DNA of 64,000 bases, taken from an uncultured Rhodospira sp. Its GTDB lineage: Bacteria > Pseudomonadota > Alphaproteobacteria > Rhodospirillales > Rhodospirillaceae. The stretch lies in NCBI RefSeq assembly GCF_937138205.1, contig NZ_CAKZOT010000080.1, positions 1-64,000 of the forward strand. Direction: 5' to 3'. Shown here piece after piece: positions 1 through 64,000 of the stretch. Within the stretch, counting starts at the first letter, position 1, and the number at the start of each line of letters is the position of its first letter. The notes beneath the pieces were generated by a model, which did not search any database, had not been told where the DNA came from, and saw only the letters and a program-made list of their open reading frames with translations. The translations under genes were made by a program, and so were the position numbers.

Positions 1-41
1 TTGGGTTCGAACTGGTCGTAGACCAGGGACCATTCGGACAT
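1..41 (-). CDS. N-terminus of a GH65-type glycoside hydrolase/phosphorylase (truncated by window edge)
   Basis: Reverse strand from 41 reads MSEWSLVYDQFEP..., like the W-x-L-x-Y-x-x-F-x-P start of GH65 proteins; located downstream of bPGM/otsB. Confidence 0.45.
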   Translation of the reverse strand, partial: MSEWSLVYDQFEP

Positions 42-114
42 GGGTCGCGGACCTTTCGTGGCTGGGGCCGTGGACGCGGGGTGGTCAGGAGCCAAGGACG
101 TTTCGTTCAAGGCA

Positions 115-939
115 TCATGGGGTCATGCGGCGCAACAGGTCGAGCACCTGGTCGGGATCGTCGACGCGGAAGTCGGCGGCCGAGACCCGCCCGTTCGCGC
201 CGTCGCTGGCCGGGGCGGCGAGAACACCGACCCCGTTGATCTCCTGTAACGCCTTGAAGGCATCCTCGTCGGTGACGTCGTCGCCGAAGAACATCGGCGC
301 ATGACCGGCATCGTCAAGGTTCAGGGTGCCGAGCAGGTGGCGCACGGCCTTGCCCTTGTCCCAGTCGATGTCCGGCTGGATTTCGAACACCTTCTTGCCG
401 GGCTTTTCCTTCAGCCCCGGCACGGCGCCAAGCAGGCGATCAAGCACGCTCCTGAAGACCGGATAGGCTTCGTCGGCCACCAGGCGATAATGGGCGGCGA
501 CAGAGAATTTCTTGCGTTCCACCAGGGCGCCGGGGAGGGGGTCGAGGCCGTCCTTGAGGCGCGCCTCGACCTCGTCCATCAGCGCGGTGAAGTCACCGAT
601 GCCCTCAAGCGTCAGGACCCCGGCCTCGGGCGTGCGGATGTCGAAGCCGTGACTGCCGGCGAAGGTCAGGGTGTCGATCCCGACCAGCTTCTCGACGTCC
701 GGGCGGTCGCGGCCGCTGACCACGGCGACCGGTCGCTTGCGGGCCAGGGCGTCGACGACGGCGCGGCCCTCGTCGGACAGGATGGCGTTTTCCGGCCGGT
801 CGACGATCGGCGTCAAGGTTCCGTCGTAGTCCAGGAAGATGGCCGGCTCGCGGCCGTTCAGGGCGGCGGTCAGGGCGTCGAACGCGTCCAGGGCGTGCGG
901 CAGGTCCTGCACCGGGCGGAGGCGGGGGTCATGCGTCAC
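115..939 (-). CDS. otsB: Trehalose-6-phosphate phosphatase
   Basis: HAD motif FLDYDGTLTPIVDRP, VVSGRDRPDVEKLV, GDDVTDEDAF; GTG start (VTHDPRL) overlaps the 3' end of the upstream gene. Confidence 0.9.
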   Translation of the reverse strand: MTHDPRLRPVQDLPHALDAFDALTAALNGREPAIFLDYDGTLTPIVDRPENAILSDEGRAVVDALARKRPVAVVSGRDRPDVEKLVGIDTLTFAGSHGFDIRTPEAGVLTLEGIGDFTALMDEVEARLKDGLDPLPGALVERKKFSVAAHYRLVADEAYPVFRSVLDRLLGAVPGLKEKPGKKVFEIQPDIDWDKGKAVRHLLGTLNLDDAGHAPMFFGDDVTDEDAFKALQEINGVGVLAAPASDGANGRVSAADFRVDDPDQVLDLLRRMTP

Positions 940-1687
940 GGAGGAAGTCTCCCAAATCCTTGACAACGATGTGAGCGCCGTTCTCCAGCAAAGCCGCTTC
1001 GCCGAGCCCGCGATCGATGCCGATCACGAGGCCGAAGCCGCCGGCGCGGCCGGCCTGGACGCCGACGATGGCGTCCTCGACCATGATGCTTTCCGCCGGC
1101 GTGGCGCCGACCATGCGCGCGCCCTCGATGAAGGTGTCGGGCGCCGGCTTGCCGGGCAGGCCCTTCTCGACCGCCGAGATGCCGTCCACCTGGGCCTCGA
1201 ACAGGTCGGTCAGGCCGGCACTGGCCAGTACCGGGCCGCAGTTCTTGGAGGACGAGACCACGGCGGCGCGCATCCCCTCGGCCCGCAGGCGGCGGATCAC
1301 GGTGACGGCGCCGTCGAACACGGTGACGCCGTCGCGGCGTATGACCTCGTTGAACTCCAGGTTCTTGCGGTTGCCGAGCCCGCACACCGTCTGTTCGTCG
1401 GGGCTGTCGTCCGGCGTGCCCTCGGGCAGGGTGATGCCACGGGAGGCGAGGAACGTGCGCACACCGTCATAGCGGGGCTTGCCGTCCACGTGCTGCAGGT
1501 AGTCGTCTGGCGTGAAGGGGACGAACGGCTCGCCGGTCTGTTCGGCGCGTGCCCTCAGGACGCCGTCGAACAGATTCTTCCAGGCCGAGGAATGAACGGC
1601 GGCGGTGTCGGTGACCACCCCGTCCAGGTCGCAGATGATGGCCGTCAGGCCTTGTCCGGCCCAAGGCCACGGTGTCGGGTCCGTCAT
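929..1687 (-). CDS. Beta-phosphoglucomutase family HAD hydrolase
   Basis: ICDLDGVVTDTAAVHSSAWK, AAVVSSSKNC, GKPAPDTF, VEDAIVGVQAGRAGGFGLVIGIDRG; ATG at 1687 preceded by GGGGGGA. Confidence 0.85.
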   Translation of the reverse strand: MTDPTPWPWAGQGLTAIICDLDGVVTDTAAVHSSAWKNLFDGVLRARAEQTGEPFVPFTPDDYLQHVDGKPRYDGVRTFLASRGITLPEGTPDDSPDEQTVCGLGNRKNLEFNEVIRRDGVTVFDGAVTVIRRLRAEGMRAAVVSSSKNCGPVLASAGLTDLFEAQVDGISAVEKGLPGKPAPDTFIEGARMVGATPAESIMVEDAIVGVQAGRAGGFGLVIGIDRGLGEAALLENGAHIVVKDLGDFLRDA

Positions 1688-2154
1688 GTCCCCCCTTCCC
1701 AGATTGACCGTGTGAAAAAGAGCCCGTGAAGGACCGACCACAATGCGAGGAATGGCCGAACCGCCCGTCTTCCCCGCGTTCCGTCTGGTTCAATCCACCA
1801 ACCCATGTCGTGTTTGACCATTGGGGGTCGGCTGTGCGGTCTCACCACACGGTGGCACGTTGAAATGCGTTGTCCTGTGCGGCCGATTAAGGGCCACCGT
1901 GGACGCGGCAAAGCCATCATAGCGACTTTGAGGGCCAAAGGTCACCCCCCGCGGTCGGAAATCTGGCGCGTCGTCTCGCGCCGTCTTGTTTTGGGTTGAA
2001 ATCGCCGAAGCGGCCCCGGGTCCGATCGGGTCTTGCAATGATCCTTTGGGGGGCGCACTTTGGAGGGGCGCAAGGTGTCCGTTCGAGAGGATATCTGCGC
2101 CGAACGATCGTGTGTGTCGCCGGAGTCGGGCCGGCTGTCAGGAGTCTCGAGGCC

Positions 2155-2577
2155 ATGTTCCCCTTCTTCCCCTTCGGCCCGGTGCCGCCGTTCCCGTTCC
2201 TGTTTCCGTTCGGCGGGTATCCGTGGGCCAGCCGTAACGCCGCCGAGACCGACGGGTCCACGTCCGGTGCCGCGCCGTTCGGCACAGCACCACCGTCCCT
2301 GATGACCATGGCCCTGATGCCGGCCATGGCACCGTTTGCCCTGGGCTCGCAGATGGCGCGGGTGGCGGAGGACGCGCGCCACATCGCCATGCACGTCAAG
2401 GAGTCCCTGGAGAAGGACGACGGCCCCGTGCATGTGATGGTCGGCGATCCCGACGGTCCGCTGGGCGTGGCCATCGGCCTGACGTTCCTGAAGCGCGGCC
2501 AGACGCCGCAGCTGCGCGACGCCGGACCGGCGCGCGTCGAGGCCATGGTGGACGTCACGCCCAAACCGGCGGCGTGA
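2155..2577 (+). CDS. Hypothetical protein with Phe/Pro-rich N-terminus (MFPFFPFGPVPPFPFLFPFGG)
   Basis: ORF with upstream AGGAG; convergent with the phaC locus; no family recognised. Confidence 0.55.
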   Translation: MFPFFPFGPVPPFPFLFPFGGYPWASRNAAETDGSTSGAAPFGTAPPSLMTMALMPAMAPFALGSQMARVAEDARHIAMHVKESLEKDDGPVHVMVGDPDGPLGVAIGLTFLKRGQTPQLRDAGPARVEAMVDVTPKPAA

Positions 2578-2602
2578 TTCGCCGTCCGGTGCCGCACCCG
2601 GA

Positions 2603-2944
2603 TCAGGGCTGGCCCGGCGTGTAGAAATCCGGGCGCGCCAGGTCGGCGCTGCCCTCACGCTTCGTCTCCTGATCGAGCGACTGGATCGCCTCGGCCAGCG
2701 CGTCGCACCGAGTGCCATGGGCCCGCGCCCGCCCGGCGTCGGTTCGCGCCGCGTCCCGGACGGTGCGGTCCAGGCATTCGGCCTGATAACGGGCCATGAG
2801 GTCCGCCGGTGCCAGGGTGTCGATCGCCGATTCGGCCGCGCGGACCTGGCCCCAAGATCCGCAGGCCCAAGACCCGCAGGTCAGGACCGCGACCGCCAAC
2901 ACGGCGGGAACGCGGCGCGGGTTGCCTCCGAACGGCCGCATCAT
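2603..2944 (-). CDS. Hypothetical exported protein
   Basis: N-terminal hydrophobic signal-like segment; start overlaps phaC stop. Confidence 0.55.
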   Translation of the reverse strand: MMRPFGGNPRRVPAVLAVAVLTCGSWACGSWGQVRAAESAIDTLAPADLMARYQAECLDRTVRDAARTDAGRARAHGTRCDALAEAIQSLDQETKREGSADLARPDFYTPGQP

Positions 2945-4755
2945 CAGACCGCCCGCATCTTCACGTAGCTGCCCGGGGCGTCCTCAATCGGCTTCAATTC
3001 GCCCTCGCCGGGCTGGCGCGCCGGCACCTGCTCGCCGGCGTGGCGGCCGATCCACTTCTGCCAGTCCGGCCACCAGGAGCCGGGGTGCTCGGTCGCCGCG
3101 CCCAGCCAGGTTTCCGGATCCTTGGACCGGCTGTTGCTGATCCAGTGGCAGTACTTGTTGGACGCCGGCGGGTTGATGACGCCGGCGATGTGGCCCGACG
3201 CCGCAAGCACGAACCGCACCGGCCCCTTGTAAAGCTGGGCGCTTCGGAACGTCGAGACCCAGGGCGCGATGTGGTCCTCGCGTGCGGACAGGAAATACGA
3301 CGGCGTCTTGACCTTCGTCAGGTCAATGGGGACATCCCCGATGGTCACCGCGCCGGGCTCCTTCAGCGCGTTTTCGAGGTAGCACTTGCGTAGGTAAAAA
3401 CTGTGCATGGCCGCCGGCATCCGTGTGCTGTCGGAGTTCCAGTACAGCAGGTCGAACGGGAACGGCTCCTTGCCCATCAGGTAGTTGTTCACCACGAACG
3501 ACCAGATCAGGTCGTTGGAGCGCAGCATGTTGAAGGTGGTCGCCATCTCGGCGCCGTCCAGATAGCCGCGCTCGAACATCTCCTTTTCCAGGTGGTCGAT
3601 GGTGGTCGGGTCGATGAAGACCCCCAGTTCGCCGGGTTCGGAGAATTCCATCAGCGTCGTGAAGTGGGTCGCCGAGGCGATCCGGTCCTCTTGCCCCTTG
3701 GCATGGAGCCACCCCAGCGTGACACCAAGCAGCGTGCCACCCAGGCAATAGCCGATGGCGTTGACCGTGCGTTCTCCCGTGGCCTTCTCGATGGCGTCGA
3801 GCGCCTCCAGCGGCCCTTCCAACAGGTAATTGTCGAACGTGATGTCGCGGTAGGACTCGTCCGGGTTCACCCATGAGATGGTGAACACCGTGTGCCCCTG
3901 GGAGACGGCCCAGCGGATGAACGAGTTCTTCTCGCGAAGGTCGAGAATGTAGAACTTGTTGATCCAGGGCGGGACGATCAGCAGCGGCCGCTTGGCCACC
4001 GTGTCCGTCGCCGGCGCATACTGGATGAGCTGCATCAGCCGGTTCTGGTGCACGACCTTGCCCGGCGTGGTGACGATGTTCTCGCCCACCTTGAAGGCGT
4101 TCTCGTCCGTCATGGTGATGCGCAGCTGGCCCTTGCCGCGCTCCAGGTCGGCCAGCATGTGTTCCAGACCGTGCAGCAGGCTCTCGCCATTGGTCTCGAT
4201 GGCCGTGCGCAGGACCTGGGGGTTGGTCATGACGAAGTTGGTGGGCGCCATGGCATCGACGAGCTGGCGGGTGTAGAACTCCACCTTGCGCGCGGTCGGG
4301 CTGCCCTCGCCCTCGACGTCGTGAACGAGCCCGAGCAGCCAACGCGACGTGAGCAGGTACGACTGCTTGATGAAGTCGTACACCTCGTTTTCCTGCCACA
4401 TCTCGTCGCGGAAACGGTGATCGCTCTTCTCTGGACGGACCAGCGGTTCCGTCTCCTGGCCGAGCCAGCGCTGGGCCGCGTTCTGCCACAGCGACATGTA
4501 CTCCTGCCAGAGATTGAACTGCGCCTCCATGATCTTGGCCGGATTGGCCATCATCTTGGCGGTCATGTCCAGGAACGCCTCGCTGACGTTCAGCGGGTCG
4601 CCGAATGGCAGGCCGCCGTTGCCGGACGCCTGGCGGCTGAGGAAATCGCTGACCAGATGCTGGCCGTGTTCGGCGATCTCCGTCATCGCCCGGGCGAATT
4701 CCTGCGGGTCCGGGTGCTTCGGAATCTCGTCGGTCTTGCCCTGTTGATCGGCCAT
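2944..4755 (-). CDS. phaC: Class I poly(R)-hydroxyalkanoate synthase
   Basis: PLLIVPPWINKFYILDL, lipase-like box GYCLGGT, DHIAPW, SGHIAGVINPP. Confidence 0.95.
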   Translation of the reverse strand: MADQQGKTDEIPKHPDPQEFARAMTEIAEHGQHLVSDFLSRQASGNGGLPFGDPLNVSEAFLDMTAKMMANPAKIMEAQFNLWQEYMSLWQNAAQRWLGQETEPLVRPEKSDHRFRDEMWQENEVYDFIKQSYLLTSRWLLGLVHDVEGEGSPTARKVEFYTRQLVDAMAPTNFVMTNPQVLRTAIETNGESLLHGLEHMLADLERGKGQLRITMTDENAFKVGENIVTTPGKVVHQNRLMQLIQYAPATDTVAKRPLLIVPPWINKFYILDLREKNSFIRWAVSQGHTVFTISWVNPDESYRDITFDNYLLEGPLEALDAIEKATGERTVNAIGYCLGGTLLGVTLGWLHAKGQEDRIASATHFTTLMEFSEPGELGVFIDPTTIDHLEKEMFERGYLDGAEMATTFNMLRSNDLIWSFVVNNYLMGKEPFPFDLLYWNSDSTRMPAAMHSFYLRKCYLENALKEPGAVTIGDVPIDLTKVKTPSYFLSAREDHIAPWVSTFRSAQLYKGPVRFVLAASGHIAGVINPPASNKYCHWISNSRSKDPETWLGAATEHPGSWWPDWQKWIGRHAGEQVPARQPGEGELKPIEDAPGSYVKMRAV

Positions 4756-5083
4756 CGTCCCTTCCTCTATCATCCAATCCGCGTTGAGACCGTGGCGGTG
4801 TCGGGCCTTGCCCCGCTGGCCGGGATGTCAAGGTGAAGCGGTTTTGATGGGCATTGTGGGATACATTGCCGTGTCGGCCAAGGGGGTTGCCACGGGCGGC
4901 GGTTGGTTTTTCCAAGATGGGGCCCCAGGATCGATCGGGCAACCCGAAGCAGTCCCCATGGGCGGGGCTGGGATCGGTGTCGGCGGCCGGCGGGTGGGAA
5001 CACACGGGGCGAACTCCGGTCAACACAACACAACAGGCCCGAGCCCCCGGTTCGGCCCTTCATGAAAAGGGGAGACAGCGGGC

Positions 5084-6244
5084 GTGACGACACCCGGCGT
5101 GACGAGACAGAAGTCCCGGCCGCGGCATTCAAGCCGCCGGACAGGCCGTCCGTTGACGGCCCGGGCGGCCGTCTTGGGCTTTCTGGCCCTGTGTGGCGCC
5201 CTGGCGGTTACCGCCTGCGCCGACGATCCGCCACCGGAAGCGTCGGGCGAGTATCCCGATATCGCCGACAGTCCGGCCGAGCGGCCACAGGTCACCCCGG
5301 CCAGCGAGCGCGAACAGATCGCCGAGGGCCTGCGCGCCGACCGCCGTGAGGATCGGTACGAGGAGGACCTTGGTCCACGGCAGCGCTCAAGCGAGGTGCG
5401 GCCGCCCGAATACACCCCGCCGCCCGAGACGGACTCACCGGCGCCGACGCCCCCCGCCGCGCGCCTTGACGCCGGGGAACAACCGGCCACGGCGGCGCGG
5501 CCGGGGCCGGACGCGTCCATCACGCGGCGCGACATCCCGGCGCCGCCCGGCCAGGAGCGGTCGGCCGTCGCCGCCGGCACACCGACCCCTGGCCCGTTCG
5601 TCTCCGAGGCAACGCCGGGCCGGCCCATGCCACGCCAGACGGCCCCCACCGGTCCGCATGTCTTCGCCGGACCTCCGCCCGGCACGGGCTTTCACGGCGG
5701 GCCGATCGTTGTGGATTCGCGGGGTGTGACGACCATGGGGCCGGGCGGGCCACTGACGACACCTGGGCCGTACCCGGTGGCCGGCGCGCCCGTGGCCGCG
5801 TCGGGCTATGCCGGGGCGTACGGACCCGCCGTGGCCACCGCGCCGGGGGCCCAGCCGCTGTCGGCCTACGGTCCCCTGGGCGGCGCGCGCAGTCAGCGGG
5901 TCGCCGTCATCTATTTCGCCGACGGCTCGGCCAATCTCTCGGGGCGGGATCGCCACGTGCTGCGGCAGGTGGCCGCCCTCCAACAGCACTATGGCGGCGT
6001 GATCCGGGTGGTCGGCCATGCCTCCAGCCGCACCGGGGCCATGGACATCACCCGCCACAAGCTGGCGAATTTCACGGTGTCGCTGGGCCGTGCCAATGCC
6101 GTCGCGGGGGCCTTGATGAACGCCGGGGTGCCGGGGCGGTATCTGTATGTGGGCGCCGTGTCGGACAGCCAACCCGTCTATTACGAGATCATGCCCACCG
6201 GCGAAGCCGGCAACCGCCGCGCCGAGATCTACATGGACTATTAG
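5084..6244 (+). CDS. OmpA-family protein with long Pro/Ala-rich linker
   Basis: C-terminal OmpA-like module VAVIYFADGSANLSGRD...IRVVGHASSRTG...NRRAEIYMDY. Confidence 0.75.
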   Translation: MTTPGVTRQKSRPRHSSRRTGRPLTARAAVLGFLALCGALAVTACADDPPPEASGEYPDIADSPAERPQVTPASEREQIAEGLRADRREDRYEEDLGPRQRSSEVRPPEYTPPPETDSPAPTPPAARLDAGEQPATAARPGPDASITRRDIPAPPGQERSAVAAGTPTPGPFVSEATPGRPMPRQTAPTGPHVFAGPPPGTGFHGGPIVVDSRGVTTMGPGGPLTTPGPYPVAGAPVAASGYAGAYGPAVATAPGAQPLSAYGPLGGARSQRVAVIYFADGSANLSGRDRHVLRQVAALQQHYGGVIRVVGHASSRTGAMDITRHKLANFTVSLGRANAVAGALMNAGVPGRYLYVGAVSDSQPVYYEIMPTGEAGNRRAEIYMDY

Positions 6245-6297
6245 GGGCAGGCGCCGCCGGGCGGTTTGGTTTTTGCCGAACGCCGGGCGGCATGGGA

Positions 6298-6330
6298 AAA
6301 GGGGCGGGGCCTTGCGGCGCCCGCCCCTTT
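6298..6330. terminator. Probable bidirectional terminator between convergent genes
   Basis: Inverted repeat aaaggggcggg / cccgccccttt between gene ends at 6244 and 6348. Confidence 0.6.
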
Positions 6331-6347
6331 GTCCGCATTGTCGGTGC

Positions 6348-8024
6348 CTATTCCGGCTTGCGGAAGTGCAGGATGCCCCAGGCGAGGTGCCCGGCCTCGC
6401 CGGCCTTCACCCAGTTGTCCAGCCCCACGAGCATCCGGTCGAGATAGCCGCGGCTGCACACCTTGGCCAGCTCGTTGTAGCGCTCGCGCAGGACCTCGGC
6501 GACCCGGCCGTAGTGGCGCGGCAGGTGGTCGGTCAACTCGGTGATGGACACCGTCTCGAACCCGACCCGCGCGGCCGCTTCCTTGTAGAAGCCGATGGAG
6601 CCCAGGTTCTCAAGGTGGATGCGGTCGTACACCGGCTGCAGCACGCCCTCGGGCACGTCGTCGATCTCCATCGGGTCGGTGAAGATCAGGTGGCCGCCCG
6701 GCTTGAGCACCCGGTACGCCTCTTCCAGCACCAGTTCGCGGTCGCCGGCGTGCAGGATGGAATCCTGCGACCAGACCACATCGAACCGCTGATCTGGCTC
6801 GGGCACGTCCTCGAAGGTGCCGTGGATCACCGTGATCTTGTCGGCCAGCTCCTGTTCCTCGTTGAGCTGGCGGTTCTTGGTGTTCTGGATCTCGGAGATG
6901 TTGAGGCAATGCACGCGGCAGCCGCGCGTGGCGGCCAGTCGCCGCGCGGCGCCACCGTAGCCCGCGCCCAGGTCGAGCACGCGGCTGTCGGCGCTCAACT
7001 CCACCTGTTCCGCCATGGTGTCGACGGTGCGGCGGCTGGCGTCCTTGATTTGTTCACCGGCCTTGTCGGTGTACAGGCCGATATGAATGTCCTCGCCACC
7101 CCAGATGTGGAAGTAGAAGTTGTCGGCGTCGCCGCTGTCGTAATACGTTTCGGCCACCGAGGCGATCTTCTTCAGGTCGCGGGGACCATGTTCCAGGTCG
7201 TAACTCTTTGACGCGACGTGAATGAAGAAGTCCGGATCGTCTTCCTGGTACGTTTCCTGGAAGTCGCCGTAGGTGCGGATGTGTTGGAAACCCGCCTCGG
7301 TGAGCAGACGCCGCATGTAGTTCTTGCGGAGCGGAAACATGTTCAGCTTGTATTCCGACCCGTCCGGGAACGCATAGCGGAAGCGGGCCAATCCCTCGTC
7401 CACGTGCTCCGGCTCGGCCACGACCTTGTCGCCACAATAATAGTACTTGTGGGCGCTGCTGTAGCCGTGGTCGAGCATCGCATCATAGTTACGCTGATCA
7501 ATGATCAGCACGCCGTCATGCTTCAGGGCGGCGTAGAACTCGGCCAGGGCGCGGCGCCGATCCTGTTCGTCATGCAGGTGGGTGAAGCTGTTGCCCAGGC
7601 AGATGATGGCGTCGTACTTGCCGTGCAGGTCGCGGTTCAGGAACCGCCAGTCGGCCTGACAGGTGCGCAGGATGATGTGGTGATCCTTGGCGTTCTCGAA
7701 CGCCTTGGCCACCATGGCGGCCGAGCCGTCCACCGAGGTCACATCGAACCCGGCCTTGATCAGCTGCACCGAGTGGAACCCGGTGCCGCAAGCCGCGTCG
7801 AGGATGCGGGTCTTGCCGCGCGCCTTCAGCACGTCGATGAAGAAGCGCCCTTCGCTTTCGGCGCGGGCGTTCCAGTCGATCAGTTCATCCCACTTCTCGA
7901 CAAAGGTCTGGATGTACTCGGCACGGTATTGATCGCTGTCGCGCACGGCGATGGGATCGTCACCGTAGTCCTGCTCCTTGGCGACAAGATCGGTGTTCTT
8001 CTCGCGAAAATCGATGGTGTCCAT
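6348..8024 (-). CDS. Fused glycine/sarcosine N-methyltransferase and sarcosine/dimethylglycine N-methyltransferase (betaine synthesis)
   Basis: Two SAM-dependent MTase domains: ILDAACGTGFHSVQL plus VLDLGAGYGGAARRLA; GSMT-like N-half (DNxxYRAEYIQTFVEKWDELIDW-type), SDMT-like C-half (WSQDSILHAGDR, GGHLIFTDPMEID). Confidence 0.88.
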   Translation of the reverse strand: MDTIDFREKNTDLVAKEQDYGDDPIAVRDSDQYRAEYIQTFVEKWDELIDWNARAESEGRFFIDVLKARGKTRILDAACGTGFHSVQLIKAGFDVTSVDGSAAMVAKAFENAKDHHIILRTCQADWRFLNRDLHGKYDAIICLGNSFTHLHDEQDRRRALAEFYAALKHDGVLIIDQRNYDAMLDHGYSSAHKYYYCGDKVVAEPEHVDEGLARFRYAFPDGSEYKLNMFPLRKNYMRRLLTEAGFQHIRTYGDFQETYQEDDPDFFIHVASKSYDLEHGPRDLKKIASVAETYYDSGDADNFYFHIWGGEDIHIGLYTDKAGEQIKDASRRTVDTMAEQVELSADSRVLDLGAGYGGAARRLAATRGCRVHCLNISEIQNTKNRQLNEEQELADKITVIHGTFEDVPEPDQRFDVVWSQDSILHAGDRELVLEEAYRVLKPGGHLIFTDPMEIDDVPEGVLQPVYDRIHLENLGSIGFYKEAAARVGFETVSITELTDHLPRHYGRVAEVLRERYNELAKVCSRGYLDRMLVGLDNWVKAGEAGHLAWGILHFRKPE

Positions 8025-8036
8025 GAGAGGCCTCTC

Positions 8037-9212
8037 CTATTCCGCGGCGATGGTTTTCGTGGCGTCGGCGGATAGCGCGGCGGCCCGGTCGGTGTTCTCC
8101 CAGGGCACGTCCGGACGACCGAAATGGCCGTTGGATGCCGTGGGGCGGTAGATCGGGCGCAGCAGGTCGAGCATGGCGATGATGCCCTTGGGCCGCAGGT
8201 CGAAGTGTTCGCGGACCAAGGCCTCGATGTGGGGTTCCGGGATGGTGCCGGTGCCGAAGGTATCGACGCGCACCGACACCGGTTGCGCGACGCCGATGGC
8301 ATAGGCGAGTTGCACCTCGCAGCGGTCGGCGAGGCCGGCGGCGACGATGTTCTTGGCGACGTAGCGCGCGGCGTAGGCGGCCGAGCGGTCGACCTTGGAC
8401 GGGTCCTTGCCGGAGAAGGCGCCGCCGCCGTGACGGCCCATGCCGCCGTAGGTGTCGACGATGATCTTGCGTCCGGTCAGGCCGCAGTCGCCCACCGGGC
8501 CGCCGATGACGAACCGGCCGGTCGGGTTGATGTGGTACTTGGTCTCGGCGGTCAGCATGTCGGCCGGGACGCACGGCTTGACGATCTCCTCGATGACCGC
8601 CTCGCGCAGGGTCTCGTAGGCCACGTCCTCATCGTGCTGGGTCGACAGCACGACGGCGTCGACGCCGGTCGGGCGCCCCGCCTCGTAGCGCACCGACACC
8701 TGGCTCTTCACGTCCGGGCGCAGCCAGGACAGCCGGCCGGCCTTGCGCACCTCGGCCTGGCGCGCGGTCAGGCGGTGGGCCAACTGAATCGGCAGGGGCA
8801 TCAGCTCCTCGGTCTCGCGGCAGGCGAAGCCGAACATCAGGCCCTGATCGCCGGCGCCCTGATCCAGATCCAGGCCGGTTCCCTCGTTGACGCCCTGGGC
8901 GATATCCGGGGACTGCTTGTCCAGGGCCACGAGGACGGCGCAGGAGCGCCCATCATAGCCGTACCGGGGGTCGTCATAGCCAACGTCGAGAATGGTGTCC
9001 CGCGCCACCTGGGCGTAGTCGACATGCGCGGTGGTGGTGATTTCCCCGGACAGAATGCACATGCCGGTGTTCACCATGGTCTCGCAGGCCACACGGGCAT
9101 GGGCGTCCTGGGCCAGGATGGCGTCCAGGATGGCGTCGGAAACATTGTCGGCCAGCTTGTCCGGATGGCCGGCGCCGACCGATTCAGAGGTGAAAATGTA
9201 AGAGTCGGTCAC
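8037..9212 (-). CDS. metK: S-adenosylmethionine synthetase
   Basis: GTG start [77 protein letters not shown]. Confidence 0.97.
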
Positions 9213-9705
9213 GGTGCTCGTTCTCCCTGGGCAGGCCAGGGACGCGCGCCGACCGCCGACGGATGTGTCGGCTGGGCGGGGGCGTCCCCGGGCATAATGG
9301 TCCGTCGGTCGCGAGCCTCGGAACGTCCGGACGCGCAGGCTCATGCCCCGCATCCGGCAGCAAGTATTCTATACTGTTGTTCCGTGCGCGCCGTCGTGAG
9401 TGCGGCACGCGGCTTGGTGATGAAACCCACGCCGATAAACTTTGGAGCCGTTTTAGGCGGGCTCCAACGGTGTTGGGTGGGGAGCCGCATCAGGGTCTTC
9501 GGCGACCGCGCTCCCCATTCACACGTCGTATGCTACACGAGTTGGAAAAGCCGTTCCAGCCGTAGGGGCGATTTTCGGGTAGGATGACATGATATCATCA
9601 TACTTTGGTGCCAAGGGGCGTATCTAAGGTAGCAGAGGCGTGGAATGGTGCACCGCATGAGTCCACGGGGGGTGGGCGAATCGGGCCACGGGGTGGCCAT
9701 GGCCC

Positions 9706-10914
9706 TCATCGGCCCGTCGCGTCGGGCGTCTCCGGACCACGGTCCAGCCGGTGCGGCCGGCCCAGGTAGTCCTGCGCCTGCATCTCGATCAGGCGCGAGA
9801 TGGTGCGGTCGAACTCGAAACGCCCGTCCCCGGCGCGATAAAGGTCGGTGACCGGGACCTCGGCCGAACAGATCAGCGCCGTCCGATGGTCGTATAGCGC
9901 GTCGACCAGCAGGACCAGGCGGCGCGCCCGGTCGCGGTCTTCGGGGCCGAGCGCCGGAATGCCGGAGACCATGACCACGTCATAGAGGGTGGCGATCTCC
10001 AGGTAGTCCGTGACGCCCAACGCGCGGCCGCACACCTCGTCGAAGGAAAACCAGGCGACACCGTTGCCGGCGCGGGGGACCGGGATGGTCCGCCCGTGTA
10101 CCACCACGCTGTCGGGCGCCTCCGACGTGCCGTCCAGCAGGGCGCGGAACGTCTCCTCCAGGGCCGCGTCGCTGTCCGGCCCAAGGGGGTGGTGGTAGAC
10201 CTCATGCCCCTGAAGACGGCCCAGCCGGTAATCCTGTGGGGAGTCCAGTTCGAGCACGTCCAGCCGCGTTTCCAACAGGGCGATGAAGGGCAAAAACTTT
10301 TCGCGTTGCAGGCCGTCCTTGTAGAGATCGGCGGGCGGACGGTTGGACGTGGTGACGACCACGACGCCGGCGTCGAGCAGGCGTTCGAACAGGCGCGCGA
10401 CGATCATGGCGTCGGCGATGTCGCGCACTTCCATCTCGTCCAGGCAGAGCAGCGTGACCTCGGCCGCGTACTGATCAGCCAGGCGCACCAGCGGGTCGCG
10501 GCCCTCGCGGCCGTCCTTGCGCCAGTGGTGCAGCGTTTCGTGCACCTCTCGCATGAGTTCGTGGAAGTGGACACGCCGTTTGCGGTCGATCGGCGCCGTC
10601 GCGGCCAGCAGGTCCATCAGCATCGACTTGCCGCGACCGACAGCGCCGTGGATGTAGAGACCGCGCGGGCTGTGTTGCGGGGTACGGCCGGACGCGCCGC
10701 CCCGGCGGGCGCCCTTGGGCGTCAGCCGCGACAGCAGACCGGCGGCGCCGACCGGCGCGTTCATGGTTCGGGGGCGGGTTCGATCATGCTCCGACAGCCC
10801 CCGGGCCAGGTCGTCGAGCCGGTGGACCACATGCTCCTGGGCCGGATCGGGCCGCAGGTCTCCGGATTCGAGAAGCGTGCGATATCGTGTCAATGGGCCG
10901 TGTGGCGCGGTCAT
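9706..10914 (-). CDS. zapE: AFG1/ZapE family cell division ATPase
   Basis: GLYIHGAVGRGKSMLMDL Walker A, RRVHFHELMREVHETLH, CLDEMEVRDIADAMIVARLFERLL. Confidence 0.93.
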   Translation of the reverse strand: MTAPHGPLTRYRTLLESGDLRPDPAQEHVVHRLDDLARGLSEHDRTRPRTMNAPVGAAGLLSRLTPKGARRGGASGRTPQHSPRGLYIHGAVGRGKSMLMDLLAATAPIDRKRRVHFHELMREVHETLHHWRKDGREGRDPLVRLADQYAAEVTLLCLDEMEVRDIADAMIVARLFERLLDAGVVVVTTSNRPPADLYKDGLQREKFLPFIALLETRLDVLELDSPQDYRLGRLQGHEVYHHPLGPDSDAALEETFRALLDGTSEAPDSVVVHGRTIPVPRAGNGVAWFSFDEVCGRALGVTDYLEIATLYDVVMVSGIPALGPEDRDRARRLVLLVDALYDHRTALICSAEVPVTDLYRAGDGRFEFDRTISRLIEMQAQDYLGRPHRLDRGPETPDATGR

Positions 10915-10978
10915 AGCTCAGCCCCACACCCCGCGCGGCTGGGGGCGTGTTCCGCCGCCGGTTTCGCGTGGTCGACGT

Positions 10979-11710
10979 TCACGGGGTGCCGCGACCCCCA
11001 AGGGCGGTGGCGTCGGCACCGGTGGGAAAGCCGAGGCGGGCCGCCGCCACCACCGCGCCGGTCCGATTGTGGACCTTGAGCGCTTTCAAAATGGCGGTGA
11101 CGTGAAGTTTCACCGTGCCCTCGGACAGGTCGAGGACGCGGGCGATCTCCTTGTTGGACTTGCCCTGACCCAGAAGGGCCAGGACCTCCCGCTGGCGCGG
11201 TGTGAGCAGGGCGCTGGTCGCCGGGCGGACGCCGGCGCGCTCGGGATCGTTCAGCGCGTCCGGGCTGTCGCTGCCCAGGGGCAGGGCCTGCTTGAGGCTG
11301 GCGACCTCCTTGTCTTCCAGCAACGCCGGCGGCAGGTAAACGCCGCCCGAGAGGACCAGGCGCAAAGCGCCGATCATGACCTTGCTGCTGGAGGTCTTGG
11401 GGATGAAGCCGGATGCGCCGAGCCGCACCGCGTCGGCCACCAGCCGCCGGTCCTCCGCCGCCGTCAGCACCACCAGCGGGACTTCGCCCAGGCGCTGTTT
11501 GAGGGTCGTGAGGCCCTCGTGCCAGCTCATGCCCGGCATCACCAGATCAAGCAGGGCAAGGTCGACGCCGGGCGGTTCCGCGGCGCGGGTGATGGCCTCG
11601 TCGAACGAACTGGCCTCAAGGATCTCCAGGCCGGGATCAAGCTCTGACAGAACCAGCCGCAACCCGTCGCGGAACAGTTCGTGATCGTCTGCGATCAGTA
11701 TTCTCACCAC
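10979..11710 (-). CDS. LuxR/NarL-family response regulator
   Basis: VRILIADDHELFRDGLRLVLSEL, LALLDLVMPGM, LTPRQREVLALLGQGKSNKEIARVLDLSEGTVKLHVTAILKAL. Confidence 0.92.
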   Translation of the reverse strand: MVRILIADDHELFRDGLRLVLSELDPGLEILEASSFDEAITRAAEPPGVDLALLDLVMPGMSWHEGLTTLKQRLGEVPLVVLTAAEDRRLVADAVRLGASGFIPKTSSSKVMIGALRLVLSGGVYLPPALLEDKEVASLKQALPLGSDSPDALNDPERAGVRPATSALLTPRQREVLALLGQGKSNKEIARVLDLSEGTVKLHVTAILKALKVHNRTGAVVAAARLGFPTGADATALGGRGTP

Positions 11711-11935
11711 GTCCTCTTGCCGCTGCTCGTTGATCTGCTTTTCGCTGTCCGGGAGCGAGACCGACCACCGCACCCCGTGCGCCGCGCGTGCGGTCGCCAG
11801 ACATCCGCGCTAAAGCGACGGAAAGGATATACCAATTCGGCATCATCCACGACTATGGATATACAGGCTTGGACTCATTTGTGCCACCGGCAAAAGGACC
11901 ATGGTCGCGCCGCCGGGTTGCAATTTCTTACGATC

Positions 11936-12379
11936 CTAAAGGCGCGGCGGATCCGGCAGGGTGCCGCCCGGGTAGATGGCGCCGGACCACGGATCGTCGG
12001 GGACCGGAGCGGGCGACCCGGTCGTGACCCCTGGTTTGGCGCGCGCCGGGCCGGGCGCGACGCACGCGAACGTCGCGCGCCACGGCTGCATGAGCCGGCA
12101 CGTTCCCAGGCTTTCACCTTCGAACCGGGGCACGCGGTCCGTCTCCGCGCAGACCTCCGCCGCCAGAGCGCGGAGTTGTTCGGGGGTCGTTTCCCCCTTG
12201 GCGTAGCAGATGACCGGTCGGTCCGGTGTCGAGGCGCCCACCATCGCGGTGCTGCCGGCCTCGCGGCGGCTGTCCACGAACGGTGCGCCGCAGGCCGTGA
12301 GGGTCGCGGCCAGCGCGGCCGATAGGAGGATCACCCGGCCGATCCAGCCGTCGTTGAACTTCTGTCGCCAGGCGATCAC
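11936..12379 (-). CDS. Hypothetical lipoprotein
   Basis: Signal peptide with lipobox-like LTACG; Cys-containing C-terminal half. Confidence 0.55.
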   Translation of the reverse strand: MIAWRQKFNDGWIGRVILLSAALAATLTACGAPFVDSRREAGSTAMVGASTPDRPVICYAKGETTPEQLRALAAEVCAETDRVPRFEGESLGTCRLMQPWRATFACVAPGPARAKPGVTTGSPAPVPDDPWSGAIYPGGTLPDPPRL

Positions 12380-12569
12380 GACGCGGAGACCTCCGTGGTG
12401 TGGGGGCGGGGAGGGAGGGACGGCGGGCCTCGCGGTGTGGCCCGCGCCCTGTTTTGAAGCCGGGGACGGCCGAAATCAAAACGATTTTTGCACGCGCCGT
12501 CCCTCGCTTGCGCGCGCCCGCGTCCATGCTTTATATGGGGCCTTGTCTTGAACGCGGGGAGGACGCGGG

Positions 12570-13499
12570 ATGGCGGACGCCAAACATCGTCTGGTCACAC
12601 GAAGCGATTTCGATGGCTTGGTCTGTGCGGCCCTGCTGAAGGAATTGGACATGATCGACGAGATCATGTTCGTCCACCCCAAGGATATGCAGGACGGAAA
12701 GGTCGACATCACCGGGCGCGACATTACAACCAACCTGCCGTATGTCCCGGGTGTCTATTTGGCGTTCGACCACCATTTGTCCGAAACCATCCGTGTCGGG
12801 CGGCAGGACAACCATATCATTGATCCGCTCGCTCCCTCCGCCGCCCGTGTCGTCTACGAGCATTTCGGCGGCCGATCCGCGTTCCCGCGGATTTCGGACG
12901 AAATGATGGACGCGGTGGACAAGGCGGATTCGGCGCAATACGACAAAGACGAGATCCTCAATCCGAAGGGATGGGAACTCCTGAACTTCATCATGGACGC
13001 GCGCACCGGCCTGGGCCGGTTCCGGACGTTCCGGATCTCGAACTACAATCTGATGATGGAGTTGATCGATTACTGCCTCGAGCACTCCATTGAGGAAATC
13101 CTCGCCCTGCCCGACGTGCAGGAGCGCGTGAGTCTGTACCTGGAGCATCAGGAGCATTTCAAGGAGCAGCTTCAGCGCTGCGGCACCGTGCACGGCAATC
13201 TGGTGGTGCTGGACCTGCGCGAGGAAGGGACCATCTGGGCCGGCAACCGGTTCATGGTCTATGCCTTGTACCCGCAGTGCAATATCTCGATGCATGTGAT
13301 GTGGGGCCGGCAGCAGCAGAACACGGTCTTCGCGGTGGGCAAGTCGATCTTCGACCGGTCGTCCCGCACCAATGTCGGCGAACTGATGCTCGAATATGGC
13401 GGCGGCGGCCATCACGCCGCCGGCACCTGCCAGATCGGCAACGACAAGGCGCACGACGTGAAGGCCGAACTGGTCCGCCGCATCACCGCCGACGGCTGA
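12570..13499 (+). CDS. DHH-family phosphoesterase (exopolyphosphatase/oligoribonuclease-like)
   Basis: LVTRSDFDGLVCAALLKE, FDHHLSET, GGGGHHAAGTCQ. Confidence 0.85.
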   Translation: MADAKHRLVTRSDFDGLVCAALLKELDMIDEIMFVHPKDMQDGKVDITGRDITTNLPYVPGVYLAFDHHLSETIRVGRQDNHIIDPLAPSAARVVYEHFGGRSAFPRISDEMMDAVDKADSAQYDKDEILNPKGWELLNFIMDARTGLGRFRTFRISNYNLMMELIDYCLEHSIEEILALPDVQERVSLYLEHQEHFKEQLQRCGTVHGNLVVLDLREEGTIWAGNRFMVYALYPQCNISMHVMWGRQQQNTVFAVGKSIFDRSSRTNVGELMLEYGGGGHHAAGTCQIGNDKAHDVKAELVRRITADG

Positions 13500-13532
13500 G
13501 CCGGCGCGGTCAGGGCGGAACGCCAGCGCGGG

Positions 13533-13620
13533 AGATCCCTCCCGGCCTTCGGCCGGTTCGGGATGACTTTCTTGCTTTAACCCGCGTCATCCCGAGTGAG
13601 CGAAGCGAGCCGAGGGATCT
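13533..13620. repeat. Intergenic inverted-repeat element of the gtcatcccgag...gagggatct type
   Basis: agatccctc (13533-13541) pairs with gagggatct (13612-13620); inner cgggatgac / gtcatcccg; internal ccggccttcggccgg hairpin. Confidence 0.75.
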
Positions 13621-13765
13621 CCCTCGATCGCGTGGCGCCATCGCCTGGCGACGACCCAACGCATCTGGCGGACGATTTAGCGCGAGTTCACGGCGACCAA
13701 CGCACTTGGCGAGCAGGTCTTGGCGCAGGCGACGCCGACCCAACGACGCGCCCTTTCGTCGCCCG

Positions 13766-13794
13766 TTGTAACCAAACATTCACAGGCCTGTCAC
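13766..13794 (+). promoter_or_regulatory. Candidate PHO box upstream of pstS
   Basis: 11-bp periodic TTGTAACcaaaCATTCACaggcCTGTCAC resembles CTGTCAT-N4-CTGTCAT. Confidence 0.4.
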
Positions 13795-13951
13795 ACGGGA
13801 GTCGTCGTCCGTGAGTACCGTGCCGGCAATTCGGGTGCCGGGCGCGGTATCCGAACGGCGTGTTCCTTCGGTTGCGGGAACCCCCGCGCTGAAGCCAATC
13901 GGGGGGGTGCCCCTCCCGAAAAGACGCTCCCACAATGACTTGGAGGTCCTC

Positions 13952-14974
13952 GTGATCAAGAAGAGCATTCTGCTGGCCGCCGTGGCCACCGTCGGTTTCG
14001 CTGGCGTCGCCGAGGCGCGCGACCAGATCCGCATCGTCGGTTCCTCGACGGTGTATCCGTTCACCACGGTCGTGGCCGAGAACTTCGGCAAGAAGACCGG
14101 TCACCCGACCCCGGTTGTCGAGTCCACCGGCTCGGGCGGCGGTCTGAAGCTGTTCTGCGCCGGCCTGGGCGTCGAGCACCCGGACTTCACCAACGCCTCG
14201 CGCGCCATCAAGAGCTCGGAGATCGAGACCTGCGCCAGCAACGGCGTTGAGGCGATCACCGAGATGCAGGTCGGCTACGACGGCATCGTCATGGCCAACG
14301 CCAAGAACGCCCCGGCCCTCGAACTGACCAAGCAGCAGGTCTACCTGGCCCTGGCCAAGGACATCCCGCAGGACGGCGAGTGGGTTCCCAACCCGAACAT
14401 GAACTGGTCGGACATCGACCCGTCCCTGCCGGACGCCAAGATCGAGGTGCTGGGTCCGCCCCCGACCTCCGGCACCCGCGACGCCTTCGGCGAGCTGGTC
14501 ATGGAAGCCGGCTGCGAGGAAATCGAGGCGTGCGCCGCTCTGGACGGTGACGAGTTCGACGCCCGCGCCATGACCATGCGTGAGGACGGCGGCTTCGTCG
14601 AGGCCGGCGAGAACGACAACCTGATCGTCCAGAAGCTGGAAGCCAACCCGGCCGCCGTCGGCATCTTCGGCTTCTCCTTCCTCGATCAGAACCGTGACAA
14701 GATCCAGGGTGCCACCATCGACGGCGCCGCCCCGACCTTCGAGAACATCGCTTCCGGCTCCTACCCGGTCTCCCGTCCGCTGTTCGTCTACGTCAAGGTG
14801 GCGCACATGGGCGTGATCCCGGGCATGGAAGAGTTCCTGGAAGAGTACACCTCCGACGCCGCCTGGGGTCCGGAAGGCTACCTGATCGACAAGGGCCTGA
14901 TCCCGATGGACGAGGGTATGCGCGAGAAGATGCGCGAAGCCGCCCTGAACGGTGTTGACAACGTCAACATGTAA
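13952..14974 (+). CDS. pstS: Phosphate ABC transporter substrate-binding protein
   Basis: GTG start with GGAGG; signal peptide; RIVGSSTVYPFTTVVAE, ESTGSGGGLKLFC. Confidence 0.95.
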   Translation: MIKKSILLAAVATVGFAGVAEARDQIRIVGSSTVYPFTTVVAENFGKKTGHPTPVVESTGSGGGLKLFCAGLGVEHPDFTNASRAIKSSEIETCASNGVEAITEMQVGYDGIVMANAKNAPALELTKQQVYLALAKDIPQDGEWVPNPNMNWSDIDPSLPDAKIEVLGPPPTSGTRDAFGELVMEAGCEEIEACAALDGDEFDARAMTMREDGGFVEAGENDNLIVQKLEANPAAVGIFGFSFLDQNRDKIQGATIDGAAPTFENIASGSYPVSRPLFVYVKVAHMGVIPGMEEFLEEYTSDAAWGPEGYLIDKGLIPMDEGMREKMREAALNGVDNVNM

Positions 14975-15037
14975 GGGGTCCGTCGCGCCGGGTTCTGGTC
15001 ATCGCCCGCACCAGTGTGGGCGATGACACCGGTGACC

Positions 15038-15067
15038 GTCGGCGACCGGCCCCGGCCGGTCGCCGAC
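15038..15067. terminator. Strong hairpin in the pstS-pstC intergenic region
   Basis: gtcggcgaccggcc-cc-ggccggtcgccgac, 14-bp perfect arms; no U tract, so attenuator or mRNA stabiliser rather than a classical terminator. Confidence 0.6.
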
Positions 15068-15367
15068 GACGTCGGGGGGATGGTTCCACCGAACCGCGTT
15101 CTTGTCCCACGCTGACGTGCGAGGGTTTCCCGGCCCTGTCTCCGATCCCGCCGGTCGTGCCGCTGGCCGGGATTCGCTAGACCGGGGCGGTAAGCCGTCG
15201 CGTTGCCTGTGGTCGCATCCGTCGCATGTGCGCGGGCGCGTCACGGGCGCGGGGTTTTCGGGGTTTTCACGTCAAGGCACACCGCACGGCTCGACCTCGC
15301 CTGACTGCGCGCGGTTTGGCGCTGCGGACGCTCATCGGACCGCGATCCGGGAAACGGGAAGTCGTCA

Positions 15368-16834
15368 ATGAATATCTTGCTGGTCATCGGTGTGATTCTC
15401 GTGCTGGCGCTGGTCGGCTTCTTTCTGGGGCGCCAACGCGCGGTCGTGAAGAGTGGCGGCGAAAGCAGGAGCCTGCATTCCCTTCCCGGTTATCACGGGC
15501 ATTTCGTCGCCCTATGGGCCGCCGTGCCCTCGTTGATCCTCCTGGCGCTTTGGGTTCCCTTCGAGCCCGTGCTGGCGATGAATGCCGCCCTGGACTACTT
15601 CCAGGCCCACATCTCCGAGCCGGGCAACATGGAGGAAATCCGGCAGTCCAAGCTGTCCCTGTTGCTGGGCCTGTCGCAGGAGGCGACGACGATCAAGCTC
15701 GATGAGCTGTCCACCGACCAGTTCCAGCTGTTGCAGACGGAAATCCGCAACATGGCCTCCGGCACCGCCTCGGCTGGGCACGCGGCGTTCATCCAGGAGG
15801 TTGCGGACTACTATTCCAGCTATCGCCAGACCAGCTACTACCTCATGTTCGCGGCCTGCGTGGGCCTGACCGGCGCCGGCGCCGGCTTCGCCTGGAGCCG
15901 CATCGCCCCCGGAATGCGGGCGCGCAACCATGTCGAACAGGCGGTCAAGTGGTTCATGATCATCTGCTCGACGGTGGCCATCCTGACCACCCTGGGTATC
16001 GTGTTGTCCCTGCTGTTCGAGGCCCTGCGGTTCTTCGCCAAGATTCCCATTACGGAGTTCCTGTTCGGCCTGCACTGGAGCCCGCAGATCGCCATTCGCG
16101 AGGGACAGGTCGCGTCGGAAGGGACCTTCGGCGCTGTTCCGTTGTTCACCGGCACGCTGTTGATCTCGTTCATCGCCATGTGCGTGGCGGTGCCCATCGG
16201 CCTGTTGTCGGCCATCTACATGGCCGAATATGCCCATGCCAGGGTGCGCGCGGTCGTCAAGCCGCTGCTGGAGATCCTGGCCGGCATTCCGACCGTGGTC
16301 TACGGCTTCTTCGCGGCCCTGACGGTGGCGCCGTTCTTCCGCGATCTCGGTAACAGCATCGGCCTTGACGTCTCGTCGGAGAGCGCGTTGGCCGCCGGGT
16401 CCGTGATGGGCATCATGATCATTCCGTTCGTCAGCTCGTTGAGCGACGATGTCATTACGGCCGTGCCGCAGTCGATGCGCGAGGGGTCGTTCGGCCTTGG
16501 CGCCACGCGCTCGGAAACGATTCGCCGCGTCATTCTGCCGGCCGCCCTGCCGGGCATTATCGGCGGCGTCCTGCTGGCCGTTAGCCGGGCCATCGGCGAA
16601 ACGATGATCGTGGTGATGGCCGCCGGGCTGGGGTCCAACCTCACGGCCAACCCGCTGGAGGCCGTCACGACCGTCACGGTGCAGATCGTGACCCTGCTGG
16701 TGGGCGACCAGGAGTTCGACAGTCCCAAGACCCTGGCCGCCTTCGCGCTGGGCCTGATGCTGTTCGTCATGACCCTGGTCCTCAACATCATCGCGCTGCA
16801 CGTCGTGCGCCGCTACCGCGAACAGTACGAATAG
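15368..16834 (+). CDS. pstC: Phosphate ABC transporter permease PstC (extended N-terminus)
   Basis: IYMAEYAHARVRAVVKPLLEILAGIPTVVYGFFAALTVAP; AIGETMIVVMAAG. Confidence 0.95.
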   Translation: MNILLVIGVILVLALVGFFLGRQRAVVKSGGESRSLHSLPGYHGHFVALWAAVPSLILLALWVPFEPVLAMNAALDYFQAHISEPGNMEEIRQSKLSLLLGLSQEATTIKLDELSTDQFQLLQTEIRNMASGTASAGHAAFIQEVADYYSSYRQTSYYLMFAACVGLTGAGAGFAWSRIAPGMRARNHVEQAVKWFMIICSTVAILTTLGIVLSLLFEALRFFAKIPITEFLFGLHWSPQIAIREGQVASEGTFGAVPLFTGTLLISFIAMCVAVPIGLLSAIYMAEYAHARVRAVVKPLLEILAGIPTVVYGFFAALTVAPFFRDLGNSIGLDVSSESALAAGSVMGIMIIPFVSSLSDDVITAVPQSMREGSFGLGATRSETIRRVILPAALPGIIGGVLLAVSRAIGETMIVVMAAGLGSNLTANPLEAVTTVTVQIVTLLVGDQEFDSPKTLAAFALGLMLFVMTLVLNIIALHVVRRYREQYE

Positions 16835-16948
16835 GGGCGGGGCCGGCCGTGGAACCCGCGCCGCCGCGGCCGGCTTCGATGGGACCAAGATGATCGGGGC
16901 GCGCGCCGCCTCCCTTTGACCCCGTCCAACCGGGAGCGAAAGAAATCC

Positions 16949-18295
16949 ATGACGAAGAAAGCCGGGTCGACGTCGACCTCCATGGAAAAGATGCAGGCCA
17001 CGCTGAGCCGGCGCTACGCCGCCGAGAAGCGCTTCCAGTCCTACGGCGTCATCGCCATCGTCCTGGCGATGGCCATGCTGGTGACCCTGTTCGCCACCAT
17101 CATCGGCACCGGGTACACGGCCTTCTGGCAGTACACCGTCCGTCTGGACGTGACCCTGTATCCGCAGGACATTGATCCGGACGGCAACCGCGACCCGGAG
17201 GTGCTGGCAAAGGCGGACTACCAGTCGGCCATCAAGGACGCGCTGTACTCGCTGTTTCCCGAGGCCACCAGCCGGCAGGACCGCAGTGCCGTCCGCGCCC
17301 TGATCAGCCCGGGTGCCAACTTCGTTCTCCGTGACAAGGTTCTGGACAATCCGGACCTGGTCGGGCAACGCGTCAGCGTGCGCGTGCCGCTGGCCTCGGA
17401 TTTCGACCAGGTTCTCAAGGGCAACATCGACCCCGACGTGAATTTCGATGTGATCGAGGAGCGCAGCACGGACATCCCCTGGTCACTGCCGCCCGACGAG
17501 CGCCTGATCACCGAAAAGCAGGCTGGGTATCTCCAGCAGCTCATCCGACAGGGAGAGGTCGAGGCGAGCTTCAATATCTGGTTCTTCACCAATGGCGATA
17601 GCCGCCAGCCGGAACTGGCGGGTATCTGGGGCGCGGCCGTGGGTTCCATCTTCACGCTGATGGTGACACTGGCCCTGTCGTTCCCGGTTGGCGTGGCGGC
17701 GGCCGTCTATCTGGAAGAATTCGCGCCGAAGAACCGTTGGACCGATATCATCGAGGTCAACATCAACAACCTGGCGGCCGTGCCCTCGATCGTGTTCGGT
17801 CTGCTGGGTCTGGCCGTGTTCCTGCAGTTCTTCGGTCTGCCGCGCTCGGCGCCGGTGGTGGGTGGTCTGGTGCTGACCTTGATGACGCTGCCGACCATCA
17901 TCATCGCCAGCCGTGCCGCGTTGAAGTCGGTGCCGCCGTCGATCCGCGAGGCGGCGCTGGGCGTCGGCGCCTCCAAGCTGCAGACCATCACGCATCACGT
18001 GCTGCCGCTGGCCATGCCCGGCATGTTGACCGGCACCATCATCGGCATGGCCCAGGCGCTGGGCGAAACCGCGCCGCTGCTGATGATCGGCATGGTGGCT
18101 TTCGTGGTGGACATCCCGTCCTCGCCGCTGGACGCGGCGACGGCCTTGCCGGTGCAGATCTATCTGTGGTCCGACAGTCCGGAACGCGGCTTCACCGAAC
18201 GGACCTCGGCGGCGATCATGTGCCTTTTGGGCTTCCTCATCCTGATGAACGCGGCGGCGGTGCTGCTGCGCAAACGCTTCGAACGACGGTGGTAA
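16949..18295 (+). CDS. pstA: Phosphate ABC transporter permease PstA (DUF3333-type N-terminal extension)
   Basis: [76 protein letters not shown]. Confidence 0.95.
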
Positions 18296-18300
18296 GAGCC

Positions 18301-19134
<834 letters not shown>

Positions 19135-19162
19135 GGCGGCCCCCTCGCACGCGGTTCGAAGG

Positions 19163-19903
19163 ATGGAAACGGTGGGAGCGGACAGGGAAGACCATACGGT
19201 CCGATCCTTCGACGCCGAACTCCTCAAGTTGGCGAATACGGTCGTGCGCGCCGGTGGCTTGGTGGAGGCGCAACTGGCGGCCGCCATGCAGGCGCTCGTC
19301 CGGCGCGACAGCCAGATGGCGGCGGACGTGGTGGCCGGGGACGCCAAGGTCGATGCCCTGGAGCAGGAAATCCAGGACATGGCCGTGCGGCTCCTGGCGC
19401 TGCGCCAGCCGGTGGCCCAGGACCTGCGCCACATCGTGTCGGCCTTGCGCATCGCCGGGGACCTGGAACGCATCGGCGATTACGGCGCCAACGTCGCCAA
19501 GCGGACCATGGTGGTCAACCAGGCGCCGCCCGTGCGTACCGTCGCGGCCATGCCGCGCATGGCCCGGCTGGCGCAAGAGATCGTCAAGGACGTGCTCGAC
19601 GCGTATGTGGAACGCGATGTCGAACGGGCCATCGCCGTCTGGCGGCGCGACGAGGAGGTGGACGAACTCCACACCAGTCTGTTCCGCGAATTGGTGACGT
19701 ACATGATGGAGGACCCGCGCAACATCACCGCCTGCACGCATCTGATGTTCATCGCCAAGAACATCGAGCGCATCGGTGACCACGCGACCAACATCGCCGA
19801 AACCATTTACTACCTGGTGCAGGGGCGGCCGCTGAAGGACGCGCGGCCGAAGGGAGCAGGGCAAACCATTGACCCGACGGTCGGGTCAGCCCCTATGGCG
19901 TGA
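19163..19903 (+). CDS. phoU: Phosphate signalling complex protein PhoU
   Basis: Two PhoU helical repeats: DLRHIVSALRIAGDLERIGDYGANVAKR and HLMFIAKNIERIGDHATNIAETIYYLV. Confidence 0.96.
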   Translation: METVGADREDHTVRSFDAELLKLANTVVRAGGLVEAQLAAAMQALVRRDSQMAADVVAGDAKVDALEQEIQDMAVRLLALRQPVAQDLRHIVSALRIAGDLERIGDYGANVAKRTMVVNQAPPVRTVAAMPRMARLAQEIVKDVLDAYVERDVERAIAVWRRDEEVDELHTSLFRELVTYMMEDPRNITACTHLMFIAKNIERIGDHATNIAETIYYLVQGRPLKDARPKGAGQTIDPTVGSAPMA

Positions 19904-19919
19904 GCGAGTGGTGGAGACC

Positions 19920-20624
19920 ATGGAGACCATGAAGCCGCTGGTGATGATCGTCGAGGACGAGGCCGCCCTGGTCACGGTCCTTCGCTACAACCTTGAGAAG
20001 GAAGGCTACCGGGTCTGCGAGGCCATGGACGGCGAGGAAGCCCTGACCGTCTTCGCCGAAAGCAACCCGGATCTGGTGCTGCTGGACTGGATGCTGCCGG
20101 CGCTGTCGGGCATCGAGGTCTGCCGCCAACTGCGCCGCAAACCGGGCGTGCGCGAGGTGCCGATCGTCATGCTGACGGCGCGCGGCGAGGAGGCCGACAA
20201 GGTGCGCGGCCTGAACACCGGCGCCGATGACTACATTACCAAGCCGTTCTCGGTGCCGGAATTGCTGGCCCGGGTGAAGGCGCATTTGCGCCGGGTGCAG
20301 CCGTCGCAGCCCAAGGGCGTACTGGAATACGACACGGTGACCATGGACCTGGGCGCCCACCGGGTGACCCGCGCGGGGCGGCATGTCCACCTGGGGCCGA
20401 CCGAGTTCCGCCTGCTGCGCTTCCTGATGCAGAACCCGGGCAGCGTGTTCTCGCGCGAGGCGCTGCTGAATGCCGTCTGGGGTCCGGACATCTACGTCGA
20501 GCCACGCACGGTGGACGTGCATATCCGCCGCCTGCGCAAGGCCCTGAACACCGAGGGCGAGGTGGACCTGATCCGCACCGTGCGCGCCGCCGGCTACGCC
20601 CTGGACGCCAGCGTCACGGCTTAG
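19920..20624 (+). CDS. phoB: Phosphate regulon response regulator PhoB
   Basis: IVEDEAALVTVLRYNLEKEGY, LLDWMLP, winged-helix RLLRFLMQNPGSVFSREALLNAVWG...VDVHIRRLRKAL; stop lies in the 24-bp direct repeat. Confidence 0.95.
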   Translation: METMKPLVMIVEDEAALVTVLRYNLEKEGYRVCEAMDGEEALTVFAESNPDLVLLDWMLPALSGIEVCRQLRRKPGVREVPIVMLTARGEEADKVRGLNTGADDYITKPFSVPELLARVKAHLRRVQPSQPKGVLEYDTVTMDLGAHRVTRAGRHVHLGPTEFRLLRFLMQNPGSVFSREALLNAVWGPDIYVEPRTVDVHIRRLRKALNTEGEVDLIRTVRAAGYALDASVTA

Positions 20625-20628
20625 GGTG
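20605..20628 (+). repeat. Left copy of 24-bp perfect direct repeat
   Basis: acgccagcgtcacggcttagggtg; identical to 21445-21468. Confidence 0.95.
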
Positions 20629-20668
20629 GAGGTCCGTCCGGCCCAAACAGCCGAAGATGGGATTGGCA

Positions 20669-20700
20669 GCGCACCGCGATGTATGTACATTGGGGTGCGC
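20669..20700. promoter_or_regulatory. Candidate autoregulatory operator of the TA pair
   Basis: Inverted repeat gcgcacc-N18-ggtgcgc, 21 bp upstream of the antitoxin ATG. Confidence 0.35.
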
Positions 20701-20721
20701 GATTTCATCGAGGGGTATCCC

Positions 20722-20991
20722 ATGCGCCAATCCGTGACCATGCGTCTGGACCCTGACGTTTTGAAGGCAGCACGACTCAAAGCGGCCGGCGACAACCGGA
20801 CGCTGACGAACTATGTCGAAACGTTGATGCGCCGTGACCTCCAGCCAGCAGCAGCCGACCCGGATCTCGTTGTGATCGCCCCCGCCGACGTTCGCGACTT
20901 CGTGCCAGTGACCATCACCGGCGAGACCGAGGACGAGCGAAACCGACGGGCCGACATCGTTTCCGCCGTTCTTGACGCCAGTGGGCGTTGA
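20722..20991 (+). CDS. Ribbon-helix-helix-like antitoxin
   Basis: Short N-terminal SVTMRLDPDVLKAARLKAAGDNRTLTNYVETLMRRDL; acidic C-terminus; overlaps next ORF by 4 bp. Confidence 0.65.
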   Translation: MRQSVTMRLDPDVLKAARLKAAGDNRTLTNYVETLMRRDLQPAAADPDLVVIAPADVRDFVPVTITGETEDERNRRADIVSAVLDASGR

Positions 20992-21428
20992 TGGAGCCAC
21001 CGTTCCGGCCTGGCCAGTTTGTGTGGTGCCAGTTTCCCTACATGGAAGACCCCGTGCGCCCTGGACCGAAGGAGCGCATCGCCTACATCGCCGAGGTCGG
21101 CCGGATTCGGGGTAACGTCCACCTTACAGTGATGGCCCTTTATACAACCACGGTCCCATGGGAGCCGGACGCACGCCTCCCTCTTGGGGTCGTCCCAGTG
21201 GACCATGGTACGGCCCAGGCCATGAACCAAAAAGGCTTTGTTCTGGATGCCCGGAAGGTGGCCTTTGTGCCCGTCACCAAGGCCTTCTTTCCCCGTCTCG
21301 AATCGCAGGAGAAGGGCATCGTCCACATGGCCTCCAGCCGGTTTCAGAACCATGTCCTGAATACGTTGGCGAAACTGGCGAAGCGTCCCGATCTTGTCGT
21401 CGGTTTGGGGCCGGATGCGCCTGGGTAG
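20988..21428 (+). CDS. PemK/MazF-like toxin candidate
   Basis: FRPGQFVWCQFPYMEDPVRPGPKERIAYIAEV like the PemK/MazF N-terminal barrel; coupled to an RHH-like gene. Confidence 0.55.
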   Translation: MMEPPFRPGQFVWCQFPYMEDPVRPGPKERIAYIAEVGRIRGNVHLTVMALYTTTVPWEPDARLPLGVVPVDHGTAQAMNQKGFVLDARKVAFVPVTKAFFPRLESQEKGIVHMASSRFQNHVLNTLAKLAKRPDLVVGLGPDAPG

Positions 21429-21444
21429 ACTGGATAGACCAGGC

Positions 21445-21468
21445 ACGCCAGCGTCACGGCTTAGGGTG
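21445..21468 (+). repeat. Right copy of 24-bp perfect direct repeat
   Basis: acgccagcgtcacggcttagggtg; contains the stop codon of the minus-strand DUF3108-type gene. Confidence 0.95.
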
Positions 21469-22290
21469 CTCCAGCGGATCTACCTCGTTGTCCGGGCACG
21501 GCGTTTCGACCACGCCGCAGCGGCCCACATAGACCAGATCGAACAGGCCCCAGCCCTGGTCGACCTCGATTCGCAGCGGGATGGCCAAGTCGTGGTCTGT
21601 GACCGCGATCCGCAGGCCACCCTCGCGCCACTCGGCGGCGTGGTTCTCGCTGAATCCGCCCAGCGGCTCGAACCTCACCGTCACGACCCGCGCCCGCCAC
21701 GGCTGACCGGCGGCGGTAATGGTCTCCGGCGGGGCGACGCGGATGTGGGCATCGTACCGCAGTTTGCCGTCAAACACGGGCACCACCATCTCGGCCGGGT
21801 CGGCGCTGCCCTGGTCGGACAGCGTGGCCACCCGCCGGCGCACGCTCATGAGGGCCGACAACGGGTCAAGCGTGCCGGCGCGCAAATCCGGCTCCATGCG
21901 ATCGACCGGTTCGCCGTTCTTGAACCCCTTGGGGATGCCGTCCGGCCGGTCGTAGGCGACGCGCACCTCGCCCTGCTTGTCCCATTCGCGATAGGCACGG
22001 CGGTAGGCGGCGGGCTCCAGCGACCCGTCTTCGGTGATCCGGCCGTTGGCGGCGCGGTGCGCGCGGATGCCCCGGAAGGCCCAGAACAACCCGGTGGCGC
22101 GGGCGTTGAGCGTGACCTGGTAGCGGTCCGCCGTCTCGACGATCCGCACCGCCACGTCACCCACCGGCAGGCCCAGAAAGCGCGCCTGGTACAGCAGGTG
22201 CTGCTCCCGCGGCGCGGCGGCCGAGGCCGGAGCCGGCGGCGCCACGGCGACCAGGGCGGCCATCAACGCCGCGAACACCCTGGCGGCCAT
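21454..22290 (-). CDS. DUF3108 domain-containing exported protein
   Basis: Signal peptide; LLYQARFLGLPVGDVAVRI..., DPLSALMSVRR, VPVFDGKLRYDAHI, TDHDLAIPLRIEV. Confidence 0.75.
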   Translation of the reverse strand: MAARVFAALMAALVAVAPPAPASAAAPREQHLLYQARFLGLPVGDVAVRIVETADRYQVTLNARATGLFWAFRGIRAHRAANGRITEDGSLEPAAYRRAYREWDKQGEVRVAYDRPDGIPKGFKNGEPVDRMEPDLRAGTLDPLSALMSVRRRVATLSDQGSADPAEMVVPVFDGKLRYDAHIRVAPPETITAAGQPWRARVVTVRFEPLGGFSENHAAEWREGGLRIAVTDHDLAIPLRIEVDQGWGLFDLVYVGRCGVVETPCPDNEVDPLEHPKP

Positions 22291-22539
22291 CCCCACCCGC
22301 AGGCGCCCTGCGCGCGCTTCACCTCGATCCTGTGATGCGAAACGGTGGCCTTGGCTCGTCCGATCGGCTAGGGTCCCCGCACTTCGGGACGGATCGTCCC
22401 TCCCGTCGCGGCGGCGTGCGAGCCCGCGCCGCCGCACGACGCGTTGCCGAAATCCCGGGCCGGTCCAATATCCGTGTGGGGTTGCGGCATCCGGTTCGCA
22501 GAAACCCGTCATTCGTTGATCGATCGAGGGTCCCAATCC

Positions 22540-23694
22540 ATGAAACTCGCCGTACCAAAAGAACGCCGCCCCGACGAGGCGCGCGTGGCGATCTCGCCCG
22601 AGGTCGCCAAGAAGCTGGTCGGGCTTGGCGTCGAGGTGGTGGTGGAGACCGGCGCCGGGCTCGGCGCCGACGTCACCGACGCCATGCTCCAGGACGTGGG
22701 CGCCACCATCGCCCCGGACGCCAAGGCCGCGTTGGGCGACGCCGACCTCGTGTGGAAGGTTCAACGGCCGATGACCGCCGACGAGGGCACGGACGAGATC
22801 GCCCTGATGAAACGCGGTGCGACGCTGATGTGCCATTTGAATGCGCTCACCGAAAAAGGGATGGTCGACGCCCTGGCCTCGGCCGGCGTGGCGGCCTTCG
22901 CCATGGAACTGATGCCGCGCATCAGCCGGGCGCAGTCGATGGACATTCTCTCTTCACAGGCCAACCTGGGCGGTTATAAGGCGGTGATCGAGGCGGCCAA
23001 CGCCTTCTCCCGCGCTTTTCCCATGATGATGACGGCCGCCGGTACGGTGCCGCCGGCTCGCGTGCTGGTGTTCGGTGCCGGCGTGGCCGGCCTTCAGGCC
23101 GTCGCCACCGCCAAGCGCATGGGCGCGGTGGTGTTGGCCACCGACGTGCGTCCGGCCACCCGCGAGCAGGTGGAAAGCCTGGGCGGCAAGTTCGTCACCG
23201 TCGACGAGGAGATGGAGAAGCAGGCGGAGACCGAGGGCGGATACGCCAAGGAGATGCCGCCGGAATACTTCGAGAAGCAGAAGCAGATCGTCTCCGAGCA
23301 CCTCAAGAAGACCGACATCGTCATCACCACCGCCCTGATCCCCGGCCGGCCGGCCCCCAAGCTGGTCACCGCCGAGCAGGTCAAGAGCATGAAAAAGGGC
23401 TCGGTGATCGTCGACATGGCGGTCGAGACCGGCGGCAACTGCGAGCTGTCCGAACTCGGCAAGGCGATCGAGGTCGAGGGGGTCAAGATCCTCGGCTACC
23501 CCAACCTGCCCAGCCGGGTGGCGGCCGACGCCAGCCCGCTGTTCGCCAAGAACCTGCTGAACTTCCTGACGCCCCAGTTCGACAAGGAGGCCAAGAGCCT
23601 CAAACTGAACTGGGAGGATGAGACGGTGAAAGGGACCTGCGTCACCCACGACGGCAAGGTCGTGCACCCGAAGCTCGTCGAAGGCTCGAACTAG
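22540..23694 (+). CDS. pntAA: NAD(P) transhydrogenase subunit alpha part 1
   Basis: MKLAVPKERRPDEARVAISPEVAKKL; VLVFGAGVAGLQAVATAKRMGAVVLATDVR. Confidence 0.95.
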   Translation: MKLAVPKERRPDEARVAISPEVAKKLVGLGVEVVVETGAGLGADVTDAMLQDVGATIAPDAKAALGDADLVWKVQRPMTADEGTDEIALMKRGATLMCHLNALTEKGMVDALASAGVAAFAMELMPRISRAQSMDILSSQANLGGYKAVIEAANAFSRAFPMMMTAAGTVPPARVLVFGAGVAGLQAVATAKRMGAVVLATDVRPATREQVESLGGKFVTVDEEMEKQAETEGGYAKEMPPEYFEKQKQIVSEHLKKTDIVITTALIPGRPAPKLVTAEQVKSMKKGSVIVDMAVETGGNCELSELGKAIEVEGVKILGYPNLPSRVAADASPLFAKNLLNFLTPQFDKEAKSLKLNWEDETVKGTCVTHDGKVVHPKLVEGSN

Positions 23695-23706
23695 GAGAGG
23701 GACACC

Positions 23707-24129
23707 ATGGCCAATCAATCCGAGACCATCGCGTCCCAGGCCGAGGCGCTGGCCGAACAGGCCGGCACGCTGGCCGAACAGGCGCGCGGCCTGGCCGAGC
23801 AGGTTGCCGGCTCGGCGATGGGCGCCGCCGGCGCCGCCAGCCATGCCGGCGAGTTCTGGTGGCTGTTCACCGTCTTCGTGCTGGCCTGCTTCATCGGCTT
23901 TTATGTCGTCTGGAGTGTGACCCCGGCGCTGCACTCGCCCTTGATGGGCGTGACCAACGCCATTTCGTCGGTGATCATCGTCGGCGCCCTGATCGCCGCC
24001 GGCCCGGCCGAGTTCACCAGCGCGAGCTGGCTGGGGCTTGTCGCCGTGCTGTTGGCGTCGATCAACATCTTCGGCGGCTTCATCGTCACCGAGCGAATGC
24101 TCGCCATGTTCAAGAAGAAAAAGAGCTAG
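23707..24129 (+). CDS. pntAB: NAD(P) transhydrogenase subunit alpha part 2
   Basis: [50 protein letters not shown]. Confidence 0.93.
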
Positions 24130-24141
24130 GGAGGGCGAGAC

Positions 24142-25533
24142 ATGACCTCGGGTCTGACAATGCTGGCCTATCTGGTCGCCGCGGTGTGCTTCATCCTGGC
24201 GCTCAGGGGCCTGTCCTCACCCACCAGCGCGCGGCAGGGCAACCTGTTCGGCATGATCGGCATGGGCATCGCCGTGCTGACGACGCTGGTTTCTCCCAAC
24301 GTGGTCAACTACCTGCCCATGGCGCTGGCGGTGGCCATCGGCGGCGGTATCGGCGCCGTGGTGGCGCGCAAGGTGTACATGACGGCGCTGCCGCAGCTGG
24401 TGGCGGCGTTCCACTCGCTGGTGGGTATGGCCGCCGTGCTGGTGGCCTGGGCCGCGCTGCTGACGCCGGAGAACTACGGCATCGGCGCCGTCGGCTCCAT
24501 TCCGGTGTCCAGCATGGTCGAGATGTCGCTGGGCCTGGCCATCGGTGCCATTACGTTCTCGGGTTCGGTGGTGGCCTTCGCCAAGCTGCAGGGCTTGGTC
24601 TCGGGCTCGCCGGTGGTGTTCAAGGGCCAGCACCAGCTCAACGCCGCGCTGGGCATCGCCATCGTGGTGCTGCTGGTGATCTTCTGTATCACCGAGAGCT
24701 ACGTCGTCTTCGGCCTGTTGACCGCGCTGGCCTTCATCCTCGGCTTCTTGATCATCATCCCCATCGGCGGCGCCGACATGCCGGTGGTGATCTCCATGCT
24801 CAACAGCTACTCGGGCTGGGCGGCGGCCGGCATTGGCTTCACGCTGGGCAACCCGCTGTTGATCGTGGCCGGCGCCTTGGTCGGCTCGTCCGGTGCCATC
24901 CTGTCGTACATCATGTGTAAGGGCATGAACCGGTCGATCTTCAACGTCATCCTGGGCGGCTTCGGCGGCGAGGGTGTCACGGCGGCGGCCGGGTCGGACG
25001 GCGACAAGGCGGTCAAGCCGGGCAGCGCCGACGACGCCAGCTTCATCATGAAGAACGCCTCCAAGGTCATCATCGTGCCGGGCTACGGCATGGCGGTGGC
25101 CCAGGCCCAGCACGCCCTGCGCGAGATGGCCGACAAGCTGAAGGCCGAGGGCATCGACGTGAAGTACGCCATCCACCCGGTGGCCGGCCGGATGCCAGGG
25201 CACATGAACGTGCTGCTGGCCGAGGCGAACGTGCCCTATGACGAGGTGTTCGAGCTGGAGGACATCAACTCAGAGTTCACGACCGCCGATGTGGCCTATG
25301 TCATCGGCGCCAACGACGTCACCAACCCGTCGGCCAAGACCGATCCGGCCAGCCCGATCTACGGGATGCCGGTGCTGGATGTGGAGAACGCCGGGACGGT
25401 GCTGTTCGTCAAGCGCTCGATGGCGTCAGGCTATGCTGGCGTGCAGAACCCGCTGTTCTTCAAGGATAACACGATGATGCTCTTCGGCGACGCCAAGAAG
25501 ATGACCGAGGAAATCGTGCAGGCGATGGAATAG
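24142..25533 (+). CDS. pntB: NAD(P) transhydrogenase subunit beta
   Basis: AYLVAAVCFILALRGLSSPTSARQGN; IIVPGYGMAVAQAQHALREM; VIGANDVTNPSAKTDPASPIYGMPVLDVE. Confidence 0.97.
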   Translation: MTSGLTMLAYLVAAVCFILALRGLSSPTSARQGNLFGMIGMGIAVLTTLVSPNVVNYLPMALAVAIGGGIGAVVARKVYMTALPQLVAAFHSLVGMAAVLVAWAALLTPENYGIGAVGSIPVSSMVEMSLGLAIGAITFSGSVVAFAKLQGLVSGSPVVFKGQHQLNAALGIAIVVLLVIFCITESYVVFGLLTALAFILGFLIIIPIGGADMPVVISMLNSYSGWAAAGIGFTLGNPLLIVAGALVGSSGAILSYIMCKGMNRSIFNVILGGFGGEGVTAAAGSDGDKAVKPGSADDASFIMKNASKVIIVPGYGMAVAQAQHALREMADKLKAEGIDVKYAIHPVAGRMPGHMNVLLAEANVPYDEVFELEDINSEFTTADVAYVIGANDVTNPSAKTDPASPIYGMPVLDVENAGTVLFVKRSMASGYAGVQNPLFFKDNTMMLFGDAKKMTEEIVQAME

Positions 25534-25557
25534 TCCCGGACCATAGTACGTTTGTCG

Positions 25558-25578
25558 GGCGGGAGGTTTCCTCCCGCC
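25558..25578 (+). terminator. Hairpin just downstream of pntB
   Basis: ggcgggagg-ttt-cctcccgcc; second hairpin cctccccca-taaa-tgggggagg at 25594-25615. Confidence 0.5.
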
Positions 25579-25723
25579 TGAACCCCCTCCCGCCCTCCCC
25601 CATAAATGGGGGAGGTGTTCGAGCGGTACATGCCGGCCGGACTCCCTCCCCATGAAATGGGCTATCATATTCACACTTCTTTTCCCGCCAAGCTGGGGTT
25701 GACTGCCCCGTCGGAAAATGATC

Positions 25724-25839
25724 CGTCATTGCGAACCCTCGTCGCAAGACGAGGGTGAAGCAATCCAGGGCGTAAAACACAAGTATCCGCCCTGGATTGC
25801 CCCATTTCTTTAATTTGGGCTTCGCTCCTCGCAATGACG
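25724..25839. repeat. Intergenic palindromic element, copy A (cgtcattgcga...tcgcaatgacg)
   Basis: 11-bp perfect outer arms; inner gcaatccagggcg / cgccctggattgc 13-bp arms; local hairpin ccctcgtc-gcaa-gacgaggg. Confidence 0.85.
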
Positions 25840-25961
25840 AGAAAGAGTAAAGATGCGTGAATCTGATAGATGAAATGGGGAGGGCTGGGGTGAGTTTTTC
25901 CTCCCGACGCCGGACGAACGGACCCGTGGAAACGTGGGGTGTCCGGTGCCGGGGCGGTATT

Positions 25962-26282
25962 TCACGTCCACAACGCCTGACCATCCCACCGCCTTACCAA
26001 AACCAGCCCCGCCACCACCGACCCGGCGCACAGCCCCGTTCCCAGCAGGAACGCCAACCCTCCGACGGCCTCGTACAGTCCGCCCGAGACGATCATCGCC
26101 AGCCCGAGAAGGGCACCCATGGCCAGCGCCGAGTACAGCCCTTGCGCCCAGAAGAGCGAGAACGCCGCCAGACCGATGTCGGCCATCGCATAGCCATGCG
26201 CCGCCTTTGGCCCGACCCGGCGGTCCTGAAGGCCGGCGCAGACAGACCGCACCTCTCCAATGAGGCTCTCCAGCACGCTCAT
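25962..26282 (-). pseudogene. Short ORF: transposase-like N-terminal segment fused to a two-TM tail
   Basis: MSVLESLIGEVRSVCAGLQDRRVGPKAAHGYAMADIGLAAFSLFWAQ resembles N-termini of ISNCY-type transposases (PDPRRG..YxLADAxLSAFAVFFxQ); the rest is hydrophobic. Confidence 0.35.
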
Positions 26283-26464
26283 GCCAACAGAGAGTTGCTC
26301 CCAAGACCCTACAATCAATCCCTACCGCCTACATTTCGTGTCTCTTCCGACAAAACCCACTGCCTGTGATACTTTAGACTCACCAGCCCATTTTGCCTTG
26401 CTGCCTCTTCCCCCACATTCCAACGCGATTCGTTCGCGTTGCGAATTGCTGGACGAAAACGTTA

Positions 26465-26493
26465 TTGATTGCGGGATTTTAACAGATTATATT
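26465..26493 (+). promoter_or_regulatory. Candidate sigma70-type promoter for the lipoprotein gene
   Basis: TTGATT-N17-TATATT in a locally AT-rich segment. Confidence 0.45.
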
Positions 26494-26611
26494 AAAGTAG
26501 AGTTGTAGTGTTGTGGCCCAGGCTGGCGTTGGTCGGGGGAGAGTTCGGTTCGCGCCGGGCTCTGACGCCGCATCCTGGCTTCGCCGCAGAGGGGACAACA
26601 GAGAGGCCACC

Positions 26612-28111
26612 ATGCCGCAAACCCGTGATGCACACCCGGTTCAGGGTCGCAAGCCAAAACGAACACACCATCTTGCCACTTTGGGCCTTCCCGCGCTGGG
26701 CCTGACGGGCGCCCTTCTGCTCGGCGGTTGCGCGGTCGGCGAGGGCGGCATGGTGGAGGTCATGAATCGGCCGACCCCAGCCGTCGACTCGGCGCTGGCC
26801 GCCCTGGCCCGGGGCCGGGTCGGCGATGCCGAGGCGTGGACGGCGCGCGCCCTGGCCGCCAATCCCGCCGATCCCCACGCCCTTCTGATCCGGGGCATGA
26901 TGGCCGAGCAGGCCGGTCAACCGGCCGTGGCGCGCGAGGCGTACGAAACCATCCTGCGGCTTGAGCCCGACGCGACCATTGATCCGACGCCGATGGACAT
27001 GGACTCCGCGCCGCGCCCGGTTGTCGAGATCGCGGCTGACCGCCTCTCTCGTTTGCCGCCGACACCAGTCGGGCCCGGCTTCGCCCGCGTGCCCGGCGTC
27101 ACCGGCCCGACGGCGATGGAGACGCCGGACCCGCAGACGAATACCGCCCCCACCGCGCGGGACGAGGCGTGGCAGAACGTCTCCGGCCGCTTCGAAACGC
27201 TTGAACGGCTGTTCGACCAGGGCCTCATCACCGATACGGAATACGCCAAGCGGCGGCGCGAGAATCTGGGCGCCCTCCTGCCGCTCACGCAGGAGCCGCC
27301 GGCGGCCGGCCTGACACGGCCGGCGCCGCGCGCGACGGCCGTCGTGGGCCGCCTGCGGGATTTGGCCGGCACGTTCGAGAGCGGTGCCATCTCCGCCAGC
27401 CAGCACGCCGCCGAGCGCCGGGCGATCCTTGATGCCCTGCTGCCCGCCGAGCCGGTGACCCACGAAACCGCGGACATGCGGCCGCGCAACGCCCGTGATG
27501 TCGCCCGCATGGCCCGCCGGCTGGAGGACGCCTTGCGGCGCGGTCTGATCACGAACGCCGAGTACGATGCCGAACGCGCGGCCTTGAACGCCCTGGCGCG
27601 GCAGCACGGGCAGGCGGCCACGGCGGCCGTGCCGCCGCCAGCGCCGGGCGGACACGGCGGGATGGACGACCCCGCCAAGGACGAAGGGCACACCGACGAC
27701 GCGAGCGAGGACTCCGCCGACGGGCCGCGTCCGCTGCTGCCGGTGCCGACCCAACCGGGCGTGACCGCCGGGCCGCCGACGGCCAATGCCGAGGACCCGG
27801 CCACGCAACGCTTTTCCGGCGTCACCGGCGCCCGCAGTGATGCCGCCGCGTCCCAGCCTGACGGCAACCACGTCCATTTGGCCTCGTACCGCACCTTGCA
27901 GAGCGCCCAGGCCGGCTGGGCGGCGCTCAGCGCGCGCTATGCCGGCCTGATGCGCGGCATGATGCCGACCTTCGAACGGGTGACCATCCCCGACAAGGGC
28001 GAGTTCATCCGCCTGAAGGCCGGCCCGGTGGAGATCCCGGGCGGCACGGCGCGCTTGTGCGACCAGTTGCGGGGCGCCGGCCAGTTCTGCGAACCGACCA
28101 AGGTGAACTGA
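26612..28111 (+). CDS. Lipoprotein with TPR-like segment, three SHOCT-like motifs and C-terminal SPOR-like domain
   Basis: Lipobox LLLGGC; LFDQGLITDTEYAKRR, TFESGAISASQHAAERR, ALRRGLITNAEYDAERA; HVHLASYRTLQSAQAGWAALSARY...EFIRLKAGPV. Confidence 0.7.
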   Translation: MPQTRDAHPVQGRKPKRTHHLATLGLPALGLTGALLLGGCAVGEGGMVEVMNRPTPAVDSALAALARGRVGDAEAWTARALAANPADPHALLIRGMMAEQAGQPAVAREAYETILRLEPDATIDPTPMDMDSAPRPVVEIAADRLSRLPPTPVGPGFARVPGVTGPTAMETPDPQTNTAPTARDEAWQNVSGRFETLERLFDQGLITDTEYAKRRRENLGALLPLTQEPPAAGLTRPAPRATAVVGRLRDLAGTFESGAISASQHAAERRAILDALLPAEPVTHETADMRPRNARDVARMARRLEDALRRGLITNAEYDAERAALNALARQHGQAATAAVPPPAPGGHGGMDDPAKDEGHTDDASEDSADGPRPLLPVPTQPGVTAGPPTANAEDPATQRFSGVTGARSDAAASQPDGNHVHLASYRTLQSAQAGWAALSARYAGLMRGMMPTFERVTIPDKGEFIRLKAGPVEIPGGTARLCDQLRGAGQFCEPTKVN

Positions 28112-28195
28112 CCGAGGTGAACTGACGAGCCGCTCCGCGCGCCATTGACGGCCGGCGGCGGCCCTGCAATAACCTCCGGACGACCTTGTCGCCCG

Positions 28196-28282
28196 GCCCG
28201 GGTGGCGGAATTGGTAGACGCACCGGACTCAAAATCCGGCGGTGGTAACACCATGCGAGTTCGAGTCTCGCCCCGGGCACCA
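28196..28282 (+). tRNA. tRNA-Leu (anticodon CAA), CCA encoded
   Basis: 87 nt, 7-bp acceptor stem GCCCGGG/CCCGGGC, D-arm GGCGGAATTGGTAGACGC, anticodon loop CTCAAAA, T-arm GTTCGAGTC, long variable arm. Confidence 0.96.
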
Positions 28283-28396
28283 TCCCCCAGACACGCTTTC
28301 TGGTGTCGACACGTTAGGGTCTTCAATGGGCTAGGCCTTCTGCTGGCGGTGCACAGGAGGGGATGCATCCCATTCGGACAGACGTCGGCCGTCCTT

Positions 28397-28696
28397 TCAC
28401 GCCGGATGTAGGGGCTTCGCCTCCAGCCGGACGCCGAGGGCATGGGCCACCTTGACCACGGTCTCAAAGCGCGGCTTGGCCCCCGGGGACAGCGCCTTGT
28501 AGAGGCTTTCCCGGCCCAGCCCGGTGTCGCGGGCCAGTTGCGCCATGCCCCGGGCGCGGGCGATGTCCTTCACGGCGGCCAGGAAGGCGTCCGGATCGGG
28601 GTCCTCCAGGGCAGCGGTCAGGTAGGCCGCGATGGTCTCGTCATCGGTCAGATAGTCGGCCGCGTCGAAGGCGTCCGTGCGGAGGTTCGTGCACAT
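28397..28696 (-). CDS. HigA-like addiction-module antidote protein (solitary)
   Basis: DYLTDDETIAAYLTAALEDPDPDAFLAAVKDIARARGMAQLARDTGLGRESLYKALSPGAKPRFETVVKVAHALGVRLE. Confidence 0.8.
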   Translation of the reverse strand: MCTNLRTDAFDAADYLTDDETIAAYLTAALEDPDPDAFLAAVKDIARARGMAQLARDTGLGRESLYKALSPGAKPRFETVVKVAHALGVRLEAKPLHPA

Positions 28697-28706
28697 GGCC
28701 TTCAGC

Positions 28707-28722
28707 GTATCCTTTCGGATAC
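28707..28722. promoter_or_regulatory. Candidate operator palindrome upstream of the antidote gene
   Basis: GTATCC-TTTC-GGATAC, 10 bp upstream of the inferred ATG at 28696. Confidence 0.5.
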
Positions 28723-28767
28723 AGTTGTGCAACGTCCATCCTGTGCAACGGCCATCCGCTTTGGCGT

Positions 28768-32247
<3,480 letters not shown>

Positions 32248-32339
32248 GGTCGTGCTCCGCCGCGAGTGTCGCCCCGGATCCTATCGGCGTCCGGTCGCCG
32301 GTCAAACCCTCTTGCCGGGCGGACCGACCGCGGCCGGGG

Positions 32340-34019
<1,680 letters not shown>

Positions 34020-34183
34020 GGGCTCCTCCGGGAGGGGCTAAAGACAGGGCGGACGCCAAACGCGGCCCCGTGTGGGCACACGGGCCGTGCGTGGCTGGGT
34101 CGCATCAGGTGGCGCCCGTTCTAACGGAGGATCACCGGGCGGGCAATGGGGTGGGGGGCGAAGCGAGTCTCTTGGTTGGGTGT

Positions 34184-34705
34184 TCACGACCCGTCCAAAT
34201 CGTCTTCTTTTTTTGCCAAGGTCACAAGATCATGCTGCAATGGTTGTGGTGGCCCTATGACCAAGGCCTCGCCGTCCCGTCTGCGAAAGGTACCGCTCAG
34301 CCCGAGCAGATCATTTCCGTCAAACGTGTGCATCTCATCACAATTGGAGAACAATGCAGTGGCGAGGTGAATGGCATCGTTTGGTTTTTTTATCTTCGGA
34401 TGGCGACGAAAAAGATTTCTGGCATGTGTAGCTATAGAAGGGGAAAGATCAATAATATCAAAAAAATCGTTGTCCCAAAATCGATCCAATAAGTGATCGT
34501 GCTGTTCCTGAAAATATTCCCTCGTTTTTCCGTCTTCGCACCTAACCTTGCATACTTCTGACAGCGTCAATGTAGAAGTTACAATAACAAGATCTCCTTT
34601 TTCTGCGGCCGTATATATGCTGCGACATATGGGAAATCTTCCATCTTCCTGTTGAATAAGGCTAATAAAGCAGCACGAATCCCAGTATATGCGCTTTTCA
34701 GCCAT
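34184..34705 (-). CDS. PIN-domain ribonuclease-like protein
   Basis: MAEKRIYWDSCCFISLIQ; acidic-residue spacing consistent with PIN (LSEV, KPNDAIHLATALFSNCDEMHTFDGND). Confidence 0.75.
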   Translation of the reverse strand: MAEKRIYWDSCCFISLIQQEDGRFPICRSIYTAAEKGDLVIVTSTLTLSEVCKVRCEDGKTREYFQEQHDHLLDRFWDNDFFDIIDLSPSIATHARNLFRRHPKIKKPNDAIHLATALFSNCDEMHTFDGNDLLGLSGTFRRRDGEALVIGPPQPLQHDLVTLAKKEDDLDGS

Positions 34706-35555
34706 CTCCGCCTCTTAGCATGTCAACGTAGTTCTCAGATTTCATGCCGCCGGTAAACGTGTCATCCAAAATAGCGTCAAGGCCGACAGCAGAAAAACTA
34801 ATAATGTCCAACGCCTCGGCTTCAATATAGCGGATATCACCACCGTCACCGTAGTATTTGCGGCCGACAACACGAACCCGCTTTCCTTCCCATACATCCG
34901 TTAATGTCTTATCCATTCCAACGTTCTTGGCGCGCGTTTCGGTCAGACGACAAGTAATGCGGTCTCCGCCCTTGGTCAAGATCCAGAAGGCGGGCCGATT
35001 TCGGTATTCCCCAACATTTTGAATACGGCCGAAGACCTCGCCAAAGGAGGTATGTTTCGGAATGTCACTTCCAGCAGGAATTTCATATAACTCAATATGA
35101 TCAAGGGCCGTTTTGGAGATGTGTGGGGTAATATGGATAACGTTGTCGTCTTCCCCACGTCGATATACACGTGTCAGGCCGATCCGTTCTTGGTGTCGTT
35201 GCAGTATACGTTTTCCGACCACCAATCCCTTTCGGTCCAACCAGTCCGGGATGCCCGTATTGATGTCACCCAAAAGGCCTCTCATTGCGTCAGAAGCCCG
35301 GGCAAAGTCGGCGTCGGCCTCGCCGCTCACATCGGTGCCCTCTTCGGTCGCTTCTGGTGCGATTTCCACCGTTAGGGGGCTGTTGGTCGTGGCTGCTTTC
35401 AAGACCCAGGTATAACGGCACACGTTTCCCCTGGCTCGTGCGGGCGCGCGCAACCACTCCACCAAATCGAGGATTTGGTGCATCGCATCATCGATCGCGA
35501 GGGGCTTCGTCTTCCCGCCGCTCGGCTGAACGACAAATACGTAGGACTTGCTCAT
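34698..35555 (-). CDS. Hypothetical protein, 285 aa, partner of the PIN-domain gene
   Basis: Overlaps the PIN ORF by 8 bp; beta-rich C-terminal half (FGEVFGRIQNVGEYRNRPAFWILTKGGDRITCRLTE...VWEGKRVRVVGRKYYGDGGDIRYIEAEALDI). Confidence 0.7.
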   Translation of the reverse strand: MSKSYVFVVQPSGGKTKPLAIDDAMHQILDLVEWLRAPARARGNVCRYTWVLKAATTNSPLTVEIAPEATEEGTDVSGEADADFARASDAMRGLLGDINTGIPDWLDRKGLVVGKRILQRHQERIGLTRVYRRGEDDNVIHITPHISKTALDHIELYEIPAGSDIPKHTSFGEVFGRIQNVGEYRNRPAFWILTKGGDRITCRLTETRAKNVGMDKTLTDVWEGKRVRVVGRKYYGDGGDIRYIEAEALDIISFSAVGLDAILDDTFTGGMKSENYVDMLRGGDG

Positions 35556-35682
35556 CTCGCCAACTTCCGGTGAAGCATCACTGTGTCAACCGCCATGCCC
35601 GGTAGCCACGCGCCTTCGATGCCGCGACATTTAATCGCACAACGGCTTATGATAACGTGAATGGTCATGCACTCACGTCGAT

Positions 35683-35910
35683 TCAAGCGGCATTCAGAGC
35701 CCGCGCCTCCGCCATGATCTCGTCCAGCGATTTGTCGCTGACGCCGCTGGCCAGTCCCTCGTCGATGGCGCGCTGAAGCCCGGCCCGGGCGTGGTCGCGC
35801 TGGATCAGGTCGCGGACGGTGGCGCCAACGTCGGCATACCCGCCGGCGCTCGCCTGGGTCTCGCACCACGTCTTCAGGGGCTCGGGGAGGGAAACCGTGA
35901 CATGATCCAT
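35683..35910 (-). CDS. ParD-family antitoxin
   Basis: MDHVTVSLPEPLKTWCETQASAGGYADVGATVRDLIQRDHARAGLQRAIDEGLASGVSDKSLDEIMAEARA. Confidence 0.85.
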   Translation of the reverse strand: MDHVTVSLPEPLKTWCETQASAGGYADVGATVRDLIQRDHARAGLQRAIDEGLASGVSDKSLDEIMAEARALNAA

Positions 35911-36070
35911 GCCCTGGGCCTTTCAACCAACTCAAACAACGTCGCCGGCGCAATCCGCCCTGTTCAGGATTCGTTCAGTCTATCGCGGCGGGCCAAGCGG
36001 GGCAATGGCGTGGCGGCATCGTGTCCGGGCCAACCTTGAGGCCGGCGGTGCGGCGGTTCGACCAGGTGCG

Positions 36071-37750
36071 TCAAGCGAGAGGCAGGGTCACCCGAGGCCC
36101 GTGACCGGTGTCCAGGGTGAGCTCCAGCGCCCGCCCCAGTCCCGCCCGCGCCAGGCCGTCGGCCAACAGCAGGGCGGCCGCGTCGGGTTCGGCGCGCAGC
36201 GCTTCGGCAAGGGTGGCGGGATCGACCGGTGCCGCACCGTGCGCTGTGTGGGCGGTCAGGATCTCCCGCGCGGCGGCCGACGGCGGCGGGCCGTCATCCT
36301 CTATCGTGAGGCGGACGCCGCCGCTGTCGTTCCCCTGCACGCTGACCGAAACGGTGCGGGACGGGGCTTGGTCCGGATCCACGGGGCCGTCGACTCGTAA
36401 CAGGACGCTTTCCACGGCATAACCGATCACGGCCGCCAGCAAACCCGGGTGGGCCGTGGCCGCCAGGTCCGGCGGGCAGGCCAGGGTGAGGTCAACGCCC
36501 CGGGCCCGGCTTCGCTGACCGAGCACGGCCAGGATGTCCTCCAGCAGGAGGTCGAGCGGCGGCGCGGGGGTGTCCGGCGCCGCCGTCAGGTGGCCAAGCG
36601 CCGAGGCCACCCGCGCGGCGGTGGTCGGGTCGTCGGGCAGCGCCTGCGCCAGCAGGGGAGCCGTGGCGGCCAGGGCGCGCCCGGCGGCGGCCTCCGTCGC
36701 CGCGCCGAGCAGGGCGGTCCGCAGCGTGGCGGCGTCGCGGTCGGGTGCGGTCGGTTGCACGGGGGCGGCGGCCGGGACCTCCGCGCGGCGGCCGATTCGC
36801 CCCAGCGGCGCCGCATAGGCCGTCCCGGCAAGCACCGCACTGCCCAGGGCCACGGCCAACACCGCCAGCAGGGCGGCAATCAGGGCGTCTTGAAGACGCA
36901 CGAAGCCGGTGGCGACGGTCGCGTGGGCCTCGGCCAGGCGCGTGTCGGCGGTGGTGTGGGCGAGATCGGCGGCGCGGGTCAGAGTGCCGTCGGCGCTCTG
37001 CCACAGCCGGTCGACCGCAGCCTGGTCGAGCAGGGCCGCCCGGCGCGCGGCCGGAATGTCCAGGGCGTCGGCCATGGCCGCGTGCACGCCAGTCCCTGAT
37101 CCCAGCGGACCGGTGCGGTCCAGGCCGGCGGGCAGGCCAGGCGCGGCGATGGCCCGGGCCGCCAGCCGCCGCGCCTCGCGGTCCAGGAAGGGCAGGGCAG
37201 GCGCCTGCGCGCGGGCGGCCAGGGTCAGAGTCTCGCTCAACCGGCCAAGCTGGCGGGCGCGCGGCGTGGCCGCCTCGTCCTGCGGCGCGGTCGCGAACCG
37301 GTCCAGCGTGCGCAGGCGGTCGGCGATCAGCGTGGTCCAGGGCGTCTGGGCGTTGCGGTGCGCGGCCAGGCGGTCGACGGCGGCGCGGGCGTCGTCCAGG
37401 GCCGTGCCGAACGCCGCCGGCAGGCCGGCGCGCCATGCCGGATCACTCGACAGCACGCGAAAGCGCGACACGGCCCGCTGCCGCGCCGGTTCGCCCGCAC
37501 TTCCGGCCGGGGCGTGGCGGATCTGCCGCGCCAGACCACGCAAGCCCTCGACCGCGCGGGCAACAGTGGCCAACGCGTCGGCCTCCGCCCGGGCCGCGTC
37601 CAGCGCCCCGTCGTCAACGTGGGGGGCCAGATCGAGAACGCGCCAGCCGACCAGCGCCGCCGGGGCGCACAGCAGGGCGAACACGACCATCGCCGCCACC
37701 ACGAGCCCCAGCACGGGACGCGGGCGCTTGGCTCCCGGTGTGGGGGTCAT
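36071..37750 (-). CDS. Two-TM histidine-kinase-like protein with degenerate ATPase domain
   Basis: N-terminal TM, helical periplasmic region, second TM; C-terminal VRLTIEDDGPPPS resembles a degraded HATPase G1 box; no clear H-box or N-box Asn. Confidence 0.5.
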   Translation of the reverse strand: MTPTPGAKRPRPVLGLVVAAMVVFALLCAPAALVGWRVLDLAPHVDDGALDAARAEADALATVARAVEGLRGLARQIRHAPAGSAGEPARQRAVSRFRVLSSDPAWRAGLPAAFGTALDDARAAVDRLAAHRNAQTPWTTLIADRLRTLDRFATAPQDEAATPRARQLGRLSETLTLAARAQAPALPFLDREARRLAARAIAAPGLPAGLDRTGPLGSGTGVHAAMADALDIPAARRAALLDQAAVDRLWQSADGTLTRAADLAHTTADTRLAEAHATVATGFVRLQDALIAALLAVLAVALGSAVLAGTAYAAPLGRIGRRAEVPAAAPVQPTAPDRDAATLRTALLGAATEAAAGRALAATAPLLAQALPDDPTTAARVASALGHLTAAPDTPAPPLDLLLEDILAVLGQRSRARGVDLTLACPPDLAATAHPGLLAAVIGYAVESVLLRVDGPVDPDQAPSRTVSVSVQGNDSGGVRLTIEDDGPPPSAAAREILTAHTAHGAAPVDPATLAEALRAEPDAAALLLADGLARAGLGRALELTLDTGHGPRVTLPLA

Positions 37751-38685
37751 CGGCCGGCCTCTGCGGACCCGTGGTGAGGGCTCGCCGCCAGAGGGTCGGG
37801 GCTGAGCCGGGCCAGCGCCCGCAGGCGTCCCTCGTCGCGCAAGGCGGTGAGGGCGGCGTCGACCGCCTCGGCCAGGATCCCGTCACCAGCGCCCGTCGCC
37901 AGCGCCACCGGCCCGCCGGCGCCGTGCTCGATACGCGGCGGGCCGAGCGGCACCAGGGCATCGCCGGGCGCGACGTGACCAAGGGCCTCCATCGCCACGG
38001 CCAGGGGCAGGAACGCGGCGTCCGCCTCGCCGCGTCGCAGGGCGGCCAGGGCCTCGTCCTGGGTGGTCGCCAAGACGACGCTGGCGCCCGCCGGGGCCAG
38101 GCGCCGGAGTGCTTGTGCTTGGTCCGATCCGGCGGCGGTGACCACCACCCGCCCGGCCAGGTGTTCCATCGCGAACTCGTTTCCCTGCGCATGGGTCCAG
38201 GAGGCGGCACGGCCCAGCAGCAGCGACGCGGCGCGGGCATGGGGCGGGGCGAAGTGCACGCGTGCCGCCCGCGCCGGCGCGGCGACCAGATCGGCGGCGA
38301 TCATGTCCACGGCGCCGGAGGCCAGGGCGTCGACAAGCCCGTCGGGGGCCACCGCCGTGAATCGGCAGTCGATGTCCAGGCGCTCGCACACGGCACGAGC
38401 GACGGCGACATGCAGGCCGGCCGCGCGCCCGTCAGGCCCGGTTCCGGACAGCGGCAGCGCCCCGCCGACCGTGGCCACGGTCAGGGTCCGGGACGGCGTC
38501 AACGCCAGCGCCGGGGCCGGCTCCGGCGCGGGCGGCAGCGCCGCGCGCGTGCCCATCCCCACGGCCGCCACCGCCAGGGCCGCCACGACCAGGGACAGGC
38601 TCCAGACCGCGACCCGGCCAGGGCGCGAAGGCACGGCTCTACTCGGTTTCACGACTATAGATGTAAAGCCCGCCCGTTTCCTCAA
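37747..38685 (-). CDS. Family 3 extracellular solute-binding protein-like
   Basis: TM/signal anchor; VATVGGALPLSGTGPDGRAAGLHVAVARAVCERLDIDCRFTAVAPDGLVDALASGAVDMIAADL; 4-bp overlap with the next gene. Confidence 0.75.
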   Translation of the reverse strand: MRKRAGFTSIVVKPSRAVPSRPGRVAVWSLSLVVAALAVAAVGMGTRAALPPAPEPAPALALTPSRTLTVATVGGALPLSGTGPDGRAAGLHVAVARAVCERLDIDCRFTAVAPDGLVDALASGAVDMIAADLVAAPARAARVHFAPPHARAASLLLGRAASWTHAQGNEFAMEHLAGRVVVTAAGSDQAQALRRLAPAGASVVLATTQDEALAALRRGEADAAFLPLAVAMEALGHVAPGDALVPLGPPRIEHGAGGPVALATGAGDGILAEAVDAALTALRDEGRLRALARLSPDPLAASPHHGSAEAGR

Positions 38686-39058
38686 GAATGCCGAAGTAGT
38701 CCAGTTTGTGGTACTTGTTGCCGGTCGGCTGGTCGCCGGCCCAGATCACGGGCACCTCCCACAGTTCCTGCTCGCCGGCGCCGATGACGTAGAACGAGAT
38801 CGAGGTGCCGGTGATGGCCACGGGGTGATAGATGGCGCCGGTGGCGGGGTCGATGGTGGGCTGGCCCAGCCGCAGTTCCGGAATGTGGTGGATGCGCCAC
38901 TGGCCCATGGTGACGTTGCTGACGATGCCGGACCCGCCGCCGTCGGCCGGCGGCGCGGTGGACCCATCGCTGCTCTGGGCGTGGGCGGTGGGGGTGGAGA
39001 ACAGCAATCCAAAAGCGATCAAGGGCGCGGCGGCGGCCACGGCGATGCGGGGTCGCAT
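38639..39058 (-). CDS. Hypothetical exported protein
   Basis: Signal peptide LIAFGLLFSTPTAHAQ; mature region with Gly/aromatic motifs. Confidence 0.6.
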   Translation of the reverse strand: MRPRIAVAAAAPLIAFGLLFSTPTAHAQSSDGSTAPPADGGGSGIVSNVTMGQWRIHHIPELRLGQPTIDPATGAIYHPVAITGTSISFYVIGAGEQELWEVPVIWAGDQPTGNKYHKLDYFGILEETGGLYIYSRETE

Positions 39059-39280
39059 GGGGCGAGGGCTCCTTTGTTGTGGCGGCCAACCCGGCGGCGC
39101 GGGACGCGGCCGTTGACGGACAACACCAGGGGCGGACGAGGACACCTCATCCGGCGCGCACCGGCCCATCGCGGGGGCCGCCGGCACGCGGCGCATCCTA
39201 TCAATGCGTCGCGAAGGGTGCCAGCGCCCGTGGATGGATCGTGTGGCCGATCAGCCTGTAGGTGTGGCGGTTATCCCGCC

Positions 39281-40027
39281 TCACTGCCCGCTCGACTTGC
39301 CGCTCAGGTTGGGCAGCAGGCTGCGCACCCAGCCGGAGAAGGCCTCTGGATTGCGGGTTTGCATCCACACCGGGCCGGGACCGGTGAACTCCATCACCAG
39401 GCCCTCGCCGCTGGTGGCGCTGGTCACCATGCGCTGGAAAAAGCCGCCGGCGCCGGCGACCATGCGCGTCTGCACGGCCATGCCCTCCTGGTAGGCGACC
39501 ATGTGGCCGCTGTCGACGACGAAGCGCTCGCCCGGCGCCAGGTCGCGGCGGAAGATGGCGCCGAAGCTGGCCATGAACAGCGTGCCGGTGCCGCTGGCCC
39601 GCAGCATGAACAAACCCTCGCCGCCGAGCATCCCGCGCAGGCCGCCCCACGAGGGATCGACCGTCACGCCGGGGGCCGAGGCCAGGAACGACCCGCCCTG
39701 CACGATCAGCGGCGTGGCGGCGTCGACCTCGGCGTCGTGGATGTCGCCCGGCGTGGCCGGGGCTAGCGCCAGGTACCCGGGGCCATCGGTGGCGGTGATG
39801 TGGGTGACGAAGAAGCTCTCGCCGCCCATGGCCGAGCGGGTCAGGGCGCCGACGGCGCGGCCGAGAAAACCTCCACCACCGCCGGAGCCGCCACCCATGC
39901 TGGAGCGTAATGACAGGGTTGCGGACATGCACACCATGGCGCCTGATTCGCATTGCACCTCTTCGCCCTGGGCCATGTCCATTTCCAGCAGGGCAAAGGC
40001 CGGCCCGTGGGTGATTTTATAGTCCAT
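39281..40027 (-). CDS. AIM24/TIGR00266-family protein
   Basis: MDYKITHGPAFALLEMDMAQGEEVQCESGAMVCMSATL; GGLRGMLGGEGLFMLRASGTGTLFMASFGAI. Confidence 0.88.
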   Translation of the reverse strand: MDYKITHGPAFALLEMDMAQGEEVQCESGAMVCMSATLSLRSSMGGGSGGGGGFLGRAVGALTRSAMGGESFFVTHITATDGPGYLALAPATPGDIHDAEVDAATPLIVQGGSFLASAPGVTVDPSWGGLRGMLGGEGLFMLRASGTGTLFMASFGAIFRRDLAPGERFVVDSGHMVAYQEGMAVQTRMVAGAGGFFQRMVTSATSGEGLVMEFTGPGPVWMQTRNPEAFSGWVRSLLPNLSGKSSGQ

Positions 40028-40106
40028 TGTGGGGCTCCTGTCCTTGGGATCGGCGGTCCGTGATCAGGGTTGGGGCCGCGCGCGGCCCGCGCAGGCGACG
40101 AAAGAT

Positions 40107-40120
40107 TTGATCGACATCAA
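40107..40120. promoter_or_regulatory. FNR/FixK-type binding site
   Basis: TTGATCGACATCAA, exact match to TTGAT-N4-ATCAA, in the intergenic region between AIM24-like and ccoG. Confidence 0.8.
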
Positions 40121-40253
40121 TGTCGCGACTGCGTTGCAGGCGGTACAGCGAGACACAAGATACCACACGGGCGGACGGAACGGACCCGGGATCGCGGTCG
40201 GAGCGGTCCGGACGATTCCCATCGGGCCGCACGACCAGAAAGGCACAGGGCAC

Positions 40254-41750
40254 ATGACGGCAACGGACGGAGTGGCCGCAACGTCGACCCGGGAGAAGAC
40301 CACGACCAAGGCCAACACGGCGGAGGCGGCGCGCAAGGCCTCCTTGTACGGCGATCACGAAAAGGTCTATCCGCGCTATGTGAACGGGCCGTTCCGCCGG
40401 CTCAAGACGATCGCCAACTGGGTTCTGCTGTCGATCTTCTTCGTCGGCCCCTGGCTGCGTTGGGACCGGGGGCCGAACGCGCCCGATCAGGCCATCCTGA
40501 TCGACATGCCGGACCGCAAGGCCTACTTCTTCGCCATCGAGATCTGGCCGCAGGAGGTCTATTACCTCACCGGCATTCTGGTTTTGCTGTCCATCATTTT
40601 GTTCTTCGCCACGGCGTTGTTGGGGCGCGTCTGGTGCGGCTTTGCCTGTTTCCAGACCGTGTTCACGGACATCTTCGTGACCATCGAGCGGGCCATCGAG
40701 GGCGAGCGCGCCGACCGGATGCGGCTCGACCGGGGGCGCCTGACGGTCCGGAAGGTCGGCCTCAAGGCGATGAAGAACGCGGCTTGGCTGGCCGTGGCCT
40801 TCCTGGTCGGGCTGGGCTTCGTGCTCTATTTCGGCAACGCGCCGACGCTGGTGATGGACATCGTCACGCTGCAGGCCGGCGCGGCGCCCTACGGCACCAT
40901 CGCCGTGGTGGGCGGGTTCTGCTTTTTGCTGGCGGGATACGCGCGCGAACAGGTGTGCATCTACATGTGCCCCTATGCCCGCTTCCAGTCGGCCATGGTG
41001 GACGACGAGTCGCTGATCGTCACCTACGAGGCATGGCGCGGCGAGCCGCGCGGCAAGGCCCGCAAGACCGAGGACTTCAGCCAGCGCGGCCACTGCGTCG
41101 ACTGCACGCTGTGCTATCAGGTCTGTCCGACCGGCGTGGACATCCGCAAGGGCACGCAGCTTGCCTGCATCGGCTGCGGCCTGTGCGCCGACGCCTGCGA
41201 CAGCATCATGGACCGGTTCAACCTGCCGCGCGGACTGGTGCGCTTCGACTCGGTCAAGAACCAGGCGCGCCGCGCGCGGGGCGAAGACGTCTCGATCCGC
41301 TGGCTGCGCCCGCGCACCCTCATTTACATCACGGCGCTGGTGGTGGCCATCGCCGTCATGACCACGGCCTTCGTGACCCGCTCGCGCCTGGAGGTGAACG
41401 TCCTGGCCGAGCGCAGCCCGCTCTATGTGCAGCTTTCGGACGGCTCCATCCGCAACGGCTATACCGTCAAGATCCTCAACATGGAGCGCACCGATACCAC
41501 GTTCACCGTCGCCGTTGAGGACCTGCCTCAGGCCACCATGGACATCGTCGGTCACGAGACGGTGCCGGGGGATGCGGCCACGGCCCGCCTGCCGGTGACC
41601 GGCGACAGCGTGGGCACGTTCCGCGTCTACGTCTCGGCCCCGCCGGAGGCGCTGGACGGGGCCGCGACTCCCTTCCGCTTCCGGATCGAGAATCCGGCCA
41701 CCGGCGAGGCGGTGAACCAGTCGGCCAACTTCAACGCCCCGGCGCGGTGA
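40254..41750 (+). CDS. ccoG: Cytochrome c oxidase accessory protein CcoG
   Basis: RVWCGFACFQTVFTDIFVTIER; ferredoxin motifs CVDCTLCYQVCPTGVDIRKG, CIGCGLCADACD. Confidence 0.95.
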   Translation: MTATDGVAATSTREKTTTKANTAEAARKASLYGDHEKVYPRYVNGPFRRLKTIANWVLLSIFFVGPWLRWDRGPNAPDQAILIDMPDRKAYFFAIEIWPQEVYYLTGILVLLSIILFFATALLGRVWCGFACFQTVFTDIFVTIERAIEGERADRMRLDRGRLTVRKVGLKAMKNAAWLAVAFLVGLGFVLYFGNAPTLVMDIVTLQAGAAPYGTIAVVGGFCFLLAGYAREQVCIYMCPYARFQSAMVDDESLIVTYEAWRGEPRGKARKTEDFSQRGHCVDCTLCYQVCPTGVDIRKGTQLACIGCGLCADACDSIMDRFNLPRGLVRFDSVKNQARRARGEDVSIRWLRPRTLIYITALVVAIAVMTTAFVTRSRLEVNVLAERSPLYVQLSDGSIRNGYTVKILNMERTDTTFTVAVEDLPQATMDIVGHETVPGDAATARLPVTGDSVGTFRVYVSAPPEALDGAATPFRFRIENPATGEAVNQSANFNAPAR

Positions 41751-41862
41751 GGCGCGAGGGCATGGCGCCGAGGGTTTTTCTTGGCCTCGCGGGGCGCGAT
41801 GTCCTATTCGTCGGGTTTCCGCCGATATCCGGAGTCGGCGCCGCACCGCAGGGACGTCCGCC

Positions 41863-43788
41863 TTGGCCCTACTGCCTCCGTTCCTCAGCACCTCGCCGCG
41901 TGCTCGGATCGCCTATGTCCACGATGTGGCGATGGCGGGCCTGTCGTTCCTGCTGGCCATCTACCTGAGGGTGGGCGACGCATGGCAAGTGCATGTCGCG
42001 CCCGAGACCCTGACGATCGGCGCGGTCCTGTTCACCGCGATCGCGGCGGTCGTGTTCCTGTACCAGCCCATGTACAAGGGCATCTGGCGCTATGCGTCGA
42101 TGCGCGACCTGGTGGCCATCACCAAGGCGGTGACGCTGACGATCCTGTTGTTCGTTCCGGCGATGTTCCTGACCGGGCGGCTGGACGACCTGCCGCGCAG
42201 TGCCTTCCTCATCAACTGGTTCGTGCTGATGGCCCTGCTGGGCGGGCCGCGTTTCATCTACCGGGTGCTCAAGGACGGGCGCCTGGACTTCCGCTTCGAG
42301 GCGCGGCGCGATCCGGACGCCATTCCGGTGCTGCTGGTGGGGGCCGGCGACGGCGCCGAGTTATTCCTGCGCACCGTGCAGCGCCAGCAGGGCGCCAGCT
42401 ACCGCGTCGTCGGCATCGTCACCCACAAGAAGCGCCGGGTCGGCCGCCACATCCACGGCGTCGAGGTCATGGGCACGCTGGACCAGGTGGAGGACATCGT
42501 CGCCACCCTGTCCGGCCGCAATCAGCGGCCGATGAAGCTGGTGCTGACCGACGCCAATCTGGCGGGCGAGGACGTGCAGGCGCTGCTCGACGTCGCCGAC
42601 CGGCTGGGCCTGACGCTGGCCCGGCTGCCCCGCCCGACCGACCTCCGCGACGGGGCCGCCGACCGCCTGGAGGTGCGCCCCGTCTCGGTCGAGGACCTGC
42701 TGGGCCGCCCGCAGGCGGTGCTGGACCGTGACGCCATCGCCGCCCTGGTCAGCGGGCGGCGGGTCCTGGTGACCGGGGCCGGCGGCTCCATCGGATCGGA
42801 ACTGGTGCGGCAGGTGGCGGCGCTCGGGCCGGCGGCGCTGACCCTGTTGGACAACAGTGAATTCGCCCTCTACGCCATCGATTTGGAGATCGCCGAGCGG
42901 TACCCCGACCTGGCCCGGACCGGCTGCCTGGGCTCGGTGCGGGACCGGCGCCGGCTCGATCAGGTCATTGCCGAGGCCCGGCCCGACGTGGTGTTCCACG
43001 CCGCCGCCTTGAAGCACGTGCCGATGGTTGAGATGAACCCGACCGAGGGCCTGTGGACCAACGCCGCCGGCAGCCGCCACGTCGCCGACGTCTGCCGCGC
43101 TCACGGCGTGGCGACCCTGGTCATGATCTCCACCGACAAGGCGGTCAATCCGACCAGCATCATGGGCGCCGGCAAGCGCGCCGCCGAGACCTATTGCCAG
43201 GCGCTGGACGTGCTCGACCAGGATCGCCCGGGCCGCACCCGGTTCGTCACCGTGCGCTTCGGCAATGTGCTGGGCTCGACCGGGTCCGTGGTGCCGCTGT
43301 TCCAGCGCCAGTTGGCGCGCGGCGGCCCGCTGACCGTGACGCATCCCGAGATGACGCGCTACTTCATGACCATCCGCGAGGCGGTCGAACTGGTGTTGCA
43401 GGCCGCCGCCCTGGGCACGGCCGCCGACGCCTATCGGGGGCGCATCTTCGTGCTGGACATGGGCAAGCCGGTGCGCATCGTCGATGTGGCGCGGCAGATG
43501 ATCCGGCTGGCCGGGCTGCGGCCGGACGAGGACATCCCCATCGTCTTCACCGGCGCGCGCCCGGGCGAGAAGCTGTTCGAGGAGATCTTCCACGGTGCCG
43601 AACGGCCGCTGCCGACGGAATGCGAGGGCGTTTTGATCGCCGACCCGCGCCACCAGGACCACGCCCGCGTGGCCGCCCTGATGGACGCGCTGGAAGCGGC
43701 CTGCCGCGAGGGTGATACCGACCGCGCCCTGGCGCGGCTGCGCGATCTGGTGCCGGAGTACGACGCGGCCACGGTGTCAGCGGCTTAG
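41863..43788 (+). CDS. Membrane-bound nucleoside-diphosphate-sugar epimerase/dehydratase (CapD/WbpM/FlaA1-like)
   Basis: VLVTGAGGSIGSELVRQVAALGP, HAAALKHVPMVEMNPTEG, STDKAVNPTSIMGAGKRAAE; N-terminal TM helices. Confidence 0.93.
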   Translation: MALLPPFLSTSPRARIAYVHDVAMAGLSFLLAIYLRVGDAWQVHVAPETLTIGAVLFTAIAAVVFLYQPMYKGIWRYASMRDLVAITKAVTLTILLFVPAMFLTGRLDDLPRSAFLINWFVLMALLGGPRFIYRVLKDGRLDFRFEARRDPDAIPVLLVGAGDGAELFLRTVQRQQGASYRVVGIVTHKKRRVGRHIHGVEVMGTLDQVEDIVATLSGRNQRPMKLVLTDANLAGEDVQALLDVADRLGLTLARLPRPTDLRDGAADRLEVRPVSVEDLLGRPQAVLDRDAIAALVSGRRVLVTGAGGSIGSELVRQVAALGPAALTLLDNSEFALYAIDLEIAERYPDLARTGCLGSVRDRRRLDQVIAEARPDVVFHAAALKHVPMVEMNPTEGLWTNAAGSRHVADVCRAHGVATLVMISTDKAVNPTSIMGAGKRAAETYCQALDVLDQDRPGRTRFVTVRFGNVLGSTGSVVPLFQRQLARGGPLTVTHPEMTRYFMTIREAVELVLQAAALGTAADAYRGRIFVLDMGKPVRIVDVARQMIRLAGLRPDEDIPIVFTGARPGEKLFEEIFHGAERPLPTECEGVLIADPRHQDHARVAALMDALEAACREGDTDRALARLRDLVPEYDAATVSAA

Positions 43789-43815
43789 GAGTGCGGTTCG
43801 GCAGGGCCGAACGGA

Positions 43816-46440
43816 TCAACCGGGCGGCGGATGCCGCCGGCTCGGCCACAGCGCCAGCAACGCCGGCAGCACGCCCAACGTACACACCAGCGTCAGGCCG
43901 ATGGCGATGGTCAGCAGCACGCCCATGCTGGCGGTGCCGGGGTGGCTCGACGCGGCGATGGAGCCGAACGAGCCGATGGTGGTCAGCGCGCTGAAGACCA
44001 CCGCGCGCGGCGTGCTGCTCGTCATGGCGCGACTCACGTCCGTTTCGTCGCGCTCGCGCTGCACCAGGTGGATGGCGCTGGCCACCCCCAGCCCGAACAG
44101 CAACGGCAGCACGATCACGTTGGCGAAGTTGAACGGCAGGTTGAACACCGCCGCCGTGGCCACCGTCAACAGGGCCGCCAGCCCCAGCGGCGCGAACACC
44201 AGCAGGATGTCGCGTCCCCTGCGCAGCGTGACGGCCAGCAGGATCGTGATGCCGACGAACGCGAGGCCCGCCGCCTCGGCGAAGGCCCAGACCACGGTGC
44301 GGCCGGACTCCCGGATCAGCACGGGGGAGCCGGTGGCCTTGGGGACCTCGGCCCGCACCGCGTCGACGAAGCGCGCCAACTGGTCCGGCTCGCGAGGGTC
44401 GAGCGCCGGGCGCACCTCGACCCGGGCGCGGCCGTCCGGGGCCAGATAGCGGCCCAGGAGGGCAGGGGGCAGGTCGTCCAGCGTGACCGGCTGGGCGCCA
44501 AGGGACGTCTCCAGCCGCTCCAGCATCGGCGGCAGGTCGACGGTCAGCCCCTCGGCGACAGCGGCCAGCGCATCGTCGGTGTCGGCCCGCGCCAGAGCCT
44601 CAGCGAAGCCGGTGGCCGCGTCGCGCAGGACGGCGTCGGCGCCGGGCGTGCTGGCCAGCCGGCGCAAGGCGTCCACAAGGGCGGCGCGCGCGGCGCGGCG
44701 TGCCTCGGCGTCCGGCGAGGGCAGGGGATCGACCGCCAGCGTCGGCCCCAGGAACAGTGCCAGATCCTGGATCACCATTAGCTTTTCGTCCTGGTTGTCC
44801 GGCACCAGATCGCGCGCGGTGATGGCGCTGCCCACCGCCGGCAGGGCGGCGACGCGGTCGGCCAGGGCCTCCGCGGTGTCGAGATCCTCGGCCAGGATGT
44901 CCATGGTGTAGGGGGTGACCCGGGGGTCTTCCATCAGGTCGAACAGCGTGGCCACGGACTCGGTGTTCGGGTCGCGCAGGTTCAGCGGGTCGAAATCGAA
45001 ACGCGCCCCCGGGGCCAGCGCCGCCGCGCCGACGCCGACGACCAGCGCCACCAGCGCCACCGTCCGCGCGTGGCGGCGCAATGCGGCCTCCAGGCGGCCG
45101 GCAAGGCGCCCGGACGCATCCATCGCGGCACCGCGCCCGGCCCTTGCCGGCATCAGGCCGAGCAGAGCGGGCGGCAGCGTCAGATTGGCGACAAAGGCCA
45201 CGGCCATGCCCAGGCCGGAGATCAGGCCCAGTTGCGCCAGCCCCCGGTAGTCGGTGGGCAGGAACGACAGGAAGGCGATGGCCGCCGCCACCGCGCACAG
45301 GGCCAGCGCCGGTCCCACCCCGCGCGCGGCCTCGTCCAGGGCGGCGGCGTTGTCCGCGCCCTGGTCGCGGGCCTCCTTGTAGCGGAGGGCGAAGTGGATG
45401 CCGAAGTCCACCGACAGGCCGATGAACAGCACGGCGAAGGCCACCGAGATCAGATTCAGCGTGCCCACGACCGCCGCCGCCAGGCCGGCGGTCCAGCACA
45501 GGCCGGCGACCAGGGTGATCACCGTGGCCCCGATCAGGCGCGGCGAGCGCAGGCCGAGGATCAACAGGGTCACCACGGCGGCGAAGGTGATGGCGCCGGC
45601 GATGTCCATCCCGGTCTGCACGCTCTTCAGTTCCTCGGTCTCCATGGCCGCCGCGCCGGTCAGGCGCACCGTCACACCGTTCTCCGGCGTCAGTCCGAGG
45701 TCCCGCGCGGCGGTGCGCACCGCCGTCATCGCTTCTCCCGCCGGCGACAGGCCGGTCAGGTCGCGCGCCGGCTTGGCCAGGATGAGGCGTCGGTTGGTCT
45801 CGGCCAGGGGGCCGGTCTCGCCGCCGATCAGCCGTTGCCAGTCCAGCCGGGCCGGTTCGCCCGCCAGCCGCGCCTGGGTCGTTTCCTTCATGCGGTCGAG
45901 CACCGGCGCCAGCGGCACCGGCGGCGCTCCGGTGCCGGGGTTCGCCAGCCCGTCGGCCACCGTGTCCATCAGGTCGGCCACCCCGCGCAGCGACGGGTCC
46001 GCCGCCAGGGTTCCCAGCACCGGCTGCGCCTCGGCCAGGGTGTCCGACAGGGCGTACAAGTCGTCCAGCGGCACGAACAGCAGGCCGTTGCGGCGGAAGA
46101 ACGGGTCCCCCTGCAGGTCGGACACGAACGCCAGCAGGTCGGTTCGGGCGGCCAGTGCGTTGCTCAGCCGTGCCGCCGCGTGGTCGGTCATCGCCGTGGT
46201 TCGGCCCTCGACCACCACCACCAGGTCACCGCCGAGCTGCGGGAAGGCCTCCTTCAGCGCTTGGTTCTGACGCTGAAACGGCAGGTCCGGGTCCAGCATG
46301 GTCGAGGTGTCGGTGGACACGCCGATCCGTGTGGCCGCCAGCCATAGCGACAGGGCGGTCAGCAGAAGGGCGACCAGCAGCACCAGCCAGCGATGACGCC
46401 GGGCGGTGTCGACCCATGCGGCGATCAGGCCGGCCGTCAT
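43816..46440 (-). CDS. hpnN: Hopanoid biosynthesis-associated RND transporter HpnN
   Basis: RND architecture with DFGIHFALRYKE; adjacency to hpnA and hpnH. Confidence 0.9.
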   Translation of the reverse strand: MTAGLIAAWVDTARRHRWLVLLVALLLTALSLWLAATRIGVSTDTSTMLDPDLPFQRQNQALKEAFPQLGGDLVVVVEGRTTAMTDHAAARLSNALAARTDLLAFVSDLQGDPFFRRNGLLFVPLDDLYALSDTLAEAQPVLGTLAADPSLRGVADLMDTVADGLANPGTGAPPVPLAPVLDRMKETTQARLAGEPARLDWQRLIGGETGPLAETNRRLILAKPARDLTGLSPAGEAMTAVRTAARDLGLTPENGVTVRLTGAAAMETEELKSVQTGMDIAGAITFAAVVTLLILGLRSPRLIGATVITLVAGLCWTAGLAAAVVGTLNLISVAFAVLFIGLSVDFGIHFALRYKEARDQGADNAAALDEAARGVGPALALCAVAAAIAFLSFLPTDYRGLAQLGLISGLGMAVAFVANLTLPPALLGLMPARAGRGAAMDASGRLAGRLEAALRRHARTVALVALVVGVGAAALAPGARFDFDPLNLRDPNTESVATLFDLMEDPRVTPYTMDILAEDLDTAEALADRVAALPAVGSAITARDLVPDNQDEKLMVIQDLALFLGPTLAVDPLPSPDAEARRAARAALVDALRRLASTPGADAVLRDAATGFAEALARADTDDALAAVAEGLTVDLPPMLERLETSLGAQPVTLDDLPPALLGRYLAPDGRARVEVRPALDPREPDQLARFVDAVRAEVPKATGSPVLIRESGRTVVWAFAEAAGLAFVGITILLAVTLRRGRDILLVFAPLGLAALLTVATAAVFNLPFNFANVIVLPLLFGLGVASAIHLVQRERDETDVSRAMTSSTPRAVVFSALTTIGSFGSIAASSHPGTASMGVLLTIAIGLTLVCTLGVLPALLALWPSRRHPPPG

Positions 46441-47432
46441 CTCACCAACCCGTTGGCCCTGAACCAGGCGACGGCGTCGGCGATGGCGTCACCGGCCGGC
46501 CGCGCGCGATAGCCGAGGTCCCGTTCCGCCTTGGCGCTGGAGAAATACATGCGCTTGCGGGCCATCCGCAGGCCGTCGACGGTGGCGAAGGGCTCCTGGC
46601 CGGTGACCCGGGCGACGGCCTCGGCCACGTGGGCGAAGGGCAGGATCAGGCCGTGCGGCAGGCTGACGCGGGGCGGGCGGCGGCCCATCAGGCGGGCCAC
46701 GCCGGTCAGGATGTCGGCCAGCGTCATGTCCTCGCCGCCCAGGATGTAGCGCTCGCCGACGGCGCCTCGGTCAAAGGCCAGCAGGTGCCCGGCCGCCACG
46801 TCGTCCACATGGGCGATGTTCAGGCCGGTGTCGACATAGGCCGGCATTCGGCCCGACGCGGCCTCGACGATCACCCGGCCGGTGGGCGTGGGTTTGATGT
46901 CGCGCGGGCCAACGGGCGTGGAGGGATTGACGATGACCACCGGCGCGCCCTCGGCCTCGACAAGCAGGCGCACGGCCTGCTCGGCGCGGAACTTGCTGCC
47001 CTTGTAGGCGCCGATCATGTCGGCCTCGGTGGTCGGTGTGTCCTCGTTGGCCGGGGTGCCGTCGTCGTTCGGCTTCAGCACCGCCACGGAACTGGTGTAG
47101 ACGACCCGACGCGCGCCGCCGTCCAGCGCCGCCCGGATCACGTTCAGGGACCCCTGGACGTTGGCGGCCTCCATGGCGGCGGGATCGGGGATCCACAGGC
47201 GGTAGTCGGCGGCGACGTGGTAGAGCGCGTCCACGCCCCGCGCGGCGGCCTTCAGCGAGGCCGGGTCCGTCAGGTCTCCGTCGGCGATCTCGACGTCCAG
47301 CCCAGCCAGGTTGCGCCGGTCGCCGTCCGGCCGCGCCAGACAGCGCACCGCCTCGCCCCGCGCCAACAGGGCGCGCACGACGGCGGATCCGACGAAGCCG
47401 GTGCCTCCGGTGACGAGTGTGGGCATGGGCAA
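46437..47432 (-). CDS. hpnA: Hopanoid-associated sugar epimerase HpnA
   Basis: LVTGGTGFVGSAVVRALLARGEAVRCLARPDGDRRNL; ALYHVAADYRLW. Confidence 0.92.
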   Translation of the reverse strand: MPMPTLVTGGTGFVGSAVVRALLARGEAVRCLARPDGDRRNLAGLDVEIADGDLTDPASLKAAARGVDALYHVAADYRLWIPDPAAMEAANVQGSLNVIRAALDGGARRVVYTSSVAVLKPNDDGTPANEDTPTTEADMIGAYKGSKFRAEQAVRLLVEAEGAPVVIVNPSTPVGPRDIKPTPTGRVIVEAASGRMPAYVDTGLNIAHVDDVAAGHLLAFDRGAVGERYILGGEDMTLADILTGVARLMGRRPPRVSLPHGLILPFAHVAEAVARVTGQEPFATVDGLRMARKRMYFSSAKAERDLGYRARPAGDAIADAVAWFRANGLVR

Positions 47433-47615
47433 GGGTCTCTCGGCCGCGGGACAGGGGCCTCATGCCTACCCTGGGGGGCGGTGCGGGGCAAGGGGCGCGC
47501 ACTGTTGCGAATCCGTCGCAGGTGGAAGCCCCTTGGTCGATTGAGGTGAGCCCATCCTTGCATCCGCCTGGGGTGGGCCGCTAGATAAGGTCCGGAATCA
47601 AGCTTTTGCACGAGG

Positions 47616-48692
47616 ATGGTCGCCGTGGACGAGACCGCCACCACCCCTGAACACACCCCGCCCGTCGATAAGGCGCGCACGCCTCCCGGTGAGATGCCCT
47701 CACGGTTGCAGGTGATTCTGGCCAGCCCGCGCGGGTTTTGCGCCGGCGTCGAACGGGCCATCGAGATCGTCGAGCGCGCGCTGGAGATCTACGGGCCGCC
47801 GGTCTACGTCCGCCACGAGATCGTGCACAACAAGCACGTGGTGGAGACCCTGCGCGCTCAGGGTGCCGTGTTCGTCGAGGAGCTGGACGAGGTGCCCGAC
47901 GGCGCCATGACCGTGTTCAGTGCCCACGGCGTGCCGCAGGCGGTGGTCAAGGAGGCCGGGCGCCGTGCCCTGCCGGTGATCGATGCCACCTGTCCCTTGG
48001 TCTCCAAGGTCCACCGGGAGGGCCAGAACCTCGCCGCCAAGGGTCGCGAGGTCATCATGATCGGCCACGCCGGCCACCCCGAGGTGGAGGGCACGCGCGG
48101 GCAGGTCCCAGGCGGCGTCCATCTGGTCAGCAAGGTCGAGGACGTCGAGAACCTGCGGGTCCGCGATCCGGACATGGTCGGCTACGTGACCCAGACCACG
48201 CTGTCGGTGGATGACACCAAGGACGTGATCGATGCCCTGAAGACGCGCTTCCCCAACATCCAGGGGCCGGACGTCAAGGACATCTGCTATGCCACCCAGA
48301 ACCGGCAGACGGCGGTGCGCGAGTTGGCGGCGCGGGTCGACCTGCTGCTGGTGGTGGGCGCGCGCAACTCGTCCAACTCCAACCGGCTGGCCGAGATCGG
48401 CGTCACGATGGGCGTGCCCAGCTACCTGATTGACGACGCCTCGATGGTCCAGGACGAGTGGTTCCGGGGGGTGTCGCTGGTGGGGGTGACCGCCGGTGCC
48501 TCGGCCCCGGAACGACTTGTGCGCGACCTGATCGCGCGGATCGACGCGGTGGCGCCGTCGACGGTCGAGCAGCTCCAGGGCATCAAGGAAAACATGCAGT
48601 TCAAGCTGCCGCGCGTCCTGGCCGACGCCATGGCCGAACGCGGCATTCAACCCGATACCGATCGCGACCGCACCGACCTTCACGTGGCGTGA
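47616..48692 (+). CDS. ispH: 4-hydroxy-3-methylbut-2-enyl diphosphate reductase
   Basis: [76 protein letters not shown]. Confidence 0.97.
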
Positions 48693-48734
48693 CCAAGCGC
48701 CGGTTTCCTTCCGATCTCCAAAGAGGTTAAGAGC

Positions 48735-49931
48735 GTGGGCGTTCCCCTGATCCAGCAAGTCCGTGTCGGCGCGTACCTGATGAAGCAGCGCCTGCGCGGC
48801 ACCCGGCGCTACCCCCTGGTTCTGATGCTGGAGCCACTGTTCCGCTGCAACCTGGCGTGTCCCGGTTGCGGCAAGATCGACTACCCGGACAGCATCCTGA
48901 ACAAGCGCCTGTCGGTCGAGGACTGCGTCGCGGCGGCCGAGGAATGCGGCGCGCCCGTGGTCTCCATCGCCGGGGGCGAGCCCCTGTTGCACCGCGAGAT
49001 CAAACAGATCGTCGAGGGCCTGACGGCCCGGAAGCGGTTCGTCTATCTCTGCACCAATGCCACGCTGTTGATGAAGCGCCTGGACGACTTCACGCCGAGC
49101 CCGTACCTGACGTTCTCCATCCACCTGGACGGCGACCGCGAGCACCACGACAAGGCGGTGGACCAGACGGGCGTGTTCGACAAGGCCACGGCGGCCATCC
49201 GCGAGGCGCGGGCGCGCGGCTTCCGTGTGACCTGCAACACCACCCTGTTCGAGGGCGTCGAGGTGGAACGGGTGGCCGAATTCCTCTCCTTCGCGACTGA
49301 CGATCTGGGCGTCGAGGGCGTGACAATCGCTCCCGGTTTCGCCTATGAGCGGGCGCCAATGAAGGAGGTGTTCCTGAACCGCCAGCGCACGAAACAGCTC
49401 TTCCGCGACCTGTTCGCGCGCGGCAAGGGCAAGGGCTGGCGCTGGAACCAGTCGTCGCTGTATCTCGACTTCCTGGCCGGAAACCAGACCTACGACTGCA
49501 CCCCCTGGGGCAATCCGACGCGCACCGTGTTCGGCTGGCAGCGGCCATGCTACCTGCTCAACGAGGGCTCGGTGGCCACCTTCAAGGAACTGATGGAGAC
49601 CACCGACTGGGACAGCTACGGCACCGGCCGCTACGAGAAGTGCGCCAACTGCATGATGCACTGCGGCTACGAGGCGACGGCGGTCGAGGACACCGTGCGC
49701 CGGCCGTGGAAGGCGCTCACGGTGGCGCTGAAAGGCATCCGCACCGATGGACCCATGGCGCCGGAGGTGTCGTTCGAGCACCAGCGCCCGGCGCAATGGG
49801 TGTTCGACGATTTCGTGCGGCGGCAAATGAACCGGGCCGACGCGGCCAAGGCCGACCGTGAGTCGGCCCGGGCCTGCGCCGGGTCCGGCGCCAGCCACGC
49901 CAACCGCAAGACGGACCAGGACGCGGCCTGA
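48735..49931 (+). CDS. hpnH: Adenosyl-hopene transferase HpnH (radical SAM)
   Basis: LFRCNLACPGCGKIDYP, SIAGGEPLLH, CANCMMHCGYEATAV. Confidence 0.95.
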   Translation: MGVPLIQQVRVGAYLMKQRLRGTRRYPLVLMLEPLFRCNLACPGCGKIDYPDSILNKRLSVEDCVAAAEECGAPVVSIAGGEPLLHREIKQIVEGLTARKRFVYLCTNATLLMKRLDDFTPSPYLTFSIHLDGDREHHDKAVDQTGVFDKATAAIREARARGFRVTCNTTLFEGVEVERVAEFLSFATDDLGVEGVTIAPGFAYERAPMKEVFLNRQRTKQLFRDLFARGKGKGWRWNQSSLYLDFLAGNQTYDCTPWGNPTRTVFGWQRPCYLLNEGSVATFKELMETTDWDSYGTGRYEKCANCMMHCGYEATAVEDTVRRPWKALTVALKGIRTDGPMAPEVSFEHQRPAQWVFDDFVRRQMNRADAAKADRESARACAGSGASHANRKTDQDAA

Positions 49932-49987
49932 AGCGGGGCGCCTAGCCGCCCGTCCATCCGCACGCCCACCCTTCCTGCAAGTCTTCG

Positions 49988-50014
49988 CCCCCGCCGCCGG
50001 ACGGCGGGGGTTTG
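49988..50014 (+). terminator. Rho-independent-like terminator after hpnH
   Basis: cccccgccg-ccgga-cggcggggg followed by TTTGCTTGTG. Confidence 0.6.
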
Positions 50015-50087
50015 CTTGTGTGCCAATGCTCGTTCTGGCATTGATGGCGCGCGTCCGCGTGCATTGCTGGATATGCCGAGCGGCGCA

Positions 50088-50116
50088 TTGCAGGGTGATA
50101 CAGAATTCATTATATT
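50088..50116 (+). promoter_or_regulatory. Candidate sigma70-type promoter of the 50-51 kb cassette
   Basis: TTGCAG-N17-TATATT; -10 ends 12 bp before the ATG at 50129. Confidence 0.45.
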
Positions 50117-50128
50117 TGGGACGTCCGG

Positions 50129-50569
50129 ATGCGGATCACGGTCGAGTTCTACGAAACGCCAATGGACTGGCCGCACGATGAGGGGCGGTTCATGGACGAC
50201 ATGATCCGGATCATCGAGATTGGCGATCGTCACGAGAGAAACCGGGCTTACGAGTTGGTCTTTGAAGACCTGCTTGAGATGAAAGGAATGGCATACGACG
50301 GTCTTCTGGACCATCTCGTCGGATACACCGTCTGGCGATGGTTCGATGACCTGCCTGTGTACCAGACTCCGGGAGAACCTGGTGCGCTCTTCGCGCCGGT
50401 GGAAGAGCAAGACGAAGATGGAGCGGTGCGGGTCGTGATCCATGTGCTCGGCGGGTTTCGCCGGTTGTCGAGGGCCGATGAGGACCTCAAAGATCAGTTG
50501 AAGCACCTGATCCACCGGCGGTGTCTGTCACTCGGTCTATGCGAGGGTGATACCCATGGAGGACTCTAG
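50129..50569 (+). CDS. Hypothetical acidic protein, first gene of a three-gene cassette
   Basis: ORF overlapping the following Xre gene; no family recognised; a later start near 50192 is possible. Confidence 0.55.
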   Translation: MRITVEFYETPMDWPHDEGRFMDDMIRIIEIGDRHERNRAYELVFEDLLEMKGMAYDGLLDHLVGYTVWRWFDDLPVYQTPGEPGALFAPVEEQDEDGAVRVVIHVLGGFRRLSRADEDLKDQLKHLIHRRCLSLGLCEGDTHGGL

Positions 50570-50990
50570 TGATCGAACCAAGTCTGAGCGGTTGACCGCC
50601 CTTCCCCGACGGAAGCGTCGGGAGACCCATGGTGCGTCGGTCATGGACGTGATCGTTGAACTCGAACGGGACCATCCGGATCTGGCGGCGGAAGCCCCCA
50701 TCTCCAGCGTTGCTCTGGAAATCGGTGAGATGGTCCGGGAGATGCGTCTGGCGGCGGGGATGTCGCAACGCGACCTCGCCGAGGCGGCCGGCTTGCACCA
50801 ATCGGCCATCAGCGCCATCGAACGCGGCGAAGGCAAGGACGGCCCGACGTATCGGAAGATCCGGGCGATCGCCAAAGCACTGGGCATGGACGTGGCGTTC
50901 GTGCCGCTGGCCGTCACGGCGCGGGCGACGCGGCCCGTCAGCGTTCAACCGGAAAACGATCGATCCATCAAGCGAAGAGCGCTTCCGTGA
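50556..50990 (+). CDS. Xre-type HTH regulator/antitoxin-like protein
   Basis: EIGEMVREMRLAAGMSQRDLAEAAGLHQSAISAIERGEGKDGPTYRKIRAIAKALG. Confidence 0.8.
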   Translation: MEDSSDRTKSERLTALPRRKRRETHGASVMDVIVELERDHPDLAAEAPISSVALEIGEMVREMRLAAGMSQRDLAEAAGLHQSAISAIERGEGKDGPTYRKIRAIAKALGMDVAFVPLAVTARATRPVSVQPENDRSIKRRALP

Positions 50991-51292
50991 CCACTTGGTT
51001 GGCTGCCATCGAGATCGTCGGGGGCGCTTTCGGTCTTCTGGGCTCGATCGTTCTCGCCATCCCAGCTCTGATGGATCTGAGCAAGCGGCGGTTCTGGGAC
51101 CGGCTCGATGGACTCAAGTCGATCAAGGGCGCCTCGCCCGAAGACATTCAAACCCTCCGCCGTCTGCTCCTTGATGACCTCCTGGGCGGCTACCGGCTGC
51201 ATGTCTGGTGCACGGTGGGGGGTGGGGCCTTGCTCGCGGTGGCGTTTCTGTGCGTGGCGGCGGCTGGAACCGCGCGGGTGATTGCCGGATAA
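50987..51292 (+). CDS. Small two-TM membrane protein
   Basis: Start overlaps preceding stop by 4 bp; hydrophobic AAIEIVGGAFGLLGSIVLAIPAL and GGGALLAVAFLCVAAAGTARVI. Confidence 0.6.
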   Translation: MTTWLAAIEIVGGAFGLLGSIVLAIPALMDLSKRRFWDRLDGLKSIKGASPEDIQTLRRLLLDDLLGGYRLHVWCTVGGGALLAVAFLCVAAAGTARVIAG

Positions 51293-51389
51293 CGGGCCAG
51301 AATGTGGCCTGAGGCGCTCGCCACAATGGGTGCCATTCGGCGGCGGCGATGGCATAGTGGGTCGCGAACCCTGACCCCGTGGTCGCAGA

Positions 51390-53042
51390 ATGGACCCGCC
51401 CACCGTGACACCCCGTCCCCGTTTTTCCACGCGACTGCTGCTTGGGCACGGCGGCTTGGCGTTGATTTGTCTGGCGCTCGCCGGCGCGTTGTTGTTCGTT
51501 CAGCGCTGGTACGAGCAGGATCGGCGCGCCCTGTTGGACGCGGCTCTGCCTCGGTTTTCCGACATGCTGGAGGTCAGCCGGCTCGGCGACACACTTGCCG
51601 AGACCGCCGGCGCCCTGGCCACGGCTGTCGACACCGCTCAGCGCCGCGCCGCCCTGGAAACCGCCGACCGCGCCCGGGCCGACCTGGAGGCGCGACTGGC
51701 CGCCCTGAACGGCAGCCAGCTTGAGGCGGCAACGCGCGATCGGTTGCGTGCCGCCGTGGCGGACGTGGGGGAGACGCTGGAGACCCTGGACGCCCTGGTG
51801 GCCCGCCGCCTTCAGATGCGCCAGGCGACCGCCGACCTGAACGCCCGGCTCGGGATGCTGGGCGACCTGTTGCCGGACCTGGAGCAGGCGTTGCTGGCGG
51901 GGCGGGCGCCGGAGGCGGTGGCGGGCGTGCTCGAGACCCAGGACCTCACCTTTCCGCCCGGTCCCAGCGGCACCAAGGCGGCAAATGCGATCCGGGGCTG
52001 GGCGCGCCACGCCCAGGTGACCGTGGGCATGATGCTGGCGGCGTCGGGCGCGGGCGGCGGCCCCGACCTGGATTACCTGGCCGCGCGTGCCGAGGAGTCC
52101 CTGCGCCGGGCCGCGTCGGCCATCCGCGCCGGTGATCGGGGCGCCATGCCGGTGATGGAGGCGGTTCAGGCCGAACTGGTGGCTCTGTCCGAGGGGGTGG
52201 ACGGCGCCGACAGCGTGTTCCGGGTGCGGCGCCAGCGCCTGACCATGGCGCAGAACCTGCCGGCGGTGCTGGAACGGGCGCATCAGGCGTCGGATCGGCT
52301 GAGCGCCGCCGTGACCCAGATCATCGCCGACCTGGAGCAGGCCCGCGCCGTGCGCGCCGCTGACCGAGCCCTGTTGGCGCCAATGTGGACCGTGGGCATC
52401 GGTGGCGTGGCCCTGTTGGGGATCGGGCTGGCGCTGTGGTCTGGGCTGGTGCTGTGGCGCGGTGGCTTGCACCGGCTGCGGCGGCTGACCGAGGCGGTGC
52501 GGGCGGCCCGCGACGACGCGCCGGTGAATGTGCCGGACCACGATCTGCTGGGCGACGAGATCGGGGTTCTGGCGCAGGCCGTCGGTGCCTTGGACGCGGA
52601 ACGGCGGCGCCTGGCGGAGGCTGTGCGCGAGTACGCGGACCGCCAGGCGGCCGTGCTCGACATGGTGCCCGCGCCGATTCTTGTCCTGAGCGCCGATGGC
52701 CGGGTTGAGAACGCGAACCCCGCCGCCGTGGACCTGTTCGGCCGGTCTGTCACCCAACTGGTGGGACGGCCGCTTGGCGAACTCGTGACGGAGGCGGACA
52801 GCGACGCGCTGGCCGAGGCCACGGCCCACGCCCTGGCGAAGCCGGGTACGCGGAGCGCGCCGCTCGACGGGATGCTGGCGCGTCCGGACGGCGAGGGCTC
52901 CCGGACCGTGACGGTCACCGTGACCGCGCCGTCCGAGGCGGCGGCCGCCACCCCCTGTCTTCTTGCCATGGTCCGGGCCGGAACCGTGGGCCAATGCGAT
53001 GGGGCCGATGCCAACCGGGAGGATGTGTCCCATGCTTCCTGA
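51390..53042 (+). CDS. Two-TM sensor protein with HAMP-like and PAS domains, no recognisable output domain
   Basis: TM-helical periplasmic region-TM; LRRLTEAVRAARDD...DEIGVLAQAVGALDAERRRL; PAS AAVLDMVPAPILVLSADGRVENANPAAVDLFG. Confidence 0.7.
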   Translation: MDPPTVTPRPRFSTRLLLGHGGLALICLALAGALLFVQRWYEQDRRALLDAALPRFSDMLEVSRLGDTLAETAGALATAVDTAQRRAALETADRARADLEARLAALNGSQLEAATRDRLRAAVADVGETLETLDALVARRLQMRQATADLNARLGMLGDLLPDLEQALLAGRAPEAVAGVLETQDLTFPPGPSGTKAANAIRGWARHAQVTVGMMLAASGAGGGPDLDYLAARAEESLRRAASAIRAGDRGAMPVMEAVQAELVALSEGVDGADSVFRVRRQRLTMAQNLPAVLERAHQASDRLSAAVTQIIADLEQARAVRAADRALLAPMWTVGIGGVALLGIGLALWSGLVLWRGGLHRLRRLTEAVRAARDDAPVNVPDHDLLGDEIGVLAQAVGALDAERRRLAEAVREYADRQAAVLDMVPAPILVLSADGRVENANPAAVDLFGRSVTQLVGRPLGELVTEADSDALAEATAHALAKPGTRSAPLDGMLARPDGEGSRTVTVTVTAPSEAAAATPCLLAMVRAGTVGQCDGADANREDVSHAS

Positions 53043-54687
53043 GGCGGGGACGTTCGATGACCTGCTGCGCCGGTTCACGTGGCATGTGCCCGAGCGGTAC
53101 TCCCTGGCCGTCGATGTGTGCGACCGCCATTGCGCCGGCGGTGAGGGGGGCGCGGCGCCGGCGATCATCGAAGAATCTCCGGACGGCACGGTCCGCCGGT
53201 ACAGCTTCGCGGACCTGCGGCGGGCCTCAAGCCGTCTGGCCAACGTCCTGGCCGGACGGGGCGTCGGGGCTGGTGATCGGGTGGCGGTGCTGCTGGGGCA
53301 GCAATGGGAAACGGCGGTGGCCCATGTCGCCGCGTGGCGTCTGGGCGCGATCTCCGTGCCGCTGTTCACCCTGTTCGGGTTCGACGCATTGTCCTACCGT
53401 CTGTCGGACAGCGGTGCGCGGGCGCTGGTGACCGACGCGGCGCAGGTCGAGCGCATCGCCGACCTGTTGCCCGATGTGCCCGACCTGGGCACCATCATCT
53501 GCCTGGGGGCGGGCTCCCGCGACGTTGCGGACCCGGCGCAACGCCTGATCGCCTGGGACGCGGCGCTGGCCGCCGCGTCGGAGGCGCACGCGCCAGTGGA
53601 CACGGCGGCGGACGACCCGGCGCTGATCATCTACACCTCGGGCACCACGGGAAAGCCCAAGGGCGCGCTGCACGCTCACCGCGTGCTGCTCGGCCACCTG
53701 CCGGGCGTCGAGTTGCCGCAACGGCTGTTCCCGAAGCCGGGAGACCTGTTCTGGACGCCCGCCGACTGGGCCTGGATCGGCGGCCTGATCGACGTGCTGT
53801 TGCCGTCGCTACATCACGGCGTGCCGGTTCTGGCCCATCGCGGCGCCAAGTTCGATCCCGAGGGCGCCTTCGCCCTGATGGCGCGGCACCGGGTGCGCAA
53901 TGTCTTCCTGCCGCCCACGGCGCTGAAGATGCTGCGGCAGGTTCCGGATCCGCGCCGCTTCGGCGGTGACCTGCGCTCGGTGGGGTCGGGCGGCGAGACG
54001 CTGGGCGAAGGCCTGCTGGACTGGGGCCGGGAAGCCCTGGGCGTGACCATCAATGAGTTCTACGGCCAGACCGAGTGCAACCTCGTGGTCTCGAACTGCG
54101 CGGACCTGTTTCCGGTACGACCGGGATCCATGGGGCGATCCGTGCCGGGTCACACGGTGGCGGTGGTCGATCCGGACACAGGCGCGCCGGTGGCGGCAGG
54201 CGAATTGGGGTCCATCGCCGTGCGCCGGCCCGACCCGGTCATGTTCCTGGGCTACTGGAACAATCCCGACGCGACGGCGGCCAAGTTCGTCGGCGACTGG
54301 CTGCTGACTGGCGACACCGGGCGCATGGACGACGACGGCTATGTCTGGTTTGTCGGGCGCGACGACGACGTGATCACCTCCGCCGGTTACCGCATCGGCC
54401 CGGGCGAGGTCGAGGACTGCCTGCTGAAGCACCCGGCCGTGGCCATGGTGGCCGTGGTCGGCGTCCCCGATCCCCAGCGCACCGAGATCGTCAAGGCGTT
54501 CGTGGTGCCGGTCCCGGGCGCGATCGAGGCCCACGGCGGCGAGGCGGCGTTGATTCGCGCCTTGCAGGACTTCGCCAAGGCGCACCACGCCGCCCACGCC
54601 TATCCGCGCCGCATCGCCTTTGTCGACAGCCTGCCCATGACCACCACCGGCAAGATCATGCGCAAGGACCTGCGGGCAATGGGGTAG
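53032..54687 (+). CDS. AMP-dependent acyl-CoA synthetase (acetyl/medium-chain type)
   Basis: LIIYTSGTTGKPKGALHAHRVLLGHLPGVE, YGQTECNLVVSNC, GDTGRMDDDGYVWFVGRDDDVITSAGYRIGPGEVE. Confidence 0.93.
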   Translation: MLPEAGTFDDLLRRFTWHVPERYSLAVDVCDRHCAGGEGGAAPAIIEESPDGTVRRYSFADLRRASSRLANVLAGRGVGAGDRVAVLLGQQWETAVAHVAAWRLGAISVPLFTLFGFDALSYRLSDSGARALVTDAAQVERIADLLPDVPDLGTIICLGAGSRDVADPAQRLIAWDAALAAASEAHAPVDTAADDPALIIYTSGTTGKPKGALHAHRVLLGHLPGVELPQRLFPKPGDLFWTPADWAWIGGLIDVLLPSLHHGVPVLAHRGAKFDPEGAFALMARHRVRNVFLPPTALKMLRQVPDPRRFGGDLRSVGSGGETLGEGLLDWGREALGVTINEFYGQTECNLVVSNCADLFPVRPGSMGRSVPGHTVAVVDPDTGAPVAAGELGSIAVRRPDPVMFLGYWNNPDATAAKFVGDWLLTGDTGRMDDDGYVWFVGRDDDVITSAGYRIGPGEVEDCLLKHPAVAMVAVVGVPDPQRTEIVKAFVVPVPGAIEAHGGEAALIRALQDFAKAHHAAHAYPRRIAFVDSLPMTTTGKIMRKDLRAMG

Positions 54688-54766
54688 GGCTCGACCCTCA
54701 GGGCAATCGGGTGAACGTGGGCCCATCGTCGAGACGGACCACCGGGGCAGAGGCCCGCACAAAACC

Positions 54767-54919
54767 CGTCATTGCGAGCCGGCGTCTTTGGACGCCGGCG
54801 AAGCAATCCAGGGCTTGTTCATGATGTATTCGCCCTGGATTGCCCCCTTGTGGGGCGGGGGCCAACCCCCGCCCCACAAGGATCTGGATTGCTTCGTCAC
54901 TTCGTTCCTCGCAATGACG
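54767..54919. repeat. Intergenic palindromic element, copy B (cgtcattgcga...tcgcaatgacg), with nested perfect hairpin
   Basis: Same outer arms and gcaatccagg/cctggattgc core as copy A; contains ccttgtggggcggggg-ccaa-cccccgccccacaagg (54846-54881). Confidence 0.88.
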
Positions 54920-55003
54920 GATTGTGTGTTCGCGACCCCAATAAACCACTTGGGAGGGTTCTCGCTCCCACAGGCATCGTTCACCCGATTGCCCCTCTCG
55001 GCC

Positions 55004-57016
55004 CTATTGCACCCGCACGAAGAGGAAGTCACCACCCTCGTGCCCGGCCAGGCGGATGTCGGAATACTCCGGCGTCTGTGTGGTGTTCAGGATCACCGGC
55101 CGGCGCAACTGGGCGAACAGGTTGGTGCCGTCGATGACGCCTGTGTTGTCCCGCAACGTCGAGATGAACGCGCTGGCGAACGGCGAATGGCCATCGCCGA
55201 CGCTGTCGGCCACGGGCTCCAGGCCACCGGACGACATGGCGAGGCGCGCCCGTTTGCTGGCCATGCGGCGCAGATAGGCGGGCGTCGGCGCCTCCGGCAC
55301 CGTCAGGCTGCGGGTGAGCGTGCCGGCGAAACAACTGTCGGCGACGACCAGCACATGCTTGGCGCGCAAGGCCCGCACCGCATCGCGGATGGTGGCGTTG
55401 GACACCCAGTGGGTGCGGCGGTCCAGATGGGCGTTGACCGGCAGCCAGTAACCCTGGTCGGCGCCTTCGTCGAGCCAACCGTGGCCGGCGTAGTAGATCA
55501 GCAGGTTGTCGTTCGGCCCGAGGCTGTTGCGGTAGGCATCCAGGGCTTCGATGATCTCGGCGCGGCCGACGTCCAGGAGCAGGCGGACCTTGAACCCGTA
55601 CTGAGTTTCCAAGATCTCGGCCAGGACTTTCGCGTCGTCGGCGGCCGTGCCCAAATCGGGCAGTTCCCGATACGTCTGGTTGCCGATGATCAGGGCGTGA
55701 TAGGTGCCGAAGTCGATGTCTGAGAAGGTCGCCAGTTCGACCCCGGGACCCTCGTCGGCCGTCTCGTCGGGCGTATCGGCGGCGGTTTCCGATCCGCCCG
55801 AGCGGTCGGTCACGTCGCCGAACGCGGCGTTGAGGATGCTGGTCCGCCGGGCCGCGAACTCCTCGCGGCTGATCTGTCCGAGCACCAGCAGGGTTTTCAA
55901 GGCCTCCAGCTTCTGGGCGATCGAGTCCGCATCAGGTGTTCCATCAGCCGGCGTGTTTTGAGGGGCATCCGCCTGGTCCGGCGTGTTCGCGTCCGCGGGC
56001 GGGGGCGCGTCGTTGGTGGCGGCGGGCGTCGTCTCGGGCGGATCCGCCGGCGCGTCGGTGACTTGGTCCGCCGGGTCCGGTGCGGCCGGGGCCTGTTCGC
56101 GGACGGCCTCCGGCTCCGCCTCCGTCTCAGGGAGCGAGACAACCTGCTGATCCGGGGGCTGCTGATCCGGGGGCTGCTGATCCGGGGGCTGCTGATCCGG
56201 GATCGCGGCGGGTGCGGGGTCCTCCGGCGGCGGCGCGGGGGGTGCCTCGGCGGCTTCGGCCTCAGCGACCGTCTCCGGGGCGGTCGCGATCGGCTCGGGG
56301 ATCGACCCGGGCGGCGGTGGCTTGGGTCCCAGGGCCTGATGACCGACCCCGGCGGGAGGGGGCAAAACGACCACCTGCGGCTGCGGCGCCGGGCTCGGGG
56401 CGGGTGACGCTGGTGCGGGGGAGGGCGTTCCCGCGCCGCCCAGCGCGGCGCGCAGGCGGGTCCGGGCCACGCGAAGCTCGCTGTCGTTGGGGGCCAGCCG
56501 CAAGGCCTCGTCGCACGCCGCCAGGGCCGCCCGGCCGCTCAGGGTGGTGCACTTGATCCGCGCCACCTGGAGCTGGACGGCGGCGCCGCCATCGTTGCGG
56601 GATTGGGCCTGCTGCTCCTGGAAGCGCTGCTCTTCGAGATAGCTGCGTGAGACCTGGAGCGCGTGCGCCAACGCCGACCCGCCAGCCCCTGCCGCCCGCG
56701 CCTGTTCCAGTACCCGCACCGCCTCGGCGGCCTCGCCGCTATAGCGTAACGCCTCGGCCAGTTTCACAGCGACCCGGGTGTCGCTGCGGTCGGCCTCGAA
56801 CGCGCGGCGGCAGGACGAGACGGCCTGGGCCGGACCGGTCGACAGGCACTGCGCCGCCAACGACTGGGCTGCCGCAGGGCCGGCCGGGGCCCACAGAAGA
56901 GCCCCAGCGAGCACCGCAAGGCCGATCCGCCGTCCTACTTGCGCCAAAATAGATGCTCGCCGTAGTGAACGCGGTATCCGGGAAAAACGACTAGTACCCG
57001 CCACCACCTCCACCAC
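55004..57016 (-). CDS. Caspase-fold (peptidase C14-like) exported protein with SHOCT-like segment
   Basis: YHALIIGNQTYRELPDLGTAADDAKVLAEIL, IYYAGHGW (His), VVADSCFAGTLTR (Cys); signal peptide; LEALKTLLVLGQISREEFAARRTSIL. Confidence 0.85.
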   Translation of the reverse strand: MVEVVAGTSRFSRIPRSLRRASILAQVGRRIGLAVLAGALLWAPAGPAAAQSLAAQCLSTGPAQAVSSCRRAFEADRSDTRVAVKLAEALRYSGEAAEAVRVLEQARAAGAGGSALAHALQVSRSYLEEQRFQEQQAQSRNDGGAAVQLQVARIKCTTLSGRAALAACDEALRLAPNDSELRVARTRLRAALGGAGTPSPAPASPAPSPAPQPQVVVLPPPAGVGHQALGPKPPPPGSIPEPIATAPETVAEAEAAEAPPAPPPEDPAPAAIPDQQPPDQQPPDQQPPDQQVVSLPETEAEPEAVREQAPAAPDPADQVTDAPADPPETTPAATNDAPPPADANTPDQADAPQNTPADGTPDADSIAQKLEALKTLLVLGQISREEFAARRTSILNAAFGDVTDRSGGSETAADTPDETADEGPGVELATFSDIDFGTYHALIIGNQTYRELPDLGTAADDAKVLAEILETQYGFKVRLLLDVGRAEIIEALDAYRNSLGPNDNLLIYYAGHGWLDEGADQGYWLPVNAHLDRRTHWVSNATIRDAVRALRAKHVLVVADSCFAGTLTRSLTVPEAPTPAYLRRMASKRARLAMSSGGLEPVADSVGDGHSPFASAFISTLRDNTGVIDGTNLFAQLRRPVILNTTQTPEYSDIRLAGHEGGDFLFVRVQ
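56144..56200. repeat. 15-bp in-frame tandem repeat, about 3.8 copies
   Basis: (ctgctgatccggggg)x3 plus partial, encoding (DQQPP)n in the caspase-fold protein linker. Confidence 0.95.
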
Positions 57017-57776
57017 CTCCCGCTTCGCCGCCCATGATCGACGAGCCGCCCGTGCCGCCGGCGGGATCGCGCCACGCCCAGTCCCCGGACGGCAGGCGGA
57101 TCAGGTTGAACAGCCACCGGCGGGGCACCGTTGTATAGGGTGGGGCCTCTTGCGCCAGGGTCTCGTTCATGCTCTGGCGCATCTGCATCAGGCCGGCTTC
57201 CTCGACGGAAATCTCGCCGTCGTTGTTCTCGTCGGCACCGCGCCGCACCTCGCCGGCCAGGCGCGCGAGTTCCTGGGCCAGGGTGCGGGCCTCGGTGGTG
57301 GACCTGGCCTGGAGCGCGGCGTCGGACAGGCCGGCCATGACATCCACGTCCCGCAGGATGGCCTCGCCCTTGGCCGCGAACTCCGGCGCGTAGCCGCGCA
57401 CGTTGGCGGTGGCGTCCGCCGACGCGGCGGCGAACTGAACATGGCTGATGGCGCCCTCAAGGGCGCGGCGCAGGCCATACCCGGCGCCGGCCCCGCTGGG
57501 CTCGAGAGTCGGATCGATGGCGTGGCGCATGTCCCGCACGTGGGCCTTGATGCCCGCCAGATCCCCGGCGCCGGCGGCGGCCGTGGCGGCACGGCTGGCG
57601 GCGGCGGCTTCCTGCTCGGCGGTGTCGAGCAGCCCGGCCTTGTCCGGCGTGTCGGTCCACGCCGTCATGGTGTGTCCGATGTGGGTGTGGGCGATGGTGG
57701 GCCGTTGCACCGTGACGCACCCGCTGACCAACGCGGTCACCGCCACCATTGCCATTCCAATGAAAACCCTGCGCAT
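56991..57776 (-). CDS. Lipoprotein with EF-hand-like motif and Gly-rich tail
   Basis: Lipobox ALVSGC; EF-hand loop DENNDGEISVEE; C-terminal GGEAGGGGGGGGY. Confidence 0.7.
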   Translation of the reverse strand: MRRVFIGMAMVAVTALVSGCVTVQRPTIAHTHIGHTMTAWTDTPDKAGLLDTAEQEAAAASRAATAAAGAGDLAGIKAHVRDMRHAIDPTLEPSGAGAGYGLRRALEGAISHVQFAAASADATANVRGYAPEFAAKGEAILRDVDVMAGLSDAALQARSTTEARTLAQELARLAGEVRRGADENNDGEISVEEAGLMQMRQSMNETLAQEAPPYTTVPRRWLFNLIRLPSGDWAWRDPAGGTGGSSIMGGEAGGGGGGGGY

Positions 57777-58368
57777 GGTCCCGTTCTCCCTGATCCCTGC
57801 TGGCTTTCGCTCGGACCCGGGCCACTCCGGCGCGGTGACGCCGGGCAGCCGCCATCCGCATGTCCATTCGTTTCGGTCAAGTATTGCAGGGGATACGGCC
57901 GACGGCAACATTCGAGTCATTTGAACTCGCACTTCGACGCGCCCACGCGGAGTCCCGGCCGCGCGGATCGCGCCCGCCGGCGGTTGGCGGGGGAGGCGGG
58001 CGCGCGGCGACGCGTGGCGGGCCGGCAGGCTGGACCTTTGTGCTAGGCCTTAAGAGGGGCGGTCAAAGTATTGATCTGTAATTCTCTTTAGGGTACTCTG
58101 TCAGACCTAAGGCAGGGCTTGTGGTGCCTGCGACTCGATGAACGGCATTCATACGGTTGACGTGGCCGTTCCAAACCAGCAGGGTGCCGCCATCTCGCAC
58201 GCAAGCCCCTGATGACCTTGCGCCCGGACCGGCCGGCGGCACGACTCCGCCGTTGGTCCATGGATAGAGGGCGCGTGGGCTGGTGCCGAACGAACGGCCG
58301 GCGGCGGGAACCGGAGAGAGACGACGAGCCATGGCGCGACATGGCGAAGACGACGGGGTGAGCGACAG

Positions 58369-58728
58369 ATGCGGAATCTCAAGTGGTTGGCCGTGCTGTG
58401 TGGCCTGGTGACGGTGTCGGGTTCGGCCCAGGCGGCGCAAGGCAGCGAGTCCTGCAACGTGGTCGGCGTGTACGGGACGATCGCCCTGGTGGTGTGTCCG
58501 GACGCCGACACCGACGCCGAGTTCATCAGCGCCGGCCAGGAGGCGTGCGAGCCGATCGCCGTGCGCAACGTCTGCAACGCCTGGATCTGGCGCAATCAGG
58601 ACCGCGCCGCGCGCGTCCTGCCCATGGACAACCGCCAGCTCGACAGCGTGACCGCGCTGTGGATCAACCGCCAGGGCCAGCTTAAGGTGTGCGCGCGCGA
58701 CGGCTGCTACGCCGGGCAGAACCGCTAG
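58369..58728 (+). CDS. Hypothetical exported Cys-rich small protein
   Basis: Signal peptide LAVLCGLVTVSGSAQA; six Cys in the mature region. Confidence 0.55.
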   Translation: MRNLKWLAVLCGLVTVSGSAQAAQGSESCNVVGVYGTIALVVCPDADTDAEFISAGQEACEPIAVRNVCNAWIWRNQDRAARVLPMDNRQLDSVTALWINRQGQLKVCARDGCYAGQNR

Positions 58729-58937
58729 CCCGACCCGTTCGCCGAAATGGCTGCGCCAGCCGGGCAAGCGGCCCTCTGCCCCGAGAGGTCTCTTGTGGCC
58801 TGACGGCGCTTCGCGGTGACGGATGTGGTTGTTCTTGAAGAAAATCGTCGTCCCGACGGGAATTCCCGCGTCGGCACGATGCCCGACGTTTTGAGAGAGT
58901 CGCGGCTTCGGCGGGCAGCCGGGGGCGCTTCAAGTCC

Positions 58938-59051
58938 GTAGGGTGCATTCGACCGTCGCGGCCGGCAGGGGTGCGGCGGACAACGCGCCGTGCCATCGCC
59001 GCCATCGCCAATGGTGCGTCGCGCCTTCCGCGCGGACGCACCCTAAGGGCC
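58938..59051. repeat. gtagggtgc...gcaccctaagggcc intergenic repeat, copy 1
   Basis: First 43 bp including flank (58921-58963) identical to 59881-59923; inverted-repeat ends gtagggtgc / gcaccct. Confidence 0.88.
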
Positions 59052-59133
59052 TCGCCCGCCCGCGCGGCGCGGGGTGAGCGGTCGCGCGTTGCGTCGATAT
59101 GGTATGGTGGTTGATCCGTCCGGAGCCGCGCCC

Positions 59134-59439
59134 ATGCCCACCATCAGCGTGTTCTATGGCATCATCATCCAGATGTTCTGGGAAGACCATGCGCCGCCGC
59201 ATTTCCATGCCCTGTATGGCGAGCATGAGGCCCATGTGAACATAAGGACGCTGGAGGTCCTGCGGGGTCGGCTGCCCCGGCGGGCCTTGGCGCTGGAGCT
59301 GGATTGGGCGGCGGAGCACCGGGACGAATTGCTGGAGGACTGGGCACAATGCGAACGCAAGCCGTCTCCGAGGAAGATCGCGCCCTCACAGCCGATCGCA
59401 AACCACTGGTGTTCCTTGGAATTCCAGTGGTGTGCGTGA
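59134..59439 (+). CDS. DUF4160-like protein
   Basis: MPTISVFYGIIIQMFWEDHAPPHFHALYGEHEAHVNIRTLEVLRGRLPRRALALELDWAAEHRDELLEDW. Confidence 0.85.
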   Translation: MPTISVFYGIIIQMFWEDHAPPHFHALYGEHEAHVNIRTLEVLRGRLPRRALALELDWAAEHRDELLEDWAQCERKPSPRKIAPSQPIANHWCSLEFQWCA

Positions 59440-59449
59440 ATCGGCTGTG
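59387..59449. repeat. Long imperfect inverted repeat at the DUF4160-DUF2442 junction
   Basis: cacagccgatcgcaaaccactgg (59387-59409) pairs with ccagtggtgtgcgtgaatcggctgtg (59424-59449). Confidence 0.75.
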
Positions 59450-59452
59450 ACA

Positions 59453-59743
59453 ATGAAGACGTCTGTGACCCCGGCTGCCCCTTGGCGGGTGGCCGACGTG
59501 ATGGTGCTGGGGGATTACCGCCTGCGCGTGCGGTTCAACGACGGCACCGAGGGCATCGCCGACCTGTCGGCCCTGGTTTGTGCGCCGGACGCCGGTGTGT
59601 TCGCCGCCCTGGCCGATCCGGCCGTGTTCGCGGGGGCCACGGTGGATCTGGGCGCGGTGACCTGGCCCACCGGCGCCGATCTGGCCCCGGACGCGCTGTA
59701 CGACGCGATCCGGGAGACGGGGGTGTGGCGCGGCGGCTCGTAG
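59453..59743 (+). CDS. DUF2442-like protein
   Basis: PWRVADVMVLGDYRLRVRFNDGTEGIADLSALV...PDALYDAI; partner of DUF4160 gene. Confidence 0.75.
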   Translation: MKTSVTPAAPWRVADVMVLGDYRLRVRFNDGTEGIADLSALVCAPDAGVFAALADPAVFAGATVDLGAVTWPTGADLAPDALYDAIRETGVWRGGS

Positions 59744-59846
59744 GGTGCGTTCGACCGGCGCGGCCCGAGAGGGGCGCGCCGGGCACCGCACCGTGCCATC
59801 GCCGGACGGTGCGTCGCGCCTTCGGCGCGGACGCACCCTACGGGCC
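59740..59846. repeat. gtagggtgc...gcaccctacgggcc intergenic repeat, copy 2
   Basis: Shares gtgccatcgccggacggtgcgtcgcgccttcggcgcggacgcaccctacgggcc with copy 3. Confidence 0.92.
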
Positions 59847-59897
59847 TCAATCCTCGGCCCGCATCGGGTTGAACAGCACCGGGGGCGCTTCAAGTCC

Positions 59898-60003
59898 GTA
59901 GGGTGCATTCGACCGTCGCGGCCCGTAGGGACGCGGCGGGCAACGCACCGTGCCATCGCCGGACGGTGCGTCGCGCCTTCGGCGCGGACGCACCCTACGG
60001 GCC
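59898..60003. repeat. gtagggtgc...gcaccctacgggcc intergenic repeat, copy 3
   Basis: 3' half near-identical to copy 2; 5' flank identical to copy 1 over 43 bp (59881-59923). Confidence 0.92.
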
Positions 60004-60290
60004 TATTCGCTGACGTCGTCCCGCGACAGATCCAGGTCCGCCCCAGCCATGGGCGAGCGCCGCAACGAAGCCAGCACGCCGCCGGTCTCGGCCCCCTCCG
60101 TGCCCAGGGCGTCGCGCACGAGGGCGCGCAGGCGCTCGGCGTCGGGTCCGCCCTCCGACAGACGGCGGGCCAGCGCGCGCACCAAAGGACGGTCGGCCTC
60201 GGGCGCGCGCACCTGCACGCGTGCCAGTTCGCGTCCGGACGGGCGTGGCGTTCGCGTGGGAGGAGCGGGGTGCCGCGCCGGGGCGGTCAT
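60003..60290 (-). CDS. Hypothetical small protein upstream/antisense-side of mutL end
   Basis: MTAPARHPAPPTRTPRPSGRELARVQVRAPEADRPLVRALARRLSEGG...; same strand as mutL. Confidence 0.45.
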   Translation of the reverse strand: MTAPARHPAPPTRTPRPSGRELARVQVRAPEADRPLVRALARRLSEGGPDAERLRALVRDALGTEGAETGGVLASLRRSPMAGADLDLSRDDVSE

Positions 60291-60360
60291 CAGGCGGTCT
60301 CCGTCTGGCCGGGCATGGTCACCAGAAATATAGCGGCCCGTCCGACCCGCCGCAATTCCC

Positions 60361-63953
<3,593 letters not shown>

Positions 63954-64000
63954 CTATCCTAGCGCCGTTGGCGCCGCGAGGGAACCGTGGGGCGGCGGCT

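Follow-up and report, generated by a model that had tools for sequence, protein, structure and literature searches.

The window analyzed here, a 64,000-nucleotide stretch of DNA from an uncultured Rhodospira sp., carries a horizontally acquired unit of two genes, one for a PIN-type RNase and one for a large partner protein with an OB fold. It has the appearance of a toxin-antitoxin (TA) or anti-phage module of a type not yet described; the open-licence literature yielded no account of a PIN/OB-fold pair or of such cargo in IS1595 elements. With moderate confidence and without any experiment, we interpret it as a mobile TA-like module in which the PIN RNase is an effector bound, restrained and controlled by its OB-fold partner.

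The gene pair and the site it occupies

Both genes lie on the minus strand. The partner gene (34698-35555), supported as an ORF with full-length homologues, encodes 285 aa and shares 8 bp (34698-34705) with the gene for the PIN-domain nuclease (34184-34705, 173 aa). The preliminary description, made from the letters alone, had delimited the two ORFs in this way and had found them visibly more AT-rich than their surroundings. Both observations hold, as local GC is 45-54% in the pair region versus 65-78% in the flanks, with whole-ORF values of 44.8% for the PIN gene and 53.5% for the partner gene, and GC3 is 0.44 and 0.58, respectively, against about 0.9 in the neighbors (0.91 in the ABC-F gene and 0.88 in the histidine kinase gene). 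A chance overlap of reading frames was ruled out, since both proteins are conserved over their full length, at ~20-40% identity, in many genomes. The call of a PIN ribonuclease was likewise confirmed by a match to Pfam PF01850 (E 7e-12) with all four catalytic acids intact. These residues (D9, E50, D110 and D129) are invariant in 17 PIN homologues from 17 loci, and from this conservation we infer that the window copy is likely to be catalytically competent. The PIN profile had no significant match among PDB sequences.

The window flanks align to a same-genus relative (G004) up to position 34051 and from position 35700, and nothing aligns between them. In G004, an intact parD-parE pair (L064 989-1502; ParE PF05016, E 4.7e-12) precedes the ABC-F gene. 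The window holds an orphan ParD-like antitoxin gene (35683-35910, minus strand; TIGR02606, E 1.3e-8, below the curated cut-off), whose product is 70% identical to the ParD of G004, where parE then follows. Because the pair stands where G004 has parE, we conclude that it was acquired, within the segment 34052-35699, and that an orphan parD was left; judged from sequence, the window parD is thus read as the leftover of a parD-parE pair. No transposon ends are left at the window locus. ParD as a third component of the unit was ruled out: its presence is accounted for by the parD-parE site of G004, and in the other loci read no ParD was noticed next to the pair.

Conservation of the unit and architecture of the partner

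In 22/22 distinct loci, the partner gene is directly followed by a PIN gene, intact or as a frameshifted remnant, with overlaps mostly of 4-17 bp (L007 is counted as PIN positive, its automated "no PIN" call being a motif miss). A PIN-first profile search of the class, independent of the partner, gave 13 matches in 12 of 385 genomes. An ORF of 250-288 aa precedes the PIN gene in all 13, and pairs were recovered even where the partner profile had missed the partner. As a control, the ORFs upstream of resolvable ordinary PIN genes of the same genomes were mostly short and of the Phd/RHH/AbrB type or other, versus 285-287 aa in the unit. Furthermore, partner and PIN distances diverge together (Mantel r 0.872, 19 pairs, 0/10,000 permutations). 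Given this co-occurrence in both search directions and this correlation (r 0.87), the partner and PIN genes form one unit.

The partner is present in about 2% of sampled alphaproteobacterial genomes and the pair in about 2-3% of class genomes. It occurs in one of five same-genus relatives (L002) and on a Methylobacterium plasmid (L003), and further loci include a metagenome-assembled genome (MAG) labelled Bacteroidetes (L026), which is possibly mis-binned. Profile comparison joins the divergent partners to the family (250-aa branch, 98.7%; phage branch, 99.6%; L074, 94.9%; L077, 66%), and in the same comparison the L076 partner, found by position, shows no significant sequence similarity to it.

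The decay of the pair is mostly one-sided. The PIN gene is frameshifted or interrupted beside an intact partner in three loci (L006, L013 and L071). The only broken partner, in L026, is broken in its N-terminal half only, and an ATG-started ORF with the OB fold and tail is kept beside an intact PIN gene. This pattern fits a PIN protein that is harmful and is held in check by the partner's C-terminal half, but the support is only indirect, with a small sample and possible assembly errors. A gene for a HipA-like kinase (2939-4189) lies ~0.8 kb upstream of the pair in L026, where two TA-type units may be clustered.

Scans of the partner against Pfam, NCBIfam, PADLOC and PHROGs returned no match beyond chance level, and neither its sequence nor its profile matched PDB sequences significantly. 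An AlphaFold model built with an 18-sequence alignment (pLDDT 83) predicts an alpha/beta N-terminal domain followed by an OB fold. The former (residues 1-165; 35061-35555, minus strand) has near-invariant D23, Q27 and S59-P60 in the alignment and reaches pLDDT 92 and pTM 0.87 when modelled alone. Its predicted fold contains no RHH, AbrB or HTH, and a fold search gave no confident PDB structural match; the weak matches include ferredoxin-like proteins, HUH nucleases and, at rank 48, the TRADD N-domain. For the C-terminal domain (residues 168-252; 34800-35054, minus strand), Foldseek retrieved LysRS OB domains, SSBs and Stn1 (probability 1.00, E from 2.6e-4), with modest aligned TM-scores, and its five-stranded barrel meets the criterion of the OB-fold superfamily. 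A tail follows (residues 259-285; 34701-34781, minus strand) with the consensus DxDFTGGLxxxEYLxxLRxG (alignments A5, A6 and A11), a modelled helix at 273-280 and an Arg281 that is invariant in the 18-member alignment A6. Its role as a toxin-binding segment is inferred, without binding data. In a viral structure library, three phage proteins match the partner model over its full length (E 1.5e-9 to 1.7e-7), one of them annotated as DUF6575 (E 6.5e-9), with modest TM-scores (0.34-0.42). The DUF6575 profile (PF20215) found no match in Pfam scans of the partners and none in the partner's own genome, and a search of 299 genomes gave two marginal matches only.

These results agree with the preliminary description, which had portrayed the partner as far too large for a classical antitoxin, devoid of RHH, AbrB or HTH and beta-rich and OB-like in its C-terminal half, and had set the pair apart from standard vapBC. 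The profile scans, the AlphaFold fold and Foldseek bear this out, and the partner does not meet the vapBC criterion of a small DNA-binding antitoxin. Structure prediction of the 285-aa protein and conservation of gene neighborhoods had been proposed there as checks; across genomes the pair proved to keep its gene order and much the same overlap. The IS1595 and prophage settings, and the location of the unit at a relative's parE position, lay beyond what the letters alone could show. Neither of the outcomes named as refuting the idea, membership of the partner in a known antitoxin or housekeeping family and absence of the pair elsewhere, was met, as no such family was matched and the two genes were found together at all partner and PIN loci above.

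Carriage by IS1595-type transposons and temperate phages

The clearest view of the mobility of the pair comes from a Rhodobacteraceae MAG with five copies in an IS1595-type element (L020-L024). Four of them (L021-L024) lie in an intact 2.93-kb element bounded by 22-bp terminal inverted repeats (TIRs; GGGAATTATATACCAAAGTCAC) and four different 8-bp AT-rich target duplications (TSDs), with an IS1595-type transposase upstream of the pair (PF12762, E 3.9e-39). Two further insertion sequences, which on inspection resemble IS66 and IS4, interrupt the L020 copy. Four more elements of 2.7-3.4 kb (L003, L015, L017 and L018) have terminal repeats and perfect 8-bp duplications. Thus, the pair is cargo of five IS1595-type elements, each with TIRs and perfect 8-bp TSDs and one of them multicopy, and the criterion for an IS1595 passenger (transposase, TIRs and 8-bp TSD) is met in all eight of these loci, L020 not included. 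Additionally, IS1595-type transposases or their fragments lie upstream in L004, L016, L025, L072, L076 and L077 (the fragments in L076 and L077 were recognized by eye). That IS1595 elements can carry passenger genes is already known (PMC5704250, citing Siguier 2009). A third small gene follows the PIN gene in L072 (1076-1516) and L076 (2024-2236), both IS1595 associated; the two share the motif KFxxAARELxCDxDE and are possibly extra cargo of the element. At the window copy, no IS1595 transposase or TIR was found nearby and the passenger criterion is not met; a recent IS1595 insertion was ruled out there, in the absence of TIR, TSD and transposase.

The pair is also carried by temperate phages. 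In Pseudomonas phage vB_PaeS_AV001 (PQ349086), it comes directly after an S24-type repressor, and an unrelated prophage contig (L036) has the identical order of S24 repressor, partner and PIN. Hence, two unrelated temperate phages have the pair directly behind a CI-type repressor. This is the rexAB position, which is typical of genes expressed in lysogens. Partners of the AV001 type also occur in four IMG/VR contigs. The phage copies were reached only through the divergent L029/phage branch, and scans of viral contigs with the window partner and that of L008 as queries returned nothing. The PIN nuclease of AV001 (L031 6761-7294) is deposited in GenBank as "repressor protein", apparently a misannotation.

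Proposed function and comparison with known systems

In the mechanism that we propose, the free PIN RNase would be harmful to the cell. The 285-aa partner would be made first, with its translation coupled to that of the PIN protein by the overlapping stop and start, and would bind and restrain the nuclease, most likely via the conserved tail FTGGxxxxEYLxxLRxG with its invariant Arg (no co-fold is available). The OB fold may bind the PIN substrate or single-stranded nucleic acid (RNA or DNA), and in this way sense or direct. The most likely benefit would be a stabilized carrier element and, in prophages, the stopping of rival phages by abortive RNA cleavage. Toxicity, neutralization by the tail and nucleic-acid binding are all inferred. 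The prophage position suggests a defense role, as does the structural similarity of the partner to a DUF6575 phage protein, but neither demonstrates it; the pair is probably used against phages too.

Some observations sit uneasily with a TA-like module. The partner is far larger than type II antitoxins and has no recognized DNA-binding antitoxin domain, some of the PIN losses may be assembly errors, and the L076 partner is placed in the family by position without significant sequence support. The unit might instead be a dedicated anti-phage system and not an addiction module, with an OB-fold protein that recognizes phage RNA or single-stranded DNA and recruits or activates the PIN nuclease, acting as a sensor or guide and not as an antitoxin. 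Nucleic-acid binding is typical of OB folds, the place directly behind a CI-type repressor in two unrelated temperate phages is that of lambda rexAB, and the partner model resembles the DUF6575 protein over its full length, but this last link is structural only, with modest TM-scores and no sequence match. We nevertheless find such a system rather unlikely, given that PADLOC models were unmatched (no match at E 0.01 for ten family members, and only a chance-level E of 0.074 for the window partner), that the window neighborhood is unlike a defense island and that an intact partner persists beside a broken PIN gene in three loci. A broader conjecture, which we advance only tentatively, is that these pairs are widespread and undescribed PIN-based immune modules, spread by IS1595, in which the OB-fold partner is both an inhibitor, through its tail, and a sensor of foreign single-stranded nucleic acid, and whose prophage copies beside the repressor exclude other phages.

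Alternatively, the pair could regulate or aid the transposition of IS1595 elements. In many loci the transposase gene immediately precedes the pair on the same strand, the elements are bounded by TIRs and TSDs, one of them being multicopy, and a comparable role has been proposed for the TA pairs of Tn3 transposons (PMC7157771). This is improbable, however: neither transposase nor TIRs lie near the pair in about half of the loci, the window among them, and the phage copies carry none. Least credible of all is a housekeeping RNA-processing pair of the host: PIN and OB folds are both generally known from RNA-processing enzymes, but this explanation is contradicted by a sporadic distribution (only about 2-3% of class genomes and one of five same-genus relatives), together with the very low GC3 and the association with mobile elements. 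We therefore retain a mobile TA-like module as our interpretation.

Few groups of TA effectors are as large as the PIN toxins, and the partner families that the surveys consulted here describe for them are small proteins that bind DNA. With a recurrent large OB-fold partner, a PIN RNase would be controlled in a new way, possibly through direct sensing of nucleic acid, and many genes now listed as "VapC without VapB" or "hypothetical protein" would be re-labelled. Carriage by simple transposons and behind phage repressors makes the question of defense or addiction testable with one compact operon, including the Pseudomonas phage copy.

Among known systems, one that was selected for phage resistance in E. 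coli has DUF6575 (PF20215) as a component (PMC9519451). A phage DUF6575 protein is structurally similar to the whole partner; in contrast, the partner has no PF20215 sequence match, and a PIN neighbor is not established for DUF6575. For TRADD-N, the study of the bacterial domain marks a conserved serine at the beta2-beta3 turn (PMC8195603), where the partner has its conserved Ser-Pro, and 1f3v_A appears among the weak N-domain matches. However, the values of this match (E 0.29, probability 0.41, TM 0.35), the absence of a Pfam match and the lack of an effector/STAND architecture in the partner leave the modelled resemblance a lead only. TRADD-N is a domain known from bacterial immunity proteins.

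The first RexAB product has about 280 aa, like the partner, and we know of no sequence relation between RexAB and the PIN/OB-fold pair, no alignment having been made. RexAB, as is generally known, also consists of two genes directly behind a phage repressor; its second gene encodes a membrane protein, that of the pair a PIN nuclease. The systems compared here are lambda RexAB and prophage-encoded systems of the RexAB type (PMC12894663). The TA passengers of Tn3-family transposons (PMC7157771) are likewise TA-like pairs that lie next to the transposase within a transposon, and PIN toxins occur in some of them; they differ in antitoxin families and in the transposon family, as the pair rides IS1595. 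That survey included no OB-fold partner, and none is among the families of PIN partners that Makarova 2009 (PMC2701414) describes in its section 9.

With VapBC, the pair has in common two overlapping genes in one operon, the regulator first and the PIN RNase second, the same four acids and a sporadic, mobile distribution, and the PIN gene of the pair on the Methylobacterium plasmid is auto-annotated as "VapC family toxin". The criteria of a PIN toxin with four acids and of an upstream, overlapping partner gene are met; that of a small RHH/AbrB/Phd/HTH antitoxin is not, as the partners have 250-300 aa (285 aa in the window), with an alpha/beta N-domain and an OB fold. Consequently, the unit is TA-pair-like in architecture and distribution, yet its membership in VapBC is excluded by the antitoxin criterion.
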